Made by a program: the position numbers and the translations under genes. The notes beneath the pieces were generated by a model, which was not told the DNA's origin, made no database searches, and saw only the letters and a list, made by a program, of their open reading frames with translations. Below are positions 1 through 46,170 of a DNA stretch of 46,170 nucleotides, piece after piece. Position 1 is the stretch's first letter, and each line of letters begins with the position of its first letter. This DNA is from a virus. Location: positions 1-46,170 of IMG/VR virus record IMGVR_UViG_3300037847_006658. One strand, written 5' to 3'.

Positions 1-13
1 ACGAGGAGAAGAA

Positions 14-253
14 ATGATGCAAGCATTAATCTATTCTAATGGTAGTCAAGAGTGCGAACGTGCAAGGATGCTGCTGGAGTCAATGCATGAAGACACTAGA
101 GAGTTCTTGCTGGGTGTTGATTTCAGTGATAAGCAGTTTCGTGCTGAGTTTGGCAGCGAGGCAGAATATCCTCAGGTTGCTATTGGTTTGAATCATCGTG
201 GTAATTTGAAGGAAACCCTACAATACATGTCCTCTAAAGGTATGTTTTTGTAA
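14..253 (+). CDS. Glutaredoxin/NrdC-like small protein
   Basis: A 79-residue protein with a thioredoxin/glutaredoxin-like layout: an N-terminal beta strand (ALIYS), the position of the redox loop, and near the C-terminus YPQV, the usual cis-Pro strand, followed by GxLKETL. The usual CxxC is degenerate: the loop reads GSQEC, so only the second cysteine remains. GAGGAG lies 5 nt before the first ATG; a second ATG follows directly. T4-like phages carry NrdC-type redox proteins that reduce ribonucleotide reductase, but with one loop cysteine this copy may be monothiol or non-redox. The family call rests on pattern only. Confidence 0.6.
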   Translation: MMQALIYSNGSQECERARMLLESMHEDTREFLLGVDFSDKQFRAEFGSEAEYPQVAIGLNHRGNLKETLQYMSSKGMFL

Positions 254-271
254 CACGTTATACCAAACTAC

Positions 272-300
272 TTGACTAAATAAGTCATGAAGTCTATAAT
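272..300 (+). promoter_or_regulatory. Sigma70-type promoter (TTGACT-N17-TATAAT)
   Basis: The -35 box TTGACT is at 272-277, the spacer is exactly 17 nt, and the -10 box TATAAT is at 295-300. It reads into the small-gene cluster at 360-849, which ends in a hairpin terminator. It fits an early promoter used by unmodified host RNA polymerase. Confidence 0.75.
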
Positions 301-359
301 AGACTTGTCGTTCATCCCTTCGGGGACGCAAGTAAGTCGCGGAACGGAGCGTTCATCCC
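301..359 (+). promoter_or_regulatory. Structured 5' leader with direct repeats
   Basis: This untranslated leader holds two copies of CGTTCATCCC (309-318 and 350-359). The first runs into a TCCC-TTCG-GGGA hairpin with a stable UUCG tetraloop (315-326). A GGAACGGAGC purine tract (341-350) probably serves as ribosome binding site for the ATG at 360. Function unknown; a post-transcriptional control element is possible. Confidence 0.45.
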
Positions 360-524
360 ATGTTTGAATTTCTTCTTTACTCAAATATGATGTGTGCTGA
401 CGCTGATTCTTTAATCATCAAAATCAGAAAAAACACATCAGAACTATCACCCAAAGTGGTAGTAGAGTTGGTAGAAACCGTAAAGGAATCTACACCAGAA
501 TGTCCATGGGACGCAAACGACTGA
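360..524 (+). CDS. Small conserved cyanophage-type protein
   Basis: A 54-residue ORF starting MFEFLLYSN and ending PECPWDAND. It sits directly downstream of the leader with a purine-rich GGAACGGAG about 9 nt before the ATG. It resembles small conserved cyanomyovirus proteins that begin with MFEFLLYS; I know no function. It is co-directional with the next two small genes and shares their promoter and terminator. Confidence 0.6.
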   Translation: MFEFLLYSNMMCADADSLIIKIRKNTSELSPKVVVELVETVKESTPECPWDAND

Positions 525-590
525 AGGAACGGGGAAACGGATCCTGCGAAAGCAGAGAAGGTTAACTTTCCATTCTTTTAGGAGTCAATC

Positions 591-755
591 ATGAACACAC
601 TTACTCTCATCAAAAACCAAATCCAGAAAGCAGCAGCACTGCATGACGCACAAATCCACGTTACCAAGTATCGTGGTGTAGATTGCCAAGTGCATGAGGC
701 AGGTGAGGAAACTCACGGCACCTACTGCTATCGTGGACGCACTTACGTCAAGTGA
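591..755 (+). CDS. DUF4278-like small protein
   Basis: A 54-residue ORF with AGGAG 6 nt before the ATG. Two YRG motifs (TKYRGV near residue 28 and CYRGRTY near residue 47) match the DUF4278 pattern found in cyanobacteria and their phages. The function of the family is unknown. The stop is followed within 1 nt by the start of the next ORF, which suggests coupled translation. Confidence 0.65.
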   Translation: MNTLTLIKNQIQKAAALHDAQIHVTKYRGVDCQVHEAGEETHGTYCYRGRTYVK

Positions 756-756
756 T

Positions 757-849
757 ATGGAAACACTACAAATCGTTGGGATCGTATCCCTAGGTTCAGT
801 AGCATTTCTTTCATTGATTTATGGAGAACTTATGGTTCTCGCCAATTAA
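757..849 (+). CDS. 30-residue single-span membrane peptide
   Basis: A 30-residue ORF (METLQIVGIV... to ELMVLAN) whose middle 18 or so residues are hydrophobic and could form one membrane helix. It starts 1 nt after the preceding stop and ends just before a strong terminator, so it is the last gene of the transcript. No family is recognised. It resembles tiny membrane subunits only in size. Confidence 0.45.
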   Translation: METLQIVGIVSLGSVAFLSLIYGELMVLAN

Positions 850-854
850 TACTA

Positions 855-880
855 AGGGAGGTTAACTACCTCCCTTTTTT
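855..880 (+). terminator. Rho-independent terminator
   Basis: A perfect 8-bp stem AGGGAGGT/ACCTCCCT (855-862 and 868-875) with a 5-nt loop, followed by a T-run through 880. It closes the early small-gene cluster. Confidence 0.85.
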
Positions 881-1004
881 ATTAACTATTACCATACTTC
901 ATTAAGAACTTGAAATATTAGCATTTCAACACTAAATAGTGATAGAATTGGAGAAGGACGGTATGTAGCAAACCTGTCCACATAATGTGTCCGGAGGACA
1001 AATC
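881..1004 (+). promoter_or_regulatory. Possible promoter and leader of the next gene
   Basis: Contains TTGAAA (910-915), 17 nt, then TAAATA (933-938), a weak sigma70-like or late-like match (CTAAATAG). A small palindrome CACAT-A-ATGTG lies at 979-989, followed by the strong ribosome binding site GGAGGA (993-998). The promoter call is tentative. Confidence 0.3.
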
Positions 1005-1187
1005 ATGCACAATCTACTTTCTCACAATCAATTAGCAGGTTGGAAACAAAGTGTCGAACGGTTGACTCAAACATTGGACCGTTCCATGGAAGAATCCGAT
1101 TTACTGAATGATTATTACAACTGTCTTATCGAGTGCGACGAAACCCAAGCTACATGCAAGCGAATCTGTAGGAGGATGTTAAACTAG
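1005..1187 (+). CDS. Small conserved hypothetical protein
   Basis: A 60-residue protein starting MHNLLSHNQL. The ATG at 1005 is preferred over an upstream in-frame GTG at 987 because GGAGGA lies 6 nt before it. It has a mostly helical N-terminal half and a C-terminal cysteine cluster (NCLIECDE, CKRICRR) that might bind metal or form disulfides. It resembles small cyanomyovirus proteins without known function. A stable hairpin follows at 1196-1218. Confidence 0.6.
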   Translation: MHNLLSHNQLAGWKQSVERLTQTLDRSMEESDLLNDYYNCLIECDETQATCKRICRRMLN

Positions 1188-1195
1188 TCTTACTC

Positions 1196-1218
1196 TGGGA
1201 GGGTTGACTGCCCTCCCA
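1196..1218 (+). terminator. GC-rich hairpin, terminator-like without U-tract
   Basis: A perfect 8-bp stem TGGGAGGG/CCCTCCCA with the 7-nt loop TTGACTG. It is followed by TCATCATATATA rather than a T-run, so it may stabilise or process mRNA rather than terminate. The arms closely resemble the terminator at 855-880. Confidence 0.55.
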
Positions 1219-1250
1219 TCATCATATATAATGAGAAAAACATTATATGT

Positions 1251-1802
1251 ATGGAAACCATTGGAGCAACACATTCTGATATTGCAAAATTAGTTTCTAA
1301 CAAAAATATCGTAGCGGTATTTCAAGGGAGATCTGAAGGAGGTCCTAGAGCATTAGGCAACAGATCTTTGTTATACGATCCTAGAGATACTAGCGGAAAA
1401 GATTATATGAATGGCATTAAAGGACGCGAATGGTTTCGCCCTTTGGCAGCATCTGTAATGAAAGAACATGCCGATGAATGGTTTCACATGTTGGGACTAG
1501 AAGAGTCTCCGTTCATGACATATTCTTTTCAAGTAAAGGAAGAAAAGAGAGATAAAATACCTTCAGTGGTGCATGTTGATGGCACTTGTAGAATTCAAAC
1601 AGTTAGTGAGGAAGACAACTACCATTACTATCACATCATCAAAGCATTCTATGAACTGACTGGTGTGCCAATGGTATTGAATACCTCATTCAATCTGGCA
1701 GGAGAACCAATTGTAGAGACTGCCACTGATGCATTGAAGACAGTGAAGAACTCTACGATTCAATACTTATATTTCCCCGAACTTGAGTGGTTAGTAAAAT
1801 GA
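1251..1802 (+). CDS. Carbamoyltransferase, C-terminal (YrdC-like) domain as a separate protein
   Basis: A 183-residue protein that equals only the C-terminal domain of NodU/CmcH/TobZ O-carbamoyltransferases (Carbam_trans_C). Motifs seen: GGPRALGNRS (about residues 30-39), REWFRPLA, HVDGTCRIQTV (from residue 108) and LNTSFN (about 143-148), all in family order. In TobZ-type enzymes this YrdC-like half makes carbamoyladenylate from carbamoyl phosphate and ATP. Its partner domain is encoded immediately downstream with an ATGA overlap, the reverse of the usual order. No clear Shine-Dalgarno is seen; an AT-rich inverted repeat (about 1224-1250) abuts the ATG and may affect initiation. Confidence 0.85.
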   Translation: METIGATHSDIAKLVSNKNIVAVFQGRSEGGPRALGNRSLLYDPRDTSGKDYMNGIKGREWFRPLAASVMKEHADEWFHMLGLEESPFMTYSFQVKEEKRDKIPSVVHVDGTCRIQTVSEEDNYHYYHIIKAFYELTGVPMVLNTSFNLAGEPIVETATDALKTVKNSTIQYLYFPELEWLVK

Positions 1803-2890
1803 ATTATACCGTTTCAGTAAACTTAGCAGGACATAATTCTTCTATTTGTATTCTCAAAGATGGAGATATAGAACTCTTTATAGAAGAAGAGAGATTGAGT
1901 AGATGGAAAAGGGACAACAGGATTCCTCTTAGAATCATTGAAGTGATTAAAGATTACACAACCTATATTGACACCTTAGTTCTAATGAACTTTGGATACG
2001 ATTACATGGTTGACTATGTTAAAAATCACATTAGTAAAGAAGGAATTGTTGTTGATAATATTGTAAGAGATGACATGGGATATCATCATCACCTGTCACA
2101 TGCTGCTAGTGGATTTTATTGTTCAGGATTTGAAGAAGCAATCTGTCTTGTCATGGATGGTTCTGGTGGGACGTTCATGTTCAATGACAAGAGTATGAAT
2201 GAAACTACATCAATATATCATGCAAAGTATCCAGCAGTATTTGATGTGAAATACAAAAGGTTTAACTACATTGTAGAGCAATGGGATACTTTCAATTTTA
2301 TTGAAGACGTAACAAAAACTGTTGGTGATGAATTTGGATGTCCAGTAGACATCGAATATCAACATGATGTTGGTAATATGTATTCTGCAGTTTGTAAGTC
2401 TATGGGATTTGGTGAACTGAATGAAGGTAAGTTGATGGGACTATCCTCTTATGGCAAACCTAATTCAAATCTTCCAGACATTCTCTGTGATGGACTAACG
2501 AATATGCAGTTAGTAAAACCAAATAGACAGATGACAGTTTCTCTTGAGGATAAAGAGGACTGGGCATATGCAGCACAAAAAGCAGCAGAGAAAATGATTG
2601 TTGAAAGAGTTGATTATATTGTAAATAACTTTGATTGTAAGAATCTTGTATTCTCTGGTGGATGTTCTCTAAACATTCTTGCCAACTCTGAGATTAAAAA
2701 GAAATATCCTGAGTTAAATGTATTTGTAGATCCGATTGCAACAGATGCAAATCAAAGTTTGGGTGCAGCAAAGTATGCATACCACATGGAAACAAATGAT
2801 ACTAAGGTTAGAAAATTAGATACCATTTACTTGGGTAGACAATACAAAATAAATACCCTCAGAAAGGAGATTACTAACTTTTTAAAATGA
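1799..2890 (+). CDS. Carbamoyltransferase, N-terminal (Kae1-like) domain as a separate protein
   Basis: A 363-residue protein matching the N-terminal Carbam_trans_N domain of NodU/CmcH-type enzymes. It has an N-terminal ASKHA-like strand (VNLAGHNSSICIL), the metal site HHHLSHAAS (about residues 96-104), MDGSGG, EGKLMGLSSYG (about 209-219) and FSGGCSLN (about 285-292). It ends where the C-terminal domain would normally begin. The start at 1799 is chosen because its ATGA overlaps the stop of the other half; an upstream in-frame start at 1787 is possible. The two proteins probably form one enzyme that transfers carbamoyl to a hydroxyl group; the acceptor is unknown. Confidence 0.85.
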   Translation: MNYTVSVNLAGHNSSICILKDGDIELFIEEERLSRWKRDNRIPLRIIEVIKDYTTYIDTLVLMNFGYDYMVDYVKNHISKEGIVVDNIVRDDMGYHHHLSHAASGFYCSGFEEAICLVMDGSGGTFMFNDKSMNETTSIYHAKYPAVFDVKYKRFNYIVEQWDTFNFIEDVTKTVGDEFGCPVDIEYQHDVGNMYSAVCKSMGFGELNEGKLMGLSSYGKPNSNLPDILCDGLTNMQLVKPNRQMTVSLEDKEDWAYAAQKAAEKMIVERVDYIVNNFDCKNLVFSGGCSLNILANSEIKKKYPELNVFVDPIATDANQSLGAAKYAYHMETNDTKVRKLDTIYLGRQYKINTLRKEITNFLK

Positions 2891-3069
2891 ATTATTACGA
2901 GAAGCGCAAAGCACTTTGCAACGCTTGTGAGCATAATACGAATGGATGGAAGTGCAATCTATGCGGATGTATTTTGACACTTAAGTGTGGCATTCCAAAT
3001 CAACGGTGTCCAATGAAACCTCCCAAATGGGTTGAGACTACTTGGGATTTTGGACGTACCAAAACTTGA
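2887..3069 (+). CDS. Small Cys-rich zinc-ribbon-like protein
   Basis: A 60-residue protein with paired cysteines, CNAC and CNLCGC, then C residues near 34 and 41 (KCGIPNQRC), and a final PPKWVETTW segment. The spacing suggests one zinc-ribbon-type site. Its ATGA overlaps the stop of the carbamoyltransferase gene, so the three genes from 1251 form one translationally coupled unit. Function unknown; it may be an accessory to the carbamoyltransferase or simply co-transcribed. Confidence 0.65.
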   Translation: MNYYEKRKALCNACEHNTNGWKCNLCGCILTLKCGIPNQRCPMKPPKWVETTWDFGRTKT

Positions 3070-3107
3070 CTTTCATGTTATAATACAATCATTCCTATAT
3101 CTTCAAT

Positions 3108-3272
3108 ATGGATAAAGAGAGATTGAAACTGATTGTAAGAAACTTGGAATCTCTGGTTGATTGTTTGAAGTCAGAGGTATATTCTGATGTGACAGCATAT
3201 CAACCAGGGGTTACTCCCATCACCGACTATGATGAGGTTTTTTATGATGACGATGACGGTTACCCAGACTAA
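3108..3272 (+). CDS. Small acidic conserved hypothetical protein
   Basis: A 54-residue ORF beginning MDKERLKLIVRNLESLVDCL, helical at first, then an acidic tail (DYDEVFYDDDD). It lies in a short gap between larger genes and is co-directional with them. It looks like a small protein that precedes thyX in cyanomyoviruses; no function is known. No strong ribosome binding site is seen. Confidence 0.55.
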   Translation: MDKERLKLIVRNLESLVDCLKSEVYSDVTAYQPGVTPITDYDEVFYDDDDGYPD

Positions 3273-3274
3273 AC

Positions 3275-3445
3275 ATGTATGAAGAACTAGACACATTTGA
3301 AAGAGCACTTCAACACTTTGGTACAAGAGTAGAAGTTATCGCTGCCATGGAAATGGGTGGTAGAATTTCTGCTGAAGATGCGTATCAAATGATTAAAGTG
3401 GAAGTAAAGGAACTTAAAAAGGTTAGAAAAGCAGAGAAGAAATGA
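3275..3445 (+). CDS. Small conserved hypothetical protein upstream of thyX
   Basis: A 56-residue helical protein (MYEELDTFERALQHFG...) with a Lys-rich C-terminus (VKELKKVRKAEKK). It starts 2 nt after the preceding stop, and its own stop overlaps the thyX start (ATGA at 3442-3445), so translation is coupled to thyX. No domain is recognised. Confidence 0.6.
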   Translation: MYEELDTFERALQHFGTRVEVIAAMEMGGRISAEDAYQMIKVEVKELKKVRKAEKK

Positions 3446-4080
3446 ACGATTGTAAATTGATTTCGGTGACGCCAGATGCTGAAAAACATATGGCATACTG
3501 CGCTCGCGTGAGCAACCCAGCAAACCAAGAGAATGAAAAGTTCTCTGGACTTCTGCGTTATTGTGTGAAACACCAGCACTGGAGTATCTTTGAGCAGGCA
3601 TACATGACTCTGGAACTTGAAACTACCAGGGGAGTAGCAGCTCAAGTGCTCCGGCATAGGAGCTTCACATATCAAGAATTTTCACAACGGTATGCTGATT
3701 CTTCTCTACTTGCAGAGACGATTCCTCTCCCAGAACTCCGTAGGCAAGACACTAAGAATCGTCAGAATTCTATTGATGATATTGATGCCTTTACGCGACA
3801 AGAGTTTCAAATCAAAATGCAGAAACACTTTGAAGAGGGAATGAAACTCTACAAAGAAATGCTTGATTCAGATATCGCAAAGGAGTGTGCTCGTTTTGTA
3901 CTCCCCCTCGCCGTGCCCACAAAAATCTACATGACAGGCTCTGTGAGATCGTGGATTCATTATATCGATTTGCGCTCTGCAAACGGCACACAGAAGGAGC
4001 ACATGGACATTGCAAACTCTGCAAAGGAAATCTTCTGTGAACAGTTCCCTGCTGTCGCTGAGGCAATGGAGTGGGTGTAA
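3442..4080 (+). CDS. thyX: Flavin-dependent thymidylate synthase ThyX
   Basis: A 212-residue protein with the ThyX signature RHRx7S: RHRSFTYQEFSQRY at residues 71-84, with S81 as the signature serine. ThyX makes dTMP from dUMP using methylene-tetrahydrofolate, FAD and NADPH, supplying thymidine for phage DNA synthesis. The length matches the family. It is coupled by ATGA to the small gene upstream, and its end overlaps the downstream oxygenase. Confidence 0.95.
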   Translation: MNDCKLISVTPDAEKHMAYCARVSNPANQENEKFSGLLRYCVKHQHWSIFEQAYMTLELETTRGVAAQVLRHRSFTYQEFSQRYADSSLLAETIPLPELRRQDTKNRQNSIDDIDAFTRQEFQIKMQKHFEEGMKLYKEMLDSDIAKECARFVLPLAVPTKIYMTGSVRSWIHYIDLRSANGTQKEHMDIANSAKEIFCEQFPAVAEAMEWV

Positions 4081-4646
4081 CCAATCTATTCCCATTGCCA
4101 GTTTATGAATCAGATGATTTATTCATCGTTGGCAAAAAAGAATTAGACAATCTTGCGGTAACGTATAAGGATAACGTTTGCGTATCTGCTAATTCTAGAG
4201 TTTTGGAATTGGATGTTTTTAGTAAACTAAAATCACATATTGAAGAACACATCAAGAGATTTGTCTATGATTATTTGAATGTCAATGAGGATATTGAATT
4301 CTATATCACAGAGTCCTGGGTGAACTACATGCTCAAGGATGGACATCATCATCCACATCATCATCCAAATAGTATTTTGAGTGGAGTTTTCTTCATCTCT
4401 GGGGATTCCTCTCCTCTTGTGCTATACTCAGAAGAGAACTATCCATTCAAATATCTACGTTTATCAGGAGGAGATGAGTCTACCTGGATTTTCCCCAACA
4501 TTCCTGGGAAGTTAATTCTTTTTCCCTCACATGTAAATCATTATGTGGAGAAGAACAAAAGTGATGATGTTAGAATCTCTCTTTCATTTAATACATTTGT
4601 GAAGGGAAACATAAATACATCACCACTACAGAGCTTGACTCTGTAA
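4071..4646 (+). CDS. Putative 2OG-Fe(II) oxygenase (TIGR02466-like)
   Basis: A 191-residue protein starting at GTG inside the end of thyX, with GAGG 8 nt upstream. The His-rich HHHPHHHPNSILSGVFF (residues 92-108), PGKLILFPSHVNH (H157) and VRISLSFN (R168) fit a double-stranded beta-helix 2-oxoglutarate/Fe(II) oxygenase of the TIGR02466/PF13759 type, common in cyanophages. Substrate unknown. This is the first of six oxygenase-like genes in the window. Confidence 0.8.
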   Translation: MGVTNLFPLPVYESDDLFIVGKKELDNLAVTYKDNVCVSANSRVLELDVFSKLKSHIEEHIKRFVYDYLNVNEDIEFYITESWVNYMLKDGHHHPHHHPNSILSGVFFISGDSSPLVLYSEENYPFKYLRLSGGDESTWIFPNIPGKLILFPSHVNHYVEKNKSDDVRISLSFNTFVKGNINTSPLQSLTL

Positions 4647-4654
4647 CATAAATA
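4647..4654 (+). promoter_or_regulatory. Late-promoter-like box CATAAATA
   Basis: One mismatch to the T4 late box TATAAATA, 20 nt ahead of the start at 4675. A TTGACT at 4635-4640 lies just upstream but has no good -10. Confidence 0.4.
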
Positions 4655-4674
4655 TTTGTGTATTATTTTAAATT

Positions 4675-4923
4675 ATGGCGACATATCCTGTAATTAATAA
4701 AGAAACTGGTGAACAGAAAGACGTAGTTCTTAGCGTTCATGAGTGGAATCAGTGGTTAGAAGATAATCCTGACTGGCATAGAGACTGGAGCGATCCATCA
4801 ACAGCACCCGCTTGTGGTGAGATTGGTGAAGTCTACGACAAACTTAAAAAGTCTCACCCTGGTTGGAACGATGTTCTACACAGAGCATCTAAAATGCCTG
4901 GTTCCAATGTCAAACCTGTTTGA
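4675..4923 (+). CDS. Conserved hypothetical protein next to phoH
   Basis: An 82-residue protein (MATYPVINKETGEQKDV...) rich in Trp and acidic residues (NPDWHRDWSDP) with a C-terminal HPGWNDVLHRASK. The N-terminal 'YPVINKETGE' resembles the start of FmdB-like zinc-ribbon proteins, but the CxxC pairs are absent; only one Cys remains. It is probably a small cyanophage protein of unknown role. A CATAAATA box lies 20 nt upstream. Confidence 0.6.
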   Translation: MATYPVINKETGEQKDVVLSVHEWNQWLEDNPDWHRDWSDPSTAPACGEIGEVYDKLKKSHPGWNDVLHRASKMPGSNVKPV

Positions 4924-4940
4924 AATTTATTTGAATTGCT

Positions 4941-5687
4941 GTGCCAACTAAAAAGAAAAATCCAATTCCCTTCGGAATGTCTAATAAGCATATGAAGAGA
5001 AAAAAACCAATCAATCTAGATTTTATTAAAGAGATTGAACCTCTCACAGATAATCAGAAAGCGTATTTTGATGCCTATCAAAAGGATCAGAATATTGTTG
5101 GTTACGGATGCGCTGGAACAGGTAAAACGTTTGTTGCCCTTTACAACGCACTCACTGATGTTCTTAGTGAAAAGTCTCCATATGAAAAGATTTACATTGT
5201 CCGTTCTCTAGTCGCTACAAGAGAGATTGGATTCTTGCCTGGAGATCACGAAGACAAGTCTTCTCTTTACCAGATTCCTTACAAGAATATGGTGAAGTAC
5301 ATGTTTGAGATGCCAGATGATTCTTCTTTTGAAATGTTATATGGCAACCTCAAGACTCAAGGAACGATTAGTTTCTGGAGCACATCATTCATTCGTGGTA
5401 CAACTCTGGACAACGCAATCATTCTGGTTGACGAATTCCAAAACTTGAATTTCCACGAACTTGATAGTATAATCACCAGAGTTGGAGAGAACTCTAAGAT
5501 TCTGTTCTGTGGTGATGCCACTCAAACTGACTTAGTTAAACAGAATGAGAGAACTGGTATCGCAGACTTCATGAAAATTCTTAGACTCATGCCATCTGTA
5601 GATATTGTTGAGTTCCAAGTAGAAGATATCGTGCGTTCTGGACTCTGCAAAGAATACTTACTTGCTAAAATGGAAATGAATCTATGA
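4941..5687 (+). CDS. phoH: PhoH-like P-loop ATPase
   Basis: A 248-residue protein with Walker A GCAGTGKT at residues 56-63, the PhoH-type LTDNQKAYFDA preceding it, a conserved VRSLVATREIGFLPGD segment, and Walker B ILVDEFQN. PhoH-family proteins are ATPases related to the helicase core, very common in marine phages and part of the host Pho regulon; their exact role is unsettled. The start is GTG at 4941; an in-frame ATG at 4977 is the alternative. Its stop overlaps the next gene. Confidence 0.92.
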   Translation: MPTKKKNPIPFGMSNKHMKRKKPINLDFIKEIEPLTDNQKAYFDAYQKDQNIVGYGCAGTGKTFVALYNALTDVLSEKSPYEKIYIVRSLVATREIGFLPGDHEDKSSLYQIPYKNMVKYMFEMPDDSSFEMLYGNLKTQGTISFWSTSFIRGTTLDNAIILVDEFQNLNFHELDSIITRVGENSKILFCGDATQTDLVKQNERTGIADFMKILRLMPSVDIVEFQVEDIVRSGLCKEYLLAKMEMNL

Positions 5688-6364
5688 GTTTTATTCATCA
5701 TAATTTTCTAGGTGAACTTGAATTAACTAAAAAAGAAACGAATGGCATCCGACTGTACAATCTTCCAGATGGACAGTGGGTGCCTTCTATCACGTCTGTA
5801 ACTTCTTTCTACAACAGACAAATCTTTGCTAAGTGGCGACAGCGTGTCGGTATTGAAGAAGCGAATCGTATCACAAAGAAAGCCACTGCTCGTGGAACAG
5901 ACTTCCATGCGGCAACAGAACTCTACATGTTGAACAAGGAAATTAATTGGGATGAGTTCAAACCTCTCACCAAGTTCATGTTCTATCATGCCAAGCCATA
6001 TCTTGATAAGATAAATAATGTACATGCTATCGAAAGAACTCTGTATTCAGAGTATCTTGGTTTAGCAGGAAGAGTTGACTGCATCGCAGAGTACGAAGGA
6101 GAACTTGCAGTCATTGACTTTAAAACATCTGAAAAAATTAAACCTGAAGAGTGGTTGGAGAACTACTTTGTCCAAGAGATGTTTTATGCTTCTGCGTATT
6201 ATGAACTGACAGGAATCCCCGTAACAAAATTAATCACCATCATGGTAACTCCTGGTGGTGAAGTCAAGGTATTTGACAAAAGGAACAAGGGGGACTATAT
6301 TAAACTATTAGTGAGATATATTAAAGAGTTTGTACATCACAATACTAGGTCAGATGAAGAATGA
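5684..6364 (+). CDS. PD-(D/E)XK-type exonuclease-like protein
   Basis: A 226-residue protein beginning MSFIHHNFLGELEL, coupled by ATGA to phoH. The segment YLGLAGRVDCIAEYEGE followed by LAVIDFKTS is the RecB/Cas4-like catalytic pattern (GxxD, then D-x-K), and QEMFYASAYYELTG fits the following helix with the conserved Gln and Tyr. It is probably a Mg-dependent DNA exonuclease acting in replication or recombination. It lies just upstream of gp33, gp59 and gp32. Confidence 0.8.
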   Translation: MSFIHHNFLGELELTKKETNGIRLYNLPDGQWVPSITSVTSFYNRQIFAKWRQRVGIEEANRITKKATARGTDFHAATELYMLNKEINWDEFKPLTKFMFYHAKPYLDKINNVHAIERTLYSEYLGLAGRVDCIAEYEGELAVIDFKTSEKIKPEEWLENYFVQEMFYASAYYELTGIPVTKLITIMVTPGGEVKVFDKRNKGDYIKLLVRYIKEFVHHNTRSDEE

Positions 6365-6611
6365 ACTAGAAAAGGCAATAGAAAATAAGTTTTTCTGTTC
6401 ATCAAAATTTGCACAAGAAATTGAATCGCTTGTTCATGGTGAGGATAAGATGAGTTACATTGATGCCGTGGTTCACTTCTGCGACATGAATGGAATCGAT
6501 GTTGAGTCCGTGCCCAAGTTGATTTCAAAACCGTTAAAAGAAAAACTAAAGTACGAAGCGATGGAGCTTAACTTCTTAAAGAGAAGTTCCCGTGCCAAAT
6601 TACCCCTTTAA
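6354..6611 (+). CDS. 33: gp33-like late transcription coactivator
   Basis: An 85-residue protein (MKNELEKAIENKFF...) ending in the short motif LNFLKRSSRAKLPL. Small size, position between the nuclease and gp59, and composition match cyanomyovirus gp33, which bridges host RNA polymerase to the sliding clamp for late transcription in T4. The start at 6354 is chosen over an upstream TTG at 6330 for its better ribosome site (AGG about 6 nt before); it overlaps the nuclease gene by 11 nt. TATAAATA late boxes elsewhere in the window fit the presence of this factor. Confidence 0.72.
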   Translation: MKNELEKAIENKFFCSSKFAQEIESLVHGEDKMSYIDAVVHFCDMNGIDVESVPKLISKPLKEKLKYEAMELNFLKRSSRAKLPL

Positions 6612-6667
6612 TTCCATATTTGGGGGAAAAAATTCCCGGCAAAATTTTGAGTCCTATTACTTTTTTC

Positions 6668-7261
6668 ATGATGCCGTTTGATGCCTATAAGCAATATCTT
6701 TCGTTGAAGAATCACTTCACGAAAGAGAAATATGACTATCACAAATATTGTGGTAAAAGTCGTGCTACCGTCAAATCCTTTTACAAGAGGAAAGATAGAT
6801 TTTGGTTTGAAAAACTAGCACGAAACAAAGACGATAAAGAAGTAATCGAATTCTTTGTATCTAACTTTATCACCTGCACTGATCCGAGTAAGCTTTGGAT
6901 AGGAGAGATGATACGCGAAGGTGAAGGTAGATACACTGATTGGAAGAAGAGGACTCAATCCCTCTCATATATCTTCAAAGAAGAGACTGAAAAGTTGTTT
7001 GATAATCAAGACTTTAATTATTTGTTCTCTACTAAAACTGGACATCCTGTCATTTTGAAAAAATATCTTGGTGGAGACGTTTCAGTTGAAACTATGGTTA
7101 TCTTGGATAAGATTCTTGGGTATCGACAAGAATTTGATAAAGAACTCCAAGATCCTGTATGGGAAACCGTCAGTATGAGAATGAGAAAATATTCTCCATT
7201 CCTAAATATAGATGTGTTTCACTATAAAAAAATTCTTAAGCAAGTTGTAGGTGTAAAATGA
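6668..7261 (+). CDS. 59: gp59-like replicative helicase loader
   Basis: A protein of about 197 residues, basic and helical, starting MMPFDAYKQYLSLKNHFTKE. It matches T4 gp59 in size (T4 about 217), position next to gp32, and features such as SLKNHF, WIGEM and a basic C-terminus. In T4 gp59 loads the gp41 helicase onto gp32-coated forks. An in-frame TTG at 6620 would add 16 residues; the ATG pair at 6668/6671 is preferred. A GGGAA-AAAA-TTCCC hairpin (6624-6637) lies upstream and may affect translation. Confidence 0.8.
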   Translation: MMPFDAYKQYLSLKNHFTKEKYDYHKYCGKSRATVKSFYKRKDRFWFEKLARNKDDKEVIEFFVSNFITCTDPSKLWIGEMIREGEGRYTDWKKRTQSLSYIFKEETEKLFDNQDFNYLFSTKTGHPVILKKYLGGDVSVETMVILDKILGYRQEFDKELQDPVWETVSMRMRKYSPFLNIDVFHYKKILKQVVGVK

Positions 7262-7599
7262 GTTTCTTTGACTCTGATGTCGTCCGTGCTGAGATGACAG
7301 AAATCAGCGAATTACAAGAAGACATTTACAAGAATGTCTTTAAGTTCCCTTCCATGGATAAGGAAGAGAAACTCTTTCATGTTGCCATGCTAGAAAGACT
7401 CCTTGAAAAACAAAGAGTTCTTTACACACGCTTAAGTTTATCTGACGATCCTGAAGCGAAAGTCATGAAAGAACGTATTGTGGAATCTGCCGCAATGATG
7501 GGACTTTCCAAAGATGTAGACATGTCTACTATTTTTAGAAATATGTCTCAAATGCTTGATGTGATGAAATCTCAGATTGACAAAAACGAACCTGGGTAG
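7258..7599 (+). CDS. DUF1825 family protein
   Basis: A 113-residue helical protein starting MSFFDSDVVRAEM, with LERLLEKQRVLYTRLSLSDDPEAKVMKE and a C-terminal FRNMSQMLDVMKSQID. The FFDS start, the RxxxxRxxLSDDPEA block and the terminal helix match DUF1825, a family of cyanobacterial and cyanophage proteins without known function. Its ATGA overlaps the gp59 stop, and gp32 follows after 51 nt. The location suggests a link to the replication fork, but this is inference. Confidence 0.75.
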   Translation: MSFFDSDVVRAEMTEISELQEDIYKNVFKFPSMDKEEKLFHVAMLERLLEKQRVLYTRLSLSDDPEAKVMKERIVESAAMMGLSKDVDMSTIFRNMSQMLDVMKSQIDKNEPG

Positions 7600-7630
7600 T
7601 AGAATAGCGAAGCACACACAAGCCAAATCC

Positions 7631-7650
7631 AATTAATCCTAATTAATCCT
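7631..7650 (+). repeat. Perfect tandem 10-bp repeat at the gp32 start
   Basis: AATTAATCCT occurs twice in a row (7631-7640 and 7641-7650), directly followed by the gp32 ATG at 7651. No normal Shine-Dalgarno is present. T4 gp32 represses its own translation by binding an unstructured AU-rich region next to its ribosome site; this AU-rich duplication is a candidate for the same role. Confidence 0.6.
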
Positions 7651-8580
7651 ATGTCTTTTTCTAATCTTAAAAAGCAATCTAATCTTGGTTCTCTTACTTC
7701 TAAACTGGTAAAAGAAGTAGAAAAGATGAACAACTCTGGCGGCGGTGGTGATGAACGCCTCTGGAAACCCGAAATGGATAAGACTGGCAACGGTTATGCA
7801 GTCATCCGTTTCCTGCCTGCCCCTGATGGAGAAGAACTCCCCTGGGCAAAGATGTACTCCCATGCCTTCCAAGGTCCTGGTGGTTGGTACATTGAGAACT
7901 CCCTGACTACCATTGGAAACAAAGATCCTCTGGGTGAATACAACCGCGAACTGTGGAACAGTGGACTTGACTCTGATAAGGAGACTGTTCGTAAGCAGAA
8001 GCGTAAACTGTCTTACTATGCCAACATTTATGTTGTGCAGGACAAAGCAAATCCTCAGAACGAAGGTAAAGTCTTCCTGTATAAGTTTGGCAAGAAAATC
8101 TTCGACAAAATCATGGAAGCAATGCAACCTGAGTTTGAAGATGAGGAAGCAATCAACCCCTTCGATTTCTGGCAAGGTGCCAACTTCAAACTGAAACTGA
8201 AGAAGGTTGCTGGTTATTGGAACTATGACTCTTCAGAGTTCGATCGTCCCGCTCCCCTGCTTGACGATGATGATGCACTGGAAGCAGTGTGGAAGAAGCA
8301 GTATTCTCTGACTGCTATTACTGCTCCCGATCAGTTCAAGACTTATGAGCAATTGGAGACTCGCCTGAAAATGGTTCTTGGTAAGAAGTCTGCTCCTGCT
8401 CGTCTTGACGAAGAGGTTGCTGATGAAGATGACTCTCGTGGTTCTTATACACCCAACTTTGAGTCAAAAGCATCTGAACCTGCTGCTGACTTCAACGCAC
8501 CTGACATCACTCCTACTAAGTCTGCGGACTCAGATGAAGATGATGCACTGTCCTACTTCCAAAAACTTGCGGAAAGTTGA
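7651..8580 (+). CDS. 32: gp32 single-stranded DNA-binding protein
   Basis: A 309-residue protein with the gp32 plan: a basic N-terminus (SNLKKQSNLGSLTSKLVKEV), an OB-fold core rich in aromatics (YAVIRFLPAP, GGWYIENSL, YYANIYVVQD, FLYKFGKKIFDKI, NPFDFWQGANFKLKLKK), then a long acidic tail (EEVADEDDSRG... SDEDDALSYFQKLAES). It coats ssDNA in replication and recombination; the acidic tail binds partners such as gp59. The sequence contains no cysteine, so the zinc site of T4 gp32 (His plus three Cys) is absent. It converges with gp53 on the other strand. Confidence 0.95.
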   Translation: MSFSNLKKQSNLGSLTSKLVKEVEKMNNSGGGGDERLWKPEMDKTGNGYAVIRFLPAPDGEELPWAKMYSHAFQGPGGWYIENSLTTIGNKDPLGEYNRELWNSGLDSDKETVRKQKRKLSYYANIYVVQDKANPQNEGKVFLYKFGKKIFDKIMEAMQPEFEDEEAINPFDFWQGANFKLKLKKVAGYWNYDSSEFDRPAPLLDDDDALEAVWKKQYSLTAITAPDQFKTYEQLETRLKMVLGKKSAPARLDEEVADEDDSRGSYTPNFESKASEPAADFNAPDITPTKSADSDEDDALSYFQKLAES

Positions 8581-8598
8581 AATACAATCAGTTGTGCT

Positions 8599-8613
8599 TA
8601 ACCCTTCTGGTTA
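8599..8613 (+). terminator. Weak hairpin between convergent gp32 and gp53
   Basis: A TAACC/GGTTA 5-bp stem with the loop CTTCT, followed at a distance by an AT-rich stretch (ATTTTAATTT). It could stop convergent transcription but lacks an adjacent T-run. Confidence 0.25.
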
Positions 8614-8633
8614 TTGCAGCGTATTTTAATTTA

Positions 8634-9302
8634 CTATTCAAATAAACGAATATTATCTGCTTTCTTCATGGTTCTGCTCACATACTGAGTAGAACCTTTT
8701 TTGTATTCTAGAGTTTCTTCCATATCGTTGAGTACGACATTTAGATACTCACGTTTTAAGACATAGATGTTTCTCTTTTCATTCTCTTTCTTAAGTTCAT
8801 AATCATAGTTTGTCACTGCTGTAGCAATATTAACTCGCTTATCCATTAACTCAGTCACCTCATCATAAAATTCAATCGAATAATTTTGAGGAACCTCTAA
8901 TCCTTGAGGCACGATGATATTGCCAGAAGTATCTTTTACCTCTACAGATTCGTAATGATGAACTCCAAAAATATTATCTTGCGTTCCATATTTATTTGTC
9001 AGATACTCATTGAAAGCATCATTTGTCAAAGGCCATTCCTCATATATGTTCAAGATGTTATTAGCAAGAAGAACTACCCAATCTAAAGATTCATCGCCAT
9101 ATACTTTATTCGCTACATTATCTGGACGATCTTCACCGACGATTTGATACTTGGTGAAATAACTTAAATCATTGAAAATATCATTTCTAAGTTTTGCTCT
9201 ACTGAACAAATTCTTTACAGGTTTATACTCTGAGATGACTTGCTCTTTCTCATCTCTAGTTACATATTCAAATTTTGGAACGTATCTGAAGTAATTTGGC
9301 AT
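8634..9302 (-). CDS. 53: gp53-like baseplate wedge protein
   Basis: A 222-residue protein starting MPNYFRYVPKFEYV. The early YFTKYQIVGEDRPDNVANKVYGDESLDWVVLLANNI region is the hallmark of T4 gp53 and related LysM-like baseplate wedge proteins. It joins wedges into the hexagonal baseplate. It is the last gene of a four-gene minus-strand run and starts 1 nt after gp48 ends. Confidence 0.85.
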   Translation of the reverse strand: MPNYFRYVPKFEYVTRDEKEQVISEYKPVKNLFSRAKLRNDIFNDLSYFTKYQIVGEDRPDNVANKVYGDESLDWVVLLANNILNIYEEWPLTNDAFNEYLTNKYGTQDNIFGVHHYESVEVKDTSGNIIVPQGLEVPQNYSIEFYDEVTELMDKRVNIATAVTNYDYELKKENEKRNIYVLKREYLNVVLNDMEETLEYKKGSTQYVSRTMKKADNIRLFE

Positions 9303-9303
9303 T

Positions 9304-10725
9304 TTAGAATCCTATAGAGTTGAGAGCGGTTTCGTCGTCCATGAGTCCCTCCTCGAAATATTGAGATTCAATGATAGGAGTGAGTTCCTTGAATGTAAGT
9401 GTCACTTGATATGAAGTCATTGTTCTATCATCATCACTATAAGTCATGTAACTTCCATCAGGAGTATAATCAACCGAGCAGTTGGTAAGAGCACAAGTTT
9501 TGACTCGTCCAATAGATGGGTGATTGTCTCTTAATGTGCCAGTCGCATCAAAGTATTGATATTTAATATCAAAGACATTAGGTGATTTTAAGAATGTTGC
9601 ATCTGCTGTTGCCTTTACAGTCATTCCTTGTTTAAAGAAACGAATGATTTTTTTGACTTCTTGTGCTTCAGGTCCAGATCTTGCAGACATTCTGAATACA
9701 TAAGAAAAATCACGTAGTTCTGGAGCATTGAAAAGTAATTCCAGATTGGGGTTCAGAATAGCACCCGTTGCTCTGGAGAGAAGTCCTTGAGTGCTGGTTG
9801 CCTGTTGAGCAAGATACACTTTTAATGCATCACCGTAAGCAGTATTTCCCCGAAACGCCTCAGTCGCCGCAGTGATTGCATTCGCTGCTGCTTCTCCAGG
9901 ATTATCAGCCCCCATCAAACTGAGAGATTCTGCTACAAGAAAGGATTGAAACGCATTTAGTTTCCCTTCGTTGAAATTAACACTGTTATTATCTACGATT
10001 TTACCTGGGGTAGGTAGTGTCACTGAACCTTTAATTGGTGTACCTGGTCTTCTGTCTATTTGATTTCTTCCCAATCCAGATTGAATTTTAGCACCTTCAG
10101 AAGTCCTCATAGAAAATTTAATTCTATCGGACTTATTAGTTCTCAAATCTAAAGGATAAACTAAAGGTTCACCTCCATTTAGATAATCTGTTCTCGTAAG
10201 TTTATCATTGGCGGGAATACCATCATTGGTTACATTATCTCTAGGTGTAGCAGCTTGAATTGGTACGCTACCGTCCTCACTGACTTCAGGCACAACTCCT
10301 TGATTTTCGGATGCAAGAACACTTGTTGCACCATATGCAGCCAGTGACTCTGCAGTTCCATTTGCTCCCGTGTTCAGAGTTCCATCTTCGTTTACAGAAT
10401 TATCTTTCTGTTGAAGTTTTTTTGCAATTGTATCTCTCAATCCAATGTTCATCATTGAATTAGGGTTGCTGAGAGTCTGCTGCAAATCTACAGTAGCCTT
10501 GTTTTCAAAAGTCCACTTACCATTCTCCCTAGTTGCTAATTTTGTAGGACTACCTAATAGTCCTATAGGACTTCTTTGAACTTCCTCAAGAGTTGTCACA
10601 GTGGTTCCAGGTACATACTTGCCATTAGCATCCACCTCCACTGTTGTGGATGTTTGCAGATATATGCGTTTTCCTCCACTAGTGCTATATTGGGTTCTAT
10701 TTGTGTCTACTGTTACTACAGGCAT
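9304..10725 (-). CDS. 48: gp48-like baseplate tail tube cap protein
   Basis: A 473-residue structural protein. The C-terminal half (FSYVFRMSARSGPEAQEVKK, IIRFFKQGMTVKA, then TNCSVDYTPDGSYMTYSDDD and VTLTFKELTPI) is the tube-protein-like fold seen in phage tail tube initiators. Position beside gp53 supports gp48, the cap from which the tail tube grows. The N-terminal 150 residues are low-complexity and rich in Asn, Gly and Thr. A perfect TATAAATA box lies 20 nt ahead of the start on the same strand. Confidence 0.8.
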   Translation of the reverse strand: MPVVTVDTNRTQYSTSGGKRIYLQTSTTVEVDANGKYVPGTTVTTLEEVQRSPIGLLGSPTKLATRENGKWTFENKATVDLQQTLSNPNSMMNIGLRDTIAKKLQQKDNSVNEDGTLNTGANGTAESLAAYGATSVLASENQGVVPEVSEDGSVPIQAATPRDNVTNDGIPANDKLTRTDYLNGGEPLVYPLDLRTNKSDRIKFSMRTSEGAKIQSGLGRNQIDRRPGTPIKGSVTLPTPGKIVDNNSVNFNEGKLNAFQSFLVAESLSLMGADNPGEAAANAITAATEAFRGNTAYGDALKVYLAQQATSTQGLLSRATGAILNPNLELLFNAPELRDFSYVFRMSARSGPEAQEVKKIIRFFKQGMTVKATADATFLKSPNVFDIKYQYFDATGTLRDNHPSIGRVKTCALTNCSVDYTPDGSYMTYSDDDRTMTSYQVTLTFKELTPIIESQYFEEGLMDDETALNSIGF

Positions 10726-10744
10726 GAGCCAGAACTTTTTTATC

Positions 10745-10752
10745 TATTTATA
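10745..10752 (-). promoter_or_regulatory. T4-type late promoter box TATAAATA
   Basis: A perfect TATAAATA on the minus strand, 20 nt ahead of the gp48 start at 10725, as expected for a clamp- and gp33-dependent late promoter. It lies in the 22-nt gap downstream of the preceding gene. Confidence 0.7.
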
Positions 10753-11227
10753 GTACTGTTTTATAAAAAGCATAATTTATATCACGCAAATCATTTATCT
10801 CACTATTTCTTACAAGATGCATTTGTCCTGGGAGTTCTCCCCAAGTGTAATTTCTAACAGTTCCCCAATGAAAGTTGAGTCCTTTGAATCCCCATCCCTG
10901 AACATCAACACATGCGATTAATGGATGTTGATCGTATTTTAACCCCTTTGTTTTAGCATTGTATATAAAGGTATAATAATCACCAACATCAGGTACTGGT
11001 TGAACTTCTGTTAGTAAGTCCATTATCTTAAGCATCTTCTCTTCAGGATCTACAGTATTTTGAATATCCTGTTTAGATGAGGCGATTCTATTATCGCCAA
11101 CTAATTCTTGATATTGATAATTTTCTATACTCCGTCTTTTCTTTTCCTCCTCCCTGGCATTAATCTGTGCCTTTACCTCTTCATAAGAAGGTCCACTTCT
11201 TCTTCGTCTGGCGGCGCGTCTTGCCAT
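10748..11227 (-). CDS. Conserved hypothetical structural-operon protein
   Basis: A 159-residue protein with a very basic N-terminus (MARRAARRRRSG), a helical charged region (YEEVKAQINAREEEKKRR), and a C-terminal globular part (VGDYYTFIYNAKTKGLKYDQ, FKGLNFHWGTVRNYTWGELPG). It overlaps gp4 by 1 nt and precedes gp48. The pattern recurs in cyanomyoviruses between gp4 and gp48; no function is known. The Arg-rich start could bind DNA. Confidence 0.7.
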   Translation of the reverse strand: MARRAARRRRSGPSYEEVKAQINAREEEKKRRSIENYQYQELVGDNRIASSKQDIQNTVDPEEKMLKIMDLLTEVQPVPDVGDYYTFIYNAKTKGLKYDQHPLIACVDVQGWGFKGLNFHWGTVRNYTWGELPGQMHLVRNSEINDLRDINYAFYKTVL

Positions 11228-11670
11228 TACTTGATACCTAACTCATCTTCGGTTATAATCTTAAATTCAACGCCATTGTCAAGACAAAATTCAGATGCTG
11301 CTTTCCATTTTGCTTGATTCACAGCATAAGTTTTAGTTTCATAGATAAAAGATTTTGTAACACGTTTCCCTTTCTTAGGTGGTTGTGTCTGTCTTTTTGG
11401 TTTTACTTCAACCACATACTTTTTTACTTTACCGTTTCTTTCTTTTACTTCTATAAGAAAGTCTGGGTAATAGCGATGAACCCTATTGTCAACTGGAGAG
11501 ACATATGGAATTGAAAATTCTTCACTTGCCCACCTCAGAATATTTGGATTAGTATCACACCACTTGCAAAATCTTCTCTCCCAACTACTACGGCAGACAA
11601 TATTATTCGCATCCCCCTGGTATTTTCTGGGGAAAGATGGTTTATACTTACTTTTTAAACTTTCTGCCAT
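11227..11670 (-). CDS. 4: gp4-like head completion protein with TnsA-like nuclease motif
   Basis: A 147-residue protein with SSWERRFCKW (E31), RWASEEFSIPY, RYYPDFLIEV (P69-D70) and VVEVKPK (E88-x-K90). This PD-x-ExK arrangement matches the TnsA-like fold of T4 gp4 (gp50/65), needed to finish filled heads before tail joining. The first gene of the minus-strand run, with a TATAAATA box 30 nt ahead of the start. All motif residues look intact. Confidence 0.8.
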   Translation of the reverse strand: MAESLKSKYKPSFPRKYQGDANNIVCRSSWERRFCKWCDTNPNILRWASEEFSIPYVSPVDNRVHRYYPDFLIEVKERNGKVKKYVVEVKPKRQTQPPKKGKRVTKSFIYETKTYAVNQAKWKAASEFCLDNGVEFKIITEDELGIK

Positions 11671-11699
11671 TTAGTTGACTACATAATATACCGGTAAAA

Positions 11700-11707
11700 T
11701 ATTTATA
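11700..11707 (-). promoter_or_regulatory. T4-type late promoter box TATAAATA
   Basis: A perfect TATAAATA on the minus strand, 30 nt before the gp4 start. It lies in the 43-nt divergent gap between gp4 and gp54. The plus-strand promoter for gp54 is less clear; only a degenerate GTAAAATA is seen. Confidence 0.65.
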
Positions 11708-11713
11708 GTTGGG

Positions 11714-12544
11714 ATGCCCACACCAATACCAAGACCTAGGGGTTTAGCTGAATTAAAGGCAAATATTCTGCGTCCAGCAACTACCTCAAACTTTCAGTGT
11801 TACTTTCAACCACCTGCTGCTGTCTTAAACTGGATGGAAAATAGACAGGCAGCGGGATTGGGAAAGGCATATGTTGGACAAGAAGATTTTCTTGGGTTAA
11901 ATTGTGCTGAAGCAAGTCTTCCAGGTTCTACTTTTGCAACTCATGAAATAACAAATGACTTTGCAGGTGTAACTGAAAGACATGCATATAGAAGACAATA
12001 TGATGATAGAGCACAATTTACATTTTATGTAGATCACGATTATCAAATCATCAACTTTTTTGAAAACTGGATGGCATTCATTGCAAATGAGCAAAGAACG
12101 CGAGATAATAGAACTGACTCAATTTCAGAAGATACACGTAGTTATTCATATAGAATGAATTTTCCTGAGCAGTATCAAAGTACAATTTATATCAATAAGT
12201 TTGAGAAAGATATTGCTGCTGCTGATGGTTCAGGGGAAAAATATTTGCAATATGCTATGCACAAAGCATTTCCAATCAGTATTAATTCAATGCCTGTTTC
12301 ATATGAGGCATCTCAAATATTAAAATGCACAGTATCGTTTACATACTCTAGATATCTAATTTTACCACCAGAATCAAACATTATCCAAAGAAATATTAGA
12401 TTCCAGAATAGAATCGATCCTGGAGTTACAAGAGGACCTGCTGCTGGTGAAAGAATTCTTGGACAGACAGGTGCAGGAACTGTAGATGAATTGAGACAAA
12501 TTAATTTTGGCACAGGAAATTTATTTAATCCTCCAATAGCATAA
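11714..12544 (+). CDS. 54: gp54-like baseplate tail tube initiator
   Basis: A 276-residue protein with a tail-tube-like fold: CAEASLPGSTFATHEI, YRRQYDDRAQFTFYVDHDYQIINFFENWM and FPISINSMPV are typical of tube/initiator proteins of T4-like phages. gp54 sits on gp48 and starts polymerisation of the gp19 tube. It is transcribed divergently from gp4 and followed by gp26. Confidence 0.82.
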   Translation: MPTPIPRPRGLAELKANILRPATTSNFQCYFQPPAAVLNWMENRQAAGLGKAYVGQEDFLGLNCAEASLPGSTFATHEITNDFAGVTERHAYRRQYDDRAQFTFYVDHDYQIINFFENWMAFIANEQRTRDNRTDSISEDTRSYSYRMNFPEQYQSTIYINKFEKDIAAADGSGEKYLQYAMHKAFPISINSMPVSYEASQILKCTVSFTYSRYLILPPESNIIQRNIRFQNRIDPGVTRGPAAGERILGQTGAGTVDELRQINFGTGNLFNPPIA

Positions 12545-12550
12545 TAAATA
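12543..12550 (+). promoter_or_regulatory. Late-promoter-like box AATAAATA
   Basis: One mismatch to TATAAATA, overlapping the gp54 stop and 28 nt ahead of the gp26 start. Confidence 0.4.
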
Positions 12551-12578
12551 GTCATACTGAAATTTTTATTAGGATATC

Positions 12579-13298
12579 ATGCCTTTACCAAAAATTGCTA
12601 CGCCGACATATGAGTTGGAATTACCATCTACAGGAAAGACAGTAAAATACCGTCCGTTTTTAGTTAAAGAAGAAAAACTTCTAGTGTTGGCGCTGGAATC
12701 TGAGGATACAAAGCAGATTACTACTGCGATTAAAAACGTAATCAAAGCGTGTATTCAATCGAGAGGAATTAAAGTAGAGGCACTCCCTACTTTTGATATT
12801 GAATATTTGTTCCTCAACATTCGTGGAAAGTCTGTAGGTGAAGAGGTTGAAGTTAATATTCTTTGTCCTGATGATGGTGAAACATATGTTCCTACCACAA
12901 TTCCAATTGATGAAATTGAAGTTGTAAAGAGTGATGAACATACTACCAACATTCAGTTGGATGAGCATTTAGTAATGCAATTGAAGTATCCCTCTCTCGA
13001 TCAGTTCATTAAGAACAATTTTGACTTTAACAATGCTGCTGGTGTAGATCAGTCATTTGAACTCATTTCGACATGTATTGACAAAATCTACAATGCCGAT
13101 GAGGTTTGGGCAGGAGAGGATTGTACTAAGAAGGAGATGATTGAATTTCTTGAGCAAATGAACTCTGCTCAGTTTAAAGAAATTGAAAAATTCTTTGAGA
13201 CTATGCCAAAACTATCTCATGAAGTAACAGTGACTAATCCTAAGACTGGAGTAGAAAGCACTGTTCTTCTGGAGGGATTAGCAAGTTTTTTCGCATAG
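12579..13298 (+). CDS. 26: gp26-like baseplate hub protein
   Basis: A 239-residue protein beginning MPLPKIATPTYELELPSTGKTVKYRPFLVKEEK, the characteristic start of the T4 gp26 baseplate family (PF12322). It has a middle helical region (IEYLFLNIRGKSVGEEVEV) and a C-terminal acidic part. gp26 helps assemble the central hub of the baseplate. Neighbours gp54 and gp51 agree. A late-like box precedes it. Confidence 0.88.
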   Translation: MPLPKIATPTYELELPSTGKTVKYRPFLVKEEKLLVLALESEDTKQITTAIKNVIKACIQSRGIKVEALPTFDIEYLFLNIRGKSVGEEVEVNILCPDDGETYVPTTIPIDEIEVVKSDEHTTNIQLDEHLVMQLKYPSLDQFIKNNFDFNNAAGVDQSFELISTCIDKIYNADEVWAGEDCTKKEMIEFLEQMNSAQFKEIEKFFETMPKLSHEVTVTNPKTGVESTVLLEGLASFFA

Positions 13299-13309
13299 CA
13301 CTCTCCCAT

Positions 13310-13486
13310 ATGAGTTTGGAGAGTTATTTCACTTTAAATTTTTCTTTGATGCAGTATCATAAATACTCATTAACAGAAATTGAAAATATGATGCCATGGG
13401 AGAGAGACATTTATGTTGAACTCTTGAGATCTCACTTAGAGGACGAAAAACAAAGGCAAAAGATGCAACAACAGCAGAATGGATGA
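13310..13486 (+). CDS. 51: gp51-like baseplate hub assembly catalyst
   Basis: A 58-residue ORF right after gp26. The segment MQYHKYSLTEIENMMPWERD, followed by IYVELLRSHLEDEK and a Gln-rich tail, matches small gp51-like proteins in cyanomyoviruses. The true start may be the internal ATG at 13349, giving 45 residues that begin MQYHKYSL. It overlaps the next gene by 8 nt. In T4 gp51 is needed for hub assembly but is not in the virion. Confidence 0.65.
   Translation: MSLESYFTLNFSLMQYHKYSLTEIENMMPWERDIYVELLRSHLEDEKQRQKMQQQQNG
13358..13365 (+). promoter_or_regulatory. Late-promoter-like box CATAAATA
   Basis: One mismatch to TATAAATA, inside the gp51-like ORF, about 115 nt upstream of the large structural gene at 13479. 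Confidence 0.35.
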
Positions 13487-15479
13487 ACTGGAACTCGAAG
13501 ATCTATTAGCAAGCATCAGGGCAGAGTCCAAAAAGGAATCTGCTCTATCTTTGTATGAAGGAACCCAGGGCACAGATCTTGTTGATGAAGAGGAAGTAGA
13601 TGAAAGAATACTGAGACTCTTAGGATTAGATGATGTTTTTGATATTGATTATGACACATATAAGTCTCTGCTAAGAGAGAAAGTTGCCGCTGCCAGAATG
13701 ACTGGCAGTCAAATGGCTACGGAGGAATCCGAACTTGTCACTAATGAATTCAGAAGAGTAAAGAGTAAAGTAGGTAGATTTAAGTTAAAGAAGAAGAGAA
13801 TAAACCTTACAGAACCTGTCGGGGAAGCACCAAGTCCCATTTCAGCACGAAGACTTTTACCTGGTAGAGTAGATCCTGCATTACCACCAGGTGCTGAAGA
13901 GGGCAGCTCAGAGTTAAAAACTGAAGTATCTGATATTGGAAGTAAGTTAGATGATTTGCTTGATTCTGTAAGAGCACAGTTTAAACTTGAAGAGGAACAA
14001 TCAAAGAAAGCAGCAATCACTGCACAAAATTTAAGAAGAAGGACGAGAGAGGATAAATTAGAATCTGGAGATGGTGCGAAAAAAGCAATAAAAGATTCAG
14101 CGAAGAAAGCACTTGCTCCGTTCACAGGTATTCTGGATAAAATTTTAAGGTTCTTAGGATTCACTGCACTTGGATTTGTATTTGATAAGTTTTACAAGTG
14201 GTGGACTAATCCAGAGAATCAGAGTAAGGTTGAGACACTGGGTAGATTCTTACAAGACTGGTGGCCTTCCTTATCTGCTGCTGCTTTATTATTCCTCACT
14301 CCTCTTGGCGGATTTATTCGTGGTACAATCAGAACAATCCGAACACTGATTCCTAAACTAGTTAACCTAATAAGATTAAATCCTCTTGCAAGTCTTGCTG
14401 TAGTTGGTGGCACTCTTGCAATAGGGAAAATTCTTTCCGATGGTGGCGTTCCTGAAGAACCCACTGGATTAACTAGAGAAGAGGCAGAGACATCTGGTGC
14501 TCCTACTTCATTTGCAGATCAGTCTGGTGGACTTGGTGCTTTCTCTGAGGGAGGAATGATTCCACGATTCAGAGGTAGAAGACGTGGAATTCCTACTGCA
14601 AGTCAAGGTGCTAAAATCACTGCTAATAGTGGAGAAACAATCACTGGTGCTGGTGCAGATACTCAGTTGATTGCTGCTCAACCAGGTGAGATGGTTATGC
14701 CTGTAGAGACTGTCAATAAGTATGGCAGCAACTTCTTCATGAATTTGATTAAGTCCACTGGAAAGAGTGGAATACCTGGCAGAGCTGCTAACATTCAATT
14801 CATGAATCAAGGTGGAATGGTTGGTGATTTTGTTAACGCATTTAGTTTCCTTCCTGGAACTGGGACAGTGATGGCACCTATCACAAGTCCTGCCACTCAA
14901 ATGGATAGTCAAGGTAGGAGAGGAGCAACAGCTGGATATCAGAGAAAGTTCTTAGGAATGAACATTGGCGAACCAATGTATCCTGTAGATAGTAGAGGAA
15001 TGTCCGCAGGATATTCTGATACAGAGAAGCGTAGATTTGAAAAGTTCAATCCCAATAAACAGTTTGTTCCTACTTTTGGTGGTAGGGGTGCTGATGCTTT
15101 AGTTGACGCCAATACAAATGACAATTTAATTAGAGATGCATTCCGTGATTTTGGGAAGAATGTACAGACACTTAAAGATTATGGCAAAAGGCAGCGTGAA
15201 ATGCTTGAAGAAATAATGCCTGGACGCTTCAGCGGTTCTATGAACATGCGTGGAGTGCAACTAGGTCCTCAGTCCTCGATTGCCCCTGTAGGAACTCCAG
15301 TAATCAGTTCTCAGACACAAATGATTGTTCTTCCTCAGAAAACAACTATTCAACCCAGAGATGATGGAAGGCAAGAGAAGGAGACAGATGACATCCCAAC
15401 ATTCAATATCATTGCAAAGTCTCCTGGAAGAAATAAAGTAATTTCTGCTCTTGGAATTCAAGATTTGGTAGGAGCATAA
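13479..15479 (+). CDS. Large tail structural protein, tape-measure-like
   Basis: A 666-residue protein. Order: acidic N-terminus, charged coiled region, then ILRFLGFTALGFVFDKFYKWW (about residues 220-240), two hydrophobic segments (SLSAAALLFLTPLGGFI and LASLAVVGGTLAIGKIL, about 264-325), then a Gly/Ser-rich part with ITANSGETITGAGA and AQPGEMVMPVETVNKYG. Hydrophobic segments plus the place after gp26/gp51, where T4 has its tape measure gp29, suggest a tape-measure or hub role. It shares the FLGFTALGF module with the next gene. No T4 homologue is recognised with certainty. Confidence 0.6.
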   Translation: MDELELEDLLASIRAESKKESALSLYEGTQGTDLVDEEEVDERILRLLGLDDVFDIDYDTYKSLLREKVAAARMTGSQMATEESELVTNEFRRVKSKVGRFKLKKKRINLTEPVGEAPSPISARRLLPGRVDPALPPGAEEGSSELKTEVSDIGSKLDDLLDSVRAQFKLEEEQSKKAAITAQNLRRRTREDKLESGDGAKKAIKDSAKKALAPFTGILDKILRFLGFTALGFVFDKFYKWWTNPENQSKVETLGRFLQDWWPSLSAAALLFLTPLGGFIRGTIRTIRTLIPKLVNLIRLNPLASLAVVGGTLAIGKILSDGGVPEEPTGLTREEAETSGAPTSFADQSGGLGAFSEGGMIPRFRGRRRGIPTASQGAKITANSGETITGAGADTQLIAAQPGEMVMPVETVNKYGSNFFMNLIKSTGKSGIPGRAANIQFMNQGGMVGDFVNAFSFLPGTGTVMAPITSPATQMDSQGRRGATAGYQRKFLGMNIGEPMYPVDSRGMSAGYSDTEKRRFEKFNPNKQFVPTFGGRGADALVDANTNDNLIRDAFRDFGKNVQTLKDYGKRQREMLEEIMPGRFSGSMNMRGVQLGPQSSIAPVGTPVISSQTQMIVLPQKTTIQPRDDGRQEKETDDIPTFNIIAKSPGRNKVISALGIQDLVGA

Positions 15480-15480
15480 G

Positions 15481-17778
15481 ATGTTAGATACCAATAAACT
15501 TTTACCAGGAAGCACAGATAAAGGTGGCACTATTGTTGCCAAGTTCTCTCAAATTAAGTTTGAGACACCTCGTGGTGGCGCTTTAGCATTACAGTCTTCG
15601 CAAGCAATTACTAAGACTAGTGTTGAACCTGAAGTAAAATTAATCAAAGAGAAGGTTACTACTCTTGCTCAAGTATTTAAAAAGAGACTTGATGTAACAA
15701 AAACTCTTAATAAAAAAGAGAAAATTGAAAAAGAAAACGAAAAAAGAAAAAAGGCAGAGGTTGATTTAGAAAAATCTACTAAGAAAGAGACAAAAGGTGA
15801 GAGTGTAAATCTTCCTGGACAAAGTTTACTTGACAAGATTATAAGATTTTTAGGATTTACTGCACTTGGATTTTTAGTTGATAAGTTTGGAAAGTATGCT
15901 ACTTCTATTCAAGGAGCTCTTCCAGTTATTGAAACAGTCATTAATGGCATTGCAGGATTCGTAACATCTATAGGTAATGCTGCGATAACATTTGTAGAAA
16001 GAGGATACGCTGCATATGATGCTGTTCAAAATGCAGTAAAGAGTATTGGTGGAGATGATGCAGAAGCGAAGTTCACTGAGTTTTCTGGACTCTTAAATAA
16101 GGTTCTTAACGGTGCTATCATAGCAGCGACAATTGCACTGAGCACTCGTCCTCGCACTCGCGTTGGTGGTGGAGTTCGTGCTCCACAAACCCGTATTCGT
16201 GGAGTTGATGAAGCATTCTCAGCAGGACGCCCTAGAAGAATGCAACCTAGTGGTACAACTTCCCGTGGTGCAGCACAAAGATACCTTCAGAGGTACGGTC
16301 AAAGAGCTGCTACCAGAAGATTTGGTGCAGAAGCCGTTAAATCGATTGGTCCGAGGGCAGCAGCTAGAGTAATCAAACCATTTGTGTCTAGATTGCCCAT
16401 CATCGGCGGACTTATTGAGTTTGCAATTTCATGGGCGACAGGAGATCCTGTCGGTAAAGCAGCATTTAGGGGTATCGGTGCTACTCTTGTGGGTGGTATT
16501 GGCACAGTAGTTGGCGGTCCTATTGGTGCTATCCTTGGTGGTATGGTAGGTGGTGAGATTGGAGCACTTCTTTATGATGCATTCTTCACAGGAAAACAAA
16601 CTCCTGCCGAACCTGAAATTGCTACCAAACAAAGTGGTGGACAAGTTACTAGAGGCGGAAAAGATGTAACCAGAGTAACTAGAGGGTTTAGAAGAGAAAC
16701 AGGTGCCAGAGGAGATTTACGACAAAAAGTGGTGCCCACCAGAAGGGTTTCTATCTTCAAGTCTAAAAATATCGTATCTGAAGATATCAATGTTGAAGAA
16801 TTTTATGGACTTAAAGGCTATAAAAACATTATTGATAGTGCAGATGTCATTAGTGGCAACGATGACAATACAAATAAATTCTTTAGTGGATTGTTCAGCA
16901 ATATCATTGGAATGTTAATCGGACAACCCCCTCAAGGTGGACTTGCCAATGATGCTGCAATGGCACTTGCTTCAGATATGGAGAAAAACCTTAATATCCC
17001 AGGCAAACCAATATACAAATATCTGAAAAAGAAACTTCTCTTTGCTTTAGAAAAAACTCAGAATATAATCAATCAAAATATTATCAAGAATTCAAAGATA
17101 ACGGAGACGAAGTTACAAGAATATTTCAAAGATGCCTATGAGCGAGCACAACCTAGAACATTTGCACCCAGAACTGGTGCAGCATCAGGTGTTCAATTAG
17201 ATCCTGGACAACCTGGAGTTGATTTCACCCCTGCTGGTGGTGACAATAAAGCAGTCTTCCCTGGAGAGGTTGTTGAAATTGGACACCAGTATAATCCAAA
17301 TGGAATGGGTGGAGATGGTAGAAAAGGAGCTGGGTATGGTAATTTTGTTGTGATTAGAAGTGAAGATCCCAAGAAACCAGGAACTTTCTTCGATGGACTG
17401 TATGCACACTTCCCTGATGGAGAGATTAAAGTTAAAGTAGGTGACATGGTAACTGCAGGACAAATTCTTGGAAGAATGGCAACTGCAGCAGAATTTGCAG
17501 ATCCTATGATAAGAAAAAGAGTTGGTAGTGGGACTGGTGCCCATACAAGTCTTGATTTCCTTCTCCCAGGTAGCAATGAAAAATATCCAGATTACATCAA
17601 GAACTTAGTTCCTCTGGTTGATCCGACGTTTTCAAATCAAGGCAATCAATCATTCTTGCCTGTGAATATGCGTCCCTCTACTGACTTACAACAAGGCACA
17701 ACGTATACTAATGCATATGGAATGCAAATTATTGAGAGGAATACAATCCTCTATCAAAAGGAAGTCGTTCTCACTTAG
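15481..17778 (+). CDS. Tape-measure-like structural protein with degenerate M23 (LytM) domain
   Basis: A 765-residue protein that starts 1 nt after its paralogue. It has a Lys/Glu coiled coil (about residues 45-105), IIRFLGFTALGFLVDKFGKYA (about 120-140), a glycine-zipper hydrophobic stretch (GIGATLVGGIGTVVGGPIGA, about 330-350), and a C-terminal LytM/M23-like domain (about 575-730: GVDFTPAGG, GYGNFVVI, YAHF, VKVGDMVTAGQILG, GSGTGAHTSLDF). Of the zinc ligands, the first His is Gln577 (QPGVD581) and the HxH second His is Ser690 (H688-T-S), so hydrolase activity is doubtful. It is probably part of the tail tip or tape measure. Confidence 0.65.
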   Translation: MLDTNKLLPGSTDKGGTIVAKFSQIKFETPRGGALALQSSQAITKTSVEPEVKLIKEKVTTLAQVFKKRLDVTKTLNKKEKIEKENEKRKKAEVDLEKSTKKETKGESVNLPGQSLLDKIIRFLGFTALGFLVDKFGKYATSIQGALPVIETVINGIAGFVTSIGNAAITFVERGYAAYDAVQNAVKSIGGDDAEAKFTEFSGLLNKVLNGAIIAATIALSTRPRTRVGGGVRAPQTRIRGVDEAFSAGRPRRMQPSGTTSRGAAQRYLQRYGQRAATRRFGAEAVKSIGPRAAARVIKPFVSRLPIIGGLIEFAISWATGDPVGKAAFRGIGATLVGGIGTVVGGPIGAILGGMVGGEIGALLYDAFFTGKQTPAEPEIATKQSGGQVTRGGKDVTRVTRGFRRETGARGDLRQKVVPTRRVSIFKSKNIVSEDINVEEFYGLKGYKNIIDSADVISGNDDNTNKFFSGLFSNIIGMLIGQPPQGGLANDAAMALASDMEKNLNIPGKPIYKYLKKKLLFALEKTQNIINQNIIKNSKITETKLQEYFKDAYERAQPRTFAPRTGAASGVQLDPGQPGVDFTPAGGDNKAVFPGEVVEIGHQYNPNGMGGDGRKGAGYGNFVVIRSEDPKKPGTFFDGLYAHFPDGEIKVKVGDMVTAGQILGRMATAAEFADPMIRKRVGSGTGAHTSLDFLLPGSNEKYPDYIKNLVPLVDPTFSNQGNQSFLPVNMRPSTDLQQGTTYTNAYGMQIIERNTILYQKEVVLT

Positions 17779-17798
17779 TTAAATAGTTAAAAAAATAA

Positions 17799-19154
17799 AT
17801 GTCCAACGAATCCCTAACATATAATCAATTTGAAATTGTTTCCAACGAGAACGACACATCTGTGGATGTTCGTGCTGGAGCTCCTTTGTTAGAGTATAGA
17901 GAGAGTGTCTTCTCTCATTATGTTATGGTGTCTGCTGCTATCGTAGATACGGGTAGAACTATTGTCACAGACGGTAGAGGAGTTGGTATCTTGGAAGCAA
18001 TCAAGATGCAAGGTGGTGAGAAAGTATATTTGTCACTGACTGATGCAAAGGGTAATAAAATTAGATTGGATGATGAGGATAGTCTTAGATTAGTTAAGGT
18101 TGATAATATTAACGAAACGTTCAAAAGCACATCATTTACGATTACATGCTTCTCTCCCGAAGCAATAACCGACTTAGATGTGGATAACTATTGCTATGAT
18201 TTGTACACTGGTAGAACATCAGACATTATTAGAGATGTAGTTGAAAAGCATTTGAAATCTGAAAAAGAGTTTTATGCCATTGATTTGTCTAGAAATAATG
18301 TTTCTGTACGTGGATATGGTGTTCCTGCATCAGAGTATGCTACAGAACTTCAGATGTTAAGTGTTCCCAATGAGACAACAAATCAAAGTGGTGAGAGAAA
18401 CACCATGGCAGGATACTTATTCTGGCAAACTTCAGAGGGATTTCACTTTAAGTCTTTAGATACCATATTCAAAACAACAGGTAGTTACTTAGGATTTAGA
18501 GACAGTAACAATCAGCGTGTCAAAAACTTTATTGAGATGTTCAGAGGTGATGATTATCTACCACCTGGATTTGACGATAAGATTGTTCATTCAACATTCA
18601 ATCGTTCTATTGATTTAATTTCACAATTTAAGTCTGGTGCGTATGGTTCTAAACTAGAAACTATGGACTTGGTTGAACAAACTTGGAATGATACTAATGA
18701 GTCTGTTGTTGACTCTGAAGGTAATAGAATTTTAGCAGGTAAAAATTTACCTAATATTGGAGAGTATACTGGAACTGTAACGAGAAAGATTCCTCAAACC
18801 AAAGCGAAAGGACAAACTGTCATCAGTGGTGATAGTTTGCAGACACAGGTTGAAAAAACTACAGAGCAGAAGTATGATGTTGATGAGATAACTCAACAAG
18901 CGATACAAAACTATCGACAGAAGATGAATTTTTCTCTTCAAATCATCATTCCTGGAGACTTTAGTCTACATGCTGGTGATGTGATATATTGCGAATTTAG
19001 AGAGTTATCTGACTCTAAAACAACTTTATCAAGTAGGGACAGAAATAGTGGGCTATATATGATAGCAGATCTCTGTCACTTTGGTAATAAATCAAAAACC
19101 TATACTGGATTACATCTAGTTAGAGATTCATACGGAGCCAAAACCAATGGATAG
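17799..19154 (+). CDS. gp27-like baseplate hub protein
   Basis: A 451-residue protein. YRESVFSHYVMVSAAIVDTG near the start, the middle YDLYTGRTSDIIRDVVEKHL and AGYLFWQTSEGFHFKSLD, and the C-terminal IIIPGDFSLHAGDVIYCEF are typical of gpD/gp27-type hub proteins whose tube-like domains adapt the threefold spike to the sixfold tube. It lies just before the gp5-like gene, as hub partners often do. It overlaps the CP12-like gene by 8 nt. Confidence 0.7.
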   Translation: MSNESLTYNQFEIVSNENDTSVDVRAGAPLLEYRESVFSHYVMVSAAIVDTGRTIVTDGRGVGILEAIKMQGGEKVYLSLTDAKGNKIRLDDEDSLRLVKVDNINETFKSTSFTITCFSPEAITDLDVDNYCYDLYTGRTSDIIRDVVEKHLKSEKEFYAIDLSRNNVSVRGYGVPASEYATELQMLSVPNETTNQSGERNTMAGYLFWQTSEGFHFKSLDTIFKTTGSYLGFRDSNNQRVKNFIEMFRGDDYLPPGFDDKIVHSTFNRSIDLISQFKSGAYGSKLETMDLVEQTWNDTNESVVDSEGNRILAGKNLPNIGEYTGTVTRKIPQTKAKGQTVISGDSLQTQVEKTTEQKYDVDEITQQAIQNYRQKMNFSLQIIIPGDFSLHAGDVIYCEFRELSDSKTTLSSRDRNSGLYMIADLCHFGNKSKTYTGLHLVRDSYGAKTNG

Positions 19155-19374
19155 TATCGAACAACACATCGAGAAGGATAAGGAAATCCTTCAAGATCCA
19201 ACCGTCTCCCCTCAACAACGTCGTCACATCGAAGGCGAATTGCATGAGTTGGAGGAATATGCTGAGCATCACAAGAAAGAAATTGAAGCAGGCGATCATC
19301 ACGATCCAACATACCTAGAACTCTTTTGCGATCAGAACCCATCCGAACCAGAGTGTCTTATTTACGACGACTGA
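19147..19374 (+). CDS. CP12-like Calvin-cycle regulator
   Basis: A 75-residue hydrophilic protein whose C-terminus LELFCDQNPSEPECLIYDD (residues 57-75) matches the CP12 signature: C61 and C70 separated by eight residues, NP between them, and the terminal YDD that inserts into GAPDH. The helix ELHELEEYAEHHKK (31-44) sits where CP12 has its WDxVEEL helix, without the Trp. The N-terminal Cys pair of many CP12s is absent. CP12 clamps GAPDH and phosphoribulokinase, switching off carbon fixation. It overlaps the hub gene by 8 nt and lies 4 nt before the gp5-like gene. Confidence 0.85.
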   Translation: MDSIEQHIEKDKEILQDPTVSPQQRRHIEGELHELEEYAEHHKKEIEAGDHHDPTYLELFCDQNPSEPECLIYDD

Positions 19375-19378
19375 ATAA

Positions 19379-22351
19379 ATGCCAACAAGGATAGAACAAA
19401 TACCTTATCAAGCAATATATGGGCAGATTGTTAGCAGCTTTCGTGATGAAACTGTTAACAAGACAAAGTATAGTGCGCCTCGTAACAATCCTGAATTAGT
19501 ATCTGAAAGATACAAAGTAAGAATCTTCGGGAAAACCCGTCCCGAAACGCCTGCGGCAGAACTGCCCATGGCGCAGATTCGTAGTGTCAGCAATCCCGTT
19601 GGTTCTGCTTCTCTTGGATTTGAACCTATCCTTTCTCCCAATTCTTTTGTTGAATTAGAGCAAGATTCTGGTGGTAATTGGTGGATTGTCAGAACTCTTG
19701 CAACAGTTCCAACTGGTTTACCACTAGTAGCGCCAGAGGGAAGTCCCTCTAGTGGCAACTTGCCTGGTGCAATCGTTCCCACAAGACAAATCAAGCCTGG
19801 TAATTCAGGACTCGCAGGTGAACGTCCTACTACACCAGAACCAAACGCAGAGGATGAAAAGCAGGATAGAGATAACAAGGAAGAAAATCTCTTAACTGCA
19901 TGTAAAAAAATAAACACTGATGCAATTAATTCAGAGATTACAAACTTAATCAAAGACTTAGAAAGTTTAAAAACTGAATTAACAGGTGAAGATAGTTTTC
20001 TGCAGACATCTCAAAATTTCTTTAACGACGCTCAAACAGAAGTTAGTGAATTAGTCGCTAAGGCTTCTAAAAAGATTGCTCGTTGGGTTTCTTGGTTGGT
20101 TCAAGAAATAAGAAGATTTGTAATGAGAAAAGTAAACGGAGCAATCTTTACTCTATCTGGAAACGCACCGTTATCTACAAGATTTCTTGTTAATGAAGCC
20201 ACTAAGAAAACACTTAGTCTAATTTCATGTCTCTTCATTAGAATTCTAAAAAACCTAGAGGATCTGCTTTTTAACGCTCTTTCAGACATTGTTAATAAAC
20301 TAGTTAACACTGCTCAGTGTTTGCTTGAAAGTTTTATTGCACAGTTTATTGGAGATATTTTTGGACAAATTACTGCATTAATTAATGGTATTCTTGGAAA
20401 TGTTTCCTCACTGCTTGGAAACGTTATTAGTTTTACTACAGAGATTATTGATTTTGCAATATCAATCTTAGATTTCCTTGAATGTAAACCAGAAAATATT
20501 TGCCCACAAACTGAAAAATGGAATCCACTTGAAGGTGGACAGAGAGAAAAAGTAAACTTAGATTTTAGAGGTATTTTCAGTTCTGCAAGAGGAATCGTTG
20601 AAGACTTTGAAGGACTAGCAGGCGTACCTGATGATATCGACAACTTCATCGAGAATTATAATTTCGGTTTTAATTCTAATGGAGTCATTCAAGACTTAAT
20701 CAATGGATGTAATCAATTCACTGGACCTGAAGCATGTGGACCTCCAAATGTTGTTTTCTGGGGAGGAACTGGCAATGGTGCAACAGGTAATGCTGTTGTA
20801 AATGGACTTGGAGATTTGATTGGTGTCGATTTACTTTCGATGGGCAACTTTAGTGAGGCACCATTCATCTCCATTGAAGATAATTGTGGAAATGGAAGAG
20901 GTGCAATAGGTATACCTGTATTGGGCGAATATGTAACTGGTGATGATGGTAGTGATACTGGCACTGGTGATGATAGTGTTGGAGTTCGTCCAATTCATGT
21001 TCCTGCTGGACAAGATCCTGATTATAGTGTACCAGGAACAGTTATTCCTCCATTCGGAAAAGCACCTCCTGGTGTAGGAACAACCATAGGAGTTGTTGAT
21101 GTTTACTTCCCAGATTCAGGATATGGATATCTTCCCACGCCTGATGGTTCTAGAGGTGGCAGTGGCAGAACTTTCGCTGGTAGATGTGATACTATTGTTC
21201 AAAGAGCAAATGGCGATTATGACTCCGTTTATACTGAGGGAAATGTAATACGTCTATATTATGGAGATAGTATTGAGTTACCTGCATCTGGAAGAGTTAC
21301 TATCGATTGTGATTTTACTATCGATATGTTGCCTGGAGCAGAAGAGATTGGTGAAAAGTATTGTTTCAAGGATATGACATTCTTTGATACCTCTCAAATC
21401 AAAGTGGGAGGACCTGTGATTAAGAGTATGATTGGATTTGATGACACTAGAGGTGCAGATCCAGCAACAACACCGCCACTTAGTATTGAATGGGCAAACT
21501 ATATCAAAGCACTAGAGGTAGCAGAGGAAACTCAACCATATTATGAGGCAAGAAGAAGAGAAGTAGAAGCTGGACTTGTTCCACCATATGGTTCAGGACG
21601 CCCAGATCAGTTCGGTTATATGAATGATTATCCCTATGCAAGGGAGTTGGGATTCAACGATACTGACATTAGATTCTATCTTGAGGGATTCTATACTAAA
21701 CTTACTAATAAGAAGTTAGGACCTCTGATGAAATTTAAATTGGACGATCCTAACTTCGGTCCTATTCCATCATTCTTTACTGTGACTGGAAGGGCTAATA
21801 TGTTTGACTGTGAGAGTGATTATCCCAGAGCTCTTGCTGATGGATACAATGATATTGATATTCGTTATTTCTTAGAGAATGTATGGAGAGGAGAAGTTGA
21901 TGATTGTATGCAGAGAAAGTTGAATGATAGTTCCTGGGGAAGAGCACCAGAATATTATGTCACTTTGACAGCACCTGGATGTCCTCCTACCGATGCACCA
22001 CAAGATGATTCTTATAATGTTGCTCCAGTCATTGGAGACGTTGTGATTGAAGATCCTGGATTTGGATATAGTGATGGTGACACTGTTACTGTGTTAAATT
22101 GTGCAGGAGAAGATGACGAATCTACGATAGTTGAAATTGATGTTGATAATGCAGGAAGAATCATCAAGGCAAGAGTCGTTCAGACTGGAAGTAGTTACGC
22201 ATGTATTCCCGTAATCAGAATAAATACCAATACTGGAAACAATGGTGTATTGAAAGCTATCATGAGATTTGAGCAAGAAGTCGCTGGTGGTGACTTTGAT
22301 ATTGGAGATGGTGAGGTTCTGAGTGTAATCGATTGTGTAGGTAAGATTTAA
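19379..22351 (+). CDS. 5: gp5-like baseplate hub/spike base protein
   Basis: A 990-residue protein. The N-terminus (about residues 1-110: IYGQIVSSFRDETVNKTKYS, SERYKVRIFG, PNSFVELEQDSGGNWWIVRT) looks like the OB-fold of T4 gp5. A helical hydrophobic stretch follows (about 300-370), then Gly-rich beta segments and two similar DxDIRFYLE / DIDIRYFLE repeats (about 755-845). I see no T4 lysozyme domain. The stop overlaps the next gene (TAATG). The gp5 name rests on the N-terminal fold and position; the large middle is unassigned. Confidence 0.7.
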   Translation: MPTRIEQIPYQAIYGQIVSSFRDETVNKTKYSAPRNNPELVSERYKVRIFGKTRPETPAAELPMAQIRSVSNPVGSASLGFEPILSPNSFVELEQDSGGNWWIVRTLATVPTGLPLVAPEGSPSSGNLPGAIVPTRQIKPGNSGLAGERPTTPEPNAEDEKQDRDNKEENLLTACKKINTDAINSEITNLIKDLESLKTELTGEDSFLQTSQNFFNDAQTEVSELVAKASKKIARWVSWLVQEIRRFVMRKVNGAIFTLSGNAPLSTRFLVNEATKKTLSLISCLFIRILKNLEDLLFNALSDIVNKLVNTAQCLLESFIAQFIGDIFGQITALINGILGNVSSLLGNVISFTTEIIDFAISILDFLECKPENICPQTEKWNPLEGGQREKVNLDFRGIFSSARGIVEDFEGLAGVPDDIDNFIENYNFGFNSNGVIQDLINGCNQFTGPEACGPPNVVFWGGTGNGATGNAVVNGLGDLIGVDLLSMGNFSEAPFISIEDNCGNGRGAIGIPVLGEYVTGDDGSDTGTGDDSVGVRPIHVPAGQDPDYSVPGTVIPPFGKAPPGVGTTIGVVDVYFPDSGYGYLPTPDGSRGGSGRTFAGRCDTIVQRANGDYDSVYTEGNVIRLYYGDSIELPASGRVTIDCDFTIDMLPGAEEIGEKYCFKDMTFFDTSQIKVGGPVIKSMIGFDDTRGADPATTPPLSIEWANYIKALEVAEETQPYYEARRREVEAGLVPPYGSGRPDQFGYMNDYPYARELGFNDTDIRFYLEGFYTKLTNKKLGPLMKFKLDDPNFGPIPSFFTVTGRANMFDCESDYPRALADGYNDIDIRYFLENVWRGEVDDCMQRKLNDSSWGRAPEYYVTLTAPGCPPTDAPQDDSYNVAPVIGDVVIEDPGFGYSDGDTVTVLNCAGEDDESTIVEIDVDNAGRIIKARVVQTGSSYACIPVIRINTNTGNNGVLKAIMRFEQEVAGGDFDIGDGEVLSVIDCVGKI

Positions 22352-22968
22352 TGTCAGAGCAATCAGTTCAGAATTATCGCCCACTAGGCACTAACGAAGG
22401 CATCATTGAATTTGGTGATGTGATGAGCAATAATGCCAAAATGGCAGTTATGATTCGTCGTATTTTTCCATCAAAGTTTAGAAAGAGTCAATATATTGGA
22501 CTCCAGATGAGTGGTAAACTTGATGGAGGCATCATTAATAGTGCTCCATCGGTTTATACCATTCTTTGTGGAGAAAAACCAGTCAATGATACTGCTATGT
22601 TCTGCAGAGCAGAGAATGGTGACATCATTCTTTCTGCTCCAAATGGTAGAATTAGAATGATGGCAGAGGATATTGACATCATTGCTAGCGGAAATGGAAT
22701 TGATACTGGATTCGTAAATTTAAGAGCAAATTCTGCCATTGATGGAGAAGCACCCACAATTCAACTTCAAGCACAAGATGCATTATCTCTTGGTTCGGAA
22801 AGAGATATAAACATGAATTGTCCTGGGATAACAAAAGTCTCTACTGGAGACTATCAATTAGTGGAATCACCTGATGTATCCCCCGTCACATCACCGCTTG
22901 GAAGTGGTAGTCTTACCTTGCCTGCTCAGATAGAAGGACTGGCAAAATTGATACGGAGTTTAGGATAA
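22351..22968 (+). CDS. Beta-helical spike-like protein (gp5 C-terminal type)
   Basis: A 205-residue protein. Short repeats such as GDIILSAPNGRIRMMAEDID and APTIQLQAQDALSLGSERDI resemble the octapeptide-type triple-stranded beta-helix of phage spikes. Following a gp5-like gene that lacks this part, it may be the detached spike shaft. It overlaps the gp5-like gene by one base and precedes another structural gene by 1 nt. Confidence 0.6.
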   Translation: MSEQSVQNYRPLGTNEGIIEFGDVMSNNAKMAVMIRRIFPSKFRKSQYIGLQMSGKLDGGIINSAPSVYTILCGEKPVNDTAMFCRAENGDIILSAPNGRIRMMAEDIDIIASGNGIDTGFVNLRANSAIDGEAPTIQLQAQDALSLGSERDINMNCPGITKVSTGDYQLVESPDVSPVTSPLGSGSLTLPAQIEGLAKLIRSLG

Positions 22969-22969
22969 T

Positions 22970-23962
22970 ATGGAAGTAACAGACGTTCATGTAGGAAAAC
23001 AACTTGTTTGTAGTTTCTCTCCAGTAGGAGTAAGCATCAATCCTCCATTGGCATATGGATTCGGTCCGACTGCTGTGCCTGGAACTGGACATTTTAATGG
23101 TGGTGTGCTTATAGGAGATCCGTTAAACTTTCCCATTCCAAACATACCTAGTGCGACTCTGATGGTGGGTAGGGCGAATGCTATCCAAAATCCACTTGCA
23201 GCGATATCACCAAGTCTTTTCAAAGTATCAAATTTAGCATCTCCAGTTCCGCCAACACCAATTGATGTGATGCTTGGCGATCCTGGCAAGGGAATAGTTG
23301 GTATTACTATCAACTCATTGATGATTAATATTGTCAATAAAAGTGTAATTAATATTGCGACTCCCCTTTTAAATGTAGTGGCATTGAAAAATCATGCTGG
23401 TGTTCAAGTTGATGCTGGAGCAGTTGTAGAGGCAGGTGCTCAGGCGGAGGCAGGTGCTGAGGCAAGAGCAGGTGCTAAAGTTACCATGGGTCCTCAAGTA
23501 ATCAATGGTTTCTTAATCGTTGATAAAACTGTCACTGCGACAAAATACTTTGGCGATATTAGTTTATGTACTGGTAAGAAAAACTTTGATATTAAACACC
23601 CCACCAAGGAGGGACATAGACTTAGATACGTTTGTGCTGAAGCTCCAACTGCTGACGTGTATGTCAGAGGTACGTTAGAAAACTCAAGTGTAATTGAATT
23701 GCCTGACTATTGGAGAGGATTGGTAGATCCTGAATCAATCACTGTAAGTCTGACTCCAGTTGGATATCATCAGGAATTGTTTGTAGAGAGTATTCAATGG
23801 GGAAGTAGAGTCATTGTCAAGAATAATGCTGGAGGTTCAATCAAGTGTCACTATACAGTTCATGCTGAGAGAGCAGATTGTGAAAAGAATATTCCTGAGT
23901 ATGAGGGCTTGACAATTGAAGATTATCCAGGAGATAATAGTGAATGTAATATCAATGTATAA
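22970..23962 (+). CDS. Baseplate/spike-associated structural protein
   Basis: A 330-residue protein. The N-terminal half is Pro/Gly-rich with PAAR-like turns (GFGPTAVPGTGHFNGGVLIG, SATLMVGRAN), followed by an Ala/Gly repeat (AGAVVEAGAQAEAGAEARAG, about 144-163), a K-x-F-D-I-K-H-P-T segment, and a C-terminal module VIELPDYWRGLVDPESITVS... with HYTVHAER. The C-terminal module recurs alone in the gene at 26096. It may tip the spike or link to fibres. A single base precedes its start; the stop overlaps the oxygenase gene. Confidence 0.6.
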   Translation: MEVTDVHVGKQLVCSFSPVGVSINPPLAYGFGPTAVPGTGHFNGGVLIGDPLNFPIPNIPSATLMVGRANAIQNPLAAISPSLFKVSNLASPVPPTPIDVMLGDPGKGIVGITINSLMINIVNKSVINIATPLLNVVALKNHAGVQVDAGAVVEAGAQAEAGAEARAGAKVTMGPQVINGFLIVDKTVTATKYFGDISLCTGKKNFDIKHPTKEGHRLRYVCAEAPTADVYVRGTLENSSVIELPDYWRGLVDPESITVSLTPVGYHQELFVESIQWGSRVIVKNNAGGSIKCHYTVHAERADCEKNIPEYEGLTIEDYPGDNSECNINV

Positions 23963-24636
23963 TGAAAGTTCATGAAGTCTTTCCCACAGTAGTGGTACAA
24001 GATACTATTGATAATCATTATGAGTTTAAGACACAATATTTTGAAGAATTAAAATCTCAATGGTTTAATGGATATGAAAATGAAACTCCAGAAAATTCAG
24101 GTAGAGCGTCTTTACAGTTAAATAATAATTATCACAGTCTCTTTAAATCTATTGCTAAATCAACAAAAAAATATCTTGAACTTTTCGAGGTTCAACATGA
24201 CAAACTAGATATTGCTATCGTAAAAGCATGGGTGGGATATCATAATAAAGATATCCCACAATTAACTCCCCATATTCATAATTGTTCAGATATTTCTTTT
24301 GTATACTATCTTTCATCTGACGAATCTTCTGATAAATTTTGTGTTCATAACACAAATAATCTAAATGAAGTTAGTGGATGTATGTTTGAAACTGGAAATG
24401 AATTTAACCTTATTTCAAGGTTTAATAAGTATAATTGTCCTCAATATACTATTACTCCACATGAGGGGACGGTAGTAATCTTTCCAAGTGAATTAAAACA
24501 TTCAACTTTAAAGAGGGATAATTTGGGTGATAGATATGTTATTGCAGGAGATATTAAATTATCTCTGAAACCAGAGTACAATCATTACCATCAAAATATG
24601 CCAAGTCCAGATGTGTGGCTCACTATTAAGGATTAA
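23962..24636 (+). CDS. Putative 2OG-Fe(II) oxygenase
   Basis: A 224-residue protein. LTPHIHNCSDISFVYYLSSD (H104/H106), GTVVIFPSELKHSTLKRD (H180) and RYVIAGDIKL (R191) fit the HxH/D...H...R pattern of a double-stranded beta-helix 2-oxoglutarate/Fe(II) oxygenase. It is coupled to the structural gene upstream by a TAATG overlap, so it is expressed with late tail genes. The target is unknown; a virion protein is possible. Confidence 0.65.
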   Translation: MKVHEVFPTVVVQDTIDNHYEFKTQYFEELKSQWFNGYENETPENSGRASLQLNNNYHSLFKSIAKSTKKYLELFEVQHDKLDIAIVKAWVGYHNKDIPQLTPHIHNCSDISFVYYLSSDESSDKFCVHNTNNLNEVSGCMFETGNEFNLISRFNKYNCPQYTITPHEGTVVIFPSELKHSTLKRDNLGDRYVIAGDIKLSLKPEYNHYHQNMPSPDVWLTIKD

Positions 24637-24641
24637 GATAA

Positions 24642-26099
24642 ATGTTATCTACTGAATTAAGAAATCAAGCGAATGAGGATATTGTCTTTGCGACTGAAAA
24701 CCTTAAACATTTGCAGAATAAAATTGTAGAGTTAGATGGAGTAGATAAGGCTCTATACGATCAGGGTATTGTAAAATTAGAACTTGATGTACTTGAAGAT
24801 CTTGAACATGTAAACAGAGGTTTTGCTGATGTTTCAAATGCTTATGATGATCGCATCGTAAGTGGATGTAGAACTGATATGTTCTGGAGATTGGTTGGCA
24901 TTGATAGCATGTCTACTCCTATCAATTATAATCTTGAATGCACTAGATTAAATTCTGGTGGATATGGTTTAACCACAGAATCTATTGCATATCAAGAGGA
25001 TGGTGATGAACCCATAGGGCTTGGTGCATCAGTTGGATACGTTGGTGCTACAGGAATTGTCACTTACTATCCAGCAAATGCAAACTATGAAGGCGATCCT
25101 GCACCTGGTATTGTAGACGATCCATATTTTGGTTTTGATAGAAGAAACAGATATGGACTGAAGTATTACATAGAACCTTATGGTGTAGATATTGGAGATA
25201 CTGTTGTAGGAAAGTTTATTGGCACTTGTACTGCAGGTAGTCAAACTGTTACCGTAATGCAACCAGTTGGAATCGGACTTACATTTGAAGTAGGACAACT
25301 TGTTAGTGTTGCTAAAACTTCAGTGTTCAATGGTACTAGAGAGATTACTGGACTTACAACAGTAGCAGATTTTGATTTAAGAGCAATTCCTGGAATCGGA
25401 ACAACTGCTGGAACTGTCAGTCTCCTCACTTTAAATCTTGCTGTTGCAGACGATGCTAGTGCTCCAGAGGTAGATGGAAGTTTTGTTGAATTTACCCTCT
25501 TAGACGATCCTGATGAGTTTCAGGATCAGGGTAGAAGAGCGTATGAAATTGAATTTACTAAAAACCCGTTTGTTCCACAAACTATTGCCATTGCAACCAC
25601 TGAAACTGTGGGAGTTGGTGTATCAGTATTCCTCACTCAAACTGGAGACTTGCCAAATGAACGAACTTGGAATTCTAACTTAGAAGCAATTGGTACACCT
25701 GAACCTAGAGTTAGTGCGGGACAAGAGTTTTATAGGGTAGGTTTCGGACATGCTCCTATATCTGGGGGAAACAGAGCAGCTGAGGGCACTGTAATATCAG
25801 TCACAAGTCTATCACTAAGCATCTATCAGAAGTTGGATGATTGTTCCTCTGATGTAGAGGACGCTATTACAGATGCGCTGGGTATTTCTAGTACAAGAGA
25901 AACTGCCCTAATTAATCAAGAGGCAGACACTTTACTAAAACTGGACGCATCACAAGCTCTCAGAAGCGAAAGAAATGATGTCTCTATTCAAATCTTTGGT
26001 ATTAGAAAAATTATTGGTGAGGAAAATGTTAAAGTTGATAGATTAGAAAGACTCAAAGTATTTTTAGACAACAGTACAATTACCGACGTAGTAGAATGA
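24642..26099 (+). CDS. Conserved structural protein, coiled-coil ends
   Basis: A 485-residue protein. The N-terminal about 65 residues are helical (ENLKHLQNKIVELDGVDKAL), the middle is beta-rich with many Gly-Val-Gly turns (IPGIGTTAGTVSLLTLNLAV), and the C-terminal 80 residues are again helical (NQEADTLLKLDASQALRSER). This helix-beta-helix layout fits a trimeric or elongated tail component. No T4 equivalent is recognised. It overlaps the next ORF by 4 nt (ATGA). Confidence 0.6.
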   Translation: MLSTELRNQANEDIVFATENLKHLQNKIVELDGVDKALYDQGIVKLELDVLEDLEHVNRGFADVSNAYDDRIVSGCRTDMFWRLVGIDSMSTPINYNLECTRLNSGGYGLTTESIAYQEDGDEPIGLGASVGYVGATGIVTYYPANANYEGDPAPGIVDDPYFGFDRRNRYGLKYYIEPYGVDIGDTVVGKFIGTCTAGSQTVTVMQPVGIGLTFEVGQLVSVAKTSVFNGTREITGLTTVADFDLRAIPGIGTTAGTVSLLTLNLAVADDASAPEVDGSFVEFTLLDDPDEFQDQGRRAYEIEFTKNPFVPQTIAIATTETVGVGVSVFLTQTGDLPNERTWNSNLEAIGTPEPRVSAGQEFYRVGFGHAPISGGNRAAEGTVISVTSLSLSIYQKLDDCSSDVEDAITDALGISSTRETALINQEADTLLKLDASQALRSERNDVSIQIFGIRKIIGEENVKVDRLERLKVFLDNSTITDVVE

Positions 26100-26335
26100 A
26101 CTTCAAAATGATTCATGGAAAATCTAATAAGAAACTTATCACTCTTCCTGAGGACTGGAGTGAAGACGTTGACATTTCAACCATTTCTGTTCATCTGACT
26201 CCAGCAGGGGCAACGCAAGGACTTCATGTCAAGCGACAGCAGGGCAGAGAGATTCATGTAGAGAGCAGTCGTGGAATGCCCCTGGACTATTACTATTGCG
26301 TCATCGGTGAGTTTCTTGACACAGAGGAGGAATAG
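26096..26335 (+). CDS. Stand-alone copy of a structural C-terminal module
   Basis: A 79-residue protein coupled by ATGA to the structural gene upstream. Its line-up LITLPEDW...ISVHLTPAG...LHV...YYYCVIGEF parallels the C-terminus of the protein at 22970 (VIELPDYW...ITVSLTPVG...LFV...CHYTVHAER). It therefore seems to be a free copy of a beta-rich module used in virion proteins. Its 3' end carries the promoter for the following accessory island. Confidence 0.65.
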   Translation: MNFKMIHGKSNKKLITLPEDWSEDVDISTISVHLTPAGATQGLHVKRQQGREIHVESSRGMPLDYYYCVIGEFLDTEEE

Positions 26336-26344
26336 GACTATAAT
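26316..26344 (+). promoter_or_regulatory. Perfect consensus sigma70 promoter
   Basis: TTGACA at 26316-26321, exactly 17 nt, TATAAT at 26339-26344. Both hexamers are perfect. It overlaps the end of the upstream structural ORF and reads into the accessory island (small proteins, tRNA-Leu, permease, oxygenase, Mom-like gene). Confidence 0.85.
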
Positions 26345-26367
26345 AAGCAGGTAAACAAACAAACCCC

Positions 26368-26550
26368 ATGCAAGACGAATACCTCACCCGTTGCGTTGTT
26401 GACACCAGTGCTCGCAAGTTTTATCTGTACTCCAACGATGGGGATGAGAAAGTCATTGACTGTGACAATGTTGAACAGTTCATGGGTGTACTAGAGTATG
26501 TTCGAGAGAACACTCCTGAAGACATTCTTGCTTATGCTAATCCACTCTGA
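26368..26550 (+). CDS. Small conserved hypothetical protein
   Basis: A 60-residue protein (MQDEYLTRCVVDTSARKFYL...) with a beta-rich start and a helical end (VEQFMGVLEYVRENTPEDIL). First gene after the consensus promoter, about 20 nt into the transcript. It resembles small early cyanophage proteins; no function known. Confidence 0.6.
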   Translation: MQDEYLTRCVVDTSARKFYLYSNDGDEKVIDCDNVEQFMGVLEYVRENTPEDILAYANPL

Positions 26551-26585
26551 ATCCCTGTACAAAGAAATTATCAAGTGTTACGAGT

Positions 26586-26741
26586 ATGAGAACAGAAACC
26601 CGTCAATCTATGGAAATGTTATTCGCGGCGAAATGGAATTTACCCAAAGCAGCGAAGAATTGCAATCTGACGGACAAGGAGATGAAAATCACCTTCAATG
26701 AATATTGCCGTCTCAATCCTCCTACCTGGGAAGAGGGTTGA
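26586..26741 (+). CDS. Small helical protein, possible HTH
   Basis: A 51-residue ORF starting MRTETRQSMEMLFAAKWNLP, followed by KAAKNCNLTDKEMKITFNEYC and ending NPPTWEEG. The two predicted helices around 'KWNLPKAAKNCNLT' look like a helix-turn-helix of the kind used for DNA binding, but this is a guess. It resembles short proteins conserved in cyanomyoviruses. It overlaps, in another frame, a longer but poorly supported ORF. It ends 6 nt before the tRNA gene. Confidence 0.55.
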   Translation: MRTETRQSMEMLFAAKWNLPKAAKNCNLTDKEMKITFNEYCRLNPPTWEEG

Positions 26742-26747
26742 TTTTTC

Positions 26748-26832
26748 GCGAGTGTGGCGGAATCGGTAGACGCACCAGACTTAAAATCTGTTGAGAATTA
26801 ATCTCGTGGGGGTTCAAGTCCCCCCACTCGCA
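26748..26832 (+). tRNA. tRNA-Leu (anticodon UAA)
   Basis: A class II tRNA of about 85 nt. The acceptor stem is GCGAGTG/CACTCGC (26748-26754 and 26825-26831) with discriminator A26832. The D-arm contains GGTAGACGC, the anticodon loop is CTTAAAA with anticodon TAA at 26782-26784, a long variable arm follows, and the T-arm is GGGGG TTCAAGT CCCCC. No CCA is encoded. The first anticodon-stem pair looks mismatched (C/T). It decodes UUA, a codon favoured in AT-rich phage genes. Confidence 0.95.
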
Positions 26833-26842
26833 TGATACTGTT

Positions 26843-27598
26843 ATGGAATACTGGTATATCTTTCCAATATCTGTTTGCATTGCTATTGTGGCAAATGCAT
26901 CTGGATTTTCTGGAAGCGTTTTGTTTCAACCCATATTTAATTTTTTCCTACAAATCCCTATTGAAAGTTCTATTGCAACAGGAATTGCAACAGAGACTAT
27001 AGGGATGAGTAGCGGTGCATATCGCTATTACAGAATGGGAAAGGTGAACATGAAATTGGTAATCAAAGTATTACCATTTGTGATTATAGGTATTATATGG
27101 GGAGTCTTTGTATTCATCACACTCCCAAAACTTATCTTAAGACTAGTCGTTGGTGCTGTTATCTTTTCGATAGCATCCAAACAATTATTCATAGCACTGA
27201 AAGGTAACTACCTAATTAAGGAAAAGAAAGACATATCTTGTACCATACCAGAACAGGTTTTTGCAGGAGTTGCATCTGCATCAACTGGGACAGGGATGGC
27301 AGAGATTCATCAACCAATCTTTGAGCATGAAATAGGATTGGAAACCAAAAAAGCAAATGCATCTGCTATCATGGTAGAAGCACTGGGTAATTGGTTAATC
27401 TCTTTCTTTAATTTGTCTGTTGGCAACATTAGGTTTGATATTCTTATCTTCAGTTCTGTTGGCGTCTTGATTGGTTCTCAAATTGGTGCTATTATATCTC
27501 CATACCTTCCTGACAGAATTCTGAAGATTGTCTTCGGAGTTTCTGTGTCCATTATCGGATTGATATACATTATTACCTCAGCACATGTATTGTATTGA
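26843..27598 (+). CDS. TauE/SafE-type (TSUP) membrane permease
   Basis: A 251-residue very hydrophobic protein with about 8 predicted membrane spans. The N-terminal ANASGFSGSVLFQPIF and the internal repeat-like GVASASTGTGMAEIHQPIF are the paired motifs of the TSUP/TauE-SafE (sulfite exporter, sulfonate or other anion) family; IATGIATETIGMSSGAYRY matches the 'A...' loop seen there. Length fits the family (about 250). It follows the tRNA by 10 nt without a clear ribosome site and overlaps the oxygenase gene by 14 nt. The substrate cannot be deduced. Confidence 0.8.
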   Translation: MEYWYIFPISVCIAIVANASGFSGSVLFQPIFNFFLQIPIESSIATGIATETIGMSSGAYRYYRMGKVNMKLVIKVLPFVIIGIIWGVFVFITLPKLILRLVVGAVIFSIASKQLFIALKGNYLIKEKKDISCTIPEQVFAGVASASTGTGMAEIHQPIFEHEIGLETKKANASAIMVEALGNWLISFFNLSVGNIRFDILIFSSVGVLIGSQIGAIISPYLPDRILKIVFGVSVSIIGLIYIITSAHVLY

Positions 27599-28055
27599 TA
27601 ATTTCCTGTCAGACATTGATTACCAAATGGTGATTGATTACTGCTATACTGCACCATATCACTTTGGCGAGAGGGATAATCCACATCATCCTCCAACTGG
27701 CATGGTGTCAACAATTGAAGAGGAGTGGGTAAAGAATCTGTTTCAGTCAGAAATTAACTCACAGGTATCAGAGGTTGAAGGTAAAGAACCTTACAGGATG
27801 TATATTAATTGCTTTGCACCTGGAGAGAATCCGTACTATCATACGGATGGTGATGAAGGAATCACTTGTCTCTTCTATGTAAATCCTAATGTAGAAATTG
27901 ATGATGGTGGTAGCACACAACTGATACTTGATAGAGAATCAGTAAATCTTCTGCCAATACCAAACAGACTATGTGTCTTCGATGCAAATATTATTCATCG
28001 TGCCACTAGTTTTAGAGACAAACATAGATTTACCATTGCTGTTAAATACAATTAA
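27585..28055 (+). CDS. Prolyl-4-hydroxylase-like 2OG-Fe(II) oxygenase
   Basis: A 156-residue protein with the full motif set: YYHTDGDEGITCLFYVNP (H86, D88), GGSTQLIL, FDANIIHRATSF (H138), and HRFTIAVKY (R148 for 2-oxoglutarate). This is the compact P4H-like core. It overlaps the permease gene by 14 nt and so is co-expressed with it. The substrate may be a protein proline or a small molecule; the sequence does not say. Confidence 0.85.
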   Translation: MYCIDNFLSDIDYQMVIDYCYTAPYHFGERDNPHHPPTGMVSTIEEEWVKNLFQSEINSQVSEVEGKEPYRMYINCFAPGENPYYHTDGDEGITCLFYVNPNVEIDDGGSTQLILDRESVNLLPIPNRLCVFDANIIHRATSFRDKHRFTIAVKYN

Positions 28056-28068
28056 CTAAGTTCTTTCT

Positions 28069-28251
28069 ATGAAGATTAACCTCTGGTATTCAAAGAGTAT
28101 GGAACAATGGCGCTGGACTCTCTCTGAAGAGTTTAAAAATGGTGTCACAAAGTTGGAACAACATTCTGGACAAAGAATTTATCTGCGTGATGCAATGGAA
28201 GATGTTGCCAAAACCGTAGAGTATATGTTAGATGAGCGAGAAAAGAAATAA
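28069..28251 (+). CDS. Small conserved hypothetical protein
   Basis: A 60-residue protein (MKINLWYSKSMEQWRWTLSE...) with many aromatic residues at the N-terminus and a helical, charged end. It overlaps the Mom-like gene by 20 nt, so the two are probably translated together. No domain recognised. Confidence 0.55.
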   Translation: MKINLWYSKSMEQWRWTLSEEFKNGVTKLEQHSGQRIYLRDAMEDVAKTVEYMLDEREKK

Positions 28252-28864
28252 ATTTTACATAGACAGAGTTGATAAAGATAGTTGTAAAGATTTACTGTAT
28301 AACTATCATTATCTAAAAGATGAATCAAAAGATTTCAAGTCGGGATATAATTATGGACTTTTTAGACACACCGACTGGGACTGCCCTCTTAATATTGGTG
28401 GGTGTCTTGCCGTTTGTATTTTTACTGGGCTCCCTGTTCCCGAAATCGCCAAAGGAGCATTTGGACTAAAAAGAGATGAGCAGGATGGACTATTTGAATT
28501 ATCCAGACTGTGTGTAAATCCCCAACTCCAGAAAGAAGAATACAACATTACATCTTGGTTTGTTAGTCGTTGCATCAAAAGATTCAGAAAAGATGCAAAT
28601 GTTCGTGCTATCCTCAGTTATGCTGACTCTGCTCATCATGGTGGAATCATATATAGAGCATGTAATTTTAATTATTATGGGTTGACAGACTCAAAGAAAG
28701 ACTTCTATTTTGCTGACGGAACAAAGCATTCTAGAGGTAGTGTCAAAGGTGCTGATGGTGAGTGGAAAGATAGAAGTAGAAAGCATAGATATTTGATGGT
28801 GTTTGACAATTCTCTCAAGGTTTTGTGGAAAGAGGAGAGTTGGAGGACTATAAATAATCCATAG
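28232..28864 (+). CDS. Mom-like putative DNA modification protein
   Basis: A 210-residue protein with the pattern of phage Mu Mom, a GNAT-fold enzyme that converts adenine in DNA to N6-carbamoylmethyl-adenine and blocks restriction. Seen: YNYHYLKD (H26-Y27), GCLAVCIFTG, FELSRLCVNP (about 88-97), ITSWFVSRCIKRF, and LSYADSAHHGGIIYRACNFN (about 128-147, with SYAD then IY). These match the HY, ELxRL, SYAD and IYxAxN blocks of the family. It is the last gene of the island led by the consensus promoter. Whether it modifies DNA here is inference. Confidence 0.7.
   Translation: MSEKRNKFYIDRVDKDSCKDLLYNYHYLKDESKDFKSGYNYGLFRHTDWDCPLNIGGCLAVCIFTGLPVPEIAKGAFGLKRDEQDGLFELSRLCVNPQLQKEEYNITSWFVSRCIKRFRKDANVRAILSYADSAHHGGIIYRACNFNYYGLTDSKKDFYFADGTKHSRGSVKGADGEWKDRSRKHRYLMVFDNSLKVLWKEESWRTINNP
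28849..28856 (+). promoter_or_regulatory. T4-type late promoter box TATAAATA
   Basis: A perfect TATAAATA, 32 nt before the start of the giant structural gene at 28888, overlapping the end of the Mom-like gene. Confidence 0.7.
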
Positions 28865-28887
28865 CAAATAGATAGTGCGATAGTAAG

Positions 28888-31800
28888 ATGCCTCTTAGCC
28901 GCTTAGATAATTTTCTCAAGAATGCCCGTGGCAACATCCTCTACGTCAATCCCAATGACTTAGACGCTACTGATAGCATTGAGAACCAAGGCAATTCCCT
29001 TGCGCGTCCTTTTAAAACTATTCAACGAGCTCTGATTGAGGCAGCTAGATTTTCGTATCAATCGGGACTTGATAACGATAGATTTAATAAAACAACAATC
29101 ATGCTCTATCCTGGAGAGCATATTGTTGACAACCGTCCTGGATGGATTCCTGACGGTGAAGATAACTTCAGGTTGCGAGATGGAACAACATCAGATAACT
29201 TTTCATCGTGGAGTTTAACGACTAACTATGATCTAACCACGACAGATAATGCACTCTACAAGATGAACTCTGTTCATGGTGGAGTTATTGTACCTCGTGG
29301 TACTTCTATTGTTGGTTTTGACTTAAGAAAGACAAAGATTCGTCCTAAGTATGTTCCTAATCCACAAAACGATTCTATTGAAAGAAGTGCTATCTTCAGA
29401 GTAACTGGTGGTTGTTACTTCTGGCAGTTCTCTATCTTTGATGGAGATCCTAATGGCACAGTATATAAAGATTACACCACAGGTGTATTTGTACCAAACT
29501 TCTCCCACCATAAACTGACATGCTTTGAGTATGCAGATGGTGTCAACAATGTCAAAATTAGTGATGCTTTCATCAACAACTTTGATGCAGCAAGAACTGA
29601 CTTAGACATGTATTATGAAAAGGTTGGACTTGCTTACGGTCCTTCCTCTGGTAGAGAGATTGAACCTGATTATCCATCTTCTGGACTTGACATTCAACCC
29701 AAGATTGATGAATTCCGTATTGTCGGACCTCAAGGTGGTTCCATCGGTATTTCCAGTATCAAAGCAGGTGACGGTGTAGTTTCTACTGACACAATTACTG
29801 TCACACTTAATGAAGCACTGTTTGGTTTAGATGTTGATACTTCATTCCAAGTCGAAGGTATCTCTGATAGTGGATATGATGGACAATTTGTTGTTAGTGA
29901 TGTCATTACAACAGATTCTTCAGGGACAACAGTATTCAAATACAAAGTTTCTAACCCACCCACAGAACCTCTGCCTACTCCAACAGGTGCTGTCGTCAAC
30001 TTACAGGTAGATACAGTAACCTCTGCATCTCCATACATCTTCAACATCTCTCAGAGATCTGTATTTGGTATGTGTGGACTTCTTGCTGATGGTAGCAAGG
30101 CAACAGGATTCAAGTCCATGGTTGTGGCACAGTTCACAGGTATTGGACTTCAAAAAGACAAGAATGCATTCGTCAAGTATGATTCCACAAGTGGTGAATA
30201 CAAAGACGCTACATTCACAGGAAACGAAAATATACAGACAGACTCTAGAGCAGTATACAAACCAGCATATTCAAACTTCCACATCAAGTGTGAGAATGAC
30301 TCTATTCTGCAGTTGGTTTCTATTTTTGCTATTGGTTATTCACAACACTTTGTAGTAGATACTGGTGGAGATCAGTCTCTCACAAACTCCAACTCTAACT
30401 TTGGTTCTAAAGCACTGAATGCTTTAGGTTTCAGAAAAGAATGTTATAAGAGAGATGATGTTGGTTATATTACTAACATTATCCCACCAAAACAGATTGA
30501 GTCTACTGACATCACAGTTGAATTTAATGCAATTGATGTATACAAAACTGCTGTTGGCGTAGGTTCCACAAGCAGATTCTATCTGTATAATGAAACTAAC
30601 CAAGACGTTGCACCTAAGGAGACAATTCAGGGTTATAGAGTTGGTGCGAAACCAGATGATAAGATTAAAGTTCTCATCGCGGGGACAGAATATCAGGCAC
30701 GTATTGTAATGCCAGATACTGAGTTGTCATCAACTCAGAATAGTTTTGAGAAAGTATTTGCTGTAGGTAGAGCATCTGGAATCAATAGTATTACCTCCAA
30801 TACGTTCACACTTACGTCAGATCATAATCTGATTGAAGGAGAGAGTCTTCGTGTCATTTCTGAAAATGGACATCTCCCTGATGGTTTACGAGATAATAAT
30901 CTTTATTTTGCGATTACTGATGGTGTTGGTGCAAACCAAATTAAGGTTGCAAAGACACTTAACGATGCTATCGAGGGTAATCCTCTTACCATTAATAATA
31001 AAGGTGGTATCCTCAAGATTCAATCTAGAGTTTCGGATAAGAAGTCTGGAGACATTGGACACCCAATTCAGTATGACGTTAATGAATCTAACTGGTATCT
31101 GACTGTTGGTACGGCAGCAACAGATAATAATATCTACTCCACCTTGGTTGGACTGGGAACTACAGCGATTGGTTCGGCAACTCCAAGAACATTTATCACT
31201 CGTACACCAGATACAAGAAACATTTCCGATACGATTTATCGTTTACGTTATGTTATCCCTGCTGGTTCAGGTATTACTTCCGCACGTCCTCCTCAAGATG
31301 GATTTGTCATTCAGGATTCTAGTGATGTAACTGGTGCTACTGATACTGAAGTTGCAAAATACTATAGTCCAAATAATGTAAGTCTCAGCAATGTAAGTGA
31401 ACTTAGAAACTTCAAGTTCATTGCACATGCACATTGGAGTGGAAATGTCGCTAACATTCTGACTGAACTTCCACACAAACTGAGAGCAGGTGCTGAAGTT
31501 AAAATTGACAATGTTACCAGTGCTAACAACCCATTAGGTGCAGGTAATTCTGGTTTCAATGGAACATTTGAAGTTGCTGGTATTACTAGCACTAGAGAGT
31601 TTACTGTCAATCTTACATCTACGGTAGGACCTGGAACATTTACAAACGATACAACTTCTAGAACTACGAGTCTGCCTACGTTCTCACAAAGCAGATATCC
31701 TGGAACTTATTCCATCTATAGAAGTCAAGAAGTTCAAGAATATCAAGCAGGTATTCAAGATGGTATCTATAACCTGATTGTTATTAATAGTTCCAATACA

Positions 31801-34800
31801 CCTAATGTGGCACCATTTGCTACAGATAGATACGCTCAACCAATTCAGTTCCTCTATCCACAGACAAATAGAGATAATCCAACATCCAACCCAAGAGCAT
31901 CGAAGACATTTGCTCTGCCTACTCCAATTGGACAGACTGTCATTGATGAACCTCAACATTCTCTTACCGGCGAAACATTAAAAGGATTCCAAAGAGATAG
32001 AAAGGCTGGATTTGGTATTACTGCAATTCAAAGTAACTCTGCAGGAACTGCACATACAATCTTCACTGACTTAGATCATGGATTGAATAGAGTTGTCAAT
32101 GTAAGTATCGCAGAAAGTGGTGCTGGATATGGCAGTGGAAGTGCAGGATACATTTACAACGCTCAGTTAGTATCCGCTGGTGCTGCTACAACTCAAGGTG
32201 AGGGTGCAACAGCAAGAATTCAAATCAATGCTGCTGGTAATCTTGTGTCTGCCAAGATTATGCATGGTGGTTCCAACTATGAAGTTGGAGAAAAACTTCA
32301 GATTGTTGGAGTTTCAACCAATGCTCCACATACTACAGGTATTGTAAGTGTAACTCAAATCTATAATAACATTGGTGATGTTCTTGAAGTTAGCGGTGTT
32401 GAACCATTTGCAAATAATGGATACAATACTCTTTATGAGGTAACTGGAGTTGCTACAGACTCTGCAAGAAGAATTACAGTCTCTTCTGCATCTACTATCG
32501 GTAATATTCCCGTGGGTGGTATTGGAGTTACAGATTCCTCTACTGCACTTGTTGAAATAACTGGACAATCCTTAGATGTAACTGGATTCTCTTATAATGC
32601 AACAACTGGAATTGGTATCGTTACAACTGCACAGAGACATGGACTTCTCGTAGATAATCTTATCAAACTTGGAGGAGCAGATGCTCCACTGTATAGAGGA
32701 GACTTCGTTGTCAAGAAGATTAACTCTCAGACATCATTCAATGTCAACATTGGTGTTAATACCATCGCACCTGGAACATCTGGAACTATTGTTGCATACA
32801 GATATGCATGTAATTCTCAGGGTGGTAACATTCTTCGTGAGGATGAGAATCTTGGTGGTAGACAAATCTTTGACTATGCAGGTATTACCACAACAATTTC
32901 TTCTGCAATTACTAATGCAGCATCGACAACAATCAACATCAGAGATCTTGAAAATGTTGATTTAAATATCGGTGACTATCTGATTGTTGATAAAGAAGTC
33001 ATGAGAATCAGTGACACAGTATCTGGAACCAGTGCTGTCACTGTATTCAGAGGTGTATTTGGAACTCAAGCAACAACTCACGCTGATGAATCTGTTGTCA
33101 GAAGAATTAGTTGCCATCCAGTTGAATTTAGAAGAAACTCTATCATTCGCGCTTCTGGACATACATTTGAATATCTTGGATACGGTCCTGGTAACTATTC
33201 CACAGCACTTCCAAGTCGTCAAGATAGAACTCTGACTGCACAAGAAGAGTTGATTTCTCAGTCTACTAAGAAAGACGGTGGTATCAACGTCTACACTGGT
33301 ATGAACGATCAGGGTGACTTCTACGTTGGTAACAAGAGAGTCAGTTCTTCTACTGGACAAGAAGAAGTATTTGATACTCCAGTTCCTTCTGTTACTGGTG
33401 AGGATATCAGAGTTGGAACTGAAGGTGGACTTAACATTGGATTTGATGTTCTCACTCCTCTTGAAGCAGTCATCAGTCGTTCGATTCGTGTTGAGGGTGG
33501 ACAAGACGGCAATATCATTTCTGAATTTGACGGTCCTGTTATCTTTAACAACAAGATTACTTCAACATCCAGTGATGGAATCGAGTCTGCATCCTTGTTC
33601 CTTCAGGGAGATCAAGGGGATGTCACAGTTTCTAGAAAGTTAACTGTCGGCATTTCAACTCCAACTCTTGCAGGTAACGTTGGTGATGTTGTATTCAATG
33701 CAAGTCCCAACAAAGCAGGATATGCTGGTTGGATTTACACTCAACAGAATGGTTGGTTTAGATTTGGTGCAATTAGTGAAACTAACAACACACTTGATGG
33801 CATTTTCGAGAATGTTGGTATTGCAACCACCACATCTGGACTGAATACACTTCAAGTTGGTGCAGGAGCATCGCTCTTCGCTGTTGACGGAACTGGTGTT
33901 GGTATCGGAACCACAGCAAATAACTTCAAGATTCATGCCATTGGTGATGCTAGAATCACAGGAACATTAGATGTTGGTTCTGCTACTTCTATCGGAAGTG
34001 ATGTTCGAGTCAGTGGAACTGTAACTGCAACTGCATTTGTTGGAGATGGTTCTGGACTGGAGAATCTTTCAAATGATACATTATTCACACCAACCGCTGC
34101 AGGATTTGGTACAGGTATCTTCCCAACCAATAACCTTCGCGTTGGTATCGGTACAACAATTCCTAACTTCCCACTTGAACTAGGAACCGCTGGAACTGGA
34201 ACTACTGATTTGAAGGTTCATAATGTTGCTATCTTCGATGATTTTATCAGTGCTAATGATGTTCTGGTTGGTGGAGCACTTACTGCTACAACATACAGAC
34301 TCGACAGCAGCACAAGTAACATCACCGCAGGTATTGTAACCGCATCCAACGTTACAGTAGGAACTGCACTTTCTACCTCAAGTGGTAATGTTGGACTAGG
34401 AACTGCTACACCAAGAGGCAAATTAGACATTGAAGGTGAAACAAGATTCAAGACATATTCTGAAAATCTTGAGACACTAGATATTTCAAGTGGTGTTGTA
34501 AACATCGATTTGTCGAAGGGACAATCGTTCGACTTAACTCTTGATGAAGATGTAACTAGCTTCAAGTTACTAAATCCGCCTGATGATGTAACTGCCTTCA
34601 CGATTAGAATTAGTCAGAATGCAACAGGCAATTTCTCCGTAGGAATTGCAACATTCACAAATGCATCTGACGCTGCAATCACTGTTAAGTTTGCAGGTGG
34701 AGGAATTGTTCCTGGCATCACCACAGCAGCAAGTGCAACTGACATCTACTCATTCATGACATTTGATGGTGGTAGCACACTCTTCGGAGTAACAGGAGGA

Positions 34801-34815
34801 CAGAACTTCGCATGA
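28888..34815 (+). CDS. Giant tail/fibre structural protein (1975 aa)
   Basis: The longest gene. The N-terminus (NARGNILYVNPNDLDATDSI, ARPFKTIQRALIEAARF, MLYPGEHIVDNRPGWIPDG) has the look of a pectate-lyase-like parallel beta-helix. The middle holds repeated Gly/Val/Thr-rich beta modules. The C-terminus (about 1630 on) carries fibre motifs such as TATAFVGDGSGLENLS and VGIGTTIPNFPLEL, and ends with an SVGIATFTNAS-type cap. It is probably a baseplate-attached fibre or tailspike, conserved in cyanomyoviruses. It overlaps the next gene by 4 nt (ATGA). Confidence 0.75.
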   Translation: MPLSRLDNFLKNARGNILYVNPNDLDATDSIENQGNSLARPFKTIQRALIEAARFSYQSGLDNDRFNKTTIMLYPGEHIVDNRPGWIPDGEDNFRLRDGTTSDNFSSWSLTTNYDLTTTDNALYKMNSVHGGVIVPRGTSIVGFDLRKTKIRPKYVPNPQNDSIERSAIFRVTGGCYFWQFSIFDGDPNGTVYKDYTTGVFVPNFSHHKLTCFEYADGVNNVKISDAFINNFDAARTDLDMYYEKVGLAYGPSSGREIEPDYPSSGLDIQPKIDEFRIVGPQGGSIGISSIKAGDGVVSTDTITVTLNEALFGLDVDTSFQVEGISDSGYDGQFVVSDVITTDSSGTTVFKYKVSNPPTEPLPTPTGAVVNLQVDTVTSASPYIFNISQRSVFGMCGLLADGSKATGFKSMVVAQFTGIGLQKDKNAFVKYDSTSGEYKDATFTGNENIQTDSRAVYKPAYSNFHIKCENDSILQLVSIFAIGYSQHFVVDTGGDQSLTNSNSNFGSKALNALGFRKECYKRDDVGYITNIIPPKQIESTDITVEFNAIDVYKTAVGVGSTSRFYLYNETNQDVAPKETIQGYRVGAKPDDKIKVLIAGTEYQARIVMPDTELSSTQNSFEKVFAVGRASGINSITSNTFTLTSDHNLIEGESLRVISENGHLPDGLRDNNLYFAITDGVGANQIKVAKTLNDAIEGNPLTINNKGGILKIQSRVSDKKSGDIGHPIQYDVNESNWYLTVGTAATDNNIYSTLVGLGTTAIGSATPRTFITRTPDTRNISDTIYRLRYVIPAGSGITSARPPQDGFVIQDSSDVTGATDTEVAKYYSPNNVSLSNVSELRNFKFIAHAHWSGNVANILTELPHKLRAGAEVKIDNVTSANNPLGAGNSGFNGTFEVAGITSTREFTVNLTSTVGPGTFTNDTTSRTTSLPTFSQSRYPGTYSIYRSQEVQEYQAGIQDGIYNLIVINSSNTPNVAPFATDRYAQPIQFLYPQTNRDNPTSNPRASKTFALPTPIGQTVIDEPQHSLTGETLKGFQRDRKAGFGITAIQSNSAGTAHTIFTDLDHGLNRVVNVSIAESGAGYGSGSAGYIYNAQLVSAGAATTQGEGATARIQINAAGNLVSAKIMHGGSNYEVGEKLQIVGVSTNAPHTTGIVSVTQIYNNIGDVLEVSGVEPFANNGYNTLYEVTGVATDSARRITVSSASTIGNIPVGGIGVTDSSTALVEITGQSLDVTGFSYNATTGIGIVTTAQRHGLLVDNLIKLGGADAPLYRGDFVVKKINSQTSFNVNIGVNTIAPGTSGTIVAYRYACNSQGGNILREDENLGGRQIFDYAGITTTISSAITNAASTTINIRDLENVDLNIGDYLIVDKEVMRISDTVSGTSAVTVFRGVFGTQATTHADESVVRRISCHPVEFRRNSIIRASGHTFEYLGYGPGNYSTALPSRQDRTLTAQEELISQSTKKDGGINVYTGMNDQGDFYVGNKRVSSSTGQEEVFDTPVPSVTGEDIRVGTEGGLNIGFDVLTPLEAVISRSIRVEGGQDGNIISEFDGPVIFNNKITSTSSDGIESASLFLQGDQGDVTVSRKLTVGISTPTLAGNVGDVVFNASPNKAGYAGWIYTQQNGWFRFGAISETNNTLDGIFENVGIATTTSGLNTLQVGAGASLFAVDGTGVGIGTTANNFKIHAIGDARITGTLDVGSATSIGSDVRVSGTVTATAFVGDGSGLENLSNDTLFTPTAAGFGTGIFPTNNLRVGIGTTIPNFPLELGTAGTGTTDLKVHNVAIFDDFISANDVLVGGALTATTYRLDSSTSNITAGIVTASNVTVGTALSTSSGNVGLGTATPRGKLDIEGETRFKTYSENLETLDISSGVVNIDLSKGQSFDLTLDEDVTSFKLLNPPDDVTAFTIRISQNATGNFSVGIATFTNASDAAITVKFAGGGIVPGITTAASATDIYSFMTFDGGSTLFGVTGGQNFA

Positions 34816-36422
34816 TAGGATTTAAGGTATTCTCTAGTACACCTACTGATTTTGACTTAAACGGTCCGATTTTATCTTATACGGTTAGTCCATTCAGCAC
34901 TTCCGTATGTGGTGTCGCCACATTTGTTGGCATTGCAACTGCAACGTTCCCAAATTCCACAGTTGGATTGGGAACAGTTGTTTATCAATGGTATGAAGTT
35001 GGAGAGGGAGCACTTTCTGATACTTCTACGGTGACAGGAACTGCCACAACTACACTAACACTAACATCTCTTGTCAGTCCAGATGATAATGGAAGACAAT
35101 TCTTCCAAGAAATTACATATGCTCCATCTGGAACAACAGCAAGAGCACAGAATCAACCATTAACTTCTGATATATTAACATTAAATAGAAAACCAGATAT
35201 CAACATTCTTGTCAACCCAATTAGTGCGACTGCAATCACTAATGATGAGAGAACATTTACAGTAGCAGCAGAACCAACAACAGATACAACAGATGTCATT
35301 GGTTATCAGTGGTTGTTGAACGGTGATGATGCTTCAGATGGCACAACAGGAACATTTACATTATCTGGAACAAACAATCCTGTTCTGACGATTGAATCTA
35401 GCGCAGTTGGATTGTCAACTGTACAATGTAGATTCTCTCTTGCTAATGCATGTGACTCTCCAAAACTTTCTACTGGTGCTACTTTCACAGTAGTATCTCC
35501 TGATGATACTGATAGAAACGTTGTTGACTTTGAAATCACTGGAGACTTTGATACTACATTATATGATAGTGGAGAGCAAGATCTTACAGATGGTGAATTG
35601 GCATTTGAAGCAGATTCTGATAACCCATCCAGAACTATTGTCATCTACTCTGAAGAAAAAGACTTGCCAGTTCAAATTACACTTAGAGGTGCTGCTGGTG
35701 CTACATTCGGTAGCAATGCTGGTGGAGAAGGTGGTGTCGCAGTATTCAAGAAGACATTACTTAGAAACGTAGAATATGCAATCAAACTGAATCCATCTCA
35801 GTCACCATTCGCTGGAACTGGTGGTGGTGGAGGCGGAGCATTCTTCTATGAGAAGGCAGTTCTTCTTGCCGCATGTGGAGGCGGTGGTGGCGCATCTGCT
35901 GGTGGTAAAGGTGGTGATGGTGGCGGTGTTAGTGTCGCTGGTGAAGACGGACAAGGAAGAAATGCTGGACAGGGTGGTGCTCTGGTTCCAGATGGAACAT
36001 TGGATAACATTGGTGAAAGTGTTGATGGAACACAAGGCGGACAAACTACAGCATGTACCATCGGTAGTTACTATGCAAACATTGGACTTTCTCCATGTGC
36101 TGATATTGGCACAGAAGTTCCATTTAGAAATAGAGATGGTTTCCAAACTGAAGGCACAGCACTTATCAATAGAGGATATAAACCAAATGGTGCAACTGAG
36201 AGAAACAATGGAGGAAATAGTTCCACAACTGATACTTCAGTAGCAACGCTCATCGGTGGTGGTGGTTCTGGTGCTGTTGGAGGTAATGCTTCTACTGCCG
36301 CAGATTCTTCTGGAGGTGGAGCAAGTGGATATTCCAATGGTGCAATTACAATCCTATCAACTAGATTGGGTGGAAACACATCCACAGTTGCTTCAATCAC
36401 AATCGAAGCAGTGACTCTCTGA
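34812..36422 (+). CDS. Glycine-rich tail adhesin with Ig-like N-terminus
   Basis: A 536-residue protein. Residues 1-235 look like two Ig-like beta domains (VVYQWYEVGEGALSD, YQWLLNGDDASDG). Residues about 290-500 carry long glycine runs (TGGGGGGAF, ACGGGGGASAGGKGGDGGG, IGGGGSGAVGGNAS). Such runs form polyglycine-II bundles in T-even gp38-type adhesins that contact receptors. It is coupled to the giant fibre gene by ATGA. It may be the receptor-binding tip; not proven. Confidence 0.65.
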   Translation: MIGFKVFSSTPTDFDLNGPILSYTVSPFSTSVCGVATFVGIATATFPNSTVGLGTVVYQWYEVGEGALSDTSTVTGTATTTLTLTSLVSPDDNGRQFFQEITYAPSGTTARAQNQPLTSDILTLNRKPDINILVNPISATAITNDERTFTVAAEPTTDTTDVIGYQWLLNGDDASDGTTGTFTLSGTNNPVLTIESSAVGLSTVQCRFSLANACDSPKLSTGATFTVVSPDDTDRNVVDFEITGDFDTTLYDSGEQDLTDGELAFEADSDNPSRTIVIYSEEKDLPVQITLRGAAGATFGSNAGGEGGVAVFKKTLLRNVEYAIKLNPSQSPFAGTGGGGGGAFFYEKAVLLAACGGGGGASAGGKGGDGGGVSVAGEDGQGRNAGQGGALVPDGTLDNIGESVDGTQGGQTTACTIGSYYANIGLSPCADIGTEVPFRNRDGFQTEGTALINRGYKPNGATERNNGGNSSTTDTSVATLIGGGGSGAVGGNASTAADSSGGGASGYSNGAITILSTRLGGNTSTVASITIEAVTL

Positions 36423-36429
36423 GCGTCTA

Positions 36430-36437
36430 AATAAATA
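36430..36437 (+). promoter_or_regulatory. Late-promoter-like box AATAAATA
   Basis: One mismatch to TATAAATA (within CTAAATAAATA), 32 nt ahead of the S74 fibre start at 36470. Confidence 0.45.
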
Positions 36438-36469
36438 TATCAAAAGTTTTTGGGGGAGAGTGAACCCAA

Positions 36470-37822
36470 ATGGGCATCAATAGAAATTTTGTAGTCAAGA
36501 ATGGATTAGAGGTAAACTCTAATCAACTGGTAGTAAATGCAGATACTGGATTTATCGGTATCGCCAGTACAGGACCGAATACACAATTAGATGTTCGTGG
36601 TGGTATTGCCGCTACGGACTTAAACATTACTGGTGTAGCAACGATTGCTACATACAAGGCAACGATTGGTATTGCTACCAATGCACTCCTTACTAATGCA
36701 GAAGTAACTGGTATTGGTACGGTAGAGACTCTGATTGCAGCAAACAATCGAGGAACTAATCTAAACATTACTGGTGTTGGTACGATTGGTTTCGGTGAAA
36801 TCGCACACCTTGATGGTACAAACATCAACTATACTGGTGTTGGTACGATTGCCACACTGAATGGCGATCAGATTATTGCTGCAACTGCACTCAGAACTGC
36901 AAACTTAAATGCAACTGGTGTAACAACTATTTCTGACTTGACTGTTGAAGGAACAACAGTTGATAGTTTAACGGTTAATAACTTCTCTAACCTTTCAGGT
37001 ATCACCACGATTGACACTCTATTGAGTGATGTAATCAATGTATCTGGTGTCAGTACCGTAAGTTTAGTTGAATTTAGAACGGGTATCATCACTCATTCAG
37101 ATCCTGCTACTGGTATTGTCACATACTATGGTGATGGTTCTCAGTTGCAGTTCCTGCCTGGTGCATCTCCTGGCGGTTCTGATACACAGGTTCAATTTAA
37201 CGCTGCTGGTGTCTTCTCTGGACACTCTGGATTTACTTACAACTATCAAACTGTAAGTATGTCCAGTTTGAATGTTTCAACTGGAGCTACCTTTGCTGTT
37301 GTTAATGTCGGAACAGGAATTACATTAAACAATACTGGAATTAATGTAACAGGTATTGCGACTGTCAATGGATTTGAAGTTACTGGCGGAAGTTCTATCG
37401 GCGTTGACGTTAGAACAAGAAACTTAAATGTATCTGGCATTGCCACTGTTGGAACAGGACTTACATTATCTACAGACTTGATTGATGGAGGCACAACTGT
37501 TAGAATTTTAGGAGAAAATCTAAGAGTTGCTGGTGTCGTTACTTGTCAAGATGTAGACTCCTTATCTGACATCAATTTCAAAGAAAATGTCAACACGGTA
37601 GATGGAGCACTTGATAAAGTAAGTGAACTTCGTGGTGTAAGTTTCAACTGGAAAGAATCTGGAGAACCCTCTTACGGTGTCATCGCTCAAGAATTAGAAA
37701 ATGTTCTTCCTGAACTGGTTCATGGTGACGATCCTAAGAGAGTAAACTATAATGGTATTATCGGCGTCCTAATTGAAGCAATCAAGGAATTGAAAGCAGA
37801 AGTTGAGGAGTTGAAAAAGTAA
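36470..37822 (+). CDS. Tail fibre with S74 intramolecular chaperone
   Basis: A 450-residue fibre. The N-terminal 330 residues are repeats of the type LNITGVATIATYKATIGIAT, a trimeric beta-fibre. From about residue 366 a Peptidase_S74 domain follows: LSDINFKENVN (Ser/Lys dyad region), LRGVSFNWKESG, YGVIAQELENVLPELV, YNGIIGVLIEAIKELKAEVE. S74 domains fold the trimer and then cut themselves off. A long coiled coil ends the protein. It is followed by an oxygenase gene. Confidence 0.85.
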   Translation: MGINRNFVVKNGLEVNSNQLVVNADTGFIGIASTGPNTQLDVRGGIAATDLNITGVATIATYKATIGIATNALLTNAEVTGIGTVETLIAANNRGTNLNITGVGTIGFGEIAHLDGTNINYTGVGTIATLNGDQIIAATALRTANLNATGVTTISDLTVEGTTVDSLTVNNFSNLSGITTIDTLLSDVINVSGVSTVSLVEFRTGIITHSDPATGIVTYYGDGSQLQFLPGASPGGSDTQVQFNAAGVFSGHSGFTYNYQTVSMSSLNVSTGATFAVVNVGTGITLNNTGINVTGIATVNGFEVTGGSSIGVDVRTRNLNVSGIATVGTGLTLSTDLIDGGTTVRILGENLRVAGVVTCQDVDSLSDINFKENVNTVDGALDKVSELRGVSFNWKESGEPSYGVIAQELENVLPELVHGDDPKRVNYNGIIGVLIEAIKELKAEVEELKK

Positions 37823-37850
37823 ACTAAATATTATACACACTGATTAAACT

Positions 37851-38513
37851 ATGTCTTTACAATCTCTCTGGTATTTTACCGGATTGCCTGATGATGTCGT
37901 CAATTCACTTTGTGATGATTTAGCTAGCACCCCAGAAAATTTATTCATTGATTCGCATATCAAAAAGGGTAACGTCAATGATGGCACAGAAGGTGCTGGC
38001 AATGTAATGAATGCTGATAAAAGAAATTCTAAACACGCTTGGATTTCAACCAATCATTGGATTGGAGGATTTCTTTGGCACTATATCATGAAAGCAAATA
38101 GGGAAAACTTTCTATACGATCTCACCAACATTGACGGTGAGTTCATGCAATACACAGTATATAATGAGGGTTGTTATTACAAGTGGCATACTGACACAGA
38201 TATTTCTACTTGGCGAACACCACAAACTCTTGATAAGGGCGAAGAAATAAAAAAGAATCATGTAGATGATTTTCTTGCACAATCGGTAGAACAAACCAGA
38301 AAACTTTCTGGAGTTCTGCAACTGTCAGATCCTGAAGATTATGAGGGTGGTTCTGTTCAAATTATGGGAGGAGGTGGAAACACATACTTCCTACCAAAGA
38401 GAAAAGGAACCCTGGCATTTTTTGATTCGAGAAGTATGCATAGAGTTCAACCAATCAAAAGTGGAGAACGTAGAAGTTTAGTATTCTGGGTAAACGGTCC
38501 GCGCTGGAGGTGA
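37851..38513 (+). CDS. PKHD-type 2OG-Fe(II) oxygenase
   Basis: A 220-residue protein with all ligand motifs: YYKWHTDTD (H113, D115), LSGVLQLSDPEDYEGGSVQI, LPKRKGTLAFFDSRSMHRVQ (H197) and GERRSLVFWVNGP (R208). This is the PKHD/PiuC-like class of Fe(II) dioxygenases, frequent in cyanomyoviruses next to fibre genes. It may hydroxylate a virion or host protein; the substrate is unknown. Confidence 0.85.
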   Translation: MSLQSLWYFTGLPDDVVNSLCDDLASTPENLFIDSHIKKGNVNDGTEGAGNVMNADKRNSKHAWISTNHWIGGFLWHYIMKANRENFLYDLTNIDGEFMQYTVYNEGCYYKWHTDTDISTWRTPQTLDKGEEIKKNHVDDFLAQSVEQTRKLSGVLQLSDPEDYEGGSVQIMGGGGNTYFLPKRKGTLAFFDSRSMHRVQPIKSGERRSLVFWVNGPRWR

Positions 38514-38517
38514 CACT

Positions 38518-39267
38518 ATGATGAGACTTAAGCAGGCAGATGGTTGCAACAAACCTAAGCACGTCTATGATTATGGCGAAGAATTAAATTCAGGATTCTC
38601 TCTCACAAGAAATCCTGTATTTGATGAGTATGGATATTTAATTCTCAAAGATTTTATAGATGTCAGCGATTTGGTAGAACTCCCCACAGAGGAAAGAGGA
38701 CTTCGATATACTGATAAAGGCGAATTAAAAGAGAAACTTAAAGTAGAGAGACAGGTTGCAGGTTCTCTTGCCAGATATAATCTATCTCAGAAATATAGTA
38801 AGATTTCAATCGAGATTAAGAATAAACTTCAAGAAATCATTGGCATGAAGTTACATGAAACTTATTGCTTTGATAGATTTTATTTTGTAGACAATTACTT
38901 ACCGTATCATCTTGACAGAGAAGCGTGTGAGATTTCAGTAACTCTGCACATTTCGACAAATACACATAAACCATGGCATATTGGAATTAAGTCGGCAAAG
39001 GGAGATTTTCAACTAGCAAACTTACATGCTGGTGATGCTATGGTATACAAAGGTATTGAACGTCCACATTGGAGAAATCCATTAGAGTCGAGACATAGCA
39101 AAAGAAGACAATTGTGGCACAAATTGATTGGGAAGAAAGATGATACATACTATCACCAAGTATTTTTTCACTATGTGATGGATGATGGACACTATGTTCA
39201 TTATGCAGGTGACAGTCAATTAACAAGTGAAGATGAGAGACAACCCAATCAATATTTGATTGACTGA
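38518..39267 (+). CDS. Putative 2OG-Fe(II) oxygenase, divergent
   Basis: A 249-residue protein 4 nt after the previous oxygenase. DNYLPYHLDREACEISVTLH (H131, D133), AGDAMVYKGIERPHWRNPL (H184) and HQVFFHYVMDDG suggest an HxD...H Fe(II) site on a beta-helix core. The extra N-terminal 115 residues are not assigned; GYLILKDFIDV is a typical start of PhyH-like oxygenases. Together with its neighbour it forms an oxygenase pair between fibre genes. Confidence 0.7.
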   Translation: MMRLKQADGCNKPKHVYDYGEELNSGFSLTRNPVFDEYGYLILKDFIDVSDLVELPTEERGLRYTDKGELKEKLKVERQVAGSLARYNLSQKYSKISIEIKNKLQEIIGMKLHETYCFDRFYFVDNYLPYHLDREACEISVTLHISTNTHKPWHIGIKSAKGDFQLANLHAGDAMVYKGIERPHWRNPLESRHSKRRQLWHKLIGKKDDTYYHQVFFHYVMDDGHYVHYAGDSQLTSEDERQPNQYLID

Positions 39268-39274
39268 GAAATTT

Positions 39275-39282
39275 TATAAATA
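39275..39282 (+). promoter_or_regulatory. T4-type late promoter box TATAAATA
   Basis: A perfect TATAAATA, 31 nt before the small fibre gene at 39314. A TTGACT at 39260-39265 and TAATAT at 39284-39289 overlap it and could form a weak sigma70 promoter. Confidence 0.65.
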
Positions 39283-39313
39283 ATAATATCTTAAGCCGAG
39301 TGGTGACGCGAAG

Positions 39314-39745
39314 ATGGCTATTAAAATTTCAGGAACAACTGTTATTGATGATAGCAGGAATCTTGTCAATATAAACACCGGTTTAGGGGTTGGAGTTAAT
39401 TCCAACGGAACTTCCGTAGGAACCGGTGTAACTATTCTCAACTTTGTCGGTAGCGCGACAACGATGAGTCTTCACGATGGAACATTAAATATAAGTGCTG
39501 GAGGAGGCGGAGGCGGTGCGTTAGGTATTTCCTCTAACAGTTTCACTAGTTTTGTTGGTACTGCAGTAACTCACTTAAATATTATTGGTGCAGGTATTAC
39601 GGCAGTCGGACTTACCACCATGGCAATTACTATTGACAGAACATTAACTGTCGGTAGACGCACTGGTGCAGTCGTACTTAACCTTATCGGTTCTGGTTTA
39701 GAACTAGGACTGCAAGACGGTAGCACTGTCATTGTCCAATCATAA
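39314..39745 (+). CDS. Miniature fibre-like protein
   Basis: A 143-residue protein starting MAIKISGTTVIDDSRNLVNI, the usual start of cyanophage fibre proteins, with repeats of GTGVTILNFVGSATTMSLHD-type units and a short poly-Gly run (AGGGGGGALG). First of five small fibre-like genes in tandem. It is probably a virion decoration or a fibre fragment. Confidence 0.65.
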   Translation: MAIKISGTTVIDDSRNLVNINTGLGVGVNSNGTSVGTGVTILNFVGSATTMSLHDGTLNISAGGGGGGALGISSNSFTSFVGTAVTHLNIIGAGITAVGLTTMAITIDRTLTVGRRTGAVVLNLIGSGLELGLQDGSTVIVQS

Positions 39746-39748
39746 ATA
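39741..39748 (+). promoter_or_regulatory. Late-promoter-like box CATAAATA
   Basis: One mismatch to TATAAATA, overlapping the stop of the first mini-fibre gene and 19 nt before the next start. Confidence 0.4.
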
Positions 39749-39767
39749 AAACACTCAGTAAAGTCTC

Positions 39768-40007
39768 ATGCCTGAAAGAATACCTCTAGCGTATAATGCT
39801 GACGCTAACCAAATTCAAGAACCCGCAACTACTGATGAACTGCGTATTGGTTTTACCACTGCTACAGTTTTCAGTAATCCTAATAGATTAGATGAGAATG
39901 TCTCTTTGGCAAACTCTCACTTTAACTATATGCATCTGGGTCCTATTACTGTTGGTGCTGGATACAGTATCACTGTTGGTGCTGGTGTTTCTTACGTCGT
40001 TATCTAA
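39768..40007 (+). CDS. Miniature fibre-like protein
   Basis: A 79-residue protein (MPERIPLAYNADANQIQEPA...) ending ITVGAGYSITVGAGVSYVVI, a beta repeat seen in cyanophage fibres. Second in the tandem row; a GGAGAAAG ribosome-type site follows for the next gene. Function inferred only from composition. Confidence 0.6.
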   Translation: MPERIPLAYNADANQIQEPATTDELRIGFTTATVFSNPNRLDENVSLANSHFNYMHLGPITVGAGYSITVGAGVSYVVI

Positions 40008-40019
40008 TAGGAGAAAGAA

Positions 40020-40292
40020 ATGCCATTAAGAGTAAATACTATTGCTGCACCAACTGGCATTAACACTGTCAGTTTTCCTACTGGAGTAGAGGCAAGTAAT
40101 GGTGGATTTAATCCAACAGGAGATATTGTAGTAAATGCAATCGGAGTTGTAACATGCACTTCGTTTGATTCTAACTTAAATATTTCTGGAGTCATCACCG
40201 CGACAAGTTTCAAGGGAGATGGTTCTGGACTCGATATTCCTGGACTTATTACCGTTGGGAAAGGATTTTCCCTTATTACATTCTTATCTTAA
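40020..40292 (+). CDS. Miniature fibre-like protein
   Basis: A 90-residue protein. It contains ATSFKGDGSGLDIPG, the GDGSGL junction found in larger fibres here, and LNISGVITATSF. Preceded by AGGAGAAAG 4-5 nt before the ATG. Third of the row. It could be a fibre unit separated from a longer gene. Confidence 0.6.
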   Translation: MPLRVNTIAAPTGINTVSFPTGVEASNGGFNPTGDIVVNAIGVVTCTSFDSNLNISGVITATSFKGDGSGLDIPGLITVGKGFSLITFLS

Positions 40293-40301
40293 AGGAAAAT
40301 C

Positions 40302-40592
40302 ATGGCATCAAAAATATTTGTAGATCAGATTATTGGAAGAGATGCTGACGGTAACAGTCAAGCAGCGGTAATCGGAAGTGGAGTCTCTGTAACAGACGTT
40401 ACCCTTACCGGAACGACTAATTTGAATGCTACTGGTATCGTTACTGCTACCGAAGTCAACACATTGGATGGTGTAGGTATTAACATCACTGGTATTGTTA
40501 CTGCCGCAAACTTCTTTGGTGCTGCGACAGGACTTACGGGACTTCCATCCTCAAGCATTTCTAAAGTCATTGCATACACCTACATTCAGTAA
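40302..40592 (+). CDS. Miniature fibre-like protein
   Basis: A 96-residue protein starting MASKIFVDQIIGRDADGNSQ. It has the repeats LTGTTNLNATGIVTATEVNT and GINITGIVTAANF, then a short C-terminal SSSISKVIAYTYIQ. Ribosome-type AAAGGAAAATC before the ATG. Fourth of the row. Confidence 0.6.
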   Translation: MASKIFVDQIIGRDADGNSQAAVIGSGVSVTDVTLTGTTNLNATGIVTATEVNTLDGVGINITGIVTAANFFGAATGLTGLPSSSISKVIAYTYIQ

Positions 40593-40597
40593 TTAAA

Positions 40598-40900
40598 ATG
40601 TCACAGTTATTTGTAGATCACATTACTAATACAACTGGAGATGCTCCAGTTGATTTCCCAAATGGCGTGAACATTAGTTCACGTTTAGAAATTACTCAGG
40701 GTTTGAATATTACTGGTGTCATTACTTGTAGTGCAATTGACATTTCTACCGATAATATTAACATCACTGGTGTTGCTACTGCAACCTCATTTAGTGGTGA
40801 CGGTTCTGGCATTACTAACTTAGATCAAGTCACTGCTACCATTGGAGAAATTTTCGCAATGAGATATCTTTTCTCCTATCAAGAGTGTTTTAGCTCTTAA
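40598..40900 (+). CDS. Miniature fibre-like protein
   Basis: A 100-residue protein (MSQLFVDHITNTTGDAPVDF...) with LNITGVITCSAIDIS, INITGVATATSFSGDGSGIT and an unusual C-terminus (FAMRYLFSYQECFSS). Its FVDxI start resembles that of the previous gene, so the two are probably duplicates. Fifth of the row. Confidence 0.6.
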   Translation: MSQLFVDHITNTTGDAPVDFPNGVNISSRLEITQGLNITGVITCSAIDISTDNINITGVATATSFSGDGSGITNLDQVTATIGEIFAMRYLFSYQECFSS

Positions 40901-40910
40901 ATACACTCAT

Positions 40911-40918
40911 TATAAATA
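40911..40918 (+). promoter_or_regulatory. T4-type late promoter box TATAAATA
   Basis: A perfect TATAAATA in the 52-nt gap before the structural gene at 40953. Confidence 0.7.
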
Positions 40919-40952
40919 AATAAACAAACGCAAACGTTATTAACATAAAACT

Positions 40953-41333
40953 ATGGCGCAACCCAATATTGTCGGTGTTGGTACTATTCTTGGAATCACA
41001 ACTGCCGTTATCCCTTCTGCACTGGGAGAAACTGTGATCCTGAGCAACGCAGCAAACAGTGGCTGCGTTATGAAGGTTAATACCATCATTGCTGCGAACA
41101 ACGCAACGAACTCTAACAACTGTCAGCTCAGTGTTACTTATCACACTGGTGCCGCTGGTGCAGGTAGCACTTTCTCGATTGCGAGAAACGTTGGATTGAA
41201 CTCCACATCTACCCTGATTATTACAGATAAGGCGTCATCGTTCTACTTAGAAGAGAATCAATCCCTTTCGGTTGAAACCACTCTTGCTAATAACATTTCT
41301 TTCCTTGTCTCGTACGATCAAATCTTCGCTTGA
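40953..41333 (+). CDS. Small virion structural protein
   Basis: A 126-residue protein, beta-rich with Asn/Thr/Ala (MAQPNIVGVGTILGITTAVI..., VKVN-like NTIIAANNATNSNNCQLSVT). It resembles small phage capsid or tail decoration proteins with a jelly-roll-like pattern. It has its own late promoter and is not one of the mini-fibre repeats. No close family named. Confidence 0.55.
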   Translation: MAQPNIVGVGTILGITTAVIPSALGETVILSNAANSGCVMKVNTIIAANNATNSNNCQLSVTYHTGAAGAGSTFSIARNVGLNSTSTLIITDKASSFYLEENQSLSVETTLANNISFLVSYDQIFA

Positions 41334-41365
41334 TTATATTAACTGTAATCTAAGGAGGTAAAGTT

Positions 41366-42214
41366 ATGTCTGGTGCATACATTGGTGATACTGGTGTAAA
41401 GGGAGTAAATAGACTCAATTCAAACAACAGAATCTCAGCACAATATACTGTTGGCGGTGCTTCTGCTGGTGCTGGTGTGAGTTTCTCTACTGTTGGTGGA
41501 CAACAGATGGCGGCATTTTTCGCCTCTGACTTTATTACTTTCAACGGTATTGCTGTAAACCCTGATTCTTACGTCAATAAGAAAACTAGCAAATATGTTG
41601 CAACGGAGACTGGAGGTGCGCCACCAACTTCGTTCAACTGGTTAATTGTTGCTGGTGGTTCTCACGGTGGCGGTGGAATGGGTGAAGGAACCCAAACAGG
41701 ACTTAATTTAGAAGGACAGAAATTAACAGTTACTGTTGCTTCTAGTGGAAGAAATAACAGCAGTATTTCATCCCCTGCTCTTCCATCTACTATCGAGAGA
41801 ACTGGTGGTGGTGGTGCTGGTGGACAGGGACAACCTGGCGGTTCTGGAGGCGGCGCTGGTAGGGACGGTCCTCACACTGGTGGTTCTGGAAACGCTGGAG
41901 GTTATTCGCCACCAGAGGGCAATAACGGCGGTCCTGGATGCGGTCCACCATTCGGTGGTGGAGGCGGCGGCGGTGGTGCCGGTGGTTCTGGACAAGGTGC
42001 CCGTGGTTGCGGACCTAATAATGAAAGAGGTGGTGGTGGCGGACCTGGACGCTCCAGTAACTTTGTAGGAGAAGAAAGGTTCTATTCCAGAGGAGGAACT
42101 CAAGGCACCTGTAACGGACCTTGTGCTGGACCTGGTGGACCTTCACCGTTTGGACTTCAGAACACTGGAGACTCTGGACGTTCTGGTGTCATTTACATTA
42201 AATATAGTACATGA
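41366..42214 (+). CDS. Polyglycine-rich adhesin-like protein
   Basis: A 282-residue protein preceded by AGGAGG (41353-41358), an ideal ribosome site. The N-terminal 110 residues are a beta-type attachment region (QYTVGGASAGAGVSF, MAAFFASDFITFNGI). Residues about 147-260 are dominated by glycine runs (GGGGAGGQGQPGGSGGGAG, FGGGGGGGGAGGSGQGARG) with a few Cys and Asn loops. It ends SGRSGVIYIKYST. The layout recalls gp38-like receptor-binding adhesins with polyglycine-II cores. It may determine host range. Confidence 0.65.
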   Translation: MSGAYIGDTGVKGVNRLNSNNRISAQYTVGGASAGAGVSFSTVGGQQMAAFFASDFITFNGIAVNPDSYVNKKTSKYVATETGGAPPTSFNWLIVAGGSHGGGGMGEGTQTGLNLEGQKLTVTVASSGRNNSSISSPALPSTIERTGGGGAGGQGQPGGSGGGAGRDGPHTGGSGNAGGYSPPEGNNGGPGCGPPFGGGGGGGGAGGSGQGARGCGPNNERGGGGGPGRSSNFVGEERFYSRGGTQGTCNGPCAGPGGPSPFGLQNTGDSGRSGVIYIKYST

Positions 42215-42215
42215 T

Positions 42216-42710
42216 ATGGCAAATTTCGCAAAAGTAAACTCATCAACCAATATTGTTGAAAATGTGGTAACGATTCCTAATGCCGTTACCATTGATGCTG
42301 AAGGCAATGAATCTGAACAGAGAGGCATTGATTATGCCATCCAACTGTTTGGTGAAGAAGAAGGGAAGATTTGGGTTCAAACATCCGAAACTGGAAGTCA
42401 ACGAAAGCGTTTTGCTAGAGTTGGTTTTACCTGGGATGCAGGAAGAAATGCGTTTCTTTTCCCTCAACCACATCCTTCGTGGACATTGAATGAAACTTCT
42501 TTAGAATGGGAACCTCCTATTGCATATCCTGATTTTACTGATGATGTTGAATCCATGATTCAATATCTTATTGATGATAGACTGCCGACAATCTCTACAT
42601 ACAAAGCAGAAATTGTTCTTGATGAGATTGGACTTAGCATTAACTATGATGCAGATCCTAAAGTCTGGGTATATCCTGAAGGATTCGATTCTGAATATCT
42701 AAACTCCTAA
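42216..42710 (+). CDS. Fibre-associated conserved protein
   Basis: A 164-residue protein starting MANFAKVNSSTNIVENVVTI; the ATG at 42216 is chosen over an upstream out-of-context start at 42123. It has KIWVQTSETGS, RFARVGFTWDAGRNAFLFPQPHPSWTL and a helical C-terminal half. Proteins beginning MANFAKV with a W-x-Q-TS and F-x-PQPHPSW block are common after cyanophage fibre genes; function unknown, perhaps a fibre chaperone. It ends just before a terminator. Confidence 0.65.
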   Translation: MANFAKVNSSTNIVENVVTIPNAVTIDAEGNESEQRGIDYAIQLFGEEEGKIWVQTSETGSQRKRFARVGFTWDAGRNAFLFPQPHPSWTLNETSLEWEPPIAYPDFTDDVESMIQYLIDDRLPTISTYKAEIVLDEIGLSINYDADPKVWVYPEGFDSEYLNS

Positions 42711-42725
42711 ACAAAATATAAAAAT

Positions 42726-42747
42726 CCTCACTTCGGTGGGGTTTTTT
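42726..42747 (+). terminator. Rho-independent terminator
   Basis: A CCTCAC-TTCG-GTGGGG hairpin (42726-42741) with a UUCG tetraloop and one G/T pair, followed by six T (42742-42747). It ends the tail-fibre block. Confidence 0.9.
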
Positions 42748-42753
42748 AATGCC

Positions 42754-42782
42754 TTGACATAATATCAGTATCCATATAGAAT
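42754..42782 (+). promoter_or_regulatory. Sigma70-type promoter (TTGACA-N17-TAGAAT)
   Basis: TTGACA at 42754-42759, 17 nt, TAGAAT at 42777-42782. It starts 6 nt after the T-run of the terminator, so the fibre block and the following genes are separate transcripts. It has the same 17-nt spacing as the promoters at 272 and 26316. Confidence 0.75.
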
Positions 42783-42809
42783 ACCTTTGTTGAGGTTAAA
42801 GAGACTGTT

Positions 42810-43019
42810 TTGAAAGCTTTTAGAACTAAGAAACAATTTGTGAATTTCTTTCCAAAGTCAAAAGAAGCAAGGTATGTATTTTCCAATATCATGGATTCTC
42901 TACATGCCATGGAGGTAAAAGAATTTTCTGAGAATGAATTGCTTCTGATGTCTATCAATCAAAAGTATCGTGTTCGTGTTCCTATTGAAGGAAACAAACA
43001 TTGGAGGATTACTGAATGA
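42810..43019 (+). CDS. Small conserved hypothetical protein
   Basis: A 69-residue basic protein (KAFRTKKQFVNFFPKSKEAR..., ending RVRVPIEGNKHWRITE) starting at TTG 42810. The promoter at 42754 lies about 27 nt upstream. It overlaps the oxygenase gene by 4 nt (ATGA). No domain recognised. Confidence 0.5.
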   Translation: MKAFRTKKQFVNFFPKSKEARYVFSNIMDSLHAMEVKEFSENELLLMSINQKYRVRVPIEGNKHWRITE

Positions 43020-43537
43020 GACAGGAATGGAATGGATTAGAATTTTATCAAGCATTTGATGTATTTGAACCATCACTCAAAGATGAATTGATTGCAGATC
43101 TTGATGATGAGATAGAGGAAAATCTAGGTCCTGTTCCACTGTATCAAACAAAGCATGACTTTCATACACATGAGAGAGCACAACATCCAAGGTGGCAACA
43201 TGTTTATGGTACAGTGCAAAATCTGGTAGAAGAATTCTATGGTAAGAAAGTAGAGTTGCAAAAGTCGTGGGCAAATAAGATTACTCCTGACTCATACTAT
43301 TTTTTACATACACATTCATTTGATATTGCTGTTACATATTATTTGCAGACACATAAGTCTACCTATGGAACATATTTTAATTATGATGGTAAAGAAATTA
43401 TTTTCTTAGGACATGAAAATAGTGTGATGGCGTTTGATGGTAAAATACCACATGAAATCGTGTATCCTCCCAGTAATGTACTTAAATACAAACCTAGATA
43501 CTCTGTAGCATTTGATTACAACTATGTTAACACTTGA
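43016..43537 (+). CDS. Putative 2OG-Fe(II) oxygenase
   Basis: A 173-residue protein with YYFLHTHSFDIAVTYYLQTH (H98/H100), MAFDGKIPHEIVYPP (H146) and PRYSVAFDYNY (R161), consistent with the HxH/D...H...R set of the 2OG-Fe(II) fold. Similar in pattern to the oxygenases at 4071 and 23962. Coupled by ATGA to the gene upstream. Confidence 0.65.
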   Translation: MRQEWNGLEFYQAFDVFEPSLKDELIADLDDEIEENLGPVPLYQTKHDFHTHERAQHPRWQHVYGTVQNLVEEFYGKKVELQKSWANKITPDSYYFLHTHSFDIAVTYYLQTHKSTYGTYFNYDGKEIIFLGHENSVMAFDGKIPHEIVYPPSNVLKYKPRYSVAFDYNYVNT

Positions 43538-43754
43538 TGAGGTTCTTGATGACTGTGATGTCAAAGTAATTGGAATTAATTATCCAGATGAAAAGGCAGA
43601 ACAAATTTTCAATGACTTGGGACTTTATCCCAACTCAAATATTTTTGTCGTTAATAATCGTTGGTGGAAACGCCGTATGTTGTTGACGTTAAATGGAGAG
43701 TTTGATGTTAGTCTTCCTAAAAAACTTTGCAAATCAATTTACGTTGCTCTATGA
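43524..43754 (+). CDS. Small protein, possibly FeoA/SH3-like
   Basis: A 76-residue protein starting MLTLDEVLDDCDVKVIGINY. The line LNDLGLYPNSNIFVV-type segment (here FNDLGLYPNSNIFVV), then LLTLNGEFDVSLPKKLCKSI, follows the FeoA pattern (LGL-x-P-x-x-x-I-x-V ... V-x-L-x-x-x-x-x-x-x-I-x-V). The start at 43524 is preferred to 43512. It overlaps the oxygenase gene by 14 nt and the next by ATGA. Weak assignment. Confidence 0.35.
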   Translation: MLTLDEVLDDCDVKVIGINYPDEKAEQIFNDLGLYPNSNIFVVNNRWWKRRMLLTLNGEFDVSLPKKLCKSIYVAL

Positions 43755-43996
43755 TTCGTTCTTCAATTTTAGAACCCGAATATAATGTTCGATTTCCATT
43801 TCAGTCATTTCCGTGGAGACTAGAGGTAAACAAAGATTGTCATAATGTAAAAGGTATTGCACTTACCGTGTGCCACTTTGAATGTGAGGAACATCTACAA
43901 AAATATCTTGATAGGTATAAACTAAAACCGAAAGATATTCTCGTTGAGAATAAATATGGTATGAAGTTAAAACCAAAAAAGAAATCTAAAAAGTAA
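43751..43996 (+). CDS. Basic conserved hypothetical protein
   Basis: An 81-residue protein (MIRSSILEPEYNVRFPFQSF...) with two Cys-His clusters (CHNVKG, CHFECEE) and a Lys-rich end (KLKPKKKSKK). The start at 43751 is chosen because its ATGA overlaps the previous stop; an upstream ATG at 43727 would overlap more. It could bind nucleic acid. Its stop shares a base with the next ATG. Confidence 0.55.
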   Translation: MIRSSILEPEYNVRFPFQSFPWRLEVNKDCHNVKGIALTVCHFECEEHLQKYLDRYKLKPKDILVENKYGMKLKPKKKSKK

Positions 43997-45657
43997 TGGC
44001 ACAAACTACACCAAGAGAAGCACTAACGTGTCTTGCTTTCAGTTATTTTGCTGAAGAGAGAAGTAATGCTGACTTGCAAGACTTTAGTGATGTGGTGTAT
44101 GATTTCTACTTCAATGATAAGAAGCAAGCAGTAAAACAATATAAATCAAACTTACCTAGTAACTTTAACTTTGATAGGATAAAAGATTTCTATACGACTA
44201 AAGATGATGCACTGAAAAAGGATGGTAAGTATCAGGTTGGACAATATAAAAAAGATTATCCAAATGGCACATTAAAGCAGAATGAAGCGGGGCAACCTAA
44301 TAAACTAGATGGTGAAATTAAATCTGCATATCTTTCAGCAGAAAAGTTAGCAAACTCTACAATCATGGGAAATATGTCTCAGTACATATTTTTCGATCAG
44401 AGTACAGAGTTTATGAAAGTTGTGAAGGATGATTCACTTGAAAAAACATTGAAAGCATTAGACTTGCCAGAAAATGTAGGTTCTGATATATTATCATCAG
44501 TAGATGTTATTGCAGTAAAGAGAAGCAAAGTCAGAGAGATTCAAAAAGACTTTGAAGATAACATCATCAATGTAGATACCCTAGATGTTCTAAACAATCT
44601 TGCATGGGGTAAGACTGGTAAGAATACTTTTAGAACATTAACTAATAAGTATTTTGATTCTAAAGATATGGTTGAGATTTCGTTAAAGAAAACGAGTCCA
44701 ACCAAAGCAGATGTATCAATCATTGGCACAATCTCTGGTGCTAGTGGTGATTTAATCGTCAATCTAGATCCTTATACTGAGTTCCTATCAAGAGCAGCAG
44801 CATGTAATAATCAACGAGAATTATATGATTTGATTTCTGATTTAGTAGAGATTGAAGATATTGATGATAGTAAGATTGCAGATGGTAGAACTTACTTCAG
44901 TATAATTTACACCTTGAACTATAAAAAGGTGAATATCACTGATAAGATGGCAAAGTTTGATTTGCAGATTGGAAGAACAGGATTCAATGCAAAACCATAT
45001 GGTAAAGGTGCATTTGTAGGTGGAGCATCTTATGCAATTACTACACCTATCATGAAGAAGTATTCAAAGTATAATACTCTTCTAAGTGAGATGATTGGTA
45101 TTAGAACCAAAGCATTTAATGCTGCTGTAAAACAATCACGAGTGCCATCACGTTTGAGGGTAGAATATAACAATGCACTGAGAGAAGTCAGGAAGAGAGA
45201 CTTAGTATTGTACGACGATTCAGCAAATAAAATTATCAAAACTTTCTGTATGATGTATGATAATGCAATAGGTGGCAATGAAGATTCATTCCAACGCTAC
45301 AGAATAAATGTCTCTAAGTTATGCAAGAACAAAACATTATCAAGTCCTGATGGTAATCTTGCACGATTAGATAAAGAATCTATGTTGAAGAATAAGAAAG
45401 AGATTCTTCAGAATGATTATGTTCATGCTCAAGGATTGTGGATTTATACTAGAAAGAATAGGGACATACAAAACTTCTTTAAGAAACAAATTACATTGTC
45501 AATCTATGGACTAATGGCAAAGAAAGGTGCTAAAGTATTTCTTTCTAGTAGACAAAGTGCAATGATTGAAGATGCCTTTGTAAAAGAATTTAAGTCTAAG
45601 AATGGTAGAACAAAACTAGCAAAGTTCGCCACTGCACCCTATGTGCTAATTGATTAA
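43996..45657 (+). CDS. Large protein of unknown function
   Basis: A 553-residue soluble protein, rich in Lys, Asp and Asn, no membrane spans. Seen: VDVIAVKRSKVREIQKDFED (about 168-187), WGKTGKNTFRTLTNKYF, VEISLKKTSPTKADVSIIG (about 228-246), ELYDLISDLVEIEDIDD, GGNEDSFQRYRINVSKLCKN. The ISLKK motif after a conserved D/V region recalls restriction-endonuclease-like folds, but too weakly to claim. It resembles long hypothetical proteins of cyanomyoviruses. It follows three small coupled genes and precedes a helicase. Confidence 0.6.
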   Translation: MAQTTPREALTCLAFSYFAEERSNADLQDFSDVVYDFYFNDKKQAVKQYKSNLPSNFNFDRIKDFYTTKDDALKKDGKYQVGQYKKDYPNGTLKQNEAGQPNKLDGEIKSAYLSAEKLANSTIMGNMSQYIFFDQSTEFMKVVKDDSLEKTLKALDLPENVGSDILSSVDVIAVKRSKVREIQKDFEDNIINVDTLDVLNNLAWGKTGKNTFRTLTNKYFDSKDMVEISLKKTSPTKADVSIIGTISGASGDLIVNLDPYTEFLSRAAACNNQRELYDLISDLVEIEDIDDSKIADGRTYFSIIYTLNYKKVNITDKMAKFDLQIGRTGFNAKPYGKGAFVGGASYAITTPIMKKYSKYNTLLSEMIGIRTKAFNAAVKQSRVPSRLRVEYNNALREVRKRDLVLYDDSANKIIKTFCMMYDNAIGGNEDSFQRYRINVSKLCKNKTLSSPDGNLARLDKESMLKNKKEILQNDYVHAQGLWIYTRKNRDIQNFFKKQITLSIYGLMAKKGAKVFLSSRQSAMIEDAFVKEFKSKNGRTKLAKFATAPYVLID

Positions 45658-45713
45658 CTGGCACACGCTCTACCTGACAGTGCTCAAGTTACCCTTATTA
45701 TGTCTACATCGTT

Positions 45714-46170
45714 ATGAATCAGATGCTTACTCTTCGTCCACATCAGCAGCGTGTCTTGGACAGGATGCTTGCGTATGACAAGGGACAGATTCTGGTTCCT
45801 ACTGGTGGTGGCAAGACTCTCACCATGATTGTTGATACTCAGCGTCGTCATGATGCTATCAACAATGGCACCACCACAGTTGTTGTTGCTCCTCGCATTT
45901 TGTTGGCAGAACAACTGTGCTCTGAGTTCTTGGAAGTTATTGATACTGCCAACACTCACATTATGCATGTTCATAGTGGTGAGACTCATCACTTTAGCAG
46001 CACCAAAGCAGACAAGATTCACATGTTTGCTACCACTGCACGGACTGCTGGTGAGAATGTTATTATCTTCACCTCTTACAACTCTCTTCAACGTATTGTT
46101 GATGCTGATATTGAGGTGAATACTATTTACTTTGACGAGGCACATAACAGCGTAAAGAAGAACTTCTTTC
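45714..46170 (+). CDS. SF2 DEAD/DEAH helicase, 5' part (runs off the window)
   Basis: 152 residues of the N-terminus, cut by the window end. TLRPHQQRVLDRMLAYDKGQ (Q-tip motif of RecG/UvsW-like SF2 enzymes), Walker A PTGGGKT, motif Ia VVVAPRILLAEQL, motif Ib-like VIIFTSYNSL, and DEAH box IYFDEAH. An ATP-dependent DNA or RNA helicase used in replication, repair or recombination; it may be a UvsW relative but this cannot be settled from the fragment. It lies 56 nt after the unknown protein; no terminator is seen between them. Confidence 0.88.
   Translation, partial: MNQMLTLRPHQQRVLDRMLAYDKGQILVPTGGGKTLTMIVDTQRRHDAINNGTTTVVVAPRILLAEQLCSEFLEVIDTANTHIMHVHSGETHHFSSTKADKIHMFATTARTAGENVIIFTSYNSLQRIVDADIEVNTIYFDEAHNSVKKNFF

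Follow-up and report, generated by a model that had tools for sequence, protein, structure and literature searches.

Organization of the gene pair

The window, that is, the whole stretch of 46,170 nucleotides analysed here, belongs to a T4-like phage, with homologues of gp59, gp32 and gp53 as well as thyX and phoH. It is of marine cyanophage kind, and its closest phage records are those of Synechococcus and Prochlorococcus phages. Two overlapping genes in the window encode the two domains of a carbamoyltransferase of the TobZ/NodU/CmcH kind, and these genes and their neighbours are listed below.

1251..1802, + strand: C gene (Carbam_trans_C, YrdC-like), an intact open reading frame with an ATG start, 183 aa
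1799..1802, + strand: ATGA, where in the sequence the start codon of the N gene overlaps the TGA stop of the C gene
1799..2890, + strand: N gene (Carbam_trans_N, Kae1-like), an intact open reading frame with its ATG at 1799, 363 aa including that ATG
3442..4080, + strand: thyX (flavin-dependent thymidylate synthase; Pfam Thy1, E 3e-48), a neighbour outside the enzyme
4941..5687, + strand: phoH, recognised by its tblastn similarity to PhoH as annotated in S-RIM44 and others, context only

Pfam searches matched Carbam_trans_C (PF16861) to the first gene with 211.8 bits (cut-off 27, E 6e-63, profile 1-164 of 170) and Carbam_trans_N (PF02543) to the second with 104.9 bits (cut-off 24, E 8e-30, best stretch profile 109-345 of 346), so that both halves score above the curated cut-offs in the HMM check proposed with the original prediction. 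PHROG 1601, a full-length phage carbamoyltransferase model (length 528), was divided between the two genes without repeat: the C gene covers 356-523 and the N gene 2-338, and the break between the two proteins falls in the inter-domain linker. Open reading frame coordinates, Pfam and PHROG 1601 thus agree with the original prediction of a C-domain gene followed by an N-domain gene with an ATGA overlap. The original prediction also had the first protein start and the second end at the natural domain boundary, and all six signature motifs quoted in it were found in the two proteins. The N gene has an additional in-frame GTG at 1787. Translational coupling of the two genes through the ATGA at 1799-1802 is proposed. 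Only one C match and one N match were found in the whole virus record (G000, 53.6 kb).

The sequence features of TobZ/NodU-type enzymes are present in the pair, namely N and C domains over the cut-offs, the metal ligands and the catalytic His, Lys and Ser; they are carried by two genes with C first, and not by a single chain with N before C. A circularly permuted carbamoyltransferase, a single chain with C before N, does not describe the locus either, which encodes two chains.

Predicted folds and catalytic residues

Each protein was modelled alone by AlphaFold2, with rows from annotated phage records left out of the input alignments. The C protein gave pLDDT 93.7 and pTM 0.90, and a Foldseek search with this model returned TobZ, GdmN, NovN and VtdB at TMq about 0.9 (TobZ 0.90), with HypF and TsaC/Sua5 far weaker behind them (E-values 6e-20 for TobZ versus 5e-5 for TsaC). 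Matches to VtdB, NovN, GdmN and TobZ were also obtained by phmmer. K57 and S146 of the C protein align with TobZ K443 and S530, and H11 of the N protein with TobZ H14, the three TobZ residues being those mutated according to PDB titles; this single-residue mapping comes from phmmer offsets and arithmetic, and TobZ chain numbering seems to run 6 ahead of the PDB-title names. In split viral C proteins K57, R63, R114, N144 and S146 are 100% conserved, as they are in fused ones. The C protein is proposed to be the carbamoyl-adenylating subunit.

The N protein gave pLDDT 93.4 and pTM 0.91, and its model matched TobZ, GdmN, NovN and VtdB at TMq 0.62-0.69, followed by TsaD/Kae1 (E-values 2e-16 for TobZ versus 8e-11 for TsaD). 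The predicted metal ligands are H96, H100, D119 and D315 (numbered without the initiator Met). They correspond to the iron ligands of GdmN, H133, H137, D156 and D333 (PMC9633730), with identical spacing of the first three, and are 99-100% conserved in split viral N proteins, as in fused ones. We propose that the N protein is the Fe-dependent carbamoyl-transfer (acceptor) subunit. Its identity to its nearest relatives is only ~40%.

The pair is likely to be an O-carbamoyltransferase of the TobZ/NodU/CmcH kind that consists of two subunits and acts as a functional heteromer, association and catalysis being what we infer from the comparisons reported here. The two proteins would be co-produced through ATGA stop-start coupling; the YrdC-like C protein would convert carbamoyl phosphate and ATP to carbamoyl-adenylate, and the Kae1-like N protein, holding Fe by two His and two Asp, would transfer the carbamoyl group to an acceptor hydroxyl. 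C and N would probably associate, with the labile carbamoyl-adenylate handed from C to N.

Comparison with known enzymes

The TobZ-type enzymes (TobZ, GdmN, NovN, VtdB, CmcH, NodU/NolO) share with the window pair both domains, the metal ligands, the carbamoyl-phosphate/ATP residues and the fold, but each is one chain, whereas the window encodes two proteins with the C-domain gene first. TsaC (YrdC) and TsaD (Kae1/YgjD) also place an adenylate-making YrdC-like protein and a Kae1-like transferase on separate chains; they differ in transferring threonylcarbamoyl to a tRNA substrate, and their structural similarity to the window proteins is distant (TMq about 0.6). Pfam TsaD was below cut-off against the window proteins, and a TsaC/TsaD t6A pair was rejected, as the TobZ type ranks first by far in both structure and sequence. 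The separate enzymes of t6A synthesis and the structural similarity to both of them could suggest that the two proteins act apart, with C making carbamoyl-AMP or another adenylate for some other use and N pairing with a host enzyme. We regard this as improbable, given the tight gene overlap, the recurrence of the two as a pair, the TobZ type as the closest match, and the single C and single N found in whole phage genomes.

The 5-hydroxymethylcytosine (5hmC) carbamoyltransferase of phages (eLife 2021, PMC8670742) is an O-carbamoyltransferase with the same Pfam pair and with thymidylate-synthase-family genes alongside. It is a single 63 kDa chain with ThyA-family (PF00303) neighbours, whereas the window enzyme is split and its neighbour is of the ThyX family (PF02511); on both counts the locus departs from the 5hmC type, for which one chain and a dCMP hydroxymethylase gene (PF00303) on the same contig are expected.

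Among cyanophages, the 'Nol-like carbamoyltransferase' of PHROG 1601 is the same family, and S-RIM44, Sf-FP1, Sf-CH3 and S-SCSM1 share the split, swapped pair; PHROG 20469 is a C-only family. In cyanophage genome papers the carbamoyltransferase is taken for pyrBI or for an enzyme that opens pyrimidine synthesis (PMC9146016, PMC10436341). The domains of the related phage genes are O-carbamoyltransferase domains, contrary to the pyrBI naming, and no aspartate carbamoyltransferase (pyrBI) domain was matched by Pfam in the window proteins. These results correct the annotation of the gene as one of pyrimidine synthesis, and also that of genome records, which list several copies and leave the halves unnoticed. 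In the solved O-carbamoyltransferase structures that we found, a single chain holds both the domain that makes carbamoyl-adenylate and the domain that consumes it. The natural split indicates that the two halves can exist as distinct proteins, and would make each half-reaction accessible alone.

Distribution of the split pair

Scans with single sequences (query P0001 or P0002) found no close relatives in viral contigs, so alignments were used instead. Domains were scanned in 328 sequences, namely the window together with loci taken from phage records, from IMG/VR and from GTDB genomes. This survey of single-chain, split and swapped forms, which had been suggested with the original prediction, recovered 263 single-chain N-C genes, the majority form, and 79 adjacent C-then-N junctions in ~69 loci, and no fused single-chain C-N protein among >320 loci. 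Part of the loci share one contig, and removal of near-copies left 49 non-redundant C>N pairs. The rarity implied in the original prediction did not hold: the split arrangement is common among marine T4-like phages, and annotated isolate genomes contain it unremarked, namely S-RIM44, Sf-FP1, Sf-CH3 and S-SCSM1, of which S-RIM44, Sf-FP1 and S-SCSM1 are complete and have the genes recorded as two or four 'Nol-like carbamoyltransferases'. A literature search, largely without subscription papers, found no description of a split carbamoyltransferase. The enzyme is of a known kind, and its widespread two-gene architecture is not described in the literature searched.

The complete genomes of S-RIM44 and Sf-FP1 each have one place for C and one for N. 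If the system is functional there, it would be as this pair or with a host partner, and the pair is most likely a heteromer. S-SCSM1 carries the pair twice in tandem, C N C N, with all four genes annotated 'Nol-like carbamoyltransferase'. Tandem arrays of the forms C N C N, C N N C N and C N N C N N occur in L002 2187-5769 (S-SCSM1), L113 and L120; they are old, since their repeats fall in separate clades of the C tree.

Cellular genomes seldom have the split: the C domain was found in 76 of 386 cyanobacterial genomes, always in long single-chain frames except for one broken copy. The only clear standalone C frame among 398 genomes of its phylum was that of the soil bacterium Paenibacillus pinihumi (L272 2811-5540), where two sister N genes (99*) flank C in the order N-C-N with residues intact. 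That locus looks like a biosynthetic cluster, with an AMP-forming ligase-like gene before it and an aminotransferase-like gene after it (both named by eye).

Maintenance of the pair

The ATGA 4-base overlap was observed at 39 of the 79 C>N junctions, and the spacing lies between -20 and +16 bases in all but one of them. Median dN/dS was 0.12 for C and 0.14 for N. Taken together, the conserved overlap and purifying selection indicate that the swapped pair is maintained. Distances among C and N proteins are correlated, with a Mantel r of 0.71 for the 49 split pairs versus 0.48 in fused proteins, a value that carries no third-gene control and part of which shared phage genealogy alone could yield. 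Inter-domain mutual information carried over weakly from fused to split proteins, the top 200 pairs lying at the 63rd percentile, a figure confounded by column variability, and this measure was set aside as too weak.

Ordinary single-chain genes being the majority form, the pair might be thought a decay remnant or assembly rearrangement of one of them. This reading has a negligible probability, and the comparative data refute it: the order recurs in independent isolates and in many contigs, the open reading frames are intact, dN/dS is about 0.13 and active-site residues are conserved. A sequencing rearrangement, which the original prediction had named as a possible refutation, is ruled out by the same order in independent isolates and contigs. 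The functional heteromer proposed there, whose two proteins would assemble physically, is supported by the conserved catalytic residues, purifying selection, coupling, recurrence and the one C and one N of S-RIM44 and Sf-FP1. Counting against the heteromer are additional N genes that have no C to themselves, which show that N can occur unpaired. In L007 (3750-8412), L008 (1744-5119), L013 and L028 one or two standalone N genes come after a fused N-C gene; their metal ligands are conserved, and the vicinity holds no separate C gene.

Genomic neighbourhood and possible acceptors

The flanking sequence that was fetched contained thyX in 47 and phoH in 50 of the 67 viral C>N loci, versus 13 and 12, respectively, of 179 other loci. 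Swapped pairs are mostly found between thyX and phoH, and fused genes often beside sugar genes: PfkB-kinase genes were near 58 and cytidylyltransferase genes near 63 of the 179 other loci, and neither was near any of the 67 C>N loci. The pairs of S-RIM44, Sf-FP1, Sf-CH3 and S-SCSM1 adjoin thyX and phoH and lie downstream of thyX, unlike the window pair, which lies upstream of thyX with the thyX/phoH address otherwise kept. In 20 of 67 loci the swapped pair has a radical SAM gene beside it, usually between the pair and phoH (e.g. L005 5381-6175). The pairs most closely related to that of the window (L014, L090, L094, L096 and L091-L095) have other genomic addresses, and in some of them Pfam identified sulfotransferases and 2OG-Fe(II) oxygenases as neighbours, by which the acceptor is not settled.

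A single-chain phage relative is reported to carbamoylate 5-hydroxymethylcytosine (PMC8670742). This enzyme and the thyX address together make a nucleotide or DNA a candidate acceptor, but the probability that the acceptor is a glycan or a small molecule is no lower.

Probable origin of the swapped order and possible exchange of subunits

N-C-N trios are frequent, involving 23 C genes, and include L091-L095, L185-L230 and Paenibacillus pinihumi (L272), with residues intact in both N; in the L091-L095 trios both N genes fall inside the clade of the window. The swapped order most likely arose through such a state, in which N would have been duplicated around C and the first N then lost, leaving C-N. 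The original prediction of a step towards circular permutation is not upheld, as the N-C-N operons and extra N genes point to duplication and partner exchange, and no fused C-N was seen among >320 loci. A permuted chain would have its domains in the order of these overlapping genes, yet an intermediate towards a circularly permuted single chain is very unlikely, the pair being old and diverse and the N-C-N neighbours offering a simpler route.

Constraining standalone C sequences to one clade caused no likelihood loss (p-AU 0.60), and a single clade of standalone N sequences was rejected by the AU test; these tests used quick tree searches, and the C test, on a short alignment, has low power. 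Probable refusions nested in the split group (L016) blur the labels 'fused' and 'split'. The trees suggest that the C subunits form one lineage and their N partners several, a hint that a single activating subunit may work with acceptor subunits that can be exchanged. The split forms may thus serve as natural examples of an acceptor half exchanged against a related activating half.

C could be a carbamoyl-activating subunit shared among several Kae1-like acceptor subunits that are interchangeable, and not a strict one-to-one partner. This is a possible but less favoured reading. It would explain the N-C-N operons, in which both N keep their residues intact, the C-N-N-C-N-N array of L120, the standalone N genes behind fused N-C genes and the differing outcomes of the two AU tests. 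It sits less well with the stable pairing suggested by the Mantel correlation and adjacency and with the one C and one N of the window, and the quick trees, the low power of the C test and the apparent refusions weaken its phylogenetic support. A wider scenario is more speculative still: in marine T4-like phages an old freestanding activating subunit would have changed its Kae1-like partner repeatedly and served several at once, at the thyX-phoH address and with nucleotides or phage DNA as acceptor, in contrast to single-chain forms in sugar-modification cassettes.

A clade of short N proteins (~280 aa), represented by L005 4546-5406 and its relatives L171, L183, L190 and L205, lacks a central stretch and apparently carries Asn at the position of TobZ H14, where the His is invariant elsewhere. 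Its members possibly use a different acceptor or mechanism.
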